Positions 1-64,000 of a stretch of DNA of 64,000 nucleotides are shown here, in pieces. Position 1 is the stretch's first letter, and every line of letters begins with the position of its first letter. The notes under the pieces were generated by a model. The model was not told the DNA's origin, searched no databases, and was given only the letters and a program-made list of their open reading frames with translations. The stretch is from Rhodospirillales bacterium. GTDB taxonomy: Bacteria; Pseudomonadota; Alphaproteobacteria; Acetobacterales; Acetobacteraceae. The translations under genes and the position numbers were made by a program. Location: positions 1 through 64,000 of the forward strand of contig JAGWQN010000127.1 in the NCBI GenBank assembly GCA_028869995.1, written 5' to 3'.

Positions 1-198
1 GCCGTCGCCCACCACCTCGCTCACCACGGCCTCCTCGATCACGGCCTCAGGTTCCGACCCATGACACTCCCAGACCGCTTCATCGATCACGATACCCAAA
101 AAAACCAACTCGCCGCCGCCGCACTCGACGCCAAAGCCATCTCCAACACAGCCCTCCTCGCCCTCAACCAACAAACAGAAAAGGCCGTGAGGGCCTAA
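1..198 (+). CDS. dxs: 1-deoxy-D-xylulose-5-phosphate synthase, C-terminal end (partial)
   Basis: The frame is open from base 1 to a TAA at 196-198 and encodes the last 65 residues. The segment LPDRFIDHDTQKNQL matches the C-terminal tail of DXS, the thiamine-diphosphate enzyme that joins pyruvate and glyceraldehyde-3-phosphate in the first step of the MEP isoprenoid pathway. The catalytic domains lie outside the window. tlyA starts 5 bases after the stop, a dxs-tlyA order common in alphaproteobacteria. The tail uses more CAA, AAA, AAC and ACA codons than its neighbours, which mostly use G- or C-ending codons. This may be only a biased C-terminus. Confidence 0.8.
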   Translation, partial: AVAHHLAHHGLLDHGLRFRPMTLPDRFIDHDTQKNQLAAAALDAKAISNTALLALNQQTEKAVRA

Positions 199-202
199 GC
201 CT

Positions 203-940
203 TTGGCCAAGCAGCGCGCCGACCAGATGCTGGTGGCGCGCGGCCTCGTGGAGAGCCGGGCGCGCGCCCAGGCCTTGATCCTCGCCGGCGTGGTGCGCAG
301 TGGCGAGGCCCGGATCGACAAGGCGGGGCAGATGCTGGCCGAGACCGCGCCGCTGACCGTCACCGGGCGGGACCATCCCTGGGTCTCGCGCGGTGGCCTG
401 AAGCTCGCCCATGGTCTGACGGCGTTCGGCTTTTCCGCCGCCGGGCGTGTCTGCCTCGATATCGGCGCCTCTACCGGCGGCTTCACCGACGTGCTGCTGG
501 CCAACGGCGCGGCGCGTGTGCATGCCGTCGACGTCGGGCGCGGCCAGCTGGCCTGGTCGTTACGTAACGATGAGCGCGTGGCGGTTCATGAAGCGACCAA
601 CGCCCGCTACCTGGACGCCGCGACGATCGGAGAAGAGGTGGATGCCCTGGTCTGCGATGCGAGCTTCATCGGGCTCGCGACCGTTCTGCCCGCCCCCCTG
701 GCGCTGTGCCGCACTGGCGCCTGGGCCATCGCGCTGATCAAACCACAGTTCGAGGCGGGCCCTGGTGGCGTGGGCAAGGGCGGCGTCGTCCGCGATCCGG
801 CGGTTCACCAGGAGGTGTGCGAGCGCATCCGTGCCTGGTGGTCGGGCCTGCCGGGCTGGACCGTCATGGGCATCGAGAAAAGCCCAATCACCGGCCCTGA
901 GGGCAATATCGAGTTCCTGCTCGGCGCGATCCGCGCCTGA
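203..940 (+). CDS. tlyA: TlyA family rRNA (cytidine-2'-O)-methyltransferase
   Basis: This 245-residue protein has an N-terminal S4 RNA-binding domain (about residues 4-60) and a FtsJ-like Rossmann methyltransferase domain. The SAM loop is CLDIGASTGG at 84-93. The KDKE-type tetrad of 2'-O-methyltransferases is visible as K67, D152, K180 and E237. TlyA proteins 2'-O-methylate cytidines in 16S and/or 23S rRNA and are often annotated as hemolysin A; methylation is the supported role. The start is a TTG five bases after the dxs stop, which puts the S4 domain at the expected distance from the N-terminus. The gene is probably co-transcribed with dxs. Confidence 0.9.
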   Translation: MAKQRADQMLVARGLVESRARAQALILAGVVRSGEARIDKAGQMLAETAPLTVTGRDHPWVSRGGLKLAHGLTAFGFSAAGRVCLDIGASTGGFTDVLLANGAARVHAVDVGRGQLAWSLRNDERVAVHEATNARYLDAATIGEEVDALVCDASFIGLATVLPAPLALCRTGAWAIALIKPQFEAGPGGVGKGGVVRDPAVHQEVCERIRAWWSGLPGWTVMGIEKSPITGPEGNIEFLLGAIRA

Positions 941-979
941 CCGGCGGCGCGCAGGCGTTCCCGCACCGAGACCGACGGC

Positions 980-1123
980 CTAGTCCATCGCTCGCTGTTG
1001 CAGGTCGTGATGGGAGATCTCAGCCAGCAGCGACCAGACACGCGCCGGCTGCATCGGCACGTCCGGATCGTTGAGCAGCCGGTCCAGTTCATCGAGCTTG
1101 TGATCCAGGTCGGGATCCTGCAT
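980..1123 (-). CDS. small 47-residue protein, function unknown
   Basis: A short frame runs from ATG (1123) to TAG (980) and encodes an acidic, helix-favouring 47-residue peptide beginning MQDPDLDHKLDELDRLLNDP. A GGAG motif lies 8 bases upstream of the ATG, a good ribosome-binding site. It sits alone between tlyA (plus strand, convergent) and the ccrM stop codon on its own strand, 210 bases downstream of ccrM. The pattern LxxLDxLLNDPDVPM...RVWSLLAEI looks like a conserved small protein rather than random sequence. It faintly resembles the helical N-terminal part of peptide-chain release factors, but there is no GGQ or other functional motif. I cannot assign a function. Confidence 0.5.
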   Translation of the reverse strand: MQDPDLDHKLDELDRLLNDPDVPMQPARVWSLLAEISHHDLQQRAMD

Positions 1124-1333
1124 CGCCAGTCTCCGTCGTCGGCAGGAAAACGTCAGAGAGCATAGAACGCAGAAAGTATGACAGGACGATGGCGTCCGGC
1201 GGCGCTCAATTCGTTACGTTTTGTAAAGGCCGGCGCGCGGCGCCACGGACACCCGCGCGCCCGGTCCCGCCCCGCCGGCCCTCTCTCGCCGCCACATCCA
1301 TGCCGACCCGTCGATCCGCCCCGACGGTGGAGG

Positions 1334-2518
1334 CTAGCCGGCGACGTCTCCGCCGAGCTCCGCGCGCAGCGTGTCGATCGGCAGCCAGGCGCCATCACGC
1401 TCGAAGTGCCAGAACAGCCAGCCGTTGCAGGAGGGGGCGTTCTGGATCGCGGCGCCTACCCGATGGATCGAGCCCTGGTGGGCCCCGCAACGGATCGAAC
1501 CGTCGGCCGCGACCACCGCGCGCACCTTGCGCGTACGATCGGCCAGCCGCGTGCCCGGCGCCAGCAGGCCACGCTCCACCAGCGTGCCGAACGGCACCCG
1601 CGGCAACTCGCGCTTGCTCGGCGTCGTGACCAGAGCTTCGGCAGAGATGGGGGTGACCTGCTTCAGGCGCCCCAGCGCCGCTTCGACATAGGCCGGGTGC
1701 CGGTCGATCCCGATATAGTGGCGGCCCAGCCGGCGCGCGACCGCGGCCGTGGTTCCCGTGCCGAGGAACGGATCCAGAACGATCTCCCCAGGCGCCGTGC
1801 TGGAGACCAGCACGCGATGCAGCAATGCCTCGGGCTTCTGCGTCGGGTGCAGCTTCAGCCCGTGGGCGTTGCGCAACCGCTCGGCGCCGGTGCAGAGCGG
1901 AATGAACCAGTCGCTGCGCATCTGCAGGTCGTCGTTGAGCGCTTTCATCGCCTGGTAGTTGAAGCGGTAGCGCGCATCGCGCCCCCGCGCCGCCCAGAGC
2001 AGCGTCTCGTGCGCGTTGGTGAAGCGGCGGCCGCGAAAATTCGGCATCGGGTTGGCTTTGCGCCAGACGATGTCGTTAAGCAGCCAAAAGCCCAGATCCT
2101 GAAGAATCGAGCCGATGCGAAAGATGTTGTGGTAACTGCCGATCACCCAGAGCGTGCCGTCCTTGCGCAGGACCCGGCGGCATTCGGTCAGCCACGCTCG
2201 GGTGAACGCATCGTAGGCACCGAGGTCCTCGAACCGGTCCCACGCCTCGCTCACGCCGTCCACCAGGCTCTCGTCCGGCCTGCGCAGTTCGCCACCCAAC
2301 TGCAAATTATAGGGTGGGTCCGCGAACACACAGTGGATCGAGGCAGGCGGCAGGGTCTGCATGATGCGCACGGCATCACCGCGGATCACCTGATCGAGCG
2401 GCAGGTCTCGAACGATCTCCACTTGGTTCCTGTCGGCTCGTTGGAGTGGGCGTGGGGGCGGACGCAAGGCAGGCTTGGTGAGGGCGGCGCGGGAACGGGT
2501 CTTCGTCAGAGGGGGCAT
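1334..2518 (-). CDS. ccrM: CcrM-type cell-cycle adenine-N6 DNA methyltransferase (GANTC)
   Basis: This is a 394-residue beta-class adenine methyltransferase. The catalytic DPPY motif is at 67-70 and the SAM-binding DPFLGTGTT at 249-257. A C-terminal RAMA-type domain (about 300-390) contains the GSIHRVGA and SCNGWLFW elements of CcrM. CcrM methylates the adenine in GANTC in alphaproteobacteria and couples replication to transcription of cell-cycle genes. The length is slightly above the roughly 360 residues of Caulobacter CcrM, owing to a proline- and arginine-rich N-terminus of about 35 residues, so the true start may be further in. It lies 24 bases downstream of rnhB, the usual alphaproteobacterial neighbour. 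Confidence 0.93.
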   Translation of the reverse strand: MPPLTKTRSRAALTKPALRPPPRPLQRADRNQVEIVRDLPLDQVIRGDAVRIMQTLPPASIHCVFADPPYNLQLGGELRRPDESLVDGVSEAWDRFEDLGAYDAFTRAWLTECRRVLRKDGTLWVIGSYHNIFRIGSILQDLGFWLLNDIVWRKANPMPNFRGRRFTNAHETLLWAARGRDARYRFNYQAMKALNDDLQMRSDWFIPLCTGAERLRNAHGLKLHPTQKPEALLHRVLVSSTAPGEIVLDPFLGTGTTAAVARRLGRHYIGIDRHPAYVEAALGRLKQVTPISAEALVTTPSKRELPRVPFGTLVERGLLAPGTRLADRTRKVRAVVAADGSIRCGAHQGSIHRVGAAIQNAPSCNGWLFWHFERDGAWLPIDTLRAELGGDVAG

Positions 2519-2542
2519 GAGGCCGTATCGTTCGTTGGCGCG

Positions 2543-3148
2543 TCAACCGCGGGCCGGGCCGGACCCGGCAAGAAGCCGGGCTACCGGGCCGAAACCCGCG
2601 CGATGATGCGGCGTGGGACCAAGTTGTTGCAGGGCGGCGTGGTGTGATGCCGTGGGGTATCCGGCGTTGCGCTCCCAACCGTAGCCGGGATAGCGCAGCG
2701 CCAGGCGGGTCATCAGCCGGTCGCGCAGGACCTTGGCAAGGATCGAGGCGGCGCCGATCGCCGGTTCGGTGGCATCGCCGCCGACAATGCAGCGCACGCT
2801 GCAATCGAGCCGCGGCGGCCGGTTACCGTCCACCAGCACCAGGTCAGGCGGCCGCGGCAGGCGCAGGACGGCCCGGCGCATCGCCAGCAGCGTAGCGCCG
2901 AGGATGTTACGCGCCGCGATCTCCAGCACGGAGGCGGCGCCGATGCCGATCTCCACGCCCCGGCAGGCGCGCAGCTCCCCCGCAAGCGCCTCCCGCACCG
3001 AGGCCGCCAGGGCCTTGGAATCACCGATCGCATCCGCGAGCGAGGGTGGCAGCTGCCGTGGCAGCACCACCGCGGCCGCGACCACCGGCCCCGCCAGCGG
3101 CCCGCGGCCCACCTCGTCCACGCCCGCCACCACCCGTTGCACGGTCAT
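2543..3148 (-). CDS. rnhB: ribonuclease HII
   Basis: This 201-residue protein cleaves the RNA strand of RNA-DNA hybrids and removes single ribonucleotides from DNA. The motifs are in family order: [14 protein letters not shown] with catalytic D11 and E12, DSKAL at 43-47, VDGNRPP with D107, and [11 protein letters not shown] at 133-143. The ATG at 3148 is chosen because it puts the first motif at the normal distance from the N-terminus. It overlaps the stop of the upstream glycosyltransferase gene as ATGA, suggesting translational coupling. A longer in-frame reading upstream is only a shadow of the glycosyltransferase gene. Confidence 0.93.
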
Positions 3149-4302
3149 GACGCCGTCCTCGCGAGAACGGCCCGAAACAGCGCCATCTGCCCGGCGCTGG
3201 TTGCGTCCCAGCTGAAATCCTCGGCGTAGGCCCGGGTCGCGGCACGGTCCGCCGTGCTCGCGACCTCCCGGATCGCGGCGGCAAAATCCTCGGGCGTGTT
3301 GGCCGTGACGACGCGGCCCGCCGCCGGCGCGGCGACGACCTCCGGGTTGCCCGGAATCCGGCTCGCCACGACCGGCGTACCGCACGCCATCGCCTCGAGC
3401 AGCACATTGGCCCATCCCTCGCGTTCGGAGGCCAGGACAGCGACGTCGGCCGCCGTGTAGAGAGGCGCCAGTTCGGCATGCGGCAAGGCGCCGAGGAAGC
3501 GGACACGCCCGTCAAGCCCGCGCGCCGTCGCCAGCGCCTCCAGCCGCCCGCGCTCCGGCCCCTCGCCGGCGATCAACAGCCGCCAGCCAGGCAACCGCTC
3601 AAGCGCCGCCATCGTCAGGTCGTGGCGCTTGCGCGGGATCAGGCCACCGACCGAGACGAGGCTGGGCCCATCGAGTCCGAAAGCAGCGCGTGCTGCGGCC
3701 CGGTCCGCCGGCCGGAAGAGCGTGAGATCGACGCCGTTGCGCAGCACGGTCACCTTGTCCGCCGGCGCACCGAGCTCGATCAGCCGCTCACGCAGCCCGC
3801 CGCTGACCGCGATCAGCGCGGCCGATTCGCGGATGACACGTCGGATCAGCCGCCGCGGCCAGGGATGGTCCGGCATCTGCGTCACATCCGAGCCCCGCGC
3901 CGTGACGATCACCGGCACGCCGAGCCGGCGGCCAAGCGCGAGCGCCGCCACGCCGTCGGGATAGAGATAGTGCGCGTCGATGAGGTCGAAGCGCCGGCCG
4001 CGCAGCAGCGGATGCGCCAGGGCCCGAAATCCGGCCTGGCGCAGGGCGAGCGGCGCTGTCCACTGACCGAGCCCACGCAGATGCGCGAACCCCGGGTGCA
4101 GCACCGCGGCGCCACGGGCCGCGGCTGCGGTGTCGCGCAGTGCCCATGGCGGCTGGGGCACCGGCGCCAGGACCGTCGCCTGCACCGGATGCGAGGCCAG
4201 CAGGTGCTCGAGCCGGTTGCGCACGAAAACACCGTGATTCGGCTTGCCCGGCGTCGGGAACAACGACGTGAAGGTCAGCAGGCTGAGGTCTCGGCGCTCC
4301 AT
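3145..4302 (-). CDS. GT4-family glycosyltransferase (exopolysaccharide)
   Basis: The protein has 385 residues with the two-Rossmann GT-B layout. The N-terminal domain begins [11 protein letters not shown]. The nucleotide-sugar-binding C-terminal domain has [23 protein letters not shown] and the E-x7-E-like segment [20 protein letters not shown]4 enzymes are retaining transferases that use NDP-sugars. The ATG at 4302 lies 19 bases after the stop of the TPR gene, and the stop overlaps the rnhB start. It is therefore probably the last exopolysaccharide gene on the minus arm of the XrtA locus, reading on into rnhB-ccrM. Sugar donor and acceptor cannot be told from sequence. Confidence 0.88.
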
Positions 4303-4321
4303 GGCCCGGTCGCGGGTTGCT

Positions 4322-7102
4322 TCAGTGCCCAGCGGAGACCGTCTCGTAGAGTTTCTGCGCTGCTGCCCGGTCGGCGAAAGCTTGCTGGTGGGCCAGAAGC
4401 GACTTGAGCACACTCGCCGCCTCCGTCTTGCTGCCGGTCTTCGCCAGTGCAACAGCGTAATGATACACAATCGCTGGATCGCCGGTGGCGGCGGCACTGG
4501 CCATGCGCAGCAGCGGCAACGCCTTGTCCGCCTGTCCATCGCCCACGAGGATCCAGCCCAGCGTATCCGCGATCGGCGGAGCCGGGTCGAGCAGATAGGC
4601 CTGCTGCGCGGTCGCCACGGCGCGCGGGTCGCCCTTCTGCTGGTAGATCCAGGCGAGGTTGTTGAGCGCCAGCGCGTCACGCGCACCCTTGGCCGTTGCC
4701 TGCTCGAACATCGTCTGCGCCTCGGCGAGGTTCTTCTGCGTGAGGTCGAGCGAGCCGAGCGCCAACATGGCGGGCACGTCCTGCGGATGGGCGCTCAACC
4801 ATGCACGCAGCGTCTCTCCCGCCGCCGTCGGGAGATGGTCCGCCTGCTGTGCCGCCGAAAGCCGCAGGGCCAGCGCCGTCGACGGGAAGCGCTTGAACTC
4901 GTCCTCGTAGGTGGCGACAGCTTCCTTGAACATCTTCAGCGACATCTGCGTATCGCCGACGATCAGCGGGGCGATGGGGCGATTGGCGGGATCGGCGGCA
5001 AGGCTCTGCGCCTCCTTAAGGGCCGCAGGCGCGCCGCCCGCCACCTTCTCCAGATTGATACGCGCCATCACCAGCCGATAATCGTGCGGCGCCAGCTTCA
5101 TGCCGGCATCAATCGCCGTGCGTGCGCCGGCGAAATCCTTTCGCTGCACCATCAGGCCCGCAAGGGCGATGCGCAGAGAGGCATTGTTCGGCGAGCGCTC
5201 CAGCACGCGGCGCAAGACCTCCTCCGCCTGCTTCGGCTGCTTGAGCGCGATGTCGGCGCGCGCCTCTGCCTCGTCCAGCAGATCCGAGCCGGGCTGCGTC
5301 GTGCTCGCCTTCTTGAGCAGGTCCAGCGCCTTCTGTGGCTCGCCGACGCGGATATAGAGGTCCGCGAGCGTCGCCGTCACCGCCGTGTTGGCGGGGACTG
5401 CGTTATGCGCCGTCTCGAGCAACGGCACCGCCCGGCCCAGCTGCTTGTTGGCGACATAAAGCTGGGTCAGGGCTGCCGCCACCTGCAGGTTCGCGGGCTG
5501 CGTTGCCAGAATATCCCCGAGCAGCTTCTCCGCGTCTTCGGTCCGCCCCTGCATCGTTGCGATCCGCGCAAGGTTCACACGCGCCTGCACGGATCCCGGA
5601 TAGGCCTTGACCACGGCTTCGAGCGTCGCCCGTGCGCCGGCATAGTCCAGCCCGGCCATCTGCACGAGGCCCTTGAGGTTCCCCACCCCTTCGTTGCTGC
5701 CGGGCACGACCTTGAGCAGCTCCGCCATCGCCTTCTGCGCACCCGGCAAGTCACCGTTGGCGAGCGCCGTGACGACCGAGGCGGCGAGCGTGGAAGCGTT
5801 ATGCGGTGCGACCGCGAGCGAGCGCTTGAGCTCCTCCGCGGCCCCGGCCGCATCACCGGCCTGCAGCCGCGCCGCCGCCAGATGCGCCATGATGTCCGGG
5901 TTGTCGGGCGCGAGCTTCTGCGCGCCCTGGAATGCCTGCACCGCCTTCGCCCGGTTGCCGACCGCGCCATAGGCCTGCCCGAGAAGATCGAGCATCTGCG
6001 CGTCTTGCATGCCCGCGGCGACTGCCTTGTTGAGGACCTCCACCGCGCTCTCAGGTCGTTGAGTTGCGATATCGATACGGGCCAGCAACTTCACGCCATC
6101 CGGATCCTGCGGCATGCGCGCGACGTATTTTTCCGCAGCGCTGATCGCCTGCTCGGCCTGGCCAAGATTGAATTTCACGACCGCTTCGAAATAATAGGCG
6201 CGCTGGAAATGCCCGAACAGAGGCTGCACCCGGGTCAGCAGCGCATCGGCCTTCGTGTAGTCGTGTGCGCGTGCGGCCAGGACAGCCTCGATATAGACGG
6301 CACCGGCGCTGCGCGGATTGATCTTCAGCACGGCCGCGGCATCCTCGGCCGCCAGCTTGTCCTGGTTTGCCTCGATCAGCATGTTCGCGCGCTCGAGTCG
6401 CAGCGCGATATCGGTGGGCGCGATCTTGATCGCCTGGTCAAGCCTCGAAATCGCCTGGGAACGCTGGCCCCGGCCGTTGAGCAACTGCGCCTTGAGCAGC
6501 AGCGCCGGCGGGTTGTTCTCATTGATGGCAAGCGCCCGGTCGACCGCCGCTTCAGCATCCTTGAGATTGTGCTGAACCGTATCGAGACGCGCGAGCGCAA
6601 GCTGCGGATCGGCCAGATCCGGACCGAGCTTGGCTGCCTGCACGAGGGTCGTTCTCGCCTGGGCGAGTTGTCCGAGGTTGAGCTGCGCCATGCCGCGCAT
6701 CACCAGCAGCGGCACCGCGCTCTTGTCGGGCGTGGCCGGCACCGGAAACTGCTCTAGAAGCTGCCGGAACTTGCCCTGCTGCATATAGGTCTCAGCGAGC
6801 AGCCGGGTCGCCGTTGCCGTCTGGTAGCCGCTCTCGCGGGCCAGGCGGAACTCCCGCTCGGCTGCTGCCGCATCGCCGAGCCGGAACTGGACCAGCCCGA
6901 GGCGCAGGTGCGCCTCGCCGTTGCGCGGGTCCTCGCGTACCGCCCGACGCAACAGAAGTTCCGCGGCCGGCAGGTTGCCGTGCGTCATTTCGATGCGCGC
7001 CTGCGCGAGCGGGCTCGGCCTGCGAACATATTTCCACCAGGCAGCGCCCGCGCCCCCAGCGAGGACGACGACGATGATGGCGGCGATGACGACCTTCTTC
7101 AT
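4322..7102 (-). CDS. XrtA/PEP-CTERM system TPR-repeat protein (PrsT-like)
   Basis: The protein has 926 residues. An N-terminal membrane anchor or signal sequence (about 3-23, after MKK) has no lipobox cysteine. The rest is many consecutive TPR units, with recurring patterns such as GNxxAAExxLRRAVxxDPxNGEAH and AxxLAPDNPDIxAHLA. This matches the long TPR proteins encoded in exosortase-A exopolysaccharide loci, often annotated as the PrsT family and usually predicted as periplasmic or outer-membrane lipoproteins. TPRs bind proteins, so it probably scaffolds the polysaccharide export machine. I chose ATG 7102 because GGGAAGG lies 7 bases upstream; an ATG at 7153 would add 17 unlikely residues. 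Confidence 0.85.
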   Translation of the reverse strand: MKKVVIAAIIVVVLAGGAGAAWWKYVRRPSPLAQARIEMTHGNLPAAELLLRRAVREDPRNGEAHLRLGLVQFRLGDAAAAEREFRLARESGYQTATATRLLAETYMQQGKFRQLLEQFPVPATPDKSAVPLLVMRGMAQLNLGQLAQARTTLVQAAKLGPDLADPQLALARLDTVQHNLKDAEAAVDRALAINENNPPALLLKAQLLNGRGQRSQAISRLDQAIKIAPTDIALRLERANMLIEANQDKLAAEDAAAVLKINPRSAGAVYIEAVLAARAHDYTKADALLTRVQPLFGHFQRAYYFEAVVKFNLGQAEQAISAAEKYVARMPQDPDGVKLLARIDIATQRPESAVEVLNKAVAAGMQDAQMLDLLGQAYGAVGNRAKAVQAFQGAQKLAPDNPDIMAHLAAARLQAGDAAGAAEELKRSLAVAPHNASTLAASVVTALANGDLPGAQKAMAELLKVVPGSNEGVGNLKGLVQMAGLDYAGARATLEAVVKAYPGSVQARVNLARIATMQGRTEDAEKLLGDILATQPANLQVAAALTQLYVANKQLGRAVPLLETAHNAVPANTAVTATLADLYIRVGEPQKALDLLKKASTTQPGSDLLDEAEARADIALKQPKQAEEVLRRVLERSPNNASLRIALAGLMVQRKDFAGARTAIDAGMKLAPHDYRLVMARINLEKVAGGAPAALKEAQSLAADPANRPIAPLIVGDTQMSLKMFKEAVATYEDEFKRFPSTALALRLSAAQQADHLPTAAGETLRAWLSAHPQDVPAMLALGSLDLTQKNLAEAQTMFEQATAKGARDALALNNLAWIYQQKGDPRAVATAQQAYLLDPAPPIADTLGWILVGDGQADKALPLLRMASAAATGDPAIVYHYAVALAKTGSKTEAASVLKSLLAHQQAFADRAAAQKLYETVSAGH

Positions 7103-7214
7103 GATCCGGCCTTCCCGACTCTCTGCTTGGTGGCGTGGAACAGCGGCGGCCATCCCTCGAGCAATCTAGTCACAATCGACGTGTCGCGAAATCGCCATCA
7201 CCGGCAGAGGGGGC

Positions 7215-7242
7215 CGGCCGCACAAAAAGTCACGAGCGGCCG
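7215..7242. repeat. intercistronic inverted repeat
   Basis: CGGCCGC (7215-7221) and GCGGCCG (7236-7242) can form a 7-bp stem around a 14-base A-rich loop. It sits in the 287-base gap between the sugar transferase and TPR genes, which share the minus strand. No T-run follows on either strand, so an intrinsic terminator is unlikely. It could shape mRNA processing between the two genes. The half-sites are self-complementary CGGCCG words, so chance in GC-rich DNA is possible. Confidence 0.3.
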
Positions 7243-7389
7243 CACCGGCAACCGACACCCCGACGCGGGACGCAGCGAGAACGCCGGACCGTGGCAGCAC
7301 CACACCTGTCATGCCGATGGTCGCAACCGCCTCTCCGTCCGTGCGCGCGGCAGGAGGCTCGCCCGGACGACGTCGGGCCGGATGCCGGC

Positions 7390-8748
7390 CTAGCGCGAGC
7401 CCTCGCGGAACAAGACAACCCGGACGGTCGATGCCAGGATCAGGAAATCCAGCAACAGGCTGCGGTTCTTGATGTAGTAGAGGTCATAGGAGAGCTTGAT
7501 GCGCACATCGTCGATCGAGGCGGCATAAGGCGCGCTGACCTGGGCCCAGCCGGTGATGCCCGGCTTCACCGAGAGGCGGTCCGCGTATCCCGGGATCCGG
7601 TCCGCGAGCTCGCTGGTAAACTCCGGCCGTTCCGGACGCGGGCCGACGAGAGCCATGTCGCCCGCCAGGACGTTCAGGATCTGGGGCAGTTCGTCGATGC
7701 GCAGGCGCCGAATGATGGCGCCCACGCGTGTCACCCGCGGATCGCGCTCGGCGGCCCACACCGCCCCGCGCGCCTCCGCATCGACCCGCATGCTGCGGAA
7801 CTTGTAGACGGTGAAGGTGCGGCCATCGCGCCCGACACGGACCTGACGGTAGAGGATCGGCTTACCGTCCTCGAGACGAATGGCCATCGCCGTCGCCAGC
7901 ATCACCGGCAAGGACACGACCAGCAGAAGGACGGCACCGACGATATCGACCGTCCGGTGCATGATCTGGCCGATGCGCGACCGGCCGAACCGATCCGCAT
8001 AGAGCAGCCAGTCCGGGTCCAGGTGGTCGATGTCCAGGCGGCGCAGCCGGCTCTCCCGGAAATCGGCCTCGCCAAACAGCACGGGGCTGTCGTGCCGGCG
8101 GGCCATCAGGGCGCCCACGGGAACCTCGGCGCGGGCCGCGCGCGTGACGACGACGCCCCAGAGCTTGTGGCGGCCGAAGCGCCCCCGACTGCGCGTCGCC
8201 AGCAGGTCCGGCAACGCCGAGGCCGGCACCACGCCGCCGATGCGGATGAAGCCCGGCCGGTGGCCCTGGATCGCCGCCGCCAGGCCCGCCGCGTCATTCG
8301 GCGAGCCGACGATCAGCACGGTGCGCAGGAACCAGCCCCGCGCCAGCGCATAGCGCAGCGTCATCCGCGTCACCAGCAGCAACACGAGCCAGGCGACGAG
8401 GACCTTCACCACCGCCAGGCCGTTGCCCTGGACCCCCACGCGGAAGGTCGGATCGAGCGCATAGGCGCCGAGGAACATCAGCGGGAACGCCAGCAGGCCG
8501 CCGGTGAGCGTGCTGCCGACCAGCTGGCGCGCCTCGATGACGATCTCCGGGCGGTACAGGCCGGCCAGAGCGGCCCCTACGCCGAGCGAAAGTGCCAGGA
8601 TCGCCGCCCGGTTCACCGCCCCCATGTCGAGGCCCGCAGCCGCGCCAGCGGGGACCAGCAGCGCGTAGAACATGGCCACGCCGAGAACGAACTCGACGAG
8701 CCAGAAGGCCAGCATCTCGACCGGCAAATGGGCGCGCATCAGGCGCAT
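7390..8748 (-). CDS. polyprenyl-phosphate sugar phosphotransferase, XrtA/PEP-CTERM type
   Basis: The protein has 452 residues. Several hydrophobic segments fill the first 120, followed by a nucleotide-binding-like linker (TVLIVGSPNDAAGL) and a C-terminal bacterial sugar-transferase domain. That domain shows KPILYRQVRVGRDG, FTVYKFRSMR, RIDELPQILNVLAGDM and LVGPRPERPEF. The family moves a sugar-1-phosphate onto undecaprenyl phosphate at the cytoplasmic membrane, starting each repeat unit. This form resembles the EpsB-like transferases of exosortase-A loci. I placed the start at ATG 8748 because GGAG lies 6 bases upstream; ATG 8760 has no clear ribosome site. It is the promoter-proximal gene of the minus arm. 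Confidence 0.88.
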   Translation of the reverse strand: MRLMRAHLPVEMLAFWLVEFVLGVAMFYALLVPAGAAAGLDMGAVNRAAILALSLGVGAALAGLYRPEIVIEARQLVGSTLTGGLLAFPLMFLGAYALDPTFRVGVQGNGLAVVKVLVAWLVLLLVTRMTLRYALARGWFLRTVLIVGSPNDAAGLAAAIQGHRPGFIRIGGVVPASALPDLLATRSRGRFGRHKLWGVVVTRAARAEVPVGALMARRHDSPVLFGEADFRESRLRRLDIDHLDPDWLLYADRFGRSRIGQIMHRTVDIVGAVLLLVVSLPVMLATAMAIRLEDGKPILYRQVRVGRDGRTFTVYKFRSMRVDAEARGAVWAAERDPRVTRVGAIIRRLRIDELPQILNVLAGDMALVGPRPERPEFTSELADRIPGYADRLSVKPGITGWAQVSAPYAASIDDVRIKLSYDLYYIKNRSLLLDFLILASTVRVVLFREGSR

Positions 8749-8760
8749 GACCCACTCCAT

Positions 8761-9134
8761 TGAGGCTTGCTGTTCACCGCCACGCGGCGATGACGGGCCT
8801 TATACCCTTCCGTCATCGTCCTGTCTCCCATGATGAGTTATTTCGAAAAAATGTCATTATTGAGATGCTAACAAACCATGGAGAAAGGTCAAGCATTTCT
8901 TGTCCGGCCCGTCGACCGGAAAACCGCAAAATTCCGCGCCTACTTAGGCTTAGCTACAAAACTTCATGGATCAATGAACAAAAAAGCGACGGATCTCATG
9001 TCGGGGATTGCCGTCTCCGGATCGACAAAAAATAGCACCCAGGCTCGCTGCATTTGTTTGCAGATAGGCACCGATTGCACCACAGTTGGACAGGTTCGCA
9101 GCCGAGAGGCCTGCGGATCACCGCCTCCCTCGGA
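8761..9134. other. AT-rich gene-free stretch between divergent polysaccharide arms
   Basis: About 370 bases hold no convincing gene. From about 8820 to 9065 the A+T content is clearly higher than in the surrounding DNA, with runs such as TTATTTCGAAAAAATG. Small hairpins occur, for example CTGCA-TTTGTT-TGCAG at 9048-9063. The stretch separates the minus-strand sugar-transferase/TPR arm from the tRNA-like gene and the plus-strand export operon, so promoters for both arms are expected here or just downstream. I found no clean -35/-10 pair and no sigma-54 GG-N10-GC element. An open frame from 8878 runs into the tRNA-like gene, lacks a ribosome site and is not called. Confidence 0.5.
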
Positions 9135-9207
9135 AGGCGCGTAGCTCAACGGTAGAGCGCTGCCTTTACCCGGCAGAGGTCGAGGGTTCGACTCCCTTCC
9201 GCGCCTA
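9135..9207 (+). tRNA. tRNA-like gene, predicted anticodon UAC (Val); atypical
   Basis: A cloverleaf can be drawn: acceptor AGGCGCG/CGCGCCT, D arm GCTC-AACGGTA-GAGC, anticodon arm CTGCC-TTTACCC-GGCAG, variable AGGTC, T arm GAGGG-TTCGACT-CCCTT. The anticodon loop reads UAC, a valine anticodon. Three points are odd. Position 37 is C where a purine is nearly universal. One extra C (9199 or 9200) sits between the T stem and a fully paired acceptor. The first base would be A, or with G first the seventh pair is T-C. No CCA is encoded. It may be a divergent functional tRNA or a decaying copy. The isotype is uncertain. Confidence 0.65.
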
Positions 9208-9310
9208 GAGGAAGCGGCAGATTTGTCTGTCGCTATGCTGCTATAGAGATCATCCCCTGGAGGCTCCGCGTCCGCAGGACCAGCCCCCGACGACCCGCAA
9301 GGAGCCGCCG

Positions 9311-9964
9311 ATGCCCTCTCTCCCCCGCGCCGTATCCACCCGCCGCCAGCACCTTCGCGCCGCGGCGTCGCTGACGCTGGTCGGGCTCCTGGCCGCCTGC
9401 GCCCCGCCGGCCACGCCGCTGGCCGACATTCCCGTGGCCAAGAACGGCAACTCCTCCTCCGAGTATGTGATCGGGGCTGGCGACACCCTCGGCATTTCCG
9501 TCTACCAGGCGCCCGAACTCTCGGTACCCAGCGTGCCGGTGCGGCCGGACGGTCGCATCTCGATGCCGCTGATCCCCGAGATCATGGCAGCCGGCAAGAC
9601 GCCGACCGAACTCGCCGCCGAAATCACCACGCGGCTCAAGGAATACGTCAAGGACCCGATCGTGACCGTGATGGTCTCCAACTTCGTGGGTCCGCTGAGC
9701 CGGCAAGTGAAGGTTATCGGGGCGGCGACGGACCCCCAGGCGATCCCCTATCGCGCACACATGACGCTGCTGGATGTCATGATCGCGGTCAAAGGCCTGA
9801 CCCGCTTCGCCGCCGGCAACCAGGCGGAGATCGTGCGGACCATCAACGGCAAGCAGCACATCATCCATGTCCATCTCGACGACCTGATGAACGGCGGCGA
9901 TATCAGTCAGAACATCGAGATGCAGCCGGGCGACACGCTGATCATTCCGCAGAGCTGGTTCTGA
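9311..9964 (+). CDS. Wza-like polysaccharide export outer-membrane lipoprotein (XrtA system)
   Basis: This 217-residue protein has a lipoprotein signal peptide with lipobox LLAAC (Cys30). A Poly_export domain follows (EYVIGAGDTLGISVYQAPELS, then VRPDGRISMPLI) and then SLBB-like sequence up to the terminal QPGDTLIIPQSWF. Wza-type proteins form the outer-membrane or periplasmic part of the export channel. It is shorter than Wza (about 380 residues), as is usual for the export proteins of exosortase-A loci. AAGGAG at 9299-9304 supports the ATG. It heads the plus-strand operon, and the chain-length gene starts 10 bases after its stop. Confidence 0.9.
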   Translation: MPSLPRAVSTRRQHLRAAASLTLVGLLAACAPPATPLADIPVAKNGNSSSEYVIGAGDTLGISVYQAPELSVPSVPVRPDGRISMPLIPEIMAAGKTPTELAAEITTRLKEYVKDPIVTVMVSNFVGPLSRQVKVIGAATDPQAIPYRAHMTLLDVMIAVKGLTRFAAGNQAEIVRTINGKQHIIHVHLDDLMNGGDISQNIEMQPGDTLIIPQSWF

Positions 9965-9974
9965 GGAGCGCGAC

Positions 9975-11507
9975 GTGGGCGAACTGCACGTCCTGATACG
10001 CCGCTACGCGACCGCGGCCTGGCGCTATCGCTGGGCCACCATTGCGTTCGCCTGGATCGTCGCGCTGCTGGGCTGGCTCGGCGTGATGAGGATCCCCAAC
10101 CAGTACGAGGCGAGCGCCCGCGTCTATATCAATGCCGATGCGGTGCTGACGCCCCTGCTGCGCGGCATCGCCGCCAACTCGGGGGTGACGAACCAGCTCG
10201 ACCTCCTGCAGCGCACGCTGCTGAGCCGCCCCAACCTTGAGAAGCTGATCGCGCAGACCGATCTCGATCTGCAGATCACCGGCCCGGCCGACATGGAGGC
10301 GATGCAGCAGCGGCTCGCCAAGCAGATCCATCTCGTCCACGCGACGAAGAATCTCTTCACCATTTCCTACCGCAATACTAACCCGCGGCTGGCTTATGAT
10401 GTCGTCAACACGATGTTGACCATCTTCATCGAGAGCAAGACCGGCAACAATCGCTCGGAGATGGCCAACGCTCAGGCCTTTATCGACCATCAGCTGGCCG
10501 ATTACGAAAAGCAGCTGCGCACCGCCGAGCAGAGGCGGGCGAACTTCATGGCCAAGTATATCGACCTGCTGCCTGGCGATAATGGCATTTCCCGCCTCGA
10601 CGCTCAGCGCCGCACGCTGCGGCAGCTCGAAGGGCAGCTTGCCGACATGGTGTCCCGACGCGACCTGATCCAGCAGCAGCTTGCCAAGACACCCGCCATG
10701 GTACCCGTGGGCAGCGTGGCCACCGCGAGCGGCGTGCCCCCGGTCGATCCGGCGGTGCAACAGGCCGAGCGGACGCTTGCGGAGTTGCGGATGCGATTCA
10801 CCGACAAGAGCCCCGAGGTGATCGCCGCGAAGCAGCAGCTCGAAGCCCTGCGCGCGACCTCGCCAGGAAGGCTGGCGGCGGCCAGCGCGGGCAAGGGAGC
10901 CACAGCCAACGAAGTGCCGAACCCCATCGTCGAACCCCTGAAGCTGAGCCTCCTGCAGGCACAGACGCAGGTTGCGGCCTTGCAGCGCCAAGTGGCGACC
11001 GCTCGTCAGGAGAGCGCGAAGCTGGAGGCCGAAGCGCGCAATGTGCCAGAGCTTCAGGCGCAGTTCACGAACATGAACCGCGACTACGAGGTGCTGCGCA
11101 AGAACTATGAGGCCTTGCTGGCGCGCCGCGAATCCATGCGGATCGGCAAGGCAGCGGACACCAAGGCGAACCAGATCCAACTGCAGATCATCGACCCGCC
11201 GCAGGTGCCACAGGTGCCCGTGGCGCCGAACCGCCCCCTGCTGGTGACCGGCGTGTTTCTGCTGGCGATCGGCGGCGGCATCGGGATCGCCGTTCTGCTG
11301 TCCCAGTTCGACCAGTCCTTCCACACGCTCGACGATCTGCGCGCCCTGGGCCTGCCTATCGCGGGGTCGATCTCGCTGCTGGGCACGGTCTCGCGCTGGC
11401 GCCAGGCCGGCGCCGTGGCTCTGTTCTCGGCCGGCCTCGTGATCCTGGGAATGGTCTACGGCGGGCTGCTCTATCACATCCTTTCCAGCGGACCGGGGAG
11501 CGCCTGA
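9975..11507 (+). CDS. Wzz-like polysaccharide chain-length determinant (XrtA system)
   Basis: The protein has 510 residues with a first transmembrane helix near 22-40 and a Wzz domain containing the early IPNQYEASARVYI motif. A long periplasmic coiled-coil region (about 170-410, rich in Q, E, R and A) follows. The GNVR-like NRDYEVLRKNYEALLARRES precedes a helix near 420-443, and a further hydrophobic helix lies near 475-495. It has no kinase domain: the cognate kinase is the next gene, 2 bases downstream, so this is the split PCP/kinase form. It is expected to control polymer length and link the inner-membrane machinery to the export lipoprotein. The GTG start follows GAGGAG. Confidence 0.9.
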   Translation: MGELHVLIRRYATAAWRYRWATIAFAWIVALLGWLGVMRIPNQYEASARVYINADAVLTPLLRGIAANSGVTNQLDLLQRTLLSRPNLEKLIAQTDLDLQITGPADMEAMQQRLAKQIHLVHATKNLFTISYRNTNPRLAYDVVNTMLTIFIESKTGNNRSEMANAQAFIDHQLADYEKQLRTAEQRRANFMAKYIDLLPGDNGISRLDAQRRTLRQLEGQLADMVSRRDLIQQQLAKTPAMVPVGSVATASGVPPVDPAVQQAERTLAELRMRFTDKSPEVIAAKQQLEALRATSPGRLAAASAGKGATANEVPNPIVEPLKLSLLQAQTQVAALQRQVATARQESAKLEAEARNVPELQAQFTNMNRDYEVLRKNYEALLARRESMRIGKAADTKANQIQLQIIDPPQVPQVPVAPNRPLLVTGVFLLAIGGGIGIAVLLSQFDQSFHTLDDLRALGLPIAGSISLLGTVSRWRQAGAVALFSAGLVILGMVYGGLLYHILSSGPGSA

Positions 11508-11509
11508 GC

Positions 11510-12601
11510 ATGACGCCCGTGGACGAGCCGGGATCCGGCCATCTGATCGAACGCTTTGCCTCCCGCCTGCGTGGCGTCGGCGGCCTGACCGCGACGCCGG
11601 AAAGCGGGTCGGGCGTGGGCGATGACAAGGGCTTCGACGAGGCCGCCGCGCCGGCCGTTCCGCCGCGGGAAGCGGCGATGCCGCTTGCTGCACGGTTCGA
11701 GGAGCTGGCTGCTGCCGTCGCCGGCCAGGCGGGTGTCCAGCCGGTCGAGGGCGATACGACGATCGCGGAGCGTGACGAACGCCCGGATCCGTCGTCGTCG
11801 CGCGCGGCACCGGAGCCGATCCGCCCCTGGACCGGGGTGCCGGTCGGGACCGGCCCGACACTGCCTGCCAAACCCGTCAGCATCGACTGGGACGTGCTGG
11901 CCGCTGCGGGGCTTGCGGTCGGGCAGACGACGCGCACGCGGATCGCCGAGGAATTCCGCATCGCGGCCGGGCGGGTCCTGCGCGCGGTTCGCGCGTCCTA
12001 CGCCCCCGGGCGCGGCGCCGGCAACATGGTGATGATCACCTCGGCACGACCCGGCGAGGGCAAAAGCTTCAACACCCTGAATCTTGCCGGCTCGCTCGCG
12101 CAACACACGCCGCGCAACGTGCTGCTGATCGACGTGGACGCCAAGGAACGGCCCCTCTCGGCGGATCTCGGCCTCGACGACCGGCCAGGCCTGCTCGACC
12201 TCGCCGCGGATCCGTCGTTGCGCGTGGATGACATGGTGCTGCAGACCGCCATACCGCGTCTGTCGGTCCTGCCGATCGGCTCGCGCCGGGCCCGGGCACC
12301 GGATCTTGCGGCCGCGAGCCCGGTGACCGCTCTGCTCGAACGTCTCGCCAGGCGTTTCCCCAACCACTTGCTGCTGCTCGACACGCCGCCTTGCCTATCC
12401 ACCAGCGACCCGAGCACCTTCGCCTCGGTGGTGGGCCTGATCATCATGATCGTGGAGGCGGAAAAGACGCAAAAGAACGAGGTGGCGGCTGCCCTCGACC
12501 TAATTCGGGCTTGCGAAAACGTCATGCTGATGCTGAACAAGATCAAGCTAACCACCAGCTACACGTTTGGAGCCTATCATTATTTCGGCACCTACACGTA
12601 G
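11510..12601 (+). CDS. bacterial tyrosine kinase (BY-kinase), XrtA-associated
   Basis: This is a 363-residue cytoplasmic P-loop kinase. After a poorly conserved proline- and alanine-rich N-terminus (1-120) come Walker A SARPGEGKSF (178-187), Walker A' LLIDVDAK (205-212) and Walker B LLLLDTPP (287-294). The C-terminus carries Y351, Y356, Y358 and Y362, the tyrosine cluster that BY-kinases autophosphorylate. The activating cytoplasmic tail should come from the adjacent chain-length protein. Phosphorylation cycles of such pairs control polymer synthesis and export. The next gene overlaps or abuts its 3' end, so expression is probably coupled. Confidence 0.9.
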   Translation: MTPVDEPGSGHLIERFASRLRGVGGLTATPESGSGVGDDKGFDEAAAPAVPPREAAMPLAARFEELAAAVAGQAGVQPVEGDTTIAERDERPDPSSSRAAPEPIRPWTGVPVGTGPTLPAKPVSIDWDVLAAAGLAVGQTTRTRIAEEFRIAAGRVLRAVRASYAPGRGAGNMVMITSARPGEGKSFNTLNLAGSLAQHTPRNVLLIDVDAKERPLSADLGLDDRPGLLDLAADPSLRVDDMVLQTAIPRLSVLPIGSRRARAPDLAAASPVTALLERLARRFPNHLLLLDTPPCLSTSDPSTFASVVGLIIMIVEAEKTQKNEVAAALDLIRACENVMLMLNKIKLTTSYTFGAYHYFGTYT

Positions 12602-12620
12602 ATCGGGCGGCAGTCCGGCG

Positions 12621-14282
12621 TTGTCCCTCCCCTCGTCGCGGCCAGGACGGTCCCGCGGGAAAGCGGCCTATTTCCGTGGTTTAGCCGCGTTTGGGGCGGG
12701 TCTCGCCGGGCTCGTCGTGGCCGCCCCCGCATGGGCGCAGAGCACGGGCCTGCTCCCTTCCAACGCCGCCGGCGTGAACCTCGGGAACCTGCGGCAAGCC
12801 TACGACTCGGCGCTGTCGACTCTGTCGCCGACCCCGCAAATCGGCTTCACGATCACCCCGGCGATCTCGCTCAGTGGTTTTTTTGCCGACCCCGTCGTCG
12901 CCGGCAGCAGGGGCAGCCGCCATGCGGATGTCGGGACGATCATCAGCCCTTCGCTGCTGGTCAGCGGACAAAGCCCGCGGCTGCAGGGCACGCTGCTCTA
13001 CAGCCCCCAGGCGACCTTCTACGCCCAGGAAGGCAGCGCCAACCGGATCGGCCAGAATTTCAATGGCAACCTGCATGCCATCCTGGTGCCGGACACACTC
13101 TTCCTCGATGCGCGCGGGACCGGCTCGATGACGCTGGGGCAAGGGGGTTACAGCAGTTACGGCGCGTCCGGGCTGTCGCCGCAGCAACTGACCCAAACCT
13201 ATGGGTTCCAGATCGCGCCGCTGCTGCAGCACCGCTTCGACGGCACCGGCATTGCTGAACTCGGCTATACCTACGCCGAGACGGTCTTCGAGAACGGCAA
13301 CAACGTGCCGACGACCACGCCGTTCGGCACCGTCGCGCCGAATCAGAACCAGATCACCAATGCCGCGCATGTGGGCTTCACGTCAGGCGAGAATTTTGGC
13401 CGCATACGCTTCAGCGGGCTGCTCTCCGGCTCGCAGAGCACCGGCGGCAGCCTCGGCGCATCGCACCGCAACCTGGCCAACGTCGACCTGGCCTATGGCA
13501 TCACGCGCGAGATCATCATCCTCGGCAGCGTGGGTTACGAGGACCTGCACTACGGCGGCACGGCACCGATCAACATCCGTGGTATGACGTGGAGCGCGGG
13601 CACCCGCCTGCTCCCCAATCCCAAGAGCTCCATCACCGTCACCTATGGCCGGTACGACGGTGCGAACAGCGTGTCCTTCGACGGCAGCTACCAGCTCGGC
13701 ACGCGGCTGCTGCTGAGCGGGCGGTACTCGAAAGGGATCTCGAGCGCGGCCGAGGATCTCCAGAGCGCGCTCGCTTCCTCGCGGCTTGATCCGTACGGCA
13801 ACCCGATCGATGCGGTGACGGGCGTGCCGCTGATGCTGCAAGACAATTTCTTCGGTATCTCAGGGACGGTGGATCGGATCGAGCGCTACAGCGCCTCTAT
13901 TGCCTATCTGCTGCCTCGCGACGTCGTCACGCTCGGCGCTCGCACCGACCACAACCGCGTCCTGAGTTCCTCGGCTCAGACCGCCTCCGGCCCGACATCG
14001 ACCTCCGGGACCTATTTCTCGTTGGCCTGGCAGCACGATCTCTCGCCGACCATCTCCGCCAACACGTCCTATCAGTACGGGATCCGTACCGGGGCGGGCA
14101 GCACGCAAACGCCAGGAACGTCGACGGAGTATATCCACAGCTTCTCGCTCGGGGCGAGCTGGCGCATGTCCAAGACGTTGACCACGTCGGCGCTGTATGC
14201 GCTGGACATCACATCCTCACGGACCGCTGGTTACGATCAAACCACTCATTATGTGATCATTACCCTGAACAAGCAGTTCTGA
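12621..14282 (+). CDS. outer-membrane beta-barrel protein, PEP-CTERM-system associated
   Basis: About 553 residues, with a signal peptide ending AWAQ and a long body of alternating amphipathic strands rich in G, S, T, Y and N. It ends in aromatic THYVIITLNKQF, with Phe last, as in outer-membrane barrels inserted by BamA. Its position between the tyrosine kinase and the ATPase matches the uncharacterised barrel protein of exosortase-A loci. It may be the outer-membrane pore or an assembly factor for the polymer (inference). The start is uncertain: TTG 12621 gives a compact signal peptide, while TTG 12567 would overlap the kinase gene by 35 bases. Neither has a strong ribosome site. Confidence 0.8.
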   Translation: MSLPSSRPGRSRGKAAYFRGLAAFGAGLAGLVVAAPAWAQSTGLLPSNAAGVNLGNLRQAYDSALSTLSPTPQIGFTITPAISLSGFFADPVVAGSRGSRHADVGTIISPSLLVSGQSPRLQGTLLYSPQATFYAQEGSANRIGQNFNGNLHAILVPDTLFLDARGTGSMTLGQGGYSSYGASGLSPQQLTQTYGFQIAPLLQHRFDGTGIAELGYTYAETVFENGNNVPTTTPFGTVAPNQNQITNAAHVGFTSGENFGRIRFSGLLSGSQSTGGSLGASHRNLANVDLAYGITREIIILGSVGYEDLHYGGTAPINIRGMTWSAGTRLLPNPKSSITVTYGRYDGANSVSFDGSYQLGTRLLLSGRYSKGISSAAEDLQSALASSRLDPYGNPIDAVTGVPLMLQDNFFGISGTVDRIERYSASIAYLLPRDVVTLGARTDHNRVLSSSAQTASGPTSTSGTYFSLAWQHDLSPTISANTSYQYGIRTGAGSTQTPGTSTEYIHSFSLGASWRMSKTLTTSALYALDITSSRTAGYDQTTHYVIITLNKQF

Positions 14283-14285
14283 GCG

Positions 14286-15281
14286 ATGTTCGAACAGTTC
14301 TATGGACTGTCGGCTCCGCCGTTCCAACTGACGCCCGATCAACGCTTCTTCTACCAGAGCCGCGGCCATGGCCGCGCGATTTCCCACCTCATCTTCGGCC
14401 TGTCGCAGGGAGAGGGATTCATCGTCATCACCGGCGAGGTCGGGGCCGGCAAGACGACACTGGTCGAACGGCTCTGGGCGCAGCTCGACCGTGACGTGTA
14501 CACGATGGCCCGCGTCAGCACGACGCAGGTATCCGGCGATGACCTCTTCCGCCTGGCGATGGCTGGCTTCGGCGTGACCGCCGACACCAGCGACAAGGCC
14601 ACGCTGATCGCCCATTTCTCGGACATTCTGCGCGCCCGCCGGGCCGAAGGGCGACGGCTGCTGCTCGTGGTGGACGAGGCGCAGAATCTCTCCCTGCCGG
14701 CTCTGGAAGAGTTGCGCATGCTGTCCAACCTCCCCGAGGAGGGGCAGTCGGGGCTGCAGATGATCCTGCTGGGCCAGCCCCAGTTCCGTGCGCGTATCGC
14801 CAGCCCCGATCTGGAGCAACTGCGCAGCCGCGTGCTCGCCTCCTACCATCTCGGCCCGCTCGCCGCCGAGGAGACGCGCGCCTATATCGAACACCGATTA
14901 AAAGCGGTGGAATGGAACGGTGACCCGACCTTCACCGAGGGCGCTTTCGCGGCAATCCATCGCGAGAGCGGCGGCGTGCCGCGGCGCATCAACCGGCTCG
15001 CCTCGCGCGTCTTGCTTTATGGCGCGCTCGAGGAGGCGCACAGCATCACCGGCCCCATGGTCGATTCGACGGCCGACGAGCTTCGGCGCGATCTCGAGGG
15101 CGGAGCGCCCGAACAAGCCTCGCCCGCCATACCCGTCGCCGGCGCCCCGCCTCTGCCGGCGATCCCAGGGCTCGCGGATCTGACACGTCGCGTCGCCGCC
15201 CTCGAGGAATCGGCGGCTCGGCGCGAACGCGTCTTCCAGCGCCTGATGGACGTCTTCGGCGGCGTCAGCGCACGAGGGTGA
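14286..15281 (+). CDS. ExeA/GspA-like AAA ATPase, XrtA-associated
   Basis: The 331-residue protein begins MFEQFYGLSAPPFQLTPD, the signature opening of ExeA-type ATPases. Walker A is GEVGAGKTT (50-58) and Walker B LLLVVDEAQN (125-134). The sensor region contains GGVPRRINRLAS, and a helical C-terminus ends near ALEESAARRERVFQRLM. Exosortase-A loci normally carry one such ATPase in this position. A role in assembling or energising the envelope complex is inferred from ExeA, which helps insert secretin. It follows the barrel gene by 3 bases, and its TGA overlaps a GTG upstream of the deacetylase start. Confidence 0.9.
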   Translation: MFEQFYGLSAPPFQLTPDQRFFYQSRGHGRAISHLIFGLSQGEGFIVITGEVGAGKTTLVERLWAQLDRDVYTMARVSTTQVSGDDLFRLAMAGFGVTADTSDKATLIAHFSDILRARRAEGRRLLLVVDEAQNLSLPALEELRMLSNLPEEGQSGLQMILLGQPQFRARIASPDLEQLRSRVLASYHLGPLAAEETRAYIEHRLKAVEWNGDPTFTEGAFAAIHRESGGVPRRINRLASRVLLYGALEEAHSITGPMVDSTADELRRDLEGGAPEQASPAIPVAGAPPLPAIPGLADLTRRVAALEESAARRERVFQRLMDVFGGVSARG

Positions 15282-15289
15282 GGCGGGCG

Positions 15290-16144
15290 ATGGCAGGTTC
15301 CACCCCCCAGGCCCCTATCACGGGGGCGATGACGCTCGACGTCGAGGATTATTTCCAGGTCGAGGCGTTCGCGGGCGTCGTCGACCCGACGCAGTGGGAC
15401 GCGTTCGCGCCCCGTGTCGCCGCGAACACCAACCGGGTCCTCGACCTGTTCGCCTCGGCCGGCATCCGGGCGACGTGCTTCACGCTCGGCTGGGTTGCCG
15501 AGCGACACCCGGCGCTGGTCCGCCGCATCGTGGCCGAGGGACACGAGCTGGCGAGCCACGGCTACGGGCACCAGCGTGTGGATCGCATTGGCGAGGCTGC
15601 CTTCGCCGCCGACATCGCCCAGGCCAAGGCCCTGCTCGAGGATATCGGCGGCGTTGCCGTCGCCGGTTATCGGGCACCGACCTTCTCGATCGGCCCGCGC
15701 ACGGCATGGGCCTATGATGCCCTCGCCAAGGCCGGCTATCGGTATTCTTCCTCCGTGTTCCCGATCCGTCACGACCTCTACGGATCGCCGGATTCGCCGC
15801 GACAGGCCCATCGATGCGGGCCGCTCCTCGAACTGCCGATGACCACGTTCCACCTCGGCAGCCGCAACCTTCCCCTCTCGGGCGGCGGCTGGTTCCGCCT
15901 CGCTCCCTACGCGCTGTTCCGGGCGGGACTGCGCCGGGTGATCGGCGAGGGCTCCCGCGCGATCTTCTATTTCCATCCCTGGGAAATCGATCCGGAGCAG
16001 CCCCTCATCGCCGGCGCTTCCGCCCGTTCGCGCTTCCGCCATCGCGTCAATCTCTCGGCGATGGAGGGCAAGCTGCGCCAGCTCCTGCACGACTTCGGCT
16101 GGGACCGGATCGATCGGGTGTTCGCGCCCGAACTTGCCGCCTGA
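15290..16144 (+). CDS. polysaccharide deacetylase (NodB domain), XrtA-associated
   Basis: This 284-residue protein belongs to carbohydrate esterase family 4. TLDVEDYFQVEAF provides the catalytic and metal Asp (D17). HELASHGYGHQRV provides the metal His pair (H90, H94), and GYRAPTFSI the conserved Arg. The C-terminal part (FYFHPWEIDPEQP) is typical of the subgroup in exosortase-A loci. It probably removes N-acetyl groups from the exopolysaccharide. No signal peptide is visible, so the site of action is unclear. ATG 15290 with GAGGCGGG upstream is preferred over GTG 15278, which overlaps the ATPase stop. Confidence 0.9.
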   Translation: MAGSTPQAPITGAMTLDVEDYFQVEAFAGVVDPTQWDAFAPRVAANTNRVLDLFASAGIRATCFTLGWVAERHPALVRRIVAEGHELASHGYGHQRVDRIGEAAFAADIAQAKALLEDIGGVAVAGYRAPTFSIGPRTAWAYDALAKAGYRYSSSVFPIRHDLYGSPDSPRQAHRCGPLLELPMTTFHLGSRNLPLSGGGWFRLAPYALFRAGLRRVIGEGSRAIFYFHPWEIDPEQPLIAGASARSRFRHRVNLSAMEGKLRQLLHDFGWDRIDRVFAPELAA

Positions 16145-16146
16145 GC

Positions 16147-17196
16147 ATGCCTCTCGCGATCCGGACCCTCGACGCGGGAAGCGTTGCCGCTTGGGATGCG
16201 TTCGTGCTCGCCCACCCGCGCGCCACCTTCTTCCACCGTGCCGGCTGGGCCCAGGCCATCGAACGGGCCTTTGGCCAGCGGACACACTTCATCTTCGCCG
16301 AGCGCGATGGCGCAATCGCCGGCGTGCTGCCGCTCGGCAGCGTGCGCTCGCGCCTGTTCGGCCACAGCCTCATCTCCGTTCCGTTCTGTGTCCATGGCGG
16401 CCCGCTCGGCGATGAGCCGGCGACGGAAGCGGCCTTGCTCGCCGCGGCCGAGCGCATCATGGATCAGACCTCCGCGCCGGTGCTGGAGCTGCGCCTGCTG
16501 CACGATCTCGATCCAGCGGTTTTCGCGGCCGGCGCCTGGCCGGCGCGCGACGATCTCTACGTCACGTTCCGCAAGCGCTTCACCAATTCAGACGAGGCGA
16601 ACCTCAAGGCCATCCCGCGCAAGCAGCGCGCCATGGTCCGCAAGGGGATTGACCGGGGGCTGACCTCGGACGTCTCGCGCGATGCAGGCGGTCTTCACCG
16701 CATCTATGCCGAGAGCGTCCGCAATCTCGGCACTCCCGTTTTTCCGCGCCGCTGGTTTCAGGCCCTGCTCGACACATTCGGCGAGAACGCCGAGATCGTC
16801 ACAATTCGCGACGGGGATAATCCGGTTGCCGCGGTGATGAACTTCACGTTCCGTGACGAGATTCTTCCTTATTACGGAGGTGGAACTTCCGCGGCCCGCC
16901 ACACCCATGCCAACGACTTCATGTACTGGGAAGTCATGCGCCGCGCGGCCGGCCGGGGGCTGTCCCTGTTCGATTTCGGCCGCAGCAAGCGCGGCACGGG
17001 CGCCTTCGCCTTCAAGAAGAACTGGGGCTTCGAGCCGGAACCCATCGTGCATCGGTACCGACTGGCACCGGGCGCAGCGATCCCCGACCTCAATCCGCTG
17101 AACCCGAAATACCGGCTCTTCATCGCCGCCTGGAAGAAGCTGCCGCTACCGCTCGCCAACCTCCTCGGCCCGGCGATCGTGCGCGGGCTCGGCTAG
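16147..17196 (+). CDS. FemAB-like GNAT-fold protein, XrtA-associated
   Basis: The 349-residue protein has a FemAB/GNAT fold: early FFHRAGWAQAIERAFGQ, a middle PRKQRAMVRKGIDRG typical of the family, and a late FDFGRSKRGTGAFAFKKNWGFEPEP. FemAB relatives transfer aminoacyl groups from tRNA or act as N-acyltransferases. The version next to exosortase A is conserved, but its substrate is unknown. It starts 2 bases after the deacetylase stop and is the last gene of the plus-strand block. Its end overlaps the end of the opposing glycosyltransferase gene by 4 bases. Confidence 0.87.
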   Translation: MPLAIRTLDAGSVAAWDAFVLAHPRATFFHRAGWAQAIERAFGQRTHFIFAERDGAIAGVLPLGSVRSRLFGHSLISVPFCVHGGPLGDEPATEAALLAAAERIMDQTSAPVLELRLLHDLDPAVFAAGAWPARDDLYVTFRKRFTNSDEANLKAIPRKQRAMVRKGIDRGLTSDVSRDAGGLHRIYAESVRNLGTPVFPRRWFQALLDTFGENAEIVTIRDGDNPVAAVMNFTFRDEILPYYGGGTSAARHTHANDFMYWEVMRRAAGRGLSLFDFGRSKRGTGAFAFKKNWGFEPEPIVHRYRLAPGAAIPDLNPLNPKYRLFIAAWKKLPLPLANLLGPAIVRGLG

Positions 17197-18377
17197 CGGG
17201 CGGCCACCTGCGCGATCACGGCGTCGAGCCGTGCCAGTTGCGCCGCCCAGGTAAAGTCGCGCTCCATCGCCGCGCGCCCGCGAGCGCCTAGCTGCGCGCG
17301 GCGGGCCGGGTCCTCGAGGAGTTCGGTCACGCGGGCCGCGAAGGTTTCGGCATCGCCCGCCGGCACGATGCCATCGCCCGAAGCCAGCCCCGTGCCGCTC
17401 CAGGCGGCGGTCGAGGCCACCACCGGCACGCCCGACGCCATCGCCTCGAGCACCTTGTTCTGGATCCCGCGCGCCAGGCGCAGCGGCGCGACGAAGACGG
17501 CGGCCCGCCCGATCCAGGGCCGCACATCGGGCACCCGCCCGGTCACGGTGACGCCCGCGAGCGAGCCAAGCGCACGCACCGCAGCGTTCGGCCGGCTGCC
17601 GACGATAGCGAGTCGCACGGCGGGTCGGCGAGTGCGCAGACGCGGCAGCACCTCGGCGCAGAACCAGACCATCGCATCGACATTGGCCGAGTAGTCCATC
17701 ACCCCGGTGAAGACGAGCAGATCCTCTTCCGGCTCGGCGATGCCCGGCACGAAATAGTCGAGATCGACGCCGTTGCCGACGCAACTCACGGGAACACCGG
17801 GAATGAGCGCGCGGAAATCCGCGACCTCCGCCTCGGTGCACAGCAGCGAATGCGAGAAGGCATGCGCGATGCGTCGCTCCCATGCGAGCAGCCGGCGGCC
17901 CTCCAGCGCGTAGATCAGGCGCATCGGCCAGCGCGCTCTGTTGCCCAGGTCGGCAAACTTCCGGCTGTCCAGATCAGCGAACTGCATGATGCGCGGCAAA
18001 CCGTCGAGGCCGAGCGCGTGCTGCGCGACGTTGGAGCTGTAGACGAAGATCAGATCGGGCGGCATGGCCTCGGCAGCCGCCGCGACGGCACGCCGCAGGG
18101 GCGCCTCGTCCAGCATGGCAACCGTCAGTGACCGGCCCGCGAGCAACGCGCCGGTAGCACGCAGCCGTGCCGGCCAGGCGGCGACAGGGACCGCCGTGAC
18201 CGATGCCACGATCCGGCGCAATGGCTCGGCCTGCGCTGCGTCCTCCGGCCCATCGGCAAGGCAGAACACATGCACCTCGTGCGAGCGCGCGAGATGGCGG
18301 ACCTCATTAGCCGTGGTGATCTTGTCGCCGCGATCAGGTGGAAAGGGTACCCGCTGGGCGAGGAAGAAGATGCGCAA
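17193..18377 (-). CDS. GT4-family sugar transferase, XrtA/EpsH-system associated
   Basis: The 394-residue protein is a GT-B glycosyltransferase starting MRIFFLAQRVPFPPDRGDK, the typical opening of the sugar transferase in exosortase-A loci. The C-terminal domain has VFTGVMDYSANVDAM and GIQNKVLEAMASGVPVVAS. It starts with TTG at 18377, directly after the stop of the upstream GT9 gene, so the two form one minus-strand unit. The gene opposes the FemAB gene with a 4-base overlap of stop regions. It should add a sugar to the lipid-linked repeat unit; donor unknown. Confidence 0.88.
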   Translation of the reverse strand: MRIFFLAQRVPFPPDRGDKITTANEVRHLARSHEVHVFCLADGPEDAAQAEPLRRIVASVTAVPVAAWPARLRATGALLAGRSLTVAMLDEAPLRRAVAAAAEAMPPDLIFVYSSNVAQHALGLDGLPRIMQFADLDSRKFADLGNRARWPMRLIYALEGRRLLAWERRIAHAFSHSLLCTEAEVADFRALIPGVPVSCVGNGVDLDYFVPGIAEPEEDLLVFTGVMDYSANVDAMVWFCAEVLPRLRTRRPAVRLAIVGSRPNAAVRALGSLAGVTVTGRVPDVRPWIGRAAVFVAPLRLARGIQNKVLEAMASGVPVVASTAAWSGTGLASGDGIVPAGDAETFAARVTELLEDPARRAQLGARGRAAMERDFTWAAQLARLDAVIAQVAAR

Positions 18378-19505
18378 TCAAGCCGCCCCGAGGCGCGCGA
18401 GCAACGTCTCGGCAAGCCGGGTGGTATCCAGCAGAGCCATGCAATGGCGCTGCTTGTCGCAGTCCCCGTAGCAACCCAGGCAGTCGAGCCCGTCCGCCGC
18501 GACCTTGCTGACAAGCCCGCCGAAATCCTCGATCTCCGGCAGGCTCGTCGGGCCGAACACGGCAACCGTCGGCAGGCCGATCGCGGTCGCGCCGTGCAAC
18601 GCCAACGTGTCCCCGCAGAGCAGCACGTGGACCTCGGCGAGCGTGGCGACGAAACGTCCGATCGAACCGCCGGTCAGCGCCGCGGCGACGCGCGGCTCGT
18701 CGGCAAAGCGTGCCAGCACGGCCTCGGTCTTCGCGCGCTCCGCCTCCGCCCCGAGCAGCAGGATGTCGACGTCCGCACGCGCCAGCAACGCCGTGATGAC
18801 GCGCACGATCCCATCCTCGTCCAGCATCTTCTTCGGCCAGCGTGCGCCCGAGCCGGCATTGATGCCGACGCGGCGCCGGCGGCTGCCCGGAAACAGCGAC
18901 GCGACCCGAGCTGCAGCCTCGCTCCGCACCGCAGCCGGAATGTCGAGTGCAGGTGGCGGCACCGCCTGCCCCGCCGCATCGAGGATGGCCAGCATCCGAG
19001 CCTGGTAGGTTTCGCGATTGATCTTCTTGAGTCGGTCGAAGGCGGCAAGCTCCAGCCAAGCGCGCGCCGCCTCGTTGCTGGGCACCAGCGTTCCGCCGCG
19101 CAGGAAGAAGCCGGACACGGGAGCGGCGCCGGCGGCCAGCGTCGCGAGCGATGCACTCGGCAAGTCATTGGACAGCGAGTACACATGGCTCCACCCCCCT
19201 CCGGCGAGGCGCGCCACGGCCTCAGGTGCCAGCACCAGCGTCTCATCGACTCCGCGCATCATGCTCACGAGCTCGGCGGATTCAGGCCGCGTCAGCCAGG
19301 CGATGTAGGGGCGGTCGTGACGCGCGATGATGGCCGGCAGCAAGCATGCCGAACGCAGCACGTCGCCGATCGCATCGAGCTTGATCACAAGGATCCGCTC
19401 GCCGAAAGGCGCCACATGCTGACATCCGGGGCATTCCGAGCCGTCAATTTTGTTGAACACGCAGGGCTTCGCGGCACGGAAATGACGACAGTCGGTACGG
19501 ATCAC
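18378..19505 (-). CDS. GT9-family (heptosyltransferase-like) glycosyltransferase with cysteine clusters
   Basis: 375 residues from a GTG at 19505 preceded by GGAGGAGG. The GT9 core shows ILVIKLDAIGDVLRSACLLPAI, VGINAGSGARWPKK and LCGDTLALHGATAIGLPTVAVFG, the last being the ADP-sugar-binding end of heptosyltransferases. The N-terminus carries C6, C15, C25 and C28, and the C-terminus DCLGCYGDCDKQRHC, so two cysteine clusters could bind a metal or form disulfides. It probably transfers heptose or another sugar in exopolysaccharide or lipopolysaccharide assembly. Upstream in-frame codons lack a ribosome site. The gene is divergent from xrtA, 184 bases away. Confidence 0.85.
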   Translation of the reverse strand: MIRTDCRHFRAAKPCVFNKIDGSECPGCQHVAPFGERILVIKLDAIGDVLRSACLLPAIIARHDRPYIAWLTRPESAELVSMMRGVDETLVLAPEAVARLAGGGWSHVYSLSNDLPSASLATLAAGAAPVSGFFLRGGTLVPSNEAARAWLELAAFDRLKKINRETYQARMLAILDAAGQAVPPPALDIPAAVRSEAAARVASLFPGSRRRRVGINAGSGARWPKKMLDEDGIVRVITALLARADVDILLLGAEAERAKTEAVLARFADEPRVAAALTGGSIGRFVATLAEVHVLLCGDTLALHGATAIGLPTVAVFGPTSLPEIEDFGGLVSKVAADGLDCLGCYGDCDKQRHCMALLDTTRLAETLLARLGAA

Positions 19506-19689
19506 GATCGTCCCGCCTCCTCCATGGACCAGCAGGAAACCCAGCAATTCCTTGGCACAGCGCAATTCCGCCCTGTCAATGTCCTGCGTCGTTAGCCTTC
19601 CCGCCGGCAACCGGCAAGTCCCGCGCGGCGTGCGAGACGGCAGCGCTGGGTGCTGGCGCGGTCGGCCCGGACATGGCACCAAATTGCTC

Positions 19690-21228
19690 ATGGCCGTCCA
19701 GCGAACCCGCGCCGTCGACCTCGCGCGCATCCGCTATGTTCTTGCCCCGTCCGTGGCCGGCATGGCTGCGGGGCTGCTCGCCTTGTCACTCCTTTTCCAC
19801 GCCGAGATCACGGCCGCGGTTGGCGTCTGGGATTCATCGACCGCCTACAGCCATTGCTTCTTCGTCCTGCCGATCGCCGCCTGGTTGGCCTGGGACCGCC
19901 GCGACCGCGTGTTCGCGTTGCGCGCCCGACCGGCTCCATGGGCGGCCCTGCTAGCCTTGATCCCCGGCGCAGCCTGGCTGCTGGCCGAACGGCTCGGAAT
20001 CATGGAGGGCCGTCAGCTGGCGTTGATCGGCTTCGTCTGGGTTCTGTTTCTGGCCACGCTCGGTCCGGCGCTGTTTCGCGCGTTGCTGGCCCCTTTCCTG
20101 TACCTGATCTTCCTGGTGCCGTTCGGCGGCTTCGTCACCGGCCCGCTGCAGACCTTCACGGCCCGTTTCACGGGCATCGGCCTGGACATCATCGGCATCC
20201 CGAATGACGTCAACGCCTTCCTGATCCGTATCCCGGAGGGAGCCTTCTACGTCGCGCAGGCCTGTGCGGGGCTGCGTTTCCTGATCGCCTCCCTGGCCTT
20301 CGGCGCGCTGTACGGATTGCTGATGTACCACAGCAACCTCAAGCGAGCGCTGTTCCTCCTGATGTCCCTTGTCGTGCCGATCGTCGCCAATGGGCTCCGG
20401 GCCCTCGGCATCGTCGTGCTGGGCCACTACATCGGCAGCGCCCAGGCCGCAGCGACCGACCATGTCCTCTATGGCTGGATCTTCTTCTCCATCGTGATCC
20501 TGATCGAGATCATGATCGGCCTGCCGTTCCGCGACGACCTGGTGCCGCGCCCGCGCACCCTGCCCGCGCCCGCCAGCGGGCGCGCCGGCACGATCCAGGG
20601 ATTGGTCGCGGGCGGCGCCGCTGTTGCCGCGATTCTGCTGGCGCCAATCGCCTCCCATCTGCTGGACGTTCGCGCCAACACCACCGCGCCCGTGGCCGCC
20701 CTGCATCTGCGCCTGACCCCAGGCTGCGCCACCGCCGCCGGCAGCTCGGCCAAACCCGGCCTCACCGTCCAACAGGTGGTCTGCGACGGTCAGGACATTC
20801 GTGTGACGGTACGCAGTTTCCCCGCCGGGGCTTCACCGGCCATGGTGCTTCACACGTTCACGGCCCTGAGCGACACCGGCAATGGCGGCGACGAGGCGCA
20901 GATCATTCCCCTGCACCTCAAGAACACCACTCCGCAGCAATGGACCCTGGTCGTCGACAACCAGGCGCAGCGCGTGATCACCGGCGCGCTCTGGGTCAGC
21001 AACCGCCCGACCGGCCCGGGGCTGCGTACCCGTCTCGCGCTGGCTCGTGCCAATCTGCTTGGCGGCGGAACGCCCAGCGTGATCGTTGCGTTCACCCTGA
21101 AGCCGAAACGCCCATGGCGCAACGAAGAAGAGACGAAGCGCAGCGAACGCGCGCTGGAAGCGCTGATCGCGGCGCAGCAGCACTTCGACAAACGGATTGC
21201 CGGGCTTGCAGGATGGGCGGGCGGCTAA
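19690..21228 (+). CDS. xrtA: exosortase A fused to EpsI domain
   Basis: 512 residues. The first ~290 form a polytopic membrane exosortase with catalytic Cys in QACAGLRFL (C192), Arg in VANGLRALG (R237) and His in TDHVLYGWIFF (H258). The rest is an EpsI domain (about 300-512) of the type often fused or adjacent. Exosortases cleave PEP-CTERM proteins at the inner membrane, a sortase-like sorting step tied to exopolysaccharide production. The early motif reads AYSHCFFVLPIAAWLAW, with C where many homologues have G after SH. No PEP-CTERM protein is encoded in the window, so its substrates lie elsewhere. ATG 19690 gives a normal N-terminus. Confidence 0.92.
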   Translation: MAVQRTRAVDLARIRYVLAPSVAGMAAGLLALSLLFHAEITAAVGVWDSSTAYSHCFFVLPIAAWLAWDRRDRVFALRARPAPWAALLALIPGAAWLLAERLGIMEGRQLALIGFVWVLFLATLGPALFRALLAPFLYLIFLVPFGGFVTGPLQTFTARFTGIGLDIIGIPNDVNAFLIRIPEGAFYVAQACAGLRFLIASLAFGALYGLLMYHSNLKRALFLLMSLVVPIVANGLRALGIVVLGHYIGSAQAAATDHVLYGWIFFSIVILIEIMIGLPFRDDLVPRPRTLPAPASGRAGTIQGLVAGGAAVAAILLAPIASHLLDVRANTTAPVAALHLRLTPGCATAAGSSAKPGLTVQQVVCDGQDIRVTVRSFPAGASPAMVLHTFTALSDTGNGGDEAQIIPLHLKNTTPQQWTLVVDNQAQRVITGALWVSNRPTGPGLRTRLALARANLLGGGTPSVIVAFTLKPKRPWRNEEETKRSERALEALIAAQQHFDKRIAGLAGWAGG

Positions 21229-21357
21229 CAAGGCACCGCCGCACGGTACCGGCGAGCGTGTTCACGCGGGGGATGCCCGCTCTATCGCGTCAGAAACGCA
21301 ACAACGCCGCGGCGTAACGGGTCCGCCGTCGCGCACCCCAGGCGGTCTTCCCGCGGG

Positions 21358-21711
21358 TCACCGCGTGCGCCTGGGCGAGGCCGCCGCTGTCATCACATTC
21401 CGCAGTTCGCGCAAGTACGAGGCGCCCCGTGTGGTCCGCTGCACCAGCACGCTGCGACGGTCGGCAGGATCGGTCTTTCGGCGCGCCAAGTCGAGTTCGC
21501 ACAGGCGATCAAGCGCCCGGGTCACAGCCGGCTTGGAGATCTCCAGATCGGTCGAAAGGCCGCGGACGGTATGGGCGCCCTCCTTCAGATAGCAGGTGAG
21601 GAAGACCGCCAGTTGCCGGGCCGAGAGATCGTCGCCTTCGCGTTTGACGAGAGCGTTGATGGTCTCGTGCAGGATGCCAACCAGCTGCTCGCCGGTCATT
21701 GCCATGGCCAT
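21358..21711 (-). CDS. MarR-family winged-helix transcriptional regulator
   Basis: A 117-residue winged-helix protein. The recognition region TVRGLSTDLEISKPAVTRALDRL and wing LARRKTDPADRRSVLVQRT follow the MarR pattern. It is shorter than most MarR proteins (about 140), with a short N-terminal helix. The ATG at 21711 is preceded by AAGGA at 8 bases; two further ATGs follow at once. It is convergent with xrtA across 129 bases containing several short palindromes, including ACGCCGCGGCGT at 21304-21315. It could regulate the polysaccharide genes or the aminopeptidase gene, but there is no direct evidence. Confidence 0.8.
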   Translation of the reverse strand: MAMAMTGEQLVGILHETINALVKREGDDLSARQLAVFLTCYLKEGAHTVRGLSTDLEISKPAVTRALDRLCELDLARRKTDPADRRSVLVQRTTRGASYLRELRNVMTAAASPRRTR

Positions 21712-21947
21712 GGGTCGATTCCTTCTTTCGCATGCGCCCCATCAGGCGCCCACACGCTGGCCCTACGCGCGCGCCTCTTGTGTGCCGATGTCGGTCTCAT
21801 TACGTCCACGCCAGTTTCACGCAACAATTGCGCAGACGGTCCGTCTTTCAGGCCCATGGCGAACACCGCCAAGCCTCGAACGGATGCAGGTGGAGACTGC
21901 AAGAACTCGCCACGCCCGCGCGCGGCGAGTGCTGTCCGGCCGTGCCT

Positions 21948-23318
21948 TCAGCCGGTGGCGAAACGCTCCGCGATCGCTGCGAATGCAGCCCGCATGCCCA
22001 TCGCTTCGCCGCCTTCCGGACGGCCAGCGCGCGGCGAGTCGTTCCAGGCGTAGAGATCCAGATGCGCCCAGGCCACCTCCGCTGCGACGAAGCGCCGCAG
22101 GAACAGCGCCGCGGTGATCGCACCGGCCATCGGCTTGGCGGACACGTTGTTCAGATCGGCCACCGGGGAGTCGAGCCAGGAATCGTAGCCGTCCCAGAGC
22201 GGTAGCCGCCATAACGGATCGTGCACGCGTGCCCCCGCGCCAAGCAGGCTCTGCGCCCAGCCATCGTCGTTGCAGAACAGGGCCGGCAGGTCCGGACCCA
22301 GGGCCACGCGGGCGGCACCGGTGAGCGTCGCCGCATTCATCAGCAGCGCCGGCTTGCGGTCCGACGCCTCGGCAAGCAGGTCGCACAACACGAGACGGCC
22401 CTCGGCATCGGTGTTGCCGATCTCGACGGCAAGGCCGCGGCGCGTTCGCACCACATCGAGCGGCCGCATGGCGCGGCCGGACACGGAGTTCTCGACACAG
22501 CCGATCGCAACCTCGAGCCGGACCGGCAATTGCGCCGCCATGATGAGCCGCGCCAGGCCCAGCATCGTCGCGGCCCCGCCCATATCCTTCTTCATCCGCA
22601 GCATCGCCGCAGAAGGTTTGAGGTCGTAGCCGCCGCTATCGAACACGACGCCCTTGCCGCACAGGGACACCAGCGGGGCTGACGATCCGGCGCCGGACCA
22701 GCTGAATTGAGCCACCACCGGCTTTCGTTCGGAGCCGTTGCCGACGGCAAACACGGTCGGGTAGTCGCGTGCGAGCGCCTCCCCCTCGATCAGCCTCGCC
22801 GTCGCACCAAAGCTGCCCGCGAGTTCGGCGGCCGCCGCGGCAAGTTCCGACGGGCCGAGCAGGTTCGCGGGCGTGTTGACCAGGTCGCGCACCATCCAGG
22901 TTGCCTGCGCCTCGCGCTGGGCGTCTGTCGTGCCGTCCGGACGTACCAGGACCGGGCGCGGCTTGGCCTGCTTGAAGGCCGCGTAGCGGTAGGCGCCGAG
23001 GCAGAACCCCAGCGTCGCCTCGGCGGTGCTCTCGACGCCCTCGCCAAGTCGCCAGACCCCTGCCGGCAACCTGGTGGCTAGCGCGCCCCAGACCGACGGC
23101 CCACGCGCTTCACCCAGCCCGAACAGCGCGTCCACCCCGCCCTCGCCCGGCAGCAGCAGCACCTCCTCGGCCTTGGCCGAGAAGCCGGAGGCCGTGGCAA
23201 AATCCGCCTGCGCCCTCGGCAGCTTGGCCAGCACGGCGTCCAGGGTCCCGGGCCGGGCGGCATGCACCACCCGCGCGCCACCGGCCGCATCCGTCAACGC
23301 CAGCTTCTGTTCGATCAT
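21948..23318 (-). CDS. leucyl aminopeptidase family M17
   Basis: The 456-residue cytosolic metallo-aminopeptidase has the M17 signature NTDAEGRLVL (302-311). The metal/catalytic block GKGVVFDSGGYDLKP is at 221-235 and KKDMGGAA at 243-250. M17 enzymes release N-terminal amino acids using two metal ions. The N-terminal domain is short and divergent from E. coli PepA, as in many alphaproteobacterial M17 paralogues. AAGGACG just before the ATG is a good ribosome site. htpG starts on the same strand 57 bases further down. Confidence 0.92.
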   Translation of the reverse strand: MIEQKLALTDAAGGARVVHAARPGTLDAVLAKLPRAQADFATASGFSAKAEEVLLLPGEGGVDALFGLGEARGPSVWGALATRLPAGVWRLGEGVESTAEATLGFCLGAYRYAAFKQAKPRPVLVRPDGTTDAQREAQATWMVRDLVNTPANLLGPSELAAAAAELAGSFGATARLIEGEALARDYPTVFAVGNGSERKPVVAQFSWSGAGSSAPLVSLCGKGVVFDSGGYDLKPSAAMLRMKKDMGGAATMLGLARLIMAAQLPVRLEVAIGCVENSVSGRAMRPLDVVRTRRGLAVEIGNTDAEGRLVLCDLLAEASDRKPALLMNAATLTGAARVALGPDLPALFCNDDGWAQSLLGAGARVHDPLWRLPLWDGYDSWLDSPVADLNNVSAKPMAGAITAALFLRRFVAAEVAWAHLDLYAWNDSPRAGRPEGGEAMGMRAAFAAIAERFATG

Positions 23319-23375
23319 CGTCCTTCCCCTTGTCGGGGTGGAGTTTCCACGGAAACAGCGCGCCGGAAAGAGGGA

Positions 23376-25202
<1,827 letters not shown>

Positions 25203-25329
25203 GTCTCAGCCTCCATTCGCGGCGGCGATATGCGTGGCGCGGGAGCGGTTTTCAAGCCATGTCGGGCCCTCCCGGGGGCGTGCGCCGGCACGGCGGACCG
25301 GTGTTAAGAATGCGACAGGGGCGGGCGCG

Positions 25330-27890
<2,561 letters not shown>

Positions 27891-27894
<4 letters not shown>

Positions 27895-28262
27895 CCGGAG
27901 CCAACGGCAGCGCCCCGACCAGCCAAAGGCTGGATGCATGGCTGTGGTGCGCGCGCGTGCGGCGTCAGCGCTCGCAGTGTGCGCAACTGGTCGCCGAAGG
28001 CACCATTCGCGTCAATCGCCGTCCGACCGACAAGCCGCATGCCGCGATACGGCCGGGCGACGTACTGACCGTGCCGATCGACGGACACGTGCGGGTGCTG
28101 GAAGTGGTGGCGCTCGCGCTTCACCGTGGTTCCCCCGCACAGGCTCGATTGCTGTATCGCGAAATTCCCGCGGCCGAGACGTCTTGCCCTCAGCCGCCAG
28201 CGGCCCCATACCCCCGGGCGTTGATCACCGCTGCGCGCGATAGAACCGGGAGCCGCCGATGA
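27891..28262 (+). CDS. S4-domain RNA-binding protein, Hsp15-like
   Basis: A 123-residue basic protein with one S4 domain: [37 protein letters not shown] (split here as about residues 12-48), followed by [18 protein letters not shown]. Hsp15 (HslR) binds stalled 50S subunits that keep a nascent chain and helps recycle them. It starts inside the helicase stop codon and ends inside the fdxA start codon, both as ATGA, so the three genes are tightly coupled. A proline-rich tail of about 35 residues follows the domain. Confidence 0.88.
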
Positions 28263-28591
28263 CCTACGTGGTCACCGAAAACTGCATACGTTGCAAATAC
28301 ATGGACTGTGTCGAGGTCTGCCCCGTGGATTGCTTCTACGTGGGCGAGAACATGCTCGTCATCGCGCCGGACGAGTGTATCGACTGCGGTGTCTGCGAAC
28401 CGGAGTGTCCGGCCGAGGCGATCCTCCCCGACAGCGACGATCGTGCCACGCCCTGGCTGGAGCGCAACCGCGAATTCGCCACGCAGTGGCCGAACATCAC
28501 CCGCAAGGGGGAGGCGCCAGCTGATGCCGATGAGTGGAAAGACAAGCCCGGCAAAGAGGCGCTCTTCTCACCCAATCCCGGCAAGCCGTAG
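28259..28591 (+). CDS. fdxA: 7Fe-8S ferredoxin FdxA
   Basis: 110 residues. The cysteines C9, C17 and C50 (for [3Fe-4S]) and C21, C40, C43 and C46 (for [4Fe-4S]) keep the spacing of Azotobacter ferredoxin I shifted by one residue. Extra C12 and C25 are also kept. It is a small cytoplasmic electron carrier. The C-terminal extension (about 60-110) is the normal feature of this family. It is the last gene of the helicase-Hsp15-fdxA unit. Its redox partner cannot be told from context. Confidence 0.95.
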
Positions 28592-28661
28592 CGCCACGCC
28601 ACCGCCTCCGATCGTCCCGCGGAAGAGGTGCGAAGGGCGCTGACATGTCGATGACAGCCCC

Positions 28662-28690
28662 CTGACTTTGCACGTGTTCCATGCTATGAG
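28662..28690 (+). promoter_or_regulatory. possible promoter of carD
   Basis: CTGACT (28662-28667) and TATGAG (28685-28690) are separated by 17 bases, each matching the sigma-70 consensus at 4 of 6 positions. Transcription would start near 28697 and leave a leader of about 170 bases before carD. The match is modest and other starts are possible. Confidence 0.35.
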
Positions 28691-28864
28691 GCGCCAGCAG
28701 GAGAGTTGGCGGGCTCGAGGCTGACGTCCGCATTGTTTCCGGCGCTCGCCTGCGTTCCAACAGGTTTTCCGGTGGCTCCGCAGGACCCGGGCCGGTTGCC
28801 GCATGCCGTTGGTCACGCGGCCCCGGCTGGCCGTGTCCGCCGGATTTGGAGGATTGGCAACGTC

Positions 28865-29893
28865 ATGACGACGGCAAAGAAGCCGGCCGCCAAGCTCGGC
28901 ACGGCACCCAAGACCACCACGACGGCGGCGACATCGACCAATGCGCCAGCAAAGAAGGTGGCTGATCCAAAAGCGGGGAAAACCGCGGGACCGACGAAGA
29001 AGCCCGCGAAGTCCGAGAACGCTCCAGCCAGGCCGGCGGAACCGCCCGCCGCCCGGCCCGCCGCCCGGCCCGCGACCACGGCCAAGACCGGAAAACGGCC
29101 GGCCGGCGGCAACACCGACACGCCCGGCAAGACGGCCGCGGCACCGACACTCACCGGCGCCACCCCGCCTCCGGAGCGCCCCCTACGCCAGCAGGATATC
29201 GTGAAGAACCCTCCCAGCTCGACGACCGCCAAAGACGTTTCCGCTCCATCGACCTCGCAGCCACCCGCAGCGCCAGCCACTGCGGCGGCCCCGAGCATGA
29301 CCGCCGCGGCGCCAGCGGCCGAGGCACGCGCCCCGCAGGCGCCCGCGCGCGCGCCCATGCCGCCCGGACGGCCGATTATCGCGCCACGGCTGCCGGCCAA
29401 GGCCGAGACCTTCGTCGAGGGCGACTACGTCGTCTATCCGACCCACGGTGTCGGCAAGGTCGATCGCATTGCCGTGGAGGAGATCGCCGGGCACCGGCTG
29501 GAGCTCATCCACATCACCTTCGAGGAAAACCGCATGACCTTGCGCGTGCCGGTTGCCAAGGCGCGCTCGGCCGGGCTGCGCAAGCTCGCCAACCGCAAGA
29601 TGTTCGACGAGGCTCTGGCGGTGCTGCGCGGCAAGGCACGCATCAAACGCACGATGTGGTCGCGCCGGGCTCAGGAATACGAGGCCAAGATCAACTCCGG
29701 CGACCCGATCGCCATTGCCGAGGTCGTCCGCGACCTGCACCGCAATGCCGGACAGCCAGACCAGAGCTTCTCCGAACGCCAGATCTACGAGGCGGCGATG
29801 GATCGGCTCGCGGCCGAACTCGCGGCACTCGACCGCACCGACAAGCCGACCGCCGCCACCAAGCTCAATGATTTCCTGAAGACCATCACCTGA
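28865..29893 (+). CDS. carD: CarD-family transcriptional regulator with long disordered N-terminus
   Basis: 342 residues. The C-terminal part (about 183-340) is a CarD domain: FVEGDYVVYPTHGVGKV begins the RNA-polymerase-interacting Tudor-like fold, then KLANRKMFDEALAVL and KRTMWSRRAQEYEAKINSG form the helical DNA-contacting part. CarD binds the RNA polymerase beta subunit and stabilises open promoter complexes. Residues 1-180 are low-complexity Lys, Pro, Ala and Thr, including AARPAARPA repeats; alphaproteobacterial CarD is usually about 170 residues, so the extension doubles the protein. GGAGG lies upstream of the ATG at a long spacing. A strong bidirectional terminator follows. Confidence 0.9.
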   Translation: MTTAKKPAAKLGTAPKTTTTAATSTNAPAKKVADPKAGKTAGPTKKPAKSENAPARPAEPPAARPAARPATTAKTGKRPAGGNTDTPGKTAAAPTLTGATPPPERPLRQQDIVKNPPSSTTAKDVSAPSTSQPPAAPATAAAPSMTAAAPAAEARAPQAPARAPMPPGRPIIAPRLPAKAETFVEGDYVVYPTHGVGKVDRIAVEEIAGHRLELIHITFEENRMTLRVPVAKARSAGLRKLANRKMFDEALAVLRGKARIKRTMWSRRAQEYEAKINSGDPIAIAEVVRDLHRNAGQPDQSFSERQIYEAAMDRLAAELAALDRTDKPTAATKLNDFLKTIT

Positions 29894-29926
29894 CAGAACC
29901 GCCCGCAGCATCGGGCCGGCAGGACG

Positions 29927-29965
29927 AAAAAGGGGCGGGTCCCGGAGAGGTGCCCGCCCCTTTTT
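29927..29965. terminator. bidirectional intrinsic terminator
   Basis: AAAAAGGGGCGGG (29927-29939) pairs perfectly with CCCGCCCCTTTTT (29953-29965) around a 13-base loop. A T-run follows the GC stem on either strand. It lies between convergent carD and the Bax-inhibitor-1 gene and should end both transcripts. Confidence 0.92.
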
Positions 29966-29986
29966 ATCGACGACACTCCCAAAGAG

Positions 29987-30757
29987 TCAGTTATTGCTGC
30001 TACGGTTACCGAACAGTTGCAGCATCAGCAGGAACAGGTTGATGAAGTTCAGCAACAACTGCAGGCTGTCATAGACACTGCGCTTTGCCGCCATCTCCGG
30101 TCCGTAGCTGTAGACCGAGTTCACGTAATCGGACTTGATGCGCTGGGTGTCGTAGGCGGTGAGCCCGACGAACACGAGCACCCCGATCACCGAAATCGCG
30201 AACTGCAGGCCGGAGCTGCCGATGAACATATTCACCAGCGAGGCGACGATGATCCCGATCAACCCCATGATCAGGAAGCTGCCGAACCGCGAGAGGTCGG
30301 CGCGCGTCGTGTAGCCGTAGAGGCTCATGCCGGCGAAGGTCGCGGCGGCGATGAAGAACACGCGGACAATGCTCTCGTGGGTGTAGATAAAGAAGATGCT
30401 GGTCAGCGACGCGCCCATCGCGACGCAGAAGGCCCAGTAGAGCCCCTGGGCGGCCTGCGTCGAAAGACGGTTGACGCCGAACTGCAGGACCATGACGAAC
30501 ACCAGCGGCGCGAACATGGCCAGATAAGCGAGGCCGCCCGGCACATGCATCGGCCCCTGCGGCGTCTGCACCAGCGGGTAGAAGACGTTGAAGAGCGACG
30601 TGTTCGCAATGGCGTAGGCGACGATACCGGTCAGCACCAGGCCGGACGCCATCCAGTTGTAGACGCGCAGCATGTAGGAGCGCAGGCCCGCATCCAGCAC
30701 CGAGGTGTCCGTTATGCCGGCAGCGGGATAGGCGCGGTAGTTCGGATTGAAGGCCAT
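29987..30757 (-). CDS. Bax inhibitor-1 / YccA family membrane protein
   Basis: 256 residues with about seven hydrophobic segments and the family features of the BI-1/TMBIM (UPF0005) group: LRSYMLRVYNWMASGLVLTG near the start, GLTAYDTQRIKSDY near 203-216 with the conserved Asp, and a C-terminal SLQLLLNFINLFLLMLQLFG. Bacterial members are inner-membrane proteins; some leak calcium, and YccA modulates FtsH. The substrate here is unknown. AGAGGAAA before the ATG is a good ribosome site. It shares a bidirectional terminator with carD. Confidence 0.93.
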   Translation of the reverse strand: MAFNPNYRAYPAAGITDTSVLDAGLRSYMLRVYNWMASGLVLTGIVAYAIANTSLFNVFYPLVQTPQGPMHVPGGLAYLAMFAPLVFVMVLQFGVNRLSTQAAQGLYWAFCVAMGASLTSIFFIYTHESIVRVFFIAAATFAGMSLYGYTTRADLSRFGSFLIMGLIGIIVASLVNMFIGSSGLQFAISVIGVLVFVGLTAYDTQRIKSDYVNSVYSYGPEMAAKRSVYDSLQLLLNFINLFLLMLQLFGNRSSNN

Positions 30758-30868
30758 TCGTGTTTCCTCTGCGGGGCACCCGGCCCCTCGGCCCGCATTT
30801 TGGCGGCTGGCGCAGCGGGTTCAAGCAAAATCGCGGTAATGCGCCAACCGGGAAAAAACCGCGACGGC

Positions 30869-30900
30869 GCGATTTTAGGATATTGAAATCGCTTTGTTTT
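30869..30900 (+). terminator. possible hairpin terminator
   Basis: GCGATTT (30869-30875) and AAATCGC (30886-30892) form a 7-bp stem with a 10-base loop, followed on the plus strand by TTTGTTTT. On the minus strand a T6 run lies about 20 bases beyond the stem (A6 at 30853-30858). It sits between the end of the ABC permease gene and the Bax-inhibitor gene, both on the minus strand, so the minus-strand reading is the useful one and is weaker. Confidence 0.4.
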
Positions 30901-30916
30901 CTAGAGCTCTCCCCGG

Positions 30917-33409
30917 CTATTCGTTGCGCAGCAGCGGCGCCGCCTTGGCGCGCAGGGCCGTCTCGGTCCCCAAAAAACCAATCACCAGCATCAAGGCAAG
31001 CGAGCCGAACACCACAAAAGCGAGCGTGCCGGGCAGGAAAACCCAGGTTCCGTGCATGACCAGCCGCACCACCGCCCAGCTCGCCCCGGTGCCGACGGCG
31101 GCGGCGATCGTGCCGGCGGCAAGCCCGAGGATGCCGAATTCGATGAGCCAGGCCATACGGATCTGCGCCCGGCTCGCCCCCAGCGTCTTGAGAATGACAG
31201 CCTCGCGCACCCGCCGCGCCCGCCCGGCGGCCACAGCTCCGGCCATCACCAGCGCCCCCGCCGCGAGCGCCAGCGACCCGGTCGCGCTCAACGCCGCGCC
31301 GAGTTGGCCAAACAGAGCAGCGACGGTCGCCAGCACGTCCGCAACCCGGATCGCCGAGACGTTCGGCAGGGCATCCGTCACGCGGCGCAGCAACACGGCG
31401 TCCGCCTGCGGCTGCGTCCGTGCCGTCGCGATAAACGTGTGTGGGGCTCCGGAGAGCAGACCCGGGCTCGCGACCATCGCGAAGTTGAGCGCCAGCGAAC
31501 GCCACGCGATACGGCGGAGGCTGGCAACGCGCAGAACGACATTGCGGCCGAGAACGTTGAGTGTGAGCGTGTCGCCAACACGCACCCCCCACCCGGCCGC
31601 GAGCCCGGCATCGAAGGAGACGAGCGGCGGACCAGCGTAGTCCGCCGGCCACCATCGTCCGGCCACCAGATCGGTCCCCGGCGGTGGCGTCGCGGCATAG
31701 GTCAGGCCGCGATCGCCCCTGAGGGCCCAGCGCGTGCCGGGGCTCGCGCGCACCTTGTCCGCGGGAACGCCGTTCACCGCGACGACGTGGGCGCGCAGGC
31801 TCGGCACCATCTCGATATCGCTGACCCCCGGCGTGTCGCGCAGGATCCGTTCGAACGTCGCGCGTTCCCCGGGCTGGATGTCGATGAAATAGAAGCTGGG
31901 TGCGCGCGCCGGCATCGCTCCGCCCAGTTGCTGTTGCACATTGCCCTGCACCAGCGCCACAGCGGCCAGCGTCGCCAGGCCGAGCCCGACGGAAACCAAC
32001 ATCAACGGGGTCGGCATGCCGGAACGCGAGAGGTTGCCAAGCCCGAGCCGCGTCGCCGCACCGCGCGCCGGCAGCCGCGCGGTGATGCGCATGACCGCCC
32101 AGGCGCCGACGCGAAACAGGACCAGCGTACCAACGGCCGCCGCGCAGAATCCTGCGGCGAACCGCGGATCCTCCGCAGTGGCGATGGTCAGCCCGACGAG
32201 CCCGGCCGCGAGCAGCAACCCGGCGGCCGCCGCGCGCCAGCCAACCGGACCGGTCATGCTGATGCTGCTGCGAAACAGCGCCGCGCCCGGGATGCGCGCC
32301 GCGCGTCCCAATGGCCAGATGCTGAAACTCGCCGCGGTCAGCACGCCGAACAGCGCGGCCAGCGCCAGCGGCTGGGGAAAGACGCCCAGTTCGGGTTTGA
32401 CAGGCAGCACATTGCCCAGCGCTGCCACCGCAGCATAGGGCAGCACCGCGCCAAGCATCACGCCGATCGCGATGCCGATACAGGCCAGCGCGAGAACCTG
32501 GGTCATGGCCAGCGCCGTGACCAGGCCGCCGGAAGCGCCGAGGCAGCGCAGCACGGCAATGCTGCGCGCACGCGCCGCCAGCCAGGCGCCGGTGCCGTTG
32601 GCCACCCCGATGCCGCCGACCAGCAGCGACGTCAGCCCGACCAGGGTCAGAAACAGCGATGTCCGGTCGATGAAGCGAGCCAGTCCGGGCGCGGCGTCGC
32701 GCGCGGTACGGATGTGCCAGCCATTCCCTGGAAACGCCGTCGCCAGCGCCCGCAACGTGGGAGCGACATCCGCCGGATGCGCCAGCAGCACGCGCAGGTG
32801 GTCGTCGAAGAAGGACCCGGTCACGATCAGCCCCGCCGCGCCAAGGTCGGAGAGCCTGATCAGCACGCGCGGCCCGAGGATCGACGGCGTGGCAACGCGA
32901 TCCGGCTCATGCGGCAGGACGCCGGCATAGCGGAAGCTTTCGCGGCCGAGCCGTAGCGTCGCGCCGGGCTCGATGCCGAGCCGCTCGGCGACCAGCGCCT
33001 CGCCCACGAGCCCCGGCTTGCCACCCTCCGGCGCGAGCGCCCCCGGGGCGAGGCCGGAACTGCCGAGTAGCGGCCAGGCACCGTCCACCGCCTTCAACTC
33101 GACCAGGAGCCGCTTGCCGGACGGCGCGATGAGCATGGAGCGTAGCGTCACGACCTCAGAGACCTTGGCGCCGCGGGCCTGCAACCATGCCGCGAGCCGG
33201 GGCGGCAACCGCGCCGAGGCACTTTCGATATCGAGGTCGCCGCCGAGCAGGGTCGAACCCTGGGCCACAAGCCCGCGCGAGATCCCCTCACGCAGCGACC
33301 CGACCCCGGCAATGGCGGCAACGCCCAGGGCGAGGCAGGCGATGACGATACGCATGCCCCGTGTACCGGCGCGCAGCTCGCGCCGCGCCAGGGTGAACAG
33401 CAGCTTCAC
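30917..33409 (-). CDS. ABC transporter permease, YbbP/FtsX-like
   Basis: 830 residues. An N-terminal helix after RRELRAGTRGMRIVI is followed by a large periplasmic domain. Two FtsX-type four-helix blocks follow (about 250-420 and 690-830), with a second periplasmic domain between them. This duplicated layout is that of YbbP/LolC-like MacB-superfamily permeases, which transmit force across the envelope rather than move small solutes. The GTG start overlaps the stop of the ATPase gene as GTGA. Together with TesA next door, the arrangement matches the ybbA-ybbP-tesA group, whose natural substrate is not established. Confidence 0.92.
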   Translation of the reverse strand: MKLLFTLARRELRAGTRGMRIVIACLALGVAAIAGVGSLREGISRGLVAQGSTLLGGDLDIESASARLPPRLAAWLQARGAKVSEVVTLRSMLIAPSGKRLLVELKAVDGAWPLLGSSGLAPGALAPEGGKPGLVGEALVAERLGIEPGATLRLGRESFRYAGVLPHEPDRVATPSILGPRVLIRLSDLGAAGLIVTGSFFDDHLRVLLAHPADVAPTLRALATAFPGNGWHIRTARDAAPGLARFIDRTSLFLTLVGLTSLLVGGIGVANGTGAWLAARARSIAVLRCLGASGGLVTALAMTQVLALACIGIAIGVMLGAVLPYAAVAALGNVLPVKPELGVFPQPLALAALFGVLTAASFSIWPLGRAARIPGAALFRSSISMTGPVGWRAAAAGLLLAAGLVGLTIATAEDPRFAAGFCAAAVGTLVLFRVGAWAVMRITARLPARGAATRLGLGNLSRSGMPTPLMLVSVGLGLATLAAVALVQGNVQQQLGGAMPARAPSFYFIDIQPGERATFERILRDTPGVSDIEMVPSLRAHVVAVNGVPADKVRASPGTRWALRGDRGLTYAATPPPGTDLVAGRWWPADYAGPPLVSFDAGLAAGWGVRVGDTLTLNVLGRNVVLRVASLRRIAWRSLALNFAMVASPGLLSGAPHTFIATARTQPQADAVLLRRVTDALPNVSAIRVADVLATVAALFGQLGAALSATGSLALAAGALVMAGAVAAGRARRVREAVILKTLGASRAQIRMAWLIEFGILGLAAGTIAAAVGTGASWAVVRLVMHGTWVFLPGTLAFVVFGSLALMLVIGFLGTETALRAKAAPLLRNE

Positions 33410-34122
33410 ACGATCCTGCCGTCGGCCATGGTGACGATGCGGTCGCAGCGCGCCGCGAGGTCCTTGTCGTGGGTGATCAGCAACAGCGTCGCCCCTGCCG
33501 ACTGGCGAAGGGCGAACAGCAAATCCATCACCTGCCGCCCGGTCCCGCCGTCCAGATTGCCGGTAGGCTCATCGGCAAGCAGCAGCCGGGGCCTGGCGAC
33601 GACCGCGCGCGCCAGCGCCACACGCTGTTGTTCGCCGCCCGAGAGCTGATCCGGCCGGTGCAGGAGGCGGTGGGACAAACCGACGGCAGCCAGCGCCGCC
33701 TCCGCCTTCGCCCGCGCATCGCGTGCCCCTGCGAGTTCGAGCGGCACCGCGACGTTTTCCCAGGCGGTCATGGTCGGGATCAGGTAGAAACTCTGGAACA
33801 CGATGCCGATCTCGTCGCGGCGCAGGCGCGCCAGGGCATCTTCGTCCATCGTCGCGATTTGGGCCTCGCCCAGCCGGACACGCCCCCCGGTCGGCCGCTC
33901 CAGGCCGGCCAGCACCATGAGCAGGCTGGTCTTGCCGCTGCCCGAGGGGCCGACCAGGCCCACCGCCTCGCCGGGCTCGACGGTCATATCGATCCCGCGA
34001 AGGATGTTGACCGGCCCATGGGCGGCGGGCACGGTCAGACGCAGATCCTCGACGACGATTCGAACCCCCCTCAAGGAGGGCTCGGCGGATGGCGAGGCAG
34101 GCGACGGAGCAAGACTGTCCAT
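33406..34122 (-). CDS. ABC transporter ATP-binding protein, YbbA-like
   Basis: 238 residues. The motifs are Walker A GPSGSGKTS, Q-loop in VFQSFYLIPTMTAWENV, signature LSGGEQQRVALARA, Walker B LLLADEPTGNLD, and the switch His in LLITHD. It belongs to the LolD/MacB/YbbA group that works with FtsX-like permeases. The ATG at 34122 shares its bases with the start of the divergent tesA gene (CATG at 34120-34123). A longer reading to 34269 adds low-quality sequence antisense to tesA. It is coupled to the permease by GTGA. Confidence 0.92.
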   Translation of the reverse strand: MDSLAPSPASPSAEPSLRGVRIVVEDLRLTVPAAHGPVNILRGIDMTVEPGEAVGLVGPSGSGKTSLLMVLAGLERPTGGRVRLGEAQIATMDEDALARLRRDEIGIVFQSFYLIPTMTAWENVAVPLELAGARDARAKAEAALAAVGLSHRLLHRPDQLSGGEQQRVALARAVVARPRLLLADEPTGNLDGGTGRQVMDLLFALRQSAGATLLLITHDKDLAARCDRIVTMADGRIV

Positions 34123-34795
34123 GGCTGAGCGATATGGCCTGTCCGCGCCGTCCCGCCAACCGGGTATCGCCCGGCGCGCCTTGCTGGCCCTGGCGCTGCT
34201 CGCCGCAGCCCCACCTCCACCCAAAGGGAGATCGGCGCCACGCCTGCTCATCCTGGGCGACTCGCTCACCGCAGGCTACGGTCTGCCCGCCGCCGATGCC
34301 TTCCAGGCCCAGCTCGCAGCCGCCCTCGCCAAGGCCGGCCATCCGGTTCGCATCATCGACGGCGCCGTCTCGGGCGACACCACGGCGGGCGGGCTGGCGC
34401 GGCTCGACTGGGTGCTCGCCGGCGGCGCCGATGCGGCGATCGTGGAACTGGGCGGCAATGACGGGCTACGCGGCCTGCCGCCCGCGGCCACGGAAAAGAA
34501 CCTCGCCGCGATCCTCGACCGGCTGGCGGCCCGACACATCCCCGTGCTGCTCGCCGGGATGTACGCGCCGCCCAATCTCGGCCCGCAGTACGAGCACGAC
34601 TTCCGCGCCGTCTTCGACCGGCTTGGCGCGCGGCCCGGCGTGATTTACGAGGATTTCTTCCTCGCCGGGGTCGCCACCCACCCGTCGCTCGATCAGCCGG
34701 ACCACATCCACCCCAACGCCGCGGGCGTGCGCATCGTCGTCGCCCGCATCCTGCCGCTGGTGCTCAAGCTGCTCGGCGAGGTGGGCCACACATGA
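34121..34795 (+). CDS. tesA: arylesterase / lysophospholipase, TesA-like SGNH hydrolase
   Basis: 224 residues. After an arginine-containing N-terminus and a hydrophobic signal segment (about 20-30) comes GDSLTAGYGL with nucleophile S48. Then GGNDGLRG gives the block III Asn, and DHIHPNAAG the Asp-His pair. Thus all four SGNH blocks are present. TesA enzymes hydrolyse acyl-CoA, acyl esters and lysophospholipids in the periplasm. The start is the ATG at 34121, which overlaps the ybbA-like start on the other strand. GGAG lies 11 bases upstream, a weak site. Its stop overlaps the thpR start as ATGA. Confidence 0.9.
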   Translation: MAERYGLSAPSRQPGIARRALLALALLAAAPPPPKGRSAPRLLILGDSLTAGYGLPAADAFQAQLAAALAKAGHPVRIIDGAVSGDTTAGGLARLDWVLAGGADAAIVELGGNDGLRGLPPAATEKNLAAILDRLAARHIPVLLAGMYAPPNLGPQYEHDFRAVFDRLGARPGVIYEDFFLAGVATHPSLDQPDHIHPNAAGVRIVVARILPLVLKLLGEVGHT

Positions 34796-35325
34796 GACTG
34801 TTCGTCGCTCTGGAACTGCCATGGGAACTGCGCGAGCGGCTGGCCGCCCTCGGCGGCGGGGTTCCCGGCGCGCGCTGGGTGCCGGCGGAAAACCTCCACC
34901 TCACCTTGCGCTTCATCGGCGAAGTGCCGCCCTTCCGCGCCGAGGAAGTGGACCACGCCCTCGCCGCCCTGCGCGCGCGGCGCTTCACGCTCACGATCGC
35001 CGGGATCGGAACGTTCGCCAAGGCCGGCCGCGAGACCATGCTGTGGGCGGGGGTGGAGCGCAACGAGCGCCTCGAGCACCTGCAGGGCAAGATCGAAACG
35101 GCCCTGCAACGGGCCGGACTGGAGCCGGAGCGCCGGCGCTTCGCGCCGCACGTCTCTCTCGCCAGGCTCGACAACGCCTCGCCCGATAAACTCGCGGCCT
35201 TCGTCCAGCGACACAATCTCTTCCGCACCGATCCGTTCGAGGTCGAGCACTTCACCCTTTTCAGCTCGCGACTGGGCAAGGAACATGCCGCCTACGAGCC
35301 TGAGGTCGAATACGCGCTGAGCTGA
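34792..35325 (+). CDS. thpR: RNA 2',3'-cyclic phosphodiesterase (LigT-like)
   Basis: 177 residues of the 2H phosphoesterase family, with the two HxTx-type motifs LHLTLRFIG (about 40-48) and PHVSLARL (about 122-129). It opens 2',3'-cyclic phosphates on RNA and can ligate tRNA halves in vitro. The start overlaps the tesA stop as ATGA. The second motif has Ser in place of Thr (HxSx), which is common in the family. The C-terminus KEHAAYEPEVEYAL is also typical. Confidence 0.93.
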   Translation: MRLFVALELPWELRERLAALGGGVPGARWVPAENLHLTLRFIGEVPPFRAEEVDHALAALRARRFTLTIAGIGTFAKAGRETMLWAGVERNERLEHLQGKIETALQRAGLEPERRRFAPHVSLARLDNASPDKLAAFVQRHNLFRTDPFEVEHFTLFSSRLGKEHAAYEPEVEYALS

Positions 35326-35329
35326 ACGA

Positions 35330-36295
35330 TCAGACGACGCGATCGCCGGCGCGGATCGGCTCGCCGCGGCCATAGCGACGCATGTTGTCGAACATGCGCG
35401 TCACGGTTGGCACGAAATTGTCGGCGGCTCCCGCAGCGAGATGCGGTGTGACCACGGCGTTGGGCAGCCCGAGCAGCGGATGATCGGCGGGTACGGGCTC
35501 GATCTCGTAGACGTCCACTGCGGCCGCGTGGATGATGCCATGTCGCAACGCCTCCACCAACGCCGCTTCGTCGACGACGCCGCCGCGGGAGACGTTGACG
35601 AGGACCGAGCCGGGCTTCATCGCCGCCAGGGCCGCCGCGTCGATCAACCGGGTGGTGGCCTCGACCAGCGGGCAATGCAGCGAGAGCACATCGACCCTCG
35701 GCAGCATCTCGGCCAGGGTCGCGAAAGCGACGCCCAGCGCGCCCTCCTCCGCCGCGGGCAGCGGCGTCGGCTTGTTGTAGAGGATCGTGCAGCCGAAACC
35801 GCCCAGAAGACGGGCCACGCTCCGGCCGATGGCGCCGAAGCCCACGATGCCCACCGTCTTGCCCGAAAGCAGGCGCGCCTCCTGCGGCATGCGCCCGCCC
35901 GCCCAGCGCCCCTCGCGTAGCTCCGCATGGCCGAAGCCGATGTTGCGGAGGGCCGCCAGCATCAGCCCCACCGTGTGCTCGGCAACCGCGGTCGCATTGC
36001 TGCCCGCAGTGCGCGCGACGGCGATGCCGCACGCCCTGGCCGTTTCGAGATCGATATTATCGACCCCGACTCCCCATTTGTGCAGCAACTTGAGGCGTCT
36101 GGCGGCGCGCAGGACGGTGCCGCTCACCGCCACCTGACCGGTGATGGCATAGTCCGCCTCGGCGATGATGGCGCAGCGATGCGCCTCGCTGCGCTCGGTG
36201 GCGTGGATCAGCGTCATCCCCTGCGGCAGCAGCGCGCGCAGCTTGTCGGCACGCGCGGGGTGCATCATGTCGAGGACAGCAACCGTCTCCTCCAC
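35330..36295 (-). CDS. D-2-hydroxyacid dehydrogenase (NAD-dependent)
   Basis: 321 residues. The NAD-binding Rossmann motif is GKTVGIVGFGAIGRSVA. The catalytic residues appear as Arg in NVSRGGVVDE, Glu in DVYEIEP and His in TPHLAAG. The N-terminal substrate domain has HKWGVGVDNIDL. The family includes phosphoglycerate, lactate and hydroxypyruvate dehydrogenases; the short C-terminus with no ACT domain argues against a canonical SerA. The substrate is not determined. It ends 4 bases from the end of the convergent thpR gene and follows ggt on the same strand by 12 bases, so the pair may be an operon. Confidence 0.9.
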   Translation of the reverse strand: MEETVAVLDMMHPARADKLRALLPQGMTLIHATERSEAHRCAIIAEADYAITGQVAVSGTVLRAARRLKLLHKWGVGVDNIDLETARACGIAVARTAGSNATAVAEHTVGLMLAALRNIGFGHAELREGRWAGGRMPQEARLLSGKTVGIVGFGAIGRSVARLLGGFGCTILYNKPTPLPAAEEGALGVAFATLAEMLPRVDVLSLHCPLVEATTRLIDAAALAAMKPGSVLVNVSRGGVVDEAALVEALRHGIIHAAAVDVYEIEPVPADHPLLGLPNAVVTPHLAAGAADNFVPTVTRMFDNMRRYGRGEPIRAGDRVV

Positions 36296-36307
36296 CGCGG
36301 GTCCTCG

Positions 36308-37963
36308 TCAGATCGAGAAACGGACGCCGGGCCGTGCGAGACCTCCGGCGAGCGCCACTGGCGTGCCGTCCGCGCGCCAGCAGGCGGCGCCCGTCATCGT
36401 ACCATCGGCCGCCCAGGCAATCGCGTTCATGCCGCCGCCGACACGCGGCACACGCGCGACCCGATGGCCGCGCGCGGCAAGCGCTGTCACCGTCGCTTCG
36501 GGGATCGCGGGTTCGAGTTCCAGCAGATGCCCCTGTGTCCAGACCCGCGGCGCCTCGACCGCCTGCTGCGCCGTCATGCGGTGGTCGATCAGGTTGACCA
36601 GCGCCTGCATCGCCGAGCCGAAGATGCGCAGTCCGCCCGGCAGGCCGAGCGCGAAGGCGAGCCTGCCCTCGCGCAGGGCGATCATCGGCGCCATCGAGGT
36701 GAAGACCCGTTTGCCCGGCGCGATGGACAGCGCGTGTCCCGGATGCGGATCGAAATTATACATGTAGTTGTTGCAGATCAGGCCGGTCCCCGGCACCGCG
36801 ATGCGGGCACCGAAGAGGCCATTGATGGTTTGCGTCGCGGCAACGACATTGCCGTCGCGGTCGGCCACGGTGACATGCGTGGTATCGGCCGATTCCGCGA
36901 GCATCACGCCTGGCTTCCAGTCCTGCGCGCGGTCCATGACGATCGCGCTGCGGCGCTCCGCTGCATAGGCGCGCGAGATCAACCGCTCCACCGGCACCTC
37001 GACGAACGCCGGGTCGGCGGTCGCGACGGCGCGGTCGGCGAAGGCGATCTTCAGCACTTCGGCGAGCAGGTGCACGCCATCCGGCGTCGCGAAACCGAGC
37101 CGGGCGATGTCGAAGCCTTCGAGGATGGCCAGCATCTGGCCGATATGCACCCCGGCCGAGGAAGGCGGTGGCGGACCGACGATCTCGTGCCCCCTGTAGC
37201 TCACGCGGATCGGCTCCCGGCTGATCGGCCGGACGGCGGCAAGATCCTGCTGATCGATGAGCCCGCCGGTGGCCCGCATGAACGCCGCCAGCGCCCGTCC
37301 CAGTTCGCCGCCATAGAGCGCGCCCGGCCCTTGCTCTGCGATCATGCGCAGGCTCGCCGCGTAGTCCGCCCGCCGCAGCCATGTGCCCGGCGGGATCGGC
37401 TCGCCGCCGGGCAGCAGCAGGGACGCCAGCTCCGCATCCCGCGCCAGATCGTTCGCCGTGTCGGCCACGCATTCCCGCAGATAGGCGGTGGTCGCGAACC
37501 CGTGCTCCGCAAAGCGGATGGCCGGTGCCATGACCTCGGCAAGCGGCCGCGTGCCATACCGCGCCAGCGCCTCGCACCAGGCGGCCAGCGCTCCCGGCAC
37601 CGCGACCGCCAGCGGCCCTACCAGGTTCCTGCGCCCCACCGTCTCCTGGTAGTCGGGCAGGACCTCGGAAACCGGCTCGTACATCGCAGCACTCGCCCGC
37701 GCGGGCGCGGTGCCGAGGCCATCGAGCACCCGGTGCTCCCCGGAGGCGAGGCGCAGATGCATCAGCCCGCCGCCGAGGACACCCACCATCATCGGCTCGA
37801 CCACGGTCAGCGCGAACAGGGCCGCAACCGCGGCGTCGATCGCATTGCCGCCGGCGAGCAGCAGCTCGCTGCCCGCCGCCGAGCCCAGCGGATGGTTGGT
37901 CACCACCATGCCGCGCGCGCCGCTCGCCGGCTGCTTCTCGCAGGTAAAGGGAAATGCGTTCAC
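36308..37963 (-). CDS. gamma-glutamyltransferase family protein
   Basis: 551 residues of the Ntn-hydrolase GGT family. The precursor should cleave before Thr in ADTTHVTVADRDGNVVAATQ (about 362-381), giving large and small subunits. Other family features are GGNAIDAAVA near the start and NNYMYNFDP in the small subunit. No signal peptide is evident, unlike periplasmic GGT (about 580 residues), so it may be a cytosolic acylase-like or GGT-like member. It could hydrolyse glutathione or another gamma-glutamyl compound. The nearby hydroxyacid dehydrogenase might act in the same catabolic route (inference). Confidence 0.9.
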   Translation of the reverse strand: MNAFPFTCEKQPASGARGMVVTNHPLGSAAGSELLLAGGNAIDAAVAALFALTVVEPMMVGVLGGGLMHLRLASGEHRVLDGLGTAPARASAAMYEPVSEVLPDYQETVGRRNLVGPLAVAVPGALAAWCEALARYGTRPLAEVMAPAIRFAEHGFATTAYLRECVADTANDLARDAELASLLLPGGEPIPPGTWLRRADYAASLRMIAEQGPGALYGGELGRALAAFMRATGGLIDQQDLAAVRPISREPIRVSYRGHEIVGPPPPSSAGVHIGQMLAILEGFDIARLGFATPDGVHLLAEVLKIAFADRAVATADPAFVEVPVERLISRAYAAERRSAIVMDRAQDWKPGVMLAESADTTHVTVADRDGNVVAATQTINGLFGARIAVPGTGLICNNYMYNFDPHPGHALSIAPGKRVFTSMAPMIALREGRLAFALGLPGGLRIFGSAMQALVNLIDHRMTAQQAVEAPRVWTQGHLLELEPAIPEATVTALAARGHRVARVPRVGGGMNAIAWAADGTMTGAACWRADGTPVALAGGLARPGVRFSI

Positions 37964-38003
37964 CCGACTCTCCTCGCCATCGCCGACAGGCTATGACCAG
38001 CCC

Positions 38004-38627
38004 ATGACCGGCTCAACCTTCCCGGCCGCCAGTCTCGGCGAGGTCGAGGCGCGCGCGCGGGCCTGCCGCCTGTGCACCGACCTGCCCCTCGGCCCGCGCC
38101 CGGTGCTGCGCGTCTCGGCCACGGCGCGCCTGCTCATCATCGGCCAGGCGCCGGGGACCAAGGTGCATGCGAGCGGGATCCCGTGGGACGATCCGTCGGG
38201 CACCAGACTGCGGGACTGGATGGGGATCGGCCCTGACATCTTCTACGACGCCACCCGCATCGCCATTGTCCCGATGGGGCTGTGCTATCCCGGCCGCCTG
38301 CCGCGAGGTGGCGACGCGGCCCCGCGGCAGATCTGCGCGCCCCAGTGGCATCCGCCGCTGCTGGAACGGATGCCGGCCCTGGAGCTGACCCTTCTGGTCG
38401 GCGCCTACGCCCAGGGGCGCTATCTCGGCCGCGGCCCGGTCGCGCAGCACGTGCGCGCGTTTCGCCGCTACGCACCCCACACCCTGCCGCTGCCCCATCC
38501 TTCCTGGCGCACCATGGCCTGGGAACGGGCCAACCCCTGGTTCGCGCTGGAACTGCTGCCCGTGCTGCGCGCGCGCGTGGCCGAGCTCATCCTTCCCGCT
38601 CCAGCCGCGCGATCGCCGCGTCGCTGA
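38004..38627 (+). CDS. uracil-DNA glycosylase family protein
   Basis: 207 residues. The active-site region [19 protein letters not shown] resembles the GEAPG/GQAPG motif of family 4/5-like uracil-DNA glycosylases, and PLPHPSWR supplies the C-terminal HPSxR element. Cysteines in [10 protein letters not shown] near the N-terminus and PRQIC further on could take part in an iron-sulfur site, but the spacing is incomplete. It may remove uracil from DNA or be a UDG-fold paralogue of other function. ATG 38004 is chosen; its 3' end overlaps the opposing metallopeptidase gene by 41 bases. Confidence 0.85.
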
Positions 38628-38979
38628 AGCCGAAATGGTGGGCGATCTCGTGGATGAGCACGTTGCGGACCAGCCGCTCCAGCGTCTCGCCGGTCTCGAT
38701 CCATTCGAGCAGGATCGCCTGGCGGTAGAGATGGATCGTGTCCGGCCGCGTCGGCATGGCGCCGGAATCCTTTTCGCCCCAGGGAAGACCGTCGTAGAGG
38801 CCGGTCAGATCGTAAGGGCTCTCGATGCCGAGGTCGTGCAGCGTCTCGTCATCGGCCAGTTCATCGACCATGATGCCGACCCCGGGCACGTGGCGGCCCA
38901 GCCGCTCCGGGATCGCCTCCAGCGCCCGCTCGGCGATGGTGGCGATCGCCTCGGCATCCGGCGCCAGCGTGCCCTTCAT
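38587..38979 (-). CDS. metallopeptidase family protein (small zincin)
   Basis: 130 residues. [11 protein letters not shown] near the C-terminus is the HExxH zinc motif with a downstream Asp in the aspzincin style. The region [17 protein letters not shown] is typical of the small zincin-like family found widely in alphaproteobacteria and actinobacteria. No membrane segment or signal peptide is present. The substrate is unknown. It converges with the glycosylase gene, overlapping by 41 coding bases. The pterin dehydratase gene diverges 21 bases beyond its start. Confidence 0.88.
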
Positions 38980-39000
38980 TGCCAACCCCGGAGACCGCCC

Positions 39001-39315
39001 ATGGCCCGCATCGCGAAACTCACGAGGACGCAGCGCAAGCAGATCCCTCCGGCGTGGGAGCTGGTGGAAGGCCGCGACGCGATCGCCCGCTCCTTCCGCT
39101 TCGCCGACTTCTCCACCGCCTTCGCTTTCATGACCCGCGTCGCCCTGCTCGCCGAGAAGCTCGATCATCACCCGGAGTGGTCGAATGTCTACAACCGCGT
39201 GGACATCGTCCTCTCGACCCATGACGCGCGCGGGCTGACCGAGCGCGATCTCGAGTTGGCGCTGGCCATCGACCGCCTCGTGGGGATGGCGGCGATGGGC
39301 GATGCGGGCGCCTGA
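39001..39315 (+). CDS. phhB: 4a-hydroxytetrahydrobiopterin dehydratase
   Basis: 104 residues of the pterin-4a-carbinolamine dehydratase family. [29 protein letters not shown] and [20 protein letters not shown] contain the catalytic His pair (HH) and the later His of the family. The enzyme dehydrates the pterin product of aromatic amino-acid hydroxylases. No hydroxylase gene is in the window. The ATG is the first in frame after the metallopeptidase start on the other strand. mmcB follows 30 bases downstream. Confidence 0.92.
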
Positions 39316-39345
39316 GCCCGCAGCGCCGATGAACGAAGCGATCGG

Positions 39346-39807
39346 ATGAGCGAGGCGCCGGACGCGGCGGCGCGCACGCGCGCGATCCATCGCGCCGTCT
39401 CCCGCTTCTGCCGTGCACGCGGCTGGGCTCCCCTCGCCGAAGTGCCGCTGCCCAATGGCCGGCGCGCGGACATCCTGGCGCTGCTGCCCGATCGCCGCTT
39501 CATCTGCATCGAGGTCAAGTCAGGGCGCGCGGACTACGAGAGCGACCGGAAATGGCAGGAATACCGTGACTATTGCGACCGGCTGTTCTTCGCGGTCGAC
39601 CCCGATTTCCCCCGTGCGCTGATCCCCGAGACCACGGGCCTCATCGTCGCCGCGGACGGCGAGGCGGTGGAACTGCGCGCGGCACCCGAGCACCGGCTGC
39701 CCACCGCGCGCCGTCATGCGCTGCTCGCTGCCTTCGCCGCGCTCGCGGCCGACCGGCTCAACACCCTCCTCGATCCGCTGCCGTCGGCGACATCGCGGCC
39801 GGACTGA
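39346..39807 (+). CDS. mmcB: MmcB family DNA repair protein
   Basis: 153 residues with a PD-(D/E)xK nuclease-like core: an early RADILAL strand, FICIEVKSGRADYESDRKW with the E-x-K pair, and FFAVDPDFPRALIPE. MmcB is a LexA-controlled protein of Caulobacter and other alphaproteobacteria that protects against mitomycin C damage. No LexA-type operator is evident in the 30 bases upstream, so the gene may be read with phhB. Function is taken from the family. Confidence 0.88.
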   Translation: MSEAPDAAARTRAIHRAVSRFCRARGWAPLAEVPLPNGRRADILALLPDRRFICIEVKSGRADYESDRKWQEYRDYCDRLFFAVDPDFPRALIPETTGLIVAADGEAVELRAAPEHRLPTARRHALLAAFAALAADRLNTLLDPLPSATSRPD

Positions 39808-39900
39808 TCGGGGACTCCCGCCCGGCCGCTTCCGGGGCTAGGCTTCGCGGCGAAGGGCGTCACGCCCGCGGGGCGCCCTCATCAACGAGAGGGGAACGCT

Positions 39901-41865
39901 ATGCCCGGAGACAATGCCGCAAGAAGCCCTCGCACGGTCGCCCTGGTGGGGCCGTCGGGGAGCGGGAAGTCCACGCTCTTCGAGGCGCTGCTGGAGGCGG
40001 CCGGATCTCCCGCCCGCAGGCCGGCCGACCCGCGCAACCGCCCGCCGACCACCGAGGCGCGGCTCAGCCATACCAGCTACCTGGGCGACGAATGGGCGAT
40101 CCTCGATTGCCCTGGCTCCGTTGAGTTCGCCTACGAGGCGGCTGCGGCGCTCAGCGTGGCGGACATCGCCATCGTCGTCTGCGATCCCGCGCCTTCGCGT
40201 GCCCTGACCGTCGCACCCGTGCTGCACATGCTGGCCGAGCAGCGCATTCCCCACCTGGTGCTGATCAACAAGATCGACACGCTGGAGGGCGGGCTCTCGG
40301 AGACCCTCGCCGCGCTGCAGGCTCAGGCCCGTATGCCGCTCGCGTTGTGCCAGGTGCCGATGACGGAGGCCGGCCGCATAACCGGCTATGTCGATCTCGT
40401 CAGCGATCGCGCCTACCGCTATCGCAGCGGACAGGCCTCGGAAATGATGGCCGTGTCCTCGGAGATGCAGAAGGTCGAGCAGGACGCCCTGGACAAGCTG
40501 GTCGAGGTGCTGGCCGACCACGACGACGCGCTGCTCGAAAAAGTGCTGGAGGACGTGAAGCCGACGCCTGCGGAACTCTATGCCGACCTGCGCAAGGATC
40601 TCGCCGCGGGCGATGTGGTCGAGGTGCTGCTCGGCGCGGGGCAGGAAATGCATGGCGTGCGCCGGCTGTGGAAGAAGCTCCGCCACGACACGCCCTTCGT
40701 CCAACAGACGGCAGCACGGCTCGGCATCGCTGCGTCGGGCCCGGTGCTGGGCCAGGTGTTCCGGACCCAGCATGCGGGGCATGCGGGCAAGCTTTCCTTC
40801 GCCCGGATCTGGCGGGGCACGTTGCAGGACGGGGTGACCCTCGCTGGCAGCCGGCTCGGCGGCATCCAGCGCTTCCCCGCCGGCGAGGCGGCCAAGGTCA
40901 ACCAGGCCCAGGCCGGGGAGGTGGTCGCACTCGGCCGTCTCGACACCCTCGCCACCGGCGCGACGCTCGGCACGCAAGGCGGCGAGACCCTGGCCTTCCC
41001 GCCGCCGCCCTCGCCCGTCTACGCGCTCGCCATCGCCACCACGGATCGCAAGGACGACGTGAAGCTCTCCGGCGCGATGCAGAAGCTGCTCGAGGAGGAT
41101 CCCTCGCTCACGATCACGCACACCGAGGCCGGCGAGACAGTCCTGCACGGCCAGGGAGAGATCCACCTCAACGCCGCGATCGACCGGCTGGGCCGCATCG
41201 GCGGGCTCAAGGTGAGCAGCCACACCCCCCAGGTCGCCTATCGCGAAACGATCCGGCACGGCGTGCACGAGCATGGGCGGCTGAAACGCCAGACCGGCGG
41301 CCATGGCCAGTTCGCCGATGTCAAGATCGAGATCGCGCCTCGCCCGCGGGGTGCCGGCTTCGAATTCATCGACCGCGTCGTCGGCGGCGCCGTGCCGCGC
41401 AACTTCATCCCGGCCGTCGGCGAGGCCGCCGAGGAGGCTGCCCGCAAGGGACCGTTCGGCTATCCCGTCGTCGACATCGCCGTGACCCTCCATGATGGGC
41501 AGTTCCACAGCGTCGACAGCTCTGACATGGCGTTCCGCACCGCGACGCGCACCGCCATGCAGGAGGGGCTGGCGAAGGCCGATCCGGTGCTGCTGGAGCC
41601 GATCGAACGGGTGACGATCAGCGTGCCGAACGACTTCACCGCTCGCGCCCAACGGCTGCTGACGGGCCGGCGCGGTCAGATCCTGGGTTATGCCGAACGC
41701 GTCGGCTGGCCCGGCTGGGACGACGTCGAGGCGCTGGTGCCGGCAGCAGAGCTGCACGACATGATCATCGAGCTGCGCTCGCAGACGATGGGGCTCGGCA
41801 CCTTCACCCGCCGCTTCGATCATCTCGCCGAGTCCCGCGGGGAGGCGCGACGCGGCGCTGCCTAA
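39901..41865 (+). CDS. EF-G-like translational GTPase, divergent paralogue
   Basis: 654 residues with the domain order of elongation factor G. G1 is GPSGSGKST (17-25), G3 is DCPGSVEF (69-76) and G4 is NKID (123-126). A domain II (about 290-380) and domains III-V follow, including HGQGEIHLNAAIDRL and QTGGHGQFADVKIEI. It is shorter than EF-G (about 700). The catalytic His of the usual DTPGHVDF is replaced by Ser, and the RGITI switch I block is absent. It is therefore unlikely to be the main translocase and fits the EF-G-like group of unknown role seen in many bacteria. AGGGG precedes the ATG. Confidence 0.85.
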   Translation: MPGDNAARSPRTVALVGPSGSGKSTLFEALLEAAGSPARRPADPRNRPPTTEARLSHTSYLGDEWAILDCPGSVEFAYEAAAALSVADIAIVVCDPAPSRALTVAPVLHMLAEQRIPHLVLINKIDTLEGGLSETLAALQAQARMPLALCQVPMTEAGRITGYVDLVSDRAYRYRSGQASEMMAVSSEMQKVEQDALDKLVEVLADHDDALLEKVLEDVKPTPAELYADLRKDLAAGDVVEVLLGAGQEMHGVRRLWKKLRHDTPFVQQTAARLGIAASGPVLGQVFRTQHAGHAGKLSFARIWRGTLQDGVTLAGSRLGGIQRFPAGEAAKVNQAQAGEVVALGRLDTLATGATLGTQGGETLAFPPPPSPVYALAIATTDRKDDVKLSGAMQKLLEEDPSLTITHTEAGETVLHGQGEIHLNAAIDRLGRIGGLKVSSHTPQVAYRETIRHGVHEHGRLKRQTGGHGQFADVKIEIAPRPRGAGFEFIDRVVGGAVPRNFIPAVGEAAEEAARKGPFGYPVVDIAVTLHDGQFHSVDSSDMAFRTATRTAMQEGLAKADPVLLEPIERVTISVPNDFTARAQRLLTGRRGQILGYAERVGWPGWDDVEALVPAAELHDMIIELRSQTMGLGTFTRRFDHLAESRGEARRGAA

Positions 41866-41952
41866 GGGCCCACATCCGGCCCGATGAGTCGGTCTGGCCG
41901 GAGGTCTGGCGGGGAGAACGGGCGCCGGGCGCGTGCCGTCGCGGGAGCTCGC

Positions 41953-43566
41953 CTACTCAAGGATCTCGTGTGCCGCCGGCTTTGCCGCCGTAAAGCCGGG
42001 GCGGCGCATCAGGAACAGCAGCAGCACGGCCGGCAACGAGGTCCATACCATCAGCTTGAAGTCGTCGATGTAGCCGATGACGCTGGCCTGGAAGTTGATC
42101 ATCTGGTCGAGCACCATGGCGCCCAGCGGGTTGTTGGGCGAGACGGCAGCACCATAGGGGATCGTGGTCGTCATCGGCATCCCGAGCGGGGGCAGCGCCA
42201 GCGCCGAGCCGAGCGGGTTGATCGGCGCCATCGCCGCTCCCGGTCCGGCGCCGAGGATCCGGTTGAGGGGCGTGATCAGTGCCGCGAGCGAGGAATGGAC
42301 GATCTGCTGGTGGCGCGCCAGCATCAGTTCCGTGACCGAAACGCCGATCGCGGATCCGATGTTGCGGAACAGACTCAGCAGCGCCGTGCCGTCGCCGCGC
42401 AGCGCCGGATCAACGGTCGCAAAGGCTACGACCTGCAGCGGCACGAAGACGAAGCCCATCGCGAAACCCTGGATCACGATGGTGAAGATAATCTCCTGCT
42501 CGCCGACATCGGGTGTCCACGTCGACATGCGCCAGAACGACCAGCTCATCACCAGCACGCCGAAGCCCATCAGCTTGCGTGGATCCATGCGCGCCGTGAG
42601 TCGCCCGACCAGCATCATCGCGATCATGGTGCCGATGCCGCGCGGTGCCATGATGAGGCCCGCGCTCAGCACCGGATAACCACCCAGCGTCTGCAGATAG
42701 GGAGCGAGGAGCGCCGACGACGCGAGCAGCACGACGCCGATCGAAAACATCAACCCCGATGCGGCGGAGAAGTTGCCGTTGCGGAAGATACGCGGAGGGA
42801 TGAAGGGCTTTTCAGACGTGAAGATGTGCACGAGGAAGAGATAGAGGCCCAGGCCCGCGAGCACCGCTTCGACGACGATTTCCCGTGAGCCGAACCAGTC
42901 CTTCGTCTCGCCGCGGTCCAGCATCATCTGCAAAGCGCCAACACCGAGCGCCAGCACCAGGAAGCCAATCCAGTCGAAGCGCATACCCTTGTTCGGCTCC
43001 GGGCGGGGCATGAAGACCATGAGGCCCACGACCGCCAGGATGCCGAACGGCAGATTGACGTAGAAGACCCAGCGCCAGTTGTAGAATTCGGTCAGATAGC
43101 CGCCGAGTGTCGGACCAAGAATGGGCCCGACCATGACACCCATGCCCCAGATCGCCATCGCCTGGCCGCGTTGCTCGACCGGATAGATGTCGAGCAGGGT
43201 CGCCTGCGACAAGGGCACGAGCGCCGCGCCGAACATGCCCTGGATCAGGCGGAATGCGACCATCTGCGACAGAGACTGCGCTGCTCCACAGGCCATCGAC
43301 GCAACGGTGAATCCAACAAGGCTCGCAATGAAGAGTTGCTTGCGGCCGAAGCGCATCGCGAGCCAGCCGACGGGCGCCGTCATGATCGCGGCGGCGATGA
43401 CGTAGGACGTCAGAACCCAGGTAATCTGGTCGGCGGTCGCGGCGAGCGAGCCCTGCATGTAGGGAAGCGCGACGTTCGCGATCGTAGAGTCCAGCGCCTG
43501 CATCAGCGTCGCCGCCATCAGGCAGACGGTGATGAGCCCGCGATGGGGCGTCGCGTGCGGATTCAT
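41953..43566 (-). CDS. emrB: DHA2-type MFS multidrug efflux permease (EmrB-like)
   Basis: 537 residues with about 14 hydrophobic helices. LDSTIANVALPYMQGSL is the DHA2 motif in TM1, GWLAMRFGRKQLF the loop 2-3 motif A, and GPILGPTLGGYL the antiporter motif C in TM5. It exports drugs or toxic compounds in exchange for protons. It is the last gene of a marR-emrA-emrB-type operon, 15 bases after the membrane-fusion gene. The substrate is unknown. Confidence 0.92.
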   Translation of the reverse strand: MNPHATPHRGLITVCLMAATLMQALDSTIANVALPYMQGSLAATADQITWVLTSYVIAAAIMTAPVGWLAMRFGRKQLFIASLVGFTVASMACGAAQSLSQMVAFRLIQGMFGAALVPLSQATLLDIYPVEQRGQAMAIWGMGVMVGPILGPTLGGYLTEFYNWRWVFYVNLPFGILAVVGLMVFMPRPEPNKGMRFDWIGFLVLALGVGALQMMLDRGETKDWFGSREIVVEAVLAGLGLYLFLVHIFTSEKPFIPPRIFRNGNFSAASGLMFSIGVVLLASSALLAPYLQTLGGYPVLSAGLIMAPRGIGTMIAMMLVGRLTARMDPRKLMGFGVLVMSWSFWRMSTWTPDVGEQEIIFTIVIQGFAMGFVFVPLQVVAFATVDPALRGDGTALLSLFRNIGSAIGVSVTELMLARHQQIVHSSLAALITPLNRILGAGPGAAMAPINPLGSALALPPLGMPMTTTIPYGAAVSPNNPLGAMVLDQMINFQASVIGYIDDFKLMVWTSLPAVLLLFLMRRPGFTAAKPAAHEILE

Positions 43567-43581
43567 GGCGCGTCCGAGCCG

Positions 43582-44676
43582 TTACCAGGGCCAGAGATCG
43601 GACAGCGTGCGCACGTGACGCGTGTCGATATCGACGGTCACGCTCATGCCCGCGCGCAGCACGGGCGCGTCGCGTGTCGGATCAAGAGCGATACGCAGTG
43701 GGATCCGCTGCACGACCTTGACCCAGTTGCCGGACGCGTTCTGCGCCGGCAGCACGGAGAACTCCGCGCCGGACGCGGGCGCGACGCTCTGCACGACGCC
43801 CTTCCAGACACGACCCGGATACGTATCGACCGAAACATCGACCTTGTCGCCGGGCTTGACCCAGGTCAGCTCGGTTTCCTTCGGGTTCGCCTCGATCCAG
43901 ATATTCGTCGTCGAGACGAGGCCGAACGCAGCTGTCGCCGCCGGCAGATACGTCCCGGGCTGCAGGTTCGCCACCTGCGTCACGACGCCCGCAAACGGTG
44001 CGCGAACGATACTGTCCGCATATTGCCGCTGTGCCTCGGCGACGTTCGCCTGCGCCGCCTGGACGGCGGGCAGTTGATCGACCGGCAGATCCGGCCGGCC
44101 GCCGATCTGCATCAGCTGCACCTGCGCCTGCTCGCGCAGGGCGGCAAGCGTCGCGCCGTCCGCCGCAAGCTTGTAGCGCGCGGTATCGTACTCGGCGCGC
44201 GAAACGACGCTTTTGCCAACCAGTCGCGCGGCGCGCTCGTAGACGATGCGATCGGAGGCCACGTTCGCCGCCATCGCCGCCGCCTGCTGCAGCATACGCT
44301 TGTAGTCGTCCTGCTGCGCGGCCGCATTCGCCCGGGCACTGGCCAGCTCGGCATCGGCGTGGTCAAGCGCAATTCTGAAGGCGCGCGGATCGAGCCGGAA
44401 CAGAACCTGCCCCTTACTCACGCGTTCGCCCTCGTGGACGTCCACGCTCGCGACGATGCCGGAAACGTCCGTTGCCACCAGCAGCCTGCCGGCGCGCACG
44501 TAAGAGTCGTCGATTGCGACCCAGCGTCCGCTTCGCAACCACAGGGTCACCGAGGCGACCAGCACGATGGCGATCCCCCCGAGCATCAGCAGCGGGCGCA
44601 GCACCTGCCGGCGGCTGCGCTGCCTCACGGCCGGTTCGGCGCTGCCGACGCGCGCGCTTGCGGTTGCCTGAGACAT
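43582..44676 (-). CDS. emrA: HlyD/EmrA-type membrane fusion protein
   Basis: 364 residues. One N-terminal transmembrane helix (about 30-48) is followed by a lipoyl-like half (VDVHEGERVSKGQVLFRLDP), a coiled-coil hairpin (about 110-215), the second lipoyl half (ADSIVRAPFAGVVTQVANLQPGTY) and beta-barrel domains. It links the EmrB permease to an outer-membrane factor, not encoded here. Its ATG shares one base with the stop of the marR-like gene (TGATG), so the operon is translationally coupled. Confidence 0.92.
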   Translation of the reverse strand: MSQATASARVGSAEPAVRQRSRRQVLRPLLMLGGIAIVLVASVTLWLRSGRWVAIDDSYVRAGRLLVATDVSGIVASVDVHEGERVSKGQVLFRLDPRAFRIALDHADAELASARANAAAQQDDYKRMLQQAAAMAANVASDRIVYERAARLVGKSVVSRAEYDTARYKLAADGATLAALREQAQVQLMQIGGRPDLPVDQLPAVQAAQANVAEAQRQYADSIVRAPFAGVVTQVANLQPGTYLPAATAAFGLVSTTNIWIEANPKETELTWVKPGDKVDVSVDTYPGRVWKGVVQSVAPASGAEFSVLPAQNASGNWVKVVQRIPLRIALDPTRDAPVLRAGMSVTVDIDTRHVRTLSDLWPW

Positions 44677-45122
44677 CAGGCTACCTCCGTCTCACGCGCC
44701 CGCAAACCCGCGACGACGTTTTCCTTCATCCGCACCATCGCCGCTTCCACCGTTGCGATCTCCGTCCGCGAGAGCCCCTTGGTGATCGCCTCGAGCATGG
44801 CTGCCCGCTCCTGCGCGAGCGCCTTCAGCACCGGGGCGGCTCCTCGGGTCAGGTGCAGCCGCCAGATGCGCCGGTCTGAGGGGTCGTCGCGACGCTGCAC
44901 CAGGCCGTGCGCCTCGAGCCGGTCGATCAGCCGCGCGATGGTAATCGGCTCGACCTCGAGGATCTCGGCCAGCTCCTTCTGCGACAGCCCGGCCTGGCGC
45001 TCGAGATGAATGATAATCTTCCACTGCGCCAGCGTGAGGCCCTGGCTCGAGGCGCGGCGGTCCGCTTCCATCCGGGAGTGCCGGGCGAGGTCATGCAGCA
45101 GCGACAGGAGATCAAGGTTCAT
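44676..45122 (-). CDS. MarR-family repressor of the efflux operon
   Basis: 148 residues with the MarR winged helix: GLTLAQWKIIIHLERQAGLSQKELAEILEVEP (in part the helix-turn-helix), ARLIDRLEAHGLVQRRDDPSDRR the wing. It is the first gene of the efflux operon and probably represses it. The ATG at 45122 is favoured over 45170 because a sigma-70-like promoter lies at 45130-45157, inside the longer reading. That places the transcription start at or just before this ATG, so the message may be leaderless. A palindrome between the promoter elements is a candidate operator. Confidence 0.9.
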   Translation of the reverse strand: MNLDLLSLLHDLARHSRMEADRRASSQGLTLAQWKIIIHLERQAGLSQKELAEILEVEPITIARLIDRLEAHGLVQRRDDPSDRRIWRLHLTRGAAPVLKALAQERAAMLEAITKGLSRTEIATVEAAMVRMKENVVAGLRARETEVA

Positions 45123-45128
45123 GGGCCT

Positions 45129-45150
45129 TATAATAAGCAGCGTTATGATA
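45129..45150. promoter_or_regulatory. candidate MarR operator (imperfect palindrome)
   Basis: TAT-A-ATAA, six bases, TTAT-G-ATA forms a 22-base imperfect palindrome with TATNATAA half-sites. It lies between and over the -10 and -35 elements of the efflux operon promoter, a standard autorepressor position for MarR proteins. Binding is inferred from position and symmetry only. Confidence 0.5.
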
Positions 45151-45157
45151 TTGTCAG
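45130..45157 (-). promoter_or_regulatory. promoter of the marR-emrAB operon
   Basis: On the minus strand CTGACA (45157-45152) and TATTAT (45135-45130) are 16 bases apart and each matches 5 of 6 consensus positions. The ATG at 45122 begins 8 bases past the -10 element, so transcription would start at or next to the start codon. Confidence 0.6.
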
Positions 45158-45233
45158 CTGCGCGACCCATGCGGTCAGAGCAGGCCAGCCACTCCGCTGC
45201 CTCGTCCGCTCGCGCCGCGCCGAGCCCTGAGGC

Positions 45234-46397
45234 TCACCGGGCGGAGAGCACCTCCAGGGTTTCCCGAGCGATCGTCGCCTCCTCGTCGGTCGGGATGACG
45301 TAGCCGGCCACCTTGCTGTCGGTGGCCGAAATCAGCGTGCTGTTCGTCGCGTTGCACGCGGGATCGAGCTCGAGCCCGAGCCAGGCGCATCGTTCGGCGA
45401 TGGCGGCTCGGATTGCCGGCGCGTTCTCGCCGATCCCGGCGGTGAAGACGACGGCGTCGAGCCCACCCATCGACGCCGCCAGGGCCGCGAAAGCCGTGGC
45501 CGCCCGGTAGGCGAAGACACCGAGCGCCATCCGCGCCCGAGGGCCGCCATCGGCAAGCAGATCGCGGACGTCGCCCGAGAGCCCGGAAAGGCCCTTCAGT
45601 CCGCTTTCGTAATAGAGGAGGTGTTCGATGGCCTTGGCATCCATCCCCTGCTCGGCGAGATAGAGCACGACGCCGGCATCGAGCTGTCCCGGGCGCGTGC
45701 CCATGACCAGCCCCTCGAGGGCGGTAAAGCCCATGGTGCTGTCCACGCTGCGCCCGCCGACCATGGCGCAGGCGGAGCAGCCCGAGCCCAGATGGGCCAC
45801 GATCACCCGTCCGGCGGCCTGTGCCGGCGCGAGCTCGGCGAAGCGCCGCGCGATCCAGGCGTAGGACAGGCCGTGGAACCCGTATCGCCGCACCCCCTGC
45901 GCATAGAGCGCCTCGGGCAATGCGTAACGATCCACGATCTCGGAGTGGCCGCGATGAAAAGCGGTATCGAAGCAGGCGACCTGCGGCAGCGATGGCGCGT
46001 GGCTGCGCAGGCGCCGGATGGGATCGAGGTTATGCGGCTGGTGCAGAGGAGCCAGGGGCACCAGTGCATCGAGCTCCGCCAGCAAGGCGTCGTCGATCAG
46101 CGCCGGTCCGAGATGCCTCGCGCCCCCGTGCACCACCCGATGGCCGACCGCGAACGGCGCCCCACCACCGTGCTCGCCGAGCCAGCCGAGCAGCGCGGCC
46201 AGCGGATCCTCGCCCGCCCCCAGCACGCGCTCGACGACACGCCCCTCCACGCCGCGTGCCGTGAAGTGTGGCGCATCGCTGGCCAGCCGCTCGATCTGTC
46301 CGCGCAGCATGCGTCGTGGCGCCGCCCCGGTCACCTGAAAGGTCTCGAACTTGAGACTGGAGCTTCCGGCGTTGATGACCAGCAGCGGGCCCGTCAT
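45234..46397 (-). CDS. ackA: acetate kinase family protein
   Basis: 387 residues of the ASKHA fold. LLVINAGSSSLKFE opens the protein, VAHLGSGCSACAMVGGRSVDSTMGFTALEG contains the phosphate-binding motif, and GGLDAVVFTAGIGENAPAIR the C-terminal signature. It interconverts acetyl (or propionyl/butyryl) phosphate and ADP with the acid and ATP. Its ATG overlaps the stop of the acyltransferase gene as ATGA, so the acyl-phosphate pathway is encoded as a coupled pair. Confidence 0.93.
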   Translation of the reverse strand: MTGPLLVINAGSSSLKFETFQVTGAAPRRMLRGQIERLASDAPHFTARGVEGRVVERVLGAGEDPLAALLGWLGEHGGGAPFAVGHRVVHGGARHLGPALIDDALLAELDALVPLAPLHQPHNLDPIRRLRSHAPSLPQVACFDTAFHRGHSEIVDRYALPEALYAQGVRRYGFHGLSYAWIARRFAELAPAQAAGRVIVAHLGSGCSACAMVGGRSVDSTMGFTALEGLVMGTRPGQLDAGVVLYLAEQGMDAKAIEHLLYYESGLKGLSGLSGDVRDLLADGGPRARMALGVFAYRAATAFAALAASMGGLDAVVFTAGIGENAPAIRAAIAERCAWLGLELDPACNATNSTLISATDSKVAGYVIPTDEEATIARETLEVLSAR

Positions 46398-47344
46398 GCC
46401 ATCGCCTCGGCGGTGGCCTCCGCGAGATGTTGCGAATAGAGAACGGCAACGGCGCAGGAGGCGAGCCGCGTACGCTGGCTGTCGGCACGGCTGGTGAGGA
46501 TGATCGGCACGCGCGCGCCCATCACGATCCCGGCGGCATCGGCACCGCCGAGGAAGGTCAGGTTCTTCGCCAGCATGTTCCCCGCCTCGAGATCGGGGAC
46601 CAGCAGCACCTGGGCCCGCCCCGCGACCTCGGACTCAATCCCCTTGATGCGCGCCGCTTCGGGGTCGATCGCGTTGTCGAGCGCGAGCGGCCCGTCGAGC
46701 AATCCGCCGACGATCTGGTGACGTTCCGCCATCTTGCACAGCGCTGCGGCGTCGATGGTGCTCGGGATCTTCTGTGTCACGGTCTCGACCGCCGAGAGGA
46801 TGGCAACCCGCGGCGCCCCCAGGCCCAGCCCCCTATGAAGATCGATGACGTTACGAACGATATCGGCCTTCGTTTCGAGGTCGGGTGAAATATTGATGGC
46901 CGCGTCGGTGATGAACAATGGCTCCCGGTAGCGCGGTACGTCCATGATGAAGACATGGCTGATCCGCCGCCCCGTCCGCAGGCCGGTATCGTGCGCAACC
47001 ACGGCCCCCATCAGTTCGTCCGTGTGCAGCGAGCCCTTCATCAGCATGTGCGCGCGTCCCTCGCGCACCAGCGCAACGGCCCGGTCCGCGCTGGCGTGGC
47101 TGTGCGGCGTGTCCTCGACCGGCACGCCCGCGAGATCGAGCCCCGCCTCCGCCGCAGCGCGCTGGATGCGCGCCTGCGGCCCCACCAGGATCGGCGCGAT
47201 CAGCTTCTCGCGCGCCGCCTCGAGCGCCGCGCCGAGCGAGGGCACGTCGCAAGGATGAACCACGGCGCAGGCCACCGGCGGGATCGCCGCGGCCCGCGCG
47301 ATCAGCGCCTCGTAGTGCTGATGCCCGCTAGCCGACATTTCCAT
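46394..47344 (-). CDS. phosphate acetyl/butyryltransferase
   Basis: 316 residues of the Pta/Ptb family: LIAPILVGPQARIQ near the start, HMLMKGSLHTDELM, FITDAAINISPDLETKADIVRN, and KNLTFLGGADAAGIVMGARVPIILTSRADS at the end. It converts an acyl-CoA and phosphate to acyl phosphate, which the next gene's kinase uses to make ATP. It lies 1 base after the frmA stop. Length and motifs fit the Ptb-like branch rather than the long Pta. Acetyl versus butyryl preference cannot be read from sequence. A second ATG lies 6 bases in. Confidence 0.9.
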   Translation of the reverse strand: MEMSASGHQHYEALIARAAAIPPVACAVVHPCDVPSLGAALEAAREKLIAPILVGPQARIQRAAAEAGLDLAGVPVEDTPHSHASADRAVALVREGRAHMLMKGSLHTDELMGAVVAHDTGLRTGRRISHVFIMDVPRYREPLFITDAAINISPDLETKADIVRNVIDLHRGLGLGAPRVAILSAVETVTQKIPSTIDAAALCKMAERHQIVGGLLDGPLALDNAIDPEAARIKGIESEVAGRAQVLLVPDLEAGNMLAKNLTFLGGADAAGIVMGARVPIILTSRADSQRTRLASCAVAVLYSQHLAEATAEAMA

Positions 47345-47345
47345 C

Positions 47346-48455
47346 TCAGAACGTCACCACGGTACGGATGCTCTCGCCCCGGCGCATCATCTCAAAACCC
47401 TCGTTGATTCGCTCGAGCGGTATGACATGCGTGATCAGATCATCGATGTTGATGCGCCCGTCCATGTACCAGTCGACGATGCGCGGCACGTCGGTCCGGC
47501 CTCGCGCGCCACCGAACGCCGTTCCCATCCAGACGCGGCCGGTCACGAGTTGAAACGGCCGCGTGCTGATTTCCTGGCCCGCTCCAGCAACGCCGATGAT
47601 GATCGATTTGCCCCAGCCGCGATGGGCACATTCGAGCGCCTGCCGCATGACGTTGACGTTGCCGATGCACTCGAAACTGTAGTCGGCGCCGCCCTTGGTC
47701 AGAGCCACCAGGTGCGAGACGAGATCGCCCTTGACCTCGGCGGGATTGACGAAATCCGTCATGCCGAATTTTTCCGCGAGCGCCCGGCGTCCGGGATTGA
47801 GATCCACGCCGACGATCTGCTCGGCGCCGACCATCCTCAGCCCCTGCACCACGTTGAGGCCGATACCGCCGAGCCCGAAAACCACGGCGCGGCAGCCGGC
47901 CTCCGCCTTGGCGGTGTTGATGACGGCGCCGATGCCCGTCGTCACGCCGCAGCCGATGTAGCACACCTTCTCGAACGGCGCGTCCGCCCGGATCTTCGCC
48001 AGCGCGATCTCCGGCAGCACGGTATGGTTCGCGAAGGTCGAGGTCCCCATGTAGTGATAGACGGGCGCGCCGGAGCAGCGAAAGCGGCTGGTGCCGTCCG
48101 GCATCACGCCTTTCCCCTGGGTGGCGCGGATCGCGACGCAGAGATTGGTTTTGCGGCTGAGGCAATATTCGCACTGGCGGCACTCGGGCGTGTAGAGCGG
48201 GATCACATGGTCGCCTGGCCGCAGCGACGTGACGCCAGGCCCCGTCTCCACCACCACGCCCGCCCCCTCATGGCCCAGGATGCAGGGAAACAGCCCCTCG
48301 GGATCGGCGCCCGAAAGCGTGAACTCGTCCGTATGGCAGATGCCGGTGGCCTTGATCTCGACCAGCACCTCGCCTGCTTTCGGTCCCTCGATCTCGATCT
48401 CCTCGATGGACAGGGGCTGTCTCGCAGCATGGGCAACGGCGGCACGGGTCCTCAT
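47346..48455 (-). CDS. frmA: S-(hydroxymethyl)glutathione dehydrogenase / class III alcohol dehydrogenase
   Basis: 369 residues, the family's normal length. The catalytic zinc ligands lie in [19 protein letters not shown] and GHEGAGVV; the structural zinc cysteines in [17 protein letters not shown]; the NAD motif in [13 protein letters not shown]. It oxidises S-hydroxymethylglutathione (formaldehyde detoxification) and can reduce S-nitrosoglutathione. GAGGAG precedes the ATG at 48455. It leads an operon with the acyltransferase and kinase genes, an unusual partner set. No S-formylglutathione hydrolase is in the window. Confidence 0.93.
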
Positions 48456-48599
48456 GGCGGGCTCCTCGGCAAGATGATGGGGTGTTCTAGAGGCGAAGCA
48501 GGCCGGTGGCGAGCTTGGCGAGCCCGCCGTGGACCGCATGGCGCCGCGGGATACCGCGCGCCCCGCGAGGCCGCCACACGCGTGAGCCGCGGGCGGCGG

Positions 48600-49634
48600 T
48601 CATGGGGCGGGCCCTTCCGCCAGACCGGCCAGCCGAACGCATTTAAGCATCACGCTCGGCAGCCCCGCCTGCCCGAGACGCGCCGCTGGCACCAGCTCTC
48701 CGGGTGCCGAGATGCGCGCGACCGCGGCGCGCATCAGCGTGATCTCGAGCTCGGCGTGGGTGAAGCCATGCCAAAGCGTCCCGATCGGCCTCCAGACGGC
48801 CTTCGCCGGGGCGAGCGCGAGCGCCTCCTCCGGTGTCCATTCGGCCGGACGCCAGGAGGTTCCAGGCAACTCCATCATGCCGCCGAGCACCCCCTCGCGG
48901 GGACGCCGGCGTAGCAAGACCCGGCCGGCCGCGTCCTCCAGCAGAAAATGCACCCCGAACCAGCGCGCCCGCGGCTTTTTCGGCGCGCGCACGGGCAGCC
49001 GCTGCGCGATGTCGCGCCCGGCGCAACCGTCGCGCCATGGGCAGGCGGGACAGCGCGGCGAGACGGGCGTGCAGACGGTGGCGCCCAGATCGAAGAGCGC
49101 CTGCGCCACATCGCCGGGCCGGGCGTGGGCCGCCTCCTGCTGGCCGATCCGGGCCGCCGCCGCCCGTATCGCGGCTTTGCCGCGCGGCAGCGGTATCTCG
49201 ATGCGCGCGACGCGGGCCATCACGCGTTCGACATTGCCGTCCACCGGGACGGCCGGCAGGCCGAAGCCGATCGCGCCCACCGCCGCGGCCGTATAGGCAC
49301 CCACCCCCGGCAAGGCGCGCAGGCCGTCGATATCCGCCGGGAAACCACGCGCCGCGATCACCTGTGCGGCGGCATGCAGGCGCCTGGCGCGGGCGTAGTA
49401 GCCGAGCCCGGCCCACATCCGCAGCACCTCCTCCTCCCCCGCGGCCGCCATCGCCGCAGCGGTGGGGAACCGCTCGAGGAAGCGCGGGTGGTGCGGCAGG
49501 ACGGTCGCGACCGTGGTCTGTTGCAGCAGCGTTTCGGTCAGCAGCACGTGCCACGGGTCCACCTCGCCCCGTCGCCAGGGCAGGTCCCGCTTGTGCTGAT
49601 CGTACCAGTCGAGCAATTGGGTCACGCACACCAC
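48600..49634 (-). CDS. mutY: A/G-specific adenine glycosylase
   Basis: About 344 residues. The N-terminal helix-hairpin-helix glycosylase domain has LLTETLLQQTT (catalytic Glu), ALPGVGAYTAAAVGAIGFG (hairpin) and VPVDGNVERVMAR (catalytic Asp). The [4Fe-4S] ligands are in CTPVSPRCPACPWRDGC. A NUDIX-like C-terminal domain recognises 8-oxoguanine (GVLGGMMELPGTSW). It removes adenine opposite 8-oxoG. The start is one of clustered GTGs at 49634, 49631 or 49625; none has a clear ribosome site. The dciA ATG on the other strand is only 9 bases from the first. Confidence 0.9.
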   Translation of the reverse strand: MVCVTQLLDWYDQHKRDLPWRRGEVDPWHVLLTETLLQQTTVATVLPHHPRFLERFPTAAAMAAAGEEEVLRMWAGLGYYARARRLHAAAQVIAARGFPADIDGLRALPGVGAYTAAAVGAIGFGLPAVPVDGNVERVMARVARIEIPLPRGKAAIRAAAARIGQQEAAHARPGDVAQALFDLGATVCTPVSPRCPACPWRDGCAGRDIAQRLPVRAPKKPRARWFGVHFLLEDAAGRVLLRRRPREGVLGGMMELPGTSWRPAEWTPEEALALAPAKAVWRPIGTLWHGFTHAELEITLMRAAVARISAPGELVPAARLGQAGLPSVMLKCVRLAGLAEGPAP

Positions 49635-49643
49635 AAGCCCGAT

Positions 49644-50135
49644 ATGACGAGCGAACCTCGATCCGTCTATGCGCCGAAAGCATCGGTCCATGCGCCGAAG
49701 GCCTTGGGGGCGATCCTGGCGCCGCTCGTGCGGCCGGCGCTGAAGCGGCGCGCGCCCTCGATCGCGGCCCTGCTCGCGGAATGGGAGGCCGTGGTGGGCC
49801 CGGCCATCGCCGCCGTGACCGTACCCCGCCGCCTTGCCGCGGGAACGCTGACCCTCGCCGCCAGCCCGCCGATTGCGTTGGAGCTGCAACACCTGGCGCC
49901 GCAACTGCTCTCCCGCATCAACGCCTTCCTTGGCTCAGAGGCCGCAACCCGCCTGCGCTTCGCGCCGAGCATCGTCGCCCCCCCGCAGCATCCGCAGCCG
50001 GCCTCGCCCTCGCCCGAAGCCGTGGCCCGCGTCGCCGCCGCGGTGGCATCGCTGCCGGAGGGTCCGCTCCGCGCGGCGCTGGAGGCTTTGGGCACCGCCC
50101 TCGCCGCGAAAACGACCGGCGCCCCCGAAGCCTGA
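49644..50135 (+). CDS. DUF721 / DciA-like protein
   Basis: 163 residues. The DUF721 core is ALLAEWEAVVGPAIAAVTVPRRLAAGTLTLAASPP, followed by ELQHLAPQLLSRINAFLG. DciA-type proteins recruit or load the replicative helicase DnaB in bacteria that lack DnaC; that role is known for the family but not shown for this copy. The C-terminal part is alanine- and proline-rich. The gene diverges from mutY and precedes the DsbA-like gene and smc, an order shared by many alphaproteobacteria. Confidence 0.88.
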   Translation: MTSEPRSVYAPKASVHAPKALGAILAPLVRPALKRRAPSIAALLAEWEAVVGPAIAAVTVPRRLAAGTLTLAASPPIALELQHLAPQLLSRINAFLGSEAATRLRFAPSIVAPPQHPQPASPSPEAVARVAAAVASLPEGPLRAALEALGTALAAKTTGAPEA

Positions 50136-50165
50136 ACGCGCACAGGCGAATGACAGGAATTCAAC

Positions 50166-50189
50166 GCTCCCGCCCCTCGACGCGGGAGC
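50166..50189. repeat. perfect inverted repeat between dciA-like and dsbA-like genes
   Basis: GCTCCCGC (50166-50173) and GCGGGAGC (50182-50189) pair perfectly around 8 bases. No T-run follows on either strand, so it is not a standard intrinsic terminator. It may protect or process the mRNA between the two plus-strand genes. Confidence 0.4.
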
Positions 50190-50233
50190 ACCCGCCCGCT
50201 TAAGACGCTGGACAAAGTGACCTGGAGATCACC

Positions 50234-50920
50234 ATGCAACGCCGCGCCCTGATCGCGTCCGCTGCCGCCGTCGTCGTCGTGGGCGCTGCCGGCGGCGTGG
50301 CTTGGTATTCGAGGCGCTCAAGCCGCCCCGTGGGCACCCCGCCGGCCCCCGCTCTGCCCGCGGCCCTGCCCCCGACCGACCCGAAGATGACACCCCGCGC
50401 CATCGGCCAGGCCGACGCGCCGGTGACGGTGATGGAGTTCTTCTCCCTCACCTGCCCTCATTGCGCCCGCTTCAGCGGCACCACGCTGCAGCAGGTCAAG
50501 AAAGACTTGGTCGCAACGGGGAAGGTGCGGATCGTTTTCCACGACTTCCCGCTCGACAACCTCGCCCTGCTCGCAGCGATGGTCGCGCGCACCCTACCGG
50601 CCGACAAATACGAACCGTTCTGCGAGGCGCTGTTCGCCTCCCAGGACACCTGGGCCTTCGCGCGCAACGTCGACAACATCGCCGAGCTCGGCAAGATCGC
50701 CGCCCTCTGGGGCATGCCGAACGACCAATTCCGGGCCGCCATCGCCGATACGCCGCTCAAGGTCGCCCTGCTCAATCGACAGGACAATGACCAAAAGCGT
50801 TACAGCATCGACAGCACGCCGAGCTTCGTCTTCAACGGCCCTGGCGCGAAGAACGTGAAGCTGGTCGGAGAAATGCCGTACTCTGATTTCGCCGGCGCGG
50901 TCGCCAAGGCCGCCGCGTAG
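50234..50920 (+). CDS. DsbA-family thiol oxidoreductase
   Basis: 228 residues. An N-terminal signal or anchor (about 5-24) is followed by a thioredoxin-fold domain with CPHC (C74-C77) in MEFFSLTCPHCARF, an inserted helical domain, and the cis-Pro loop STPSFVFNG. It is of the DsbA/ScsC/Bdb type acting in the periplasm as disulfide oxidase or isomerase. No DsbB is present in the window. GGAG lies 6 bases before the ATG. It sits directly upstream of smc, as in other alphaproteobacteria. Confidence 0.92.
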   Translation: MQRRALIASAAAVVVVGAAGGVAWYSRRSSRPVGTPPAPALPAALPPTDPKMTPRAIGQADAPVTVMEFFSLTCPHCARFSGTTLQQVKKDLVATGKVRIVFHDFPLDNLALLAAMVARTLPADKYEPFCEALFASQDTWAFARNVDNIAELGKIAALWGMPNDQFRAAIADTPLKVALLNRQDNDQKRYSIDSTPSFVFNGPGAKNVKLVGEMPYSDFAGAVAKAAA

Positions 50921-50978
50921 AACCGCAGCGGCAGGGTGGCGGCGAACCCTCCGCCGTGCCGGCCGCGGGCCAATATTC

Positions 50979-51006
50979 TCGACTCTCCGGCCACTCCTGT
51001 TAGATT
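50979..51006 (+). promoter_or_regulatory. possible smc promoter with GANTC over the -35 region
   Basis: TCGACT (50979-50984) and TAGATT (51001-51006) are 16 bases apart, each matching 4 of 6 sigma-70 consensus positions. GACTC at 50981-50985 is a GANTC site, the target of CcrM methylation, and overlaps the -35 element. Transcription would start near 51013. The element scores are modest. Confidence 0.4.
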
Positions 51007-51032
51007 ACCAGATACGGTTACCCCGCCGAAAG

Positions 51033-51041
51033 TTATCCACA
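51033..51041 (+). promoter_or_regulatory. perfect DnaA box upstream of smc
   Basis: TTATCCACA matches the consensus 9-mer exactly. It lies 32 bases before the smc start codon, in the presumed leader just after the possible promoter. A DnaA regulatory role at smc is inferred from position. I did not notice a second copy in the window, but the search was by eye. Confidence 0.6.
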
Positions 51042-51072
51042 AGCTGTAGGGGACCGAGCCAGGAGAGGCCGT

Positions 51073-54000
51073 TTGCCCGTCCGCTTCACCCGTCTGCGCA
51101 TTGCCGGCTTCAAATCGTTCGCCGAACCCACGACCGTGGAGATCCACGAGGGGCTGACCGGCATCGTCGGCCCCAATGGCTGCGGCAAGTCCAACATCGT
51201 CGAGTCGCTGCGCTGGGCCATGGGCGAGACCTCCGCGAAATCGCTGCGCGGCGGCGAGATGGAGGACGTCATCTTCGCCGGCACCGCGGCGCGCCCCGCT
51301 CGCAACCTCGCCGAAGTCACCATCTCGCTCGAGGAAACGCAGGGCCGCGCGCCCCCGCCACTGCATGAGGCCCCGGATCTCGAAATCTCCCGGCGCATCG
51401 AACGCGGCCAAGGCAGCCTCTATCGCATCAATGGCCGCGAGGCGCGCGCACGCGACGTGCAGACACTGTTCGCCGATCTGGCCACCGGCGCCCATTCGTC
51501 CGGTATGGTCAGCCAGGGCCGTATCGCCGCCGTGGTCAATGCCCGCCCCGACGAGCGCCGGGCGATCCTTGAAGAGGCGGCCGGTATTACCGGCCTGCAC
51601 GCACGCCGACACGAGGCCGAGCTGAAGCTGCGGGCGGCAGAGGCCAACCTGTCGCGCGCCGAGGACCTTCGGGGCCAGCTCGAATCGCAGCACGAGGCGC
51701 TCAAGCGCCAGGCCCGCCAGGCCGCCCGCTATCGCAACATCTCCGGCGCCGTCCGCAACGCCGAGGCGGAGCTGCTGTCGATCCAGCGCGCCGCCGCCGT
51801 GGCGGCCGAGCAGGAAGCGGCCGCTGCGCAGGCCCTCGCGGTCAGCGCCGTTGCCGCCGCCACCGCCGACGCGACCGCCGCCGCCACCGCCGCCACGGAA
51901 GCCGCCGCCGCCTTGCCGCCACTTCGCGGCAGCGAGGCGGAAGCACGCACCGCCCTCGAGCGCTCGCGCATCGCCGCCGAGCAGGTAGCGGCCGAGGCCC
52001 AGCGCGCGCGCGAGGCCCTCGCGCAGGCCGAGCGCGACCTGGCACGGATCGAGGCCGATCTTGCGCACGCCATGGCGGCCCGCAACGATGCCGAGGCAGC
52101 CCGCGAACGGCTCTCGCGCGAGCGCGCGACGCTCACCGAACAGGCTCAGGCGCTGCCGGCGCGCATCGCCGAGGCCGACGGCCTGCTCACCACCGCGACC
52201 GATGCGGTGCGTTCGGCAGAGGCCGAGGCCAACCGCGCGACCGAACACGCCGCGACCGAGGAAGCGGCCGCGCGCAGCCGTAACGAAGCCAGGCTTTTCG
52301 CCGAGGCGCGGCTGAAGCGCATCGAGGAACGGGCGCAGCGTCTTGCCGCCGAGCGGGCGCGCATTCCCCGCCCAGACCCCACCGCACTGGACGCAGCGCG
52401 CGAGGAGGCTGAACAGGCTCAGGCGGCCCTCGCCGCTATCCGGGCCGCGCTGGAACAGGCCGAGGCCGATCGCGCCACGGGCGACCAGGCTCGGATGGCC
52501 GCGCGCGACACGGCCGAAGCGGCACGCACGCGCATGGCCAGCCTCGCCGCCGAAATCCGGACCCTCGAGGAACTGGTGGGCAACGCCTCCACCCTGGCTG
52601 GCGCTTTGGGCGTCCCGGAAGGTATGGAGGCGGCCGTCGCCGCGGCCTTGGGCGAGGCTCTGGAAAGCGGCGAGTGGCACGAACTGCCATCGCTGCCGCC
52701 GCCTTCCTGGCCCGAGGGCGCCCAAGCGCTGGCGACGAGCGTGAGCGGTCCGCCCTCGCTCGCGCGGGCGCTGGCCTGGGCCGCCGTGGTGGCGGAAGGC
52801 GCCGACCCGCAGGCGCTGCAGCCGCTCCTGGCCCCCGGGCAAATCCTTGTATCGCGCGAAGGCGCCGTCTGGCGGTGGGACGGGTTCGCCGTGCCGGCAG
52901 GCGCCCGTTCGCCGGCCGCGATCCGGATCGCCCAACGCCGGCGCCTGGGCGAGGCCCGTGCGGCGCGGGCCGAGGCCGAAGCCGCGGCGAACGAGGCCAA
53001 GCAGGCGCTGGAAGCGGCCGAGACCGCGCTGCGCCAGGCACGCGACGCGGAAACCGCAGCACGGGGAGCCCGCGGCGAGACGGAACGAAAGCTCGAGCGC
53101 GCCCGCGCCACGGCAGCGCGCCTCACCACGGAAACCGCGTCCGCCACAGCCCGGCTGCAGGCCGCGGATGAGGAGGAGGCGCGGCTGGGCGCGGATCGCG
53201 AGGAGGCCCGCGCGGCACTCGACCAGGCCCTGGCAGGCATCGCGACGGCACCCGACACGTCGGCCGCGCGTGCCGCGGTCGCAGCCGCGCGTGAACATCT
53301 CTCGCAGGCCCGTCGCGACGAGAGCACCGCACGAGCCGCTCAGACCGAGGCGCGGCGCGCGCTGGAAACTGCCCGCCAGCGCCTGGCCAGCCTCGAGTCG
53401 GAACTCGCGGAATGGTCGCGCCGGCATGCCGACGCCCATGCACGCGTCGCGGATCTCGAGACCCGGCGCGGCGAAGCCGCGGCGACCCGAGAAGCCAGCG
53501 CAGCCTTGCCCGAGGAAATCGAGACCCGCCGGATCGCCGGGATCGAGGCGCTGGACGCCGCGGAACGCACCTACAGCGCCTGCGCCGCTGCGTTGCAGGC
53601 TGCCGAGGCGGCGGCCGGCGCCGCCGACCGCGCCGCGCGCAGCGCCGAATCCCGGCTGGCCCAGACGCGCGAGGAAGCAGTGCGCATCGAGGCCGCGCGG
53701 GAGGCGGCGGCGGCCGCGGTGGGAACCATTGCCGAGCGCGTGCTGGAACGGCTGGGCGTGGACACGGTACTGCCGGAGCCGCCGGCGGGACTCGACGAGG
53801 ACCGTGCCCGCAAGAAGCTCGAGCGGTTGCTGCGCGAGCGCGACGAGATGGGCCCGGTCAACCTGCGCGCCGAGGTCGAGGCCGAGGAAATCGCCGCCCG
53901 CATCGAGGCGATCGTCAAGGAAGGCGCGGAGCTGACGACCGCCATCGCCAAGCTGCGAGGCTCGATCGGCCATCTCAACCGCGAGGGACGGGAGCGGCTC

Positions 54001-54489
54001 GCCGCCATCTTCGAGCAGGTCGATAACCAGTTCCAGGCCCTTTTCGCGCGGTTGTTCGGCGGCGGGCGGGCGCATCTGGCGCTGGTCGGATCGGACGATC
54101 CGCTGGAGGCTGGACTCGAGATCTACGTCCAGCCGCCCGGGAAGAAACTGGCAACGCTTTCGCTGCTCTCGGGCGGCGAACAGGCGCTGACGGCATTGGC
54201 GCTGATTTTCGCCGTCTTCCGCTGCAATCCCGCCCCCGTCGCGGTGCTGGACGAGGTGGACGCGCCGCTCGACGATGCCAATGTCGAGCGGTTCTGCAAC
54301 CTGCTCGAGCATATGGCGAATGACGGCGGCACCCGGTTTCTGGTCGTCACGCACCATCCGATGACGATGGCCCGGATGGACCGTCTCTACGGCGTGACGA
54401 TGCAGGAGCGCGGCGTCTCGCGCCTGCTATCGGTCGACCTCGCGCGCGCCGCAGCCATGGCGGAGGCGGCCCCTCTCGCCGCCGAGTAG
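51073..54489 (+). CDS. smc: chromosome segregation protein SMC
   Basis: 1138 residues with the SMC layout: N-terminal ATPase half with Walker A GPNGCGKSN (33-41), coiled coil, hinge (about 505-630, GVPEGMEAAVAAALGEAL), returning coiled coil, and C-terminal half with signature LSGGEQALTALALIF and Walker B VAVLDEVDAPLDD. SMC forms the condensin ring with ScpA and ScpB and folds and segregates the chromosome. The coiled coils are extremely alanine-rich. The TTG at 51073 has AGGAG at 51061-51065. A perfect DnaA box and a GANTC site lie upstream. Confidence 0.95.
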   Translation: MPVRFTRLRIAGFKSFAEPTTVEIHEGLTGIVGPNGCGKSNIVESLRWAMGETSAKSLRGGEMEDVIFAGTAARPARNLAEVTISLEETQGRAPPPLHEAPDLEISRRIERGQGSLYRINGREARARDVQTLFADLATGAHSSGMVSQGRIAAVVNARPDERRAILEEAAGITGLHARRHEAELKLRAAEANLSRAEDLRGQLESQHEALKRQARQAARYRNISGAVRNAEAELLSIQRAAAVAAEQEAAAAQALAVSAVAAATADATAAATAATEAAAALPPLRGSEAEARTALERSRIAAEQVAAEAQRAREALAQAERDLARIEADLAHAMAARNDAEAARERLSRERATLTEQAQALPARIAEADGLLTTATDAVRSAEAEANRATEHAATEEAAARSRNEARLFAEARLKRIEERAQRLAAERARIPRPDPTALDAAREEAEQAQAALAAIRAALEQAEADRATGDQARMAARDTAEAARTRMASLAAEIRTLEELVGNASTLAGALGVPEGMEAAVAAALGEALESGEWHELPSLPPPSWPEGAQALATSVSGPPSLARALAWAAVVAEGADPQALQPLLAPGQILVSREGAVWRWDGFAVPAGARSPAAIRIAQRRRLGEARAARAEAEAAANEAKQALEAAETALRQARDAETAARGARGETERKLERARATAARLTTETASATARLQAADEEEARLGADREEARAALDQALAGIATAPDTSAARAAVAAAREHLSQARRDESTARAAQTEARRALETARQRLASLESELAEWSRRHADAHARVADLETRRGEAAATREASAALPEEIETRRIAGIEALDAAERTYSACAAALQAAEAAAGAADRAARSAESRLAQTREEAVRIEAAREAAAAAVGTIAERVLERLGVDTVLPEPPAGLDEDRARKKLERLLRERDEMGPVNLRAEVEAEEIAARIEAIVKEGAELTTAIAKLRGSIGHLNREGRERLAAIFEQVDNQFQALFARLFGGGRAHLALVGSDDPLEAGLEIYVQPPGKKLATLSLLSGGEQALTALALIFAVFRCNPAPVAVLDEVDAPLDDANVERFCNLLEHMANDGGTRFLVVTHHPMTMARMDRLYGVTMQERGVSRLLSVDLARAAAMAEAAPLAAE

Positions 54490-54807
54490 CTTCATCGGCC
54501 AAAGGGAGGAGGACGCGCACCGGCCGCAGCAGGCGGTGCCGGATTCACGCGCGTGGCGCGCCGCGGGGACTGGGAAATCCCCGATGCGTCCGTCACAATA
54601 ACGCGAAAATGCCGCGCGCGCGCCCCATCCCCGGAACGTCCGACCGCTCCCCGCCCCCAGCCCGCTCCGGGCGCGCGAAGGCCGGGGCCGACAAGCGCAC
54701 GTTTTGTTGCTCTCGCGCCGAGGCGGCGAGAGTCATCCGCAACGAAGCGCCAGACCGCCGGCCGGGCTCGCACGAGATGGCGGCGTGATCGATCCGGGCG
54801 CCGCCGC
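54490..54807. other. gap between smc and flippase gene
   Basis: 318 bases without a supported gene. It contains two GANTC sites (GATTC at 54542-54546, GAGTC at about 54730-54734) and a small inverted repeat GGGGA...TCCCC at 54565-54582. The only weakly AT-rich point is CACAATAACGCGAAAATG at about 54594-54611, a place where a flippase promoter could lie. I see no clear -35/-10 pair. Open frames on both strands here are continuations of readings in neighbouring genes. Confidence 0.4.
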
Positions 54808-56301
54808 ATGAGCCCGGACCGCCGCGTCAGCGAGCTGACGGCCACCCGCACGATTGCCATCTCCACAGCCTGGAATCTCTCCGGCCGCATCTTCCCACTG
54901 CTGATCGCGGTCGCCGTCACACCGTTTCTGCTGCATGCGATGGGGCTCACGCGCTGGGGCATCTTCTCGCTCTCGCTGGCGCTGATGAGCGCCTTCACCA
55001 TTTTCGACCTCGGGCTGGCCAGGGCCCTGACGCGCACCATCGCGCACGCGATCGCCAATGGCGAGGACGAAGCCGCGGCAGAGGCGACCAAGACTGGTAT
55101 CGTTGTTCTCGCCGGCCTCGGCGTCGTGTTCGCCGTGATCATCGCGCTGGGTCTGCATCTTTATGTCGGTCATGCACTGAAAGTGCCGCCAGCTTTGCGC
55201 CCGGAGGTCATGCACGCGCTCGACGTGCTCTGCCTGGCGCTGCCGCTTGTCGTCGTCAATGGCTCGCTCTGGGGTGTGCTGTCCGCCTACCAGCGCGTCG
55301 GTACCTACACGATCATCAACATGCCGATCCTGGTCGTCTACTATCTCGGCCCATTGGCCACCCTCGCGGTCTGGCACAGCCTGGTGCCGGTCATGGCGGT
55401 TCAGGTCGTCTGCCGTGGGCTGACCACCATCATCCTCTGGCGGCTGGCGCACCGTGCGATGCCGTCGCTCGCCCGGGCACGCATCTCGTTTCGCGCGATC
55501 CGTCCGGTGCTGCATCTCGGCGGCTGGATGACGGTCTCGAACCTGGCCTTCCCGATCCTGCTCTACATGGATCGCTTCGTTATCGCTTCCGTTCTCTCGC
55601 CGGCTGCGACCGCCTGGTATGCGACCCCGTTCGATATCATCTTTCGTTTTACCGCTTTGCCGCAGGCGGTGATGGCGGCGGCCTTTCCGGCGATGACGAC
55701 AGCGCATCGCGCGGCGCCGGCCCGCGCCGCCCTGCTTTACCGGCGAGTGCTGCTGGCCGTGGGCGCCCTGGTTCTGCCGGTCGCGCTCGTCGCCGTAACG
55801 ATGGCGGAGCCGTTGCTGCGGCTCTGGCTTGGCGCGGCATTTGCGCAGCAGGCCGCGCCGGTGCTGCGCCTTCTGGGCTTCGGCATCCTTTTCTACAGCC
55901 TCGACATCGTCGCCGCCGACATGCTGGACGGGCTGGGGAAGCCGGCCTTCAATGCACGCCTCGCATTGCTTGAGATCGCAATCCTGGTCCCGCTGCTGCT
56001 GGTTCTGCTGCCGCTCTTCGGCGTCGTCGGCGCGGCGGCCTCGTGGGTCGCACGGGTCGCCCTCTCCTTCGGGCTGCGCGTCTGGTTGCTGGTCCGGATC
56101 TTCCCAGAAACGCGCGCCGAGCTGCTGCGTGTCATCCCGGTGTTCGCGCTTTCGCTGCTGGCCCTCATCGTGGCCGTCCTCGGACCGGTCGCCGCTGGCG
56201 CCGCGTTGCTGGTGGTCGCCACCTTCACGTGGACGCGCGCTCTCAATGGCGATGAACGAACGGCCGTCCTGGTCAGGCTGAAGCGCGTTCCCGCCGCCTG
56301 A
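54808..56301 (+). CDS. Wzx-type polysaccharide flippase (MATE/MVF fold)
   Basis: 497 residues with 12-14 hydrophobic helices. TRTIAISTAWNLSGRIFPLLIAV opens the first helix, and FDLGLARALTRTIA and LHLGGWMTVSNLAFPILLYMDRFVIA are typical of oligosaccharide flippases. It should flip undecaprenyl-linked repeat units across the inner membrane. It starts a second polysaccharide locus, convergent with the GT2 gene. The XrtA locus at 3-21 kb has no flippase, so this protein could serve both. The ATG 54808 lacks a strong ribosome site; upstream frame is low-quality. Confidence 0.88.
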   Translation: MSPDRRVSELTATRTIAISTAWNLSGRIFPLLIAVAVTPFLLHAMGLTRWGIFSLSLALMSAFTIFDLGLARALTRTIAHAIANGEDEAAAEATKTGIVVLAGLGVVFAVIIALGLHLYVGHALKVPPALRPEVMHALDVLCLALPLVVVNGSLWGVLSAYQRVGTYTIINMPILVVYYLGPLATLAVWHSLVPVMAVQVVCRGLTTIILWRLAHRAMPSLARARISFRAIRPVLHLGGWMTVSNLAFPILLYMDRFVIASVLSPAATAWYATPFDIIFRFTALPQAVMAAAFPAMTTAHRAAPARAALLYRRVLLAVGALVLPVALVAVTMAEPLLRLWLGAAFAQQAAPVLRLLGFGILFYSLDIVAADMLDGLGKPAFNARLALLEIAILVPLLLVLLPLFGVVGAAASWVARVALSFGLRVWLLVRIFPETRAELLRVIPVFALSLLALIVAVLGPVAAGAALLVVATFTWTRALNGDERTAVLVRLKRVPAA

Positions 56302-56370
56302 GCAGGTCGCCGGACACCGTGGCAACCAGCAGCGACGCCCGCTTGCCGTGCGAACCCGGCCGGCCGATTG

Positions 56371-57216
56371 TCACAGGGCGCCTTCGTCGTGCCAGGTCCA
56401 ATATCCCCAGAGCCTTCCGCGCAGTGTGCGGCCGTAAAAGGCGACGCACGCGCCGTCCGCCCGCAGCACGCCCATGACCATTCCGCCGAGCGCCCGCAGC
56501 AGGTAACGCCCCAGCGTCCCGATCCCATACCGATGGTGGCGCAGGCAGGCGCCGAACCCCGCGGCGCTCCCATGCACGCGCGCGAGGCCGATGGCGGACA
56601 GGCGGCTGTCGTGGTGGCGTACGACAAGAGCCGGATCGAACACGGCCGGGACACCCGCCGCCACCAATCGCAGCGCGAGATCCGCGGACTCGCAACTCGT
56701 GAACGCTGTTCCCAGGCCGAACCGTTGGTCGAAGCCGCCAAGCCGGGCCAGCGCCTCGCGAGCGATGAACAGGCCCGGTTCACGTGCGGTCACGAACACA
56801 TTGTCGCGCGTGACGGGCCCCACCCGCGGCGGCGCATATCCGCCGGCACTGGGCATCCCGCTCTCGCTCGCGACCAACGCCGTCACCATCCCCGGCACCG
56901 GCAGGGCCGCCAGCCTTTCGGCCACTCCCTCAAGCAGCCCCGGCGCATAGGTGCAGTCGTCGTCGGGAAATGCGACGATGTCGCCGCGCGCGAGCGGGAT
57001 GCCCGCATTGCGCGCCGCCGATACGTGGCCGGACGCCATGCGGCGATGGACAAAGGTGATGTGGGAGAAAGCGGCAAGCACGGGCGCGAGACGTTCATCC
57101 TCGTTCTGGTCGACGACGATGACCTCACGCACGAGCGCCGCCTCACCGAGACTGGCGAGAAACGCCCTCGGCTCTTCGACGCGCCCGACGGTTGCGAGGA
57201 TCAGCGAGAAACGCAT
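56371..57216 (-). CDS. GT2-family glycosyltransferase
   Basis: 281 residues of GT-A fold. The early SLILATVGRVEEPRAFLASL and VIVVDQNEDERL bind the nucleotide; FPDDDCTYAPGLLE is the DxD motif; FDQRFGLGTAFTSCESADLALR contains the catalytic ED-like region. It transfers a sugar by inversion, probably in the second polysaccharide pathway. ATG 57216 removes a non-conserved upstream reading. It is convergent with the flippase (69 bases) and divergent from the next GT2 gene. Confidence 0.88.
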   Translation of the reverse strand: MRFSLILATVGRVEEPRAFLASLGEAALVREVIVVDQNEDERLAPVLAAFSHITFVHRRMASGHVSAARNAGIPLARGDIVAFPDDDCTYAPGLLEGVAERLAALPVPGMVTALVASESGMPSAGGYAPPRVGPVTRDNVFVTAREPGLFIAREALARLGGFDQRFGLGTAFTSCESADLALRLVAAGVPAVFDPALVVRHHDSRLSAIGLARVHGSAAGFGACLRHHRYGIGTLGRYLLRALGGMVMGVLRADGACVAFYGRTLRGRLWGYWTWHDEGAL

Positions 57217-57438
57217 GTGAACGACCCCCGGCCGCGGCCGGCGCCCGGATGCCTGTCTCGTGTCGGCCGGGCATCGGGACCGGCATGCGGGATCATCACT
57301 CTTTCCTTCGGACACCGAATACCCCACCATCTTCGAACCGATGGGCACATGCAAGCTTCCCGCGCGGCGAGAATGTTACGAACAGGCGTCGTTTCGGAGC
57401 GTCGCCGGCATGACCGCGCCGAACCGGCGGCGCGCGTG

Positions 57439-58350
57439 ATGGATCCCCGACCGCAGGCCGGGGCGCCTCGCCTGGCCGTCGCCATTCCCACTGTCGGGCG
57501 ACCGGCCATACTCGCTGAAACACTCTGCGAACTCGACGGCCAGCTTCGCCTGCCCGACGAGGTGCTGATTTGTCCCACCTCCCCTGCCGACCTGCCCTGC
57601 GCGCTGACCAGCCGCGCGCCCTTGCGCATCATCGCGCTGCCAGAAGGCACCACCCCCGGGGCTTCCCTGCAACGCAACGTCATGCTCGATGCCACGACCA
57701 GTGACATCATCGTGTTTCTCGACGACGACTTCTTTCCTGCCCGGGCTTATCTTGCGGCGGTGGAGGCGGCGTTTACAGGCAATCCCGGATTGGTCGCAGC
57801 CACCGGCACGGTGCTCGCCGACGGTGCGACGGGCCCGGGTTTGACGGCAGCGGCCGCGCGTGCGCGCCTGGCGCTCGACCAGGCGGCGAACGCGCCTGCG
57901 GGCGGCGATGCTCCCGTCGCCGGAACCTATGGCTGCAACATGGCTTTCCGCGTGACCACCGTGCGCCAGCACGGCCTGCGCTTCGACGAAAATCTGCCTC
58001 TCTACAGCTGGCAGGAAGACAACGACTTCTCCCGTCGCCTCAGCCGGCACGGTCGCATCCTGCGCCTCGCCGGCGCCCGCGGCGTGCATCTCGGCCACAA
58101 GGGCGGCAAGACCTCGGGCGTGCGCTTCGGCTATTCGCAGGTCGCAAACTTCGCCTATCTCGTGCGCAAGGGGTCGGTACCGGCTGGTGTCGCTGTCCGG
58201 CATATCCTGCGCAACCTGGCCGCGAACATCGCGCATGCACCAAGCCCCGAGCCGTGGGTCGACCGCCGCGGCCGCTTGCGCGGCAACCTGCTGGCCTTGG
58301 CCGATCTGCTTCACGGCCGCTGCGATCCGCGGCGTATCCTGTCGCTGTAG
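57439..58350 (+). CDS. GT2-family glycosyltransferase
   Basis: About 303 residues of GT-A fold: PRLAVAIPTVGRPAILAETL, LQRNVMLDATTSDIIVFLDDDFFPARAYL with the DxD motif, and LYSWQEDNDFSRRL with the catalytic region. ATG 57439 is preferred because the conserved fold begins 14 residues later. Earlier in-frame ATGs at 57349 and 57373 give arginine-rich extensions, and none has a clear ribosome site. It converges with the GT4 gene across 22 bases. Sugar specificity is unknown. Confidence 0.82.
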   Translation: MDPRPQAGAPRLAVAIPTVGRPAILAETLCELDGQLRLPDEVLICPTSPADLPCALTSRAPLRIIALPEGTTPGASLQRNVMLDATTSDIIVFLDDDFFPARAYLAAVEAAFTGNPGLVAATGTVLADGATGPGLTAAAARARLALDQAANAPAGGDAPVAGTYGCNMAFRVTTVRQHGLRFDENLPLYSWQEDNDFSRRLSRHGRILRLAGARGVHLGHKGGKTSGVRFGYSQVANFAYLVRKGSVPAGVAVRHILRNLAANIAHAPSPEPWVDRRGRLRGNLLALADLLHGRCDPRRILSL

Positions 58351-58372
58351 GATCGGAGCCCGCGACCCGGCC

Positions 58373-59503
58373 TCAGCGCCTCGAGGCGGCGACCGCCCGT
58401 TCGACGGCGGCGACGAAATCCCGGCGGAATCGCGGGACGGAGAAACGTTCGCCCGCCATTCGGCAGGCAGATCGGTCGATGCGCGCCTCACTGGCGATAA
58501 AGTCGCGCACGCCCGCGATCACACCCTCGACCGTCTGTTCCTTGAACAGAACACCGGTCGGAGCCGCAGCGTCGGCACCGGTCACGATCTCGCGGGCACC
58601 GCCGCGGTCGAGCGCGATGACCGGCGTGCCGCTGGCCAGGGCTTCTGCCATCACGATGCCGAAATCCTCTTCGCCCGCGAAGACGAAGCCGCGTGCCTCC
58701 TGCATGCGGGCGGCCATCTCCGCAGGCGGGCAAGGGTCGAGGAAGCGGATGTTCGGCGCGCCGCCCGCTGCCGCACGCACGCGCGCATGCTCGGGGCCGG
58801 ATCCGGAAATGACGAGGCGGAGATCCGGCATGCGTGCGAAGGCAGCGGCGACGAGGTCGACGCGCTTATAGGGAACCTGGCGGGAAGCAACGAGAAAGGC
58901 CTCCCCTCGCCTGTCCGCCGGATGGAACAGCTCGGTGTCGACCGGCGGTGCGATGACCTCCGCCTCGCGACGGTAGGCTTTACGGATGCGCCGGGCAATA
59001 TAGTGCGAATTTGCAATGAATGCGTCGACGCCATTGGCCGTGCGCGCATCCCAGATCCTCAGTCGCGACAATTGCCAGCGCGCATAGGCCCCCTTGATGC
59101 CGGCATCGGTGCGGGTCTGGCGAAGATACTGGTGCTGCTGGTCCCAGGCGTAGCGCATCGGTGAATGCACATAGGAGATGTGCGGCTGATCCGGCCCGGT
59201 GATGACACCCTTCGCGACCGCATGCGAAGACGAGAGCACCACGTCGTAACCGCTCAGGTCGAACTGCTCGACCGCGAGCGGCATCAATCCGAGATAGGAA
59301 CGATAATGCCGCCGTGCTGCTGGCAGGTGCTGGACAAAGGACGTGGTCACCGGTCGGCCGCCGAGAAAACCGCGCTCGTCCGGCGGCAGGAAATCGACGA
59401 TCGTGAAGAGGTCGGCCGAAGGATAGCAGGCGATCATCTGCTCGAGCACGCGCTCGCCGCCGGCATAGCCGACCAGCCAGTCATGGACGATGGCGATTCT
59501 CAT
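58373..59503 (-). CDS. GT4-family glycosyltransferase (mannosyltransferase-like)
   Basis: 376 residues of GT-B fold. MRIAIVHDWLVGYAGGERVLEQ begins a subgroup often annotated as mannosyltransferases of the WbaZ type. HSPMRYAWDQQHQYL, VASRQVPYKRVDLV and GEEDFGIVMAEALASGTPVIA (E-x7-E) follow. It is the last gene of a four-gene minus-strand series from the autokinase down. 27 bases separate it from the upstream GT4 gene. Donor sugar is suggested as GDP-mannose only by family naming. Confidence 0.9.
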   Translation of the reverse strand: MRIAIVHDWLVGYAGGERVLEQMIACYPSADLFTIVDFLPPDERGFLGGRPVTTSFVQHLPAARRHYRSYLGLMPLAVEQFDLSGYDVVLSSSHAVAKGVITGPDQPHISYVHSPMRYAWDQQHQYLRQTRTDAGIKGAYARWQLSRLRIWDARTANGVDAFIANSHYIARRIRKAYRREAEVIAPPVDTELFHPADRRGEAFLVASRQVPYKRVDLVAAAFARMPDLRLVISGSGPEHARVRAAAGGAPNIRFLDPCPPAEMAARMQEARGFVFAGEEDFGIVMAEALASGTPVIALDRGGAREIVTGADAAAPTGVLFKEQTVEGVIAGVRDFIASEARIDRSACRMAGERFSVPRFRRDFVAAVERAVAASRR

Positions 59504-59530
59504 CGCGTGAGAGGTTCCATGGCGGCCATT

Positions 59531-60577
59531 CTACCCGATGCCCGCGAGCGCGCCGAGGAGCCTCTGCGCCGCCGCCGGCCAGGTGAGCGCGCGCGCCCGC
59601 GCCAGGCCCGCCGCACGCAGCCGCGCCGCTTCCGCCGGTGCGTCGAGCAGGCGAGCGACAGCGGCCACGAACGCCCTCGGATCCGCAGGGTCTGCAAACA
59701 GTGCCGCCTCGCCGCAGGTCTCGCGCAAACCTGGAATAGAGGAGGCCACGACGGGGCAGCCGCAGGCCATGGCCTCGATGGCCGGCAGCCCGAAGCCCTC
59801 ATAACGCGAAGGGAATACAAGGCACGCCGCGCCGCGATAGAGACCGGCCAGGGCGGCATCATCGACGCGGCCGAGCGGCCGGATGCCGGCCGGCCAGCTT
59901 GCGGCACTGAACACGCCGCCGGCAACGCCCCCGGTCGCCACCAACTCGAGTCCGCGCCCGTGCAACATCGCCGCCGTCGCCTCGAGCACCGCCAGGTTCT
60001 TGTGCGCCGCCGGTGTGCCGACGGCGAGCACATAGCCGCCGACGGGGAGCGGCGGCGGGACCATCGGTTCGCGCAGGATGTGTTCGGCGCCCTCGCCGAT
60101 CACGGCAACGCGCTCTTGCGGCACCCGAACATGGCGGGCGATCTCGCGCCGCGAAAACTCCGAAACGGTGGCGAGCGCGACGCCGCGCCGCGCCAGCACG
60201 CGGTGCAGCAGCCGATACCAGCACCGAAAACGCCAGGAATAGGCCTCCGGAGTCGCGAACACGCCGGCGTCGTGAATCACGAGCAGCTGGCGGCGACAGA
60301 ACAGCGGCGCGGAGTTGGCGAGATTGACCAACACGGCCCCGCCACGCTGGCGCGGCAGCACCAGCTGTTCCCAGATGTGCCCCCCGGCGCAGGCGCTCAC
60401 GTCGAGCCGCCATGGCCCGGCGTTCCAGCCATCGGGCAGACGGGCCTCGCGCGGCCCGAGAAGGATGGGGGCTGGCTGCAGCCTGCTGAGCGCCAGGGTG
60501 ATTTCGCGCGCAAAGCGCTGCACGCCGGTGGTGGACTGGGTGAGGAATCGCGCGTTGATGACGATCGCGTCTGTCAC
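59531..60577 (-). CDS. GT4-family glycosyltransferase
   Basis: 348 residues of GT-B fold. VINARFLTQSTTGVQRFAREI begins the N-terminal domain, LLVIHDAGVFATPEAYS and TVSEFSRREIARH follow, and the C-terminal domain has AVGTPAAHKNLAVL and FPSRYEGFGLPAIEAMACGCPVV. The GTG at 60577 overlaps the stop of the polymerase gene as GTGA, which decides the start. Another reading upstream is antisense-like noise. It should extend the repeat unit. Confidence 0.9.
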   Translation of the reverse strand: MTDAIVINARFLTQSTTGVQRFAREITLALSRLQPAPILLGPREARLPDGWNAGPWRLDVSACAGGHIWEQLVLPRQRGGAVLVNLANSAPLFCRRQLLVIHDAGVFATPEAYSWRFRCWYRLLHRVLARRGVALATVSEFSRREIARHVRVPQERVAVIGEGAEHILREPMVPPPLPVGGYVLAVGTPAAHKNLAVLEATAAMLHGRGLELVATGGVAGGVFSAASWPAGIRPLGRVDDAALAGLYRGAACLVFPSRYEGFGLPAIEAMACGCPVVASSIPGLRETCGEAALFADPADPRAFVAAVARLLDAPAEAARLRAAGLARARALTWPAAAQRLLGALAGIG

Positions 60578-61995
60578 GCCGAAACGATCGGCGCCGGTAC
60601 CGCGACGGTGGTCCGGCCCAACACCGCAACGCGGACCGATGCGGCGATCAGGGTCGCCAGCAGCACGTAGAAGTCGAGATTGACGATCTCGGGGGCGGAG
60701 ATCAGCGCCCCCAGAAGGGCGCCGCTGCAAGCCGCGCGCGTGGCCTCGATCGCCCAGAGATCGTGGGCGTTCACGGCGGCGGCCTCACCCGCCCGGCGGG
60801 CGCGCCGCAGCAGCTTCACCACGCGAAGAACGAACCACGCCACCAGTGCCGTTCCCCAGACCCCGAGCCCCGCGAGCAGCCCGGGCACCAGGCTCGACGA
60901 GCGGAAACTGCCCCAGCCCGTACCAAAGCCCAGAGTGGGGAAGACAGTCGCGAGCGCGTCGAGATCCTTCTGCGTCCGGTCTGAGAAGCTCGCCGATTTC
61001 TGTTTCGCCAGCGTCGAGGAGTAGACCACGTCGAGCGACCGGCCGACGCTGGGTTTGAGCGTGACAACGACCCCGCCCGCCACCACGAGGGCGGCGAGCA
61101 GCGGCACGCCGACCCCGACGACCCGCCGCGCGACCGCCGTGCGCTGGCGCAGCAAAGCGATGAGCGCGCATCCTCCCGCTCCCAGAACCAGCATCGCGAT
61201 ACCTGTCGTCGAGGTCGAGATCAGCATCGCAAACGCGCCGCCGACCAATGTCCAGCGCGGCAATCGCGACGGGAAGCCGCGCAAGACCAGCCAGCCGCTC
61301 GCGAACACCAGGCCCGAGAGGTAGTGGGCCAGGTCAGACGGCTCCACGAACGAGCCGTTGATGCGCGGGACGAATCCGAACGTTTCGGAATTGGTGAGAA
61401 CAAATCCTGGATTGTTGGAAATGAACGCATAGGGGAACCAGAGGCCGGAAAGCTTGTGCACGAGCTGCCAGCCGGCGAAGAAGATCGCCAGCCCGCCGCA
61501 CCAGAGATAGGCCCGGACAAGACGCACGAGGTCGATCTCCCGGCGCGCCAGGTACAACGCCGCGGCCACCAGCACCGAGCACGTCATCATCAGATAGAAG
61601 CTCTGCGTCACATTGCCCGGCCCCGGCATCAGCGGCACGGTGCCGTAAATGACACCTTCCTTCTGCGGCCAGACCTGCAACTGATGCGCAAACAACCGCG
61701 GCATCACCAGCGCTGAGATGAGCCCGTAGGTGATCGCCAGCAGGTACGGCTCCAGGGTCCGCATCACCGTGCGCGCGCCCTCGAACTGCACGCCGAAGCC
61801 GATCTGGGAGATGACATAAAGCACGAACATCGCCGCCGGGGGTGCGGTCGGGGGAAGGCCGAGCGATCCGATCACCATCGGCGTTGCAGCCCCGAAGACG
61901 CCGGTCACGAGGATGAGCACGAGCAACCGTTCCGGCCGCGGGAACCAGAGCAGGCAGAGCGGCAGGAGGATCAGGCCGAACAGCGTCACATGCAT
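60574..61995 (-). CDS. Wzy/O-antigen-ligase-like polymerase
   Basis: 473 residues with about 11-12 hydrophobic helices and one larger periplasmic loop (about 170-240 region, containing FVPRINGSFVEPSDLAHYLSG). That Pro-rich, Arg-containing loop and the later GFGTGWGSFR segment resemble O-antigen ligase/polymerase (Wzy/WaaL) proteins. In a Wzx/Wzy pathway it would link repeat units on the periplasmic side. It starts 48 bases after the autokinase stop and is coupled to the downstream GT4 gene. Sequence alone cannot separate polymerase from ligase. Confidence 0.82.
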   Translation of the reverse strand: MHVTLFGLILLPLCLLWFPRPERLLVLILVTGVFGAATPMVIGSLGLPPTAPPAAMFVLYVISQIGFGVQFEGARTVMRTLEPYLLAITYGLISALVMPRLFAHQLQVWPQKEGVIYGTVPLMPGPGNVTQSFYLMMTCSVLVAAALYLARREIDLVRLVRAYLWCGGLAIFFAGWQLVHKLSGLWFPYAFISNNPGFVLTNSETFGFVPRINGSFVEPSDLAHYLSGLVFASGWLVLRGFPSRLPRWTLVGGAFAMLISTSTTGIAMLVLGAGGCALIALLRQRTAVARRVVGVGVPLLAALVVAGGVVVTLKPSVGRSLDVVYSSTLAKQKSASFSDRTQKDLDALATVFPTLGFGTGWGSFRSSSLVPGLLAGLGVWGTALVAWFVLRVVKLLRRARRAGEAAAVNAHDLWAIEATRAACSGALLGALISAPEIVNLDFYVLLATLIAASVRVAVLGRTTVAVPAPIVSA

Positions 61996-62043
61996 CGGAG
62001 CTCGCCTTCAGCCCCCACACGCCAGCGGCATGGAGGCCGATGG

Positions 62044-64000
62044 TTACTGGTAGTAGTTGCCGTAGTTTCGATAGAGATAGGCGTGGCTGCCTTCGTTGGC
62101 GGTCAGGGCGCGCAGATCCGCCTGGGTGAGCACCGTCCCCGCGACCCGTGTGCCGAAACCGCGGAGCATCTTCAGCGCACCGGAGACCATGGTCCGCGGC
62201 GTATCGCGCCATTTGACGACCATCACCGTCGCGTCGGCCACGGTCGCCAAAACCCGCGCATCGACGAAAGCGAGCACGGGCGGCGCATCGATCACCACCA
62301 GGTCGTAGCGGGTACGGGCTGCATCCACCAGGCCGCGCAGCGCATCGGACGTCACCAGGTCCTGAACGTTGTTGCCGTTGCCTTCCGCCGGGATGATGTC
62401 GAGCTGGGTCACATCGTCGCGTTGGATCAGGCGGTCGAGCATCGCATCGTGGTCGCCGCCCGTGCCCACCAGGGCATTGAGGCTCGACTGCACGGTGATC
62501 CCCGCGGTGCGGGCGACGGAAGGGCGGCGCAAGTCGGCGTCGATCAGCAGACTGCGTCCGCCGGCCAGCGCGACCGAGCGTGCAAGCGAGACGGCAAAGA
62601 ACGTCTTGCCCTCGCGCGGAAGGGCGGAGGTGATGAGCACGACCCGCGGATGGCCCGCGGCATCCGACATCAACAGCGCGCCGCGGACCGCGTTGATCGC
62701 CTCGACATAGGGTGAGCGCTGCTCTTCCATCGCCAGCGCGGCTTCCGGCTTGCGCGCAACCGGCAGGAACCCGATCGTCGGCAATCCGGTTTCGTCCTCG
62801 AGCTGCTCGGCGCTGCGGAACCCCCGCTCCAGCCGTTCCCGCAGGAAGGCTGCGACGACGCCCAGCACGATCGCGGCCAGCAACGCGATCATGCCGTACT
62901 GCATGCGCGTCGGCGGCGCCGGCGCAAGCGGCACGGCGGCGAGGGAGATCAGCTCGGCATCGGGTTGCTGGATGTTGCGTTCGTTGCTCGTCCGCTCCGC
63001 CTTGTTCAGCGTATCCATATAGACCCGCCGTGCGGCGTCGGCTTCGCTTTCGAGCGCCCGCAGCTGGATTTCCGCCCGGCTCTGCTGTGCGACCCGCGCT
63101 TCGGCGGCGGCTAGGCGCTGCTTGAGGGAGGCTTCGCGCGCGGAGGCCGCAGCCGCCTCCGCGCGGATCGCGCCGATGATTTTGGTGACCTCGCTCTGGA
63201 TGCGGGTCCCGATCGCGGCCTGCTGCGCACGCAGCGCCACGAGTTGCGGGTTGTTGGCGAGCTGGGTGGTGCCGATATCGGCGGCGCGGGCGGCGATCTC
63301 CGCCTGCTGTGCCAGAAGCCGCTGAATCAGGGGCGAGGCGACCACCTCCGGCACACTGCTCAGATCACCGCGCCCCTTCTGCGCCGCCTCGATCTGCGCG
63401 AGGCTCGTCTCCTTCTGCACGCGGTCGCTGGTCGCCTGGACCAGCAGCGCGTTGATCTGCGCCAGCTGCTGCCCCGCCACCGTGGCGCGCCGCTGGTTGG
63501 TGCCGATCGTGGAGCGATCTTCGATCAGACCGTGTGCCTGGCGAAAGTTGGCGATCGCCGCCTCGGCCGACTTCAGCTTGTCTTGCAGCGGCGCGACGCG
63601 CTCGGCTAGCCAAGCATCAGCGCGGGTTACAGCACGTTCCTTCAGCGCGCGGTTGAAGTCGAGATAGACGCGCGCATAGGCATTGGCGATCCGCGCGGCG
63701 AGGGCAGGGTCCAGGGCGCGAACCTGGATGCCGATGACATAGGAGCGGCCGTCGTTGATGACGGAGAGTTTGTCGTTGAGCAGGATGCTGGCCGCCAGTT
63801 GCGTACGCTCGGCCGCCGTCAGCACGGGGCGCGGCCGCGGTGGGAAGCCGAGCAGGCCGGCCACGCGCGCGACCACGCGCTGCACCAGGCCCGGCGGGCC
63901 ATCGATGGCGTTCCTGAACTCGGGCGAGGCGGCAAGGTCGAGCTGGCTTGCCACCTGCTCGGCCAACGCCGGCGAGCGGATGATGTCGACCTGGGTCAGG
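62044..64000 (-). CDS. Wzc-type chain-length regulator and tyrosine autokinase (N-terminus outside window)
   Basis: At least 651 residues are visible; the frame continues past the window edge (LTQVDIIRSPALAEQ and beyond). It has a Wzz-like periplasmic part with coiled coil (about 63000-63650), a GNVR-type region and second transmembrane helix (about 62850-62910), then a cytoplasmic BY-kinase. Walker A is ALPREGKTF near 62600-62625, and Walker B VVIDAPPVLAF near 62270-62300. The C-terminal tail SHAYLYRNYGNYYQ gives the tyrosine cluster. It controls length and export of the second polysaccharide. Unlike the split pair in the XrtA locus, both functions are on one chain. Confidence 0.92.
   Translation of the reverse strand, partial: LTQVDIIRSPALAEQVASQLDLAASPEFRNAIDGPPGLVQRVVARVAGLLGFPPRPRPVLTAAERTQLAASILLNDKLSVINDGRSYVIGIQVRALDPALAARIANAYARVYLDFNRALKERAVTRADAWLAERVAPLQDKLKSAEAAIANFRQAHGLIEDRSTIGTNQRRATVAGQQLAQINALLVQATSDRVQKETSLAQIEAAQKGRGDLSSVPEVVASPLIQRLLAQQAEIAARAADIGTTQLANNPQLVALRAQQAAIGTRIQSEVTKIIGAIRAEAAAASAREASLKQRLAAAEARVAQQSRAEIQLRALESEADAARRVYMDTLNKAERTSNERNIQQPDAELISLAAVPLAPAPPTRMQYGMIALLAAIVLGVVAAFLRERLERGFRSAEQLEDETGLPTIGFLPVARKPEAALAMEEQRSPYVEAINAVRGALLMSDAAGHPRVVLITSALPREGKTFFAVSLARSVALAGGRSLLIDADLRRPSVARTAGITVQSSLNALVGTGGDHDAMLDRLIQRDDVTQLDIIPAEGNGNNVQDLVTSDALRGLVDAARTRYDLVVIDAPPVLAFVDARVLATVADATVMVVKWRDTPRTMVSGALKMLRGFGTRVAGTVLTQADLRALTANEGSHAYLYRNYGNYYQ

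Follow-up and report, generated by a model that had tools for sequence, protein, structure and literature searches.

The spacer upstream of smc in an uncultured genus of Acetobacteraceae holds a GANTC site that overlaps a candidate -35 element and, closer to the gene, an exact DnaA box, TTATCCACA, and this arrangement is interpreted here, with a rough probability of 0.45, as a genus-specific sigma70-type smc promoter that would be read by GcrA and CcrM at its -35 element and tuned by DnaA from the leader. The window (the whole 64-kb stretch of DNA analysed) is contig C90 of the MAG G000, which is 77% complete, and the genus was sampled in four assemblies comprising G000 and three further species; its placement in the Acetobacteraceae rests on the family of its named neighbours. 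The identity of Smc is secure from its SMC_N match (Table 1). Between 48600 and 54489 the genes form a dciA-dsbA-smc string with mutY divergent, which brings a helicase-loading factor and the condensin together in one cluster, and the dsbA-smc gene order is retained throughout the family.

The first-pass annotation had described a GACTC overlapping a possible -35 element, a perfect DnaA box shortly before the smc start, and a gene for CcrM in the same window, and each of these was recovered (Table 1), with the DnaA box an exact match that occurs once in the window and the candidate -35 element TCGACT a weak one. A spacing of 16 bases separates TCGACT from the TAGATT hexamer (51001-51006), which has a TG at 50998-50999, and read by hand this arrangement with its TG extension agrees with the consensus at 8/12 positions, while a consensus promoter scan returned no site at 9/12. 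A sigma70-type promoter with an extended -10 and a weak -35 element is thus a plausible reading of TCGACT and TAGATT with the TG. Its predicted transcription start (~51012) would place GACTC at about -31 to -27 (~29 bases before the start) and TTATCCACA inside the predicted transcript, at about +20 to +30, with 31 bases between the DnaA box and the TTG codon of smc. The TTG start is supported because a 1-bp indel shifts the frame of the upstream block between the two species compared below, and on the same ground the idea that this block encodes an N-terminal extension of Smc was rejected. An RNA element in the leader was also rejected, with no Rfam match and nothing unusual in the predicted fold.

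Table 1. Genes and spacer elements discussed in the text, with positions in the window.
Feature	Position	Strand	Evidence and remarks
ccrM, GANTC methyltransferase, opposite end of window	1334..2542	-	N6_N4_Mtase 1.6e-62, RAMA 3.2e-17
dciA, DUF721/DciA helicase-loading factor	49485..50135	+	Pfam DciA 4.6e-19; start approximate
dsbA-like thioredoxin-fold gene, directly 5' of smc	50234..50920	+	Pfam Thioredoxin_4 8.5e-31
dsbA-smc spacer, 152 bp	50921..51072	+	~50977-51072 is the block conserved within the genus
Candidate -35, TCGACT	50979..50984	+	Inferred from sequence, 4/6; kept in G002
GANTC (GACTC inside CGACTC 50980-50985), CcrM methylation site	50981..50985	.	Kept in G002
Candidate extended -10, TG-T-TAGATT	50998..51006	+	Inferred from sequence; TG-C-TAGATT in G002
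Exact DnaA box TTATCCACA, single	51033..51041	+	Kept in G002
Ribosome-binding site AGGAGAG	about 51062..51068	+	Sequence; identical in G002
smc	51073..54489	+	Pfam SMC_N 6.9e-59; 1138 aa, TTG start

The smc comparison within the genus is one of two species, G000 and G002, the latter being the sole congener with the start of smc assembled (its smc contig, L048, is apparently JAJZUI010000034.1); the other two genus assemblies lack smc. Between these species the block from the -35 element to the ribosome-binding site is identical in 87/97 columns, compared with 55% of the four-fold degenerate sites in smc and 64% in dsbA, which speaks for a functional block, and the spacer just 5' of it is identical in 25/43 aligned columns. 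GACTC and TTATCCACA are unchanged in G002 and equally spaced, and the -10 region (TGTTAGATT/TGCTAGATT) differs by one base that falls outside the TAGATT hexamer, leaving the element intact. The DnaA box is no better conserved than the block in which it lies (P = 0.36), and the same is true of the GANTC site (P = 0.57); when ten changes fall on 97 columns, a given set of nine columns escapes all of them in 36% of cases. Conservation therefore favours a functional promoter or leader without singling out the box.

Outside the genus the arrangement disappears. A DNA search with the spacer across 397 family genomes gave a block-wide match in the congener only, and the promoter block was absent from ~95 distinct smc loci sampled beyond the genus (107 loci, some of them duplicated between two collections). 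A forward (smc-strand) DnaA box with <=1 mismatch was found in 0 of these loci up to 420 bases upstream, and four of them have a reverse-strand one-mismatch box farther upstream, in the dsbA region. Outside the genus smc mostly starts a few tens of bases after dsbA, and some of the long dsbA-smc spacers found there reflect an N-terminally extended Smc in the Roseomonas group. The first-pass annotation had named the loss of both motifs in close relatives as a refutation; both are kept in the sole comparable congener and are absent beyond the genus, so that the arrangement is real, genus-conserved, and lineage-specific within the loci examined.

The frequency of exact boxes bears on whether the smc box is accidental. 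TTATCCACA was found 1 time in the window against 0.043 expected per 64 kb and 5 times in the 2.88-Mb assembly against 1.9 expected (both first-order), and at the genome rate a 152-bp spacer would hold an exact box with a probability of ~2.6e-4. Ten exact boxes are present across the four assemblies, and 9/10 lie at four orthologous intergenic places, namely at smc (2 species), upstream of uvrC (2), in the plsC-DUF2125 gap (3), and in the gor-aroG gap (2), where gor, aroG, plsC, uvrC, and DUF2125 are names given by eye from translations. The L036 box is placed within a gene end by simple gene calling and in the gap by orthologous alignments. With a reversed control 9-mer, 0/24 sites were both intergenic and orthologous and the shared ones were coding, the coding and intergenic labels of this control set having been assigned by a GC-frame script and not from annotation. 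It is quite possible that the spacer holds an ordinary constitutive smc promoter or leader, in which GACTC is a mere part of the -35 element and the box a 9-mer, accidental or neutral, that the conserved block carries along with it; such a promoter would fit two motifs that are conserved no further than their block and absent outside the genus, a DnaA box that stands alone, and a GANTC site whose chance of occurring in a spacer of this length is 17% at the window's own intergenic rate, which makes GANTC by itself not surprising. It sits poorly with the exact boxes of the genus, which are almost never random in their placement, and with the rarity of such a box in a spacer of 152 bp.

The GANTC half of the preferred reading, GcrA/CcrM recognition at the -35 element, is the part that most resembles known promoters. 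GANTC sites are far scarcer in the window than expected (78 observed vs ~264), a depletion that is general among CcrM-bearing Alphaproteobacteria (PMC3973325), and GcrA scores over the cut-off in all four genus members. Examined as a GcrA/CcrM-type promoter, the spacer has GANTC in its promoter region, with GACTC overlapping the candidate -35 element. In Caulobacter crescentus, the ctrA P1 promoter has GANTC at -29 (PMC4287350), a distance to the start that matches the one predicted for smc, and the CGACTC of ftsZ and mipZ, which is needed for CcrM-dependent transcription (PMC3708114), is the same context as that found at smc, in a genome that also encodes GcrA and CcrM. The position differs, as the motif lies between the -35 and -10 elements in Caulobacter ftsZ and near the start site in mipZ, whereas the smc GACTC overlaps the -35 element. 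The extended motif YGAKTCG, reported as the hallmark of promoters activated by GcrA (PMC7987155), is incomplete at smc, where both species read AGAGTCG on the reverse strand (6/7, with A in place of Y); since the CGACTC of ftsZ and mipZ is present, this shortfall weakens membership of the class, not a similar mode of working. Compared with the GcrA/CcrM-controlled promoters of Caulobacter, the present case therefore concerns a different gene, smc, and has an incomplete YGAKTCG in a promoter that is itself predicted. A genome-wide pattern, CGACTC-N13-17-TANANT, was tried and set aside, as it was not enriched and 2/3 matches were the smc promoters themselves. A functional GANTC site served by GcrA and CcrM with no role for DnaA would draw on the same likeness to ctrA P1, ftsZ, and mipZ and on the single, partnerless DnaA box, but the rarity of the exact box and its retained position in G002 speak against it, and it is considered unlikely.

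DnaA with a standard box-reading domain IV is encoded by all four genus members, and a DnaA box with <=1 mismatch was absent near dnaA in the loci read. In E. coli, DnaA binds chiefly double boxes spaced 2-3 bp, and 13/32 exact single consensus boxes were bound (PMC11317965). The smc site shares with the E. coli DnaA regulon an exact TTATCCACA near a gene start, and it differs from the E. coli double boxes in having no second box at 2-3 bp (PMC11317965): a partner at 2 or 3 bp was not found, the best neighbour matching 3/9, whereas in the same genus a double box spaced by 3 bp is present at uvrC and at plsC-DUF2125. With a lone box at smc and a double box at uvrC, DnaA would probably bind strongly at uvrC and at best moderately at smc.

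The other box sites extend unequally through the family. Upstream of uvrC, a forward box with <=1 mismatch was found in 23/25 loci outside the genus and in 4/4 congeners (L160-L188), with TTTTCCACA at this position in two congeners, and the uvrC box nearly always has a second CCACA-type half 3 bp before the TTATCCACA-type box (e.g., L038:1489-1509). This double box is reminiscent of E. coli DARS1, which is upstream of uvrB. Its candidacy as oriC was rejected in one complete relative, where uvrC maps to 1.00 Mb and the sign change of the sampled skew falls in the interval from about 1.68 to 1.88 Mb. Similarly, the plsC-DUF2125 gap has a second conserved box, often double, in most of the Acetobacteraceae examined (L247-L267; L033:1501-1509). 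Two species of the genus have a single exact box between a gor-like gene and an aroG-like gene of class II (L040:1501-1509, L037:1501-1509), and this box is mostly absent outside the genus. A further exact box, found in G000 only (L034:1501-1509), is flanked by a lytic-transglycosylase-like gene and a divergently oriented reading frame, in a gap that is AT-rich. That the smc box belongs to a small group of high-affinity chromosomal sites titrating or recharging DnaA, unrelated to smc expression, is very improbable: the exact boxes are only a handful, most of them conserved and intergenic beside the unrelated uvrC, plsC-DUF2125, and gor-aroG genes, and in E. coli boxes on the chromosome have been shown to titrate DnaA (PMC12371093), but in contrast to the ancestral double sites the one at smc is single and confined to the genus, and it lies within an apparent promoter leader.

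Under the preferred reading of a GcrA/CcrM-read promoter with DnaA in its leader, a dedicated smc promoter would be located between dsbA and smc, where most family members have almost no spacer. RNA polymerase and GcrA would most likely use this promoter best when the CGACTC site is methylated, and smc transcription would respond to fork passage, through hemimethylation, and to late CcrM activity. From its box in the leader DnaA would probably hinder or tune the promoter, with hindrance likelier than activation judging from the position of the box. The DnaA motifs named for Caulobacter precede the start, at -52, -82, and -83 (PMC4287350), whereas the smc box lies downstream of its predicted start. 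The motifs, their spacing, their conservation in one congener, and the genes for CcrM, GcrA, and DnaA are seen directly, and from them we infer that the promoter is active, depends on methylation, and is bound by DnaA, as well as which way DnaA acts on it. The conserved block, the CGACTC context, the distance shared with ctrA P1, the presence of GcrA and CcrM, and the non-random placement of exact boxes argue for this mechanism, and the two-species basis of the comparison, a box conserved no better than its block, the lack of a partner box, the missing Y of YGAKTCG, the absence of genome-wide enrichment of CGACTC with a -10, and the weak -35 element argue against it. A replication-coupled supply of condensin, which the first-pass annotation had suggested from the two motifs and CcrM, is accordingly best described as a hypothesis whose parts fare differently: the reading of GANTC at the -35 element is reasonable, and CcrM, GcrA, and DnaA are all encoded, while the DnaA part is weaker, its box being single, without a partner, not conserved above its block, and absent outside the genus. 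The broader proposal, that a promoter was gained between dsbA and smc, that smc transcription came to be set by DnaA together with the methylation state under CcrM/GcrA, and that the condensin was thereby freed from the ancestral dciA-dsbA-smc string, is rather doubtful.

The pairing of these two motifs has precedents. In Caulobacter, 19 promoters carry DnaA and CcrM motifs (PMC4287350), and podJ, for example, combines a DnaA motif and a GANTC site at one promoter, as at smc (PMC4287350). The gene smc is unmentioned in the text of that study (PMC4287350), and a report of smc control by DnaA or CcrM was not found in the open literature searched. The kind of promoter is therefore known, and smc as its target gene is new. 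As the exact boxes form a very small conserved set in the genus, the DnaA regulon of Acetobacteraceae becomes directly testable. If the proposed mechanism is true, smc transcription would be tied to DnaA and CcrM, and the dsbA-smc spacer would be a case of cell-cycle rewiring through the gain of a promoter inside one genus.
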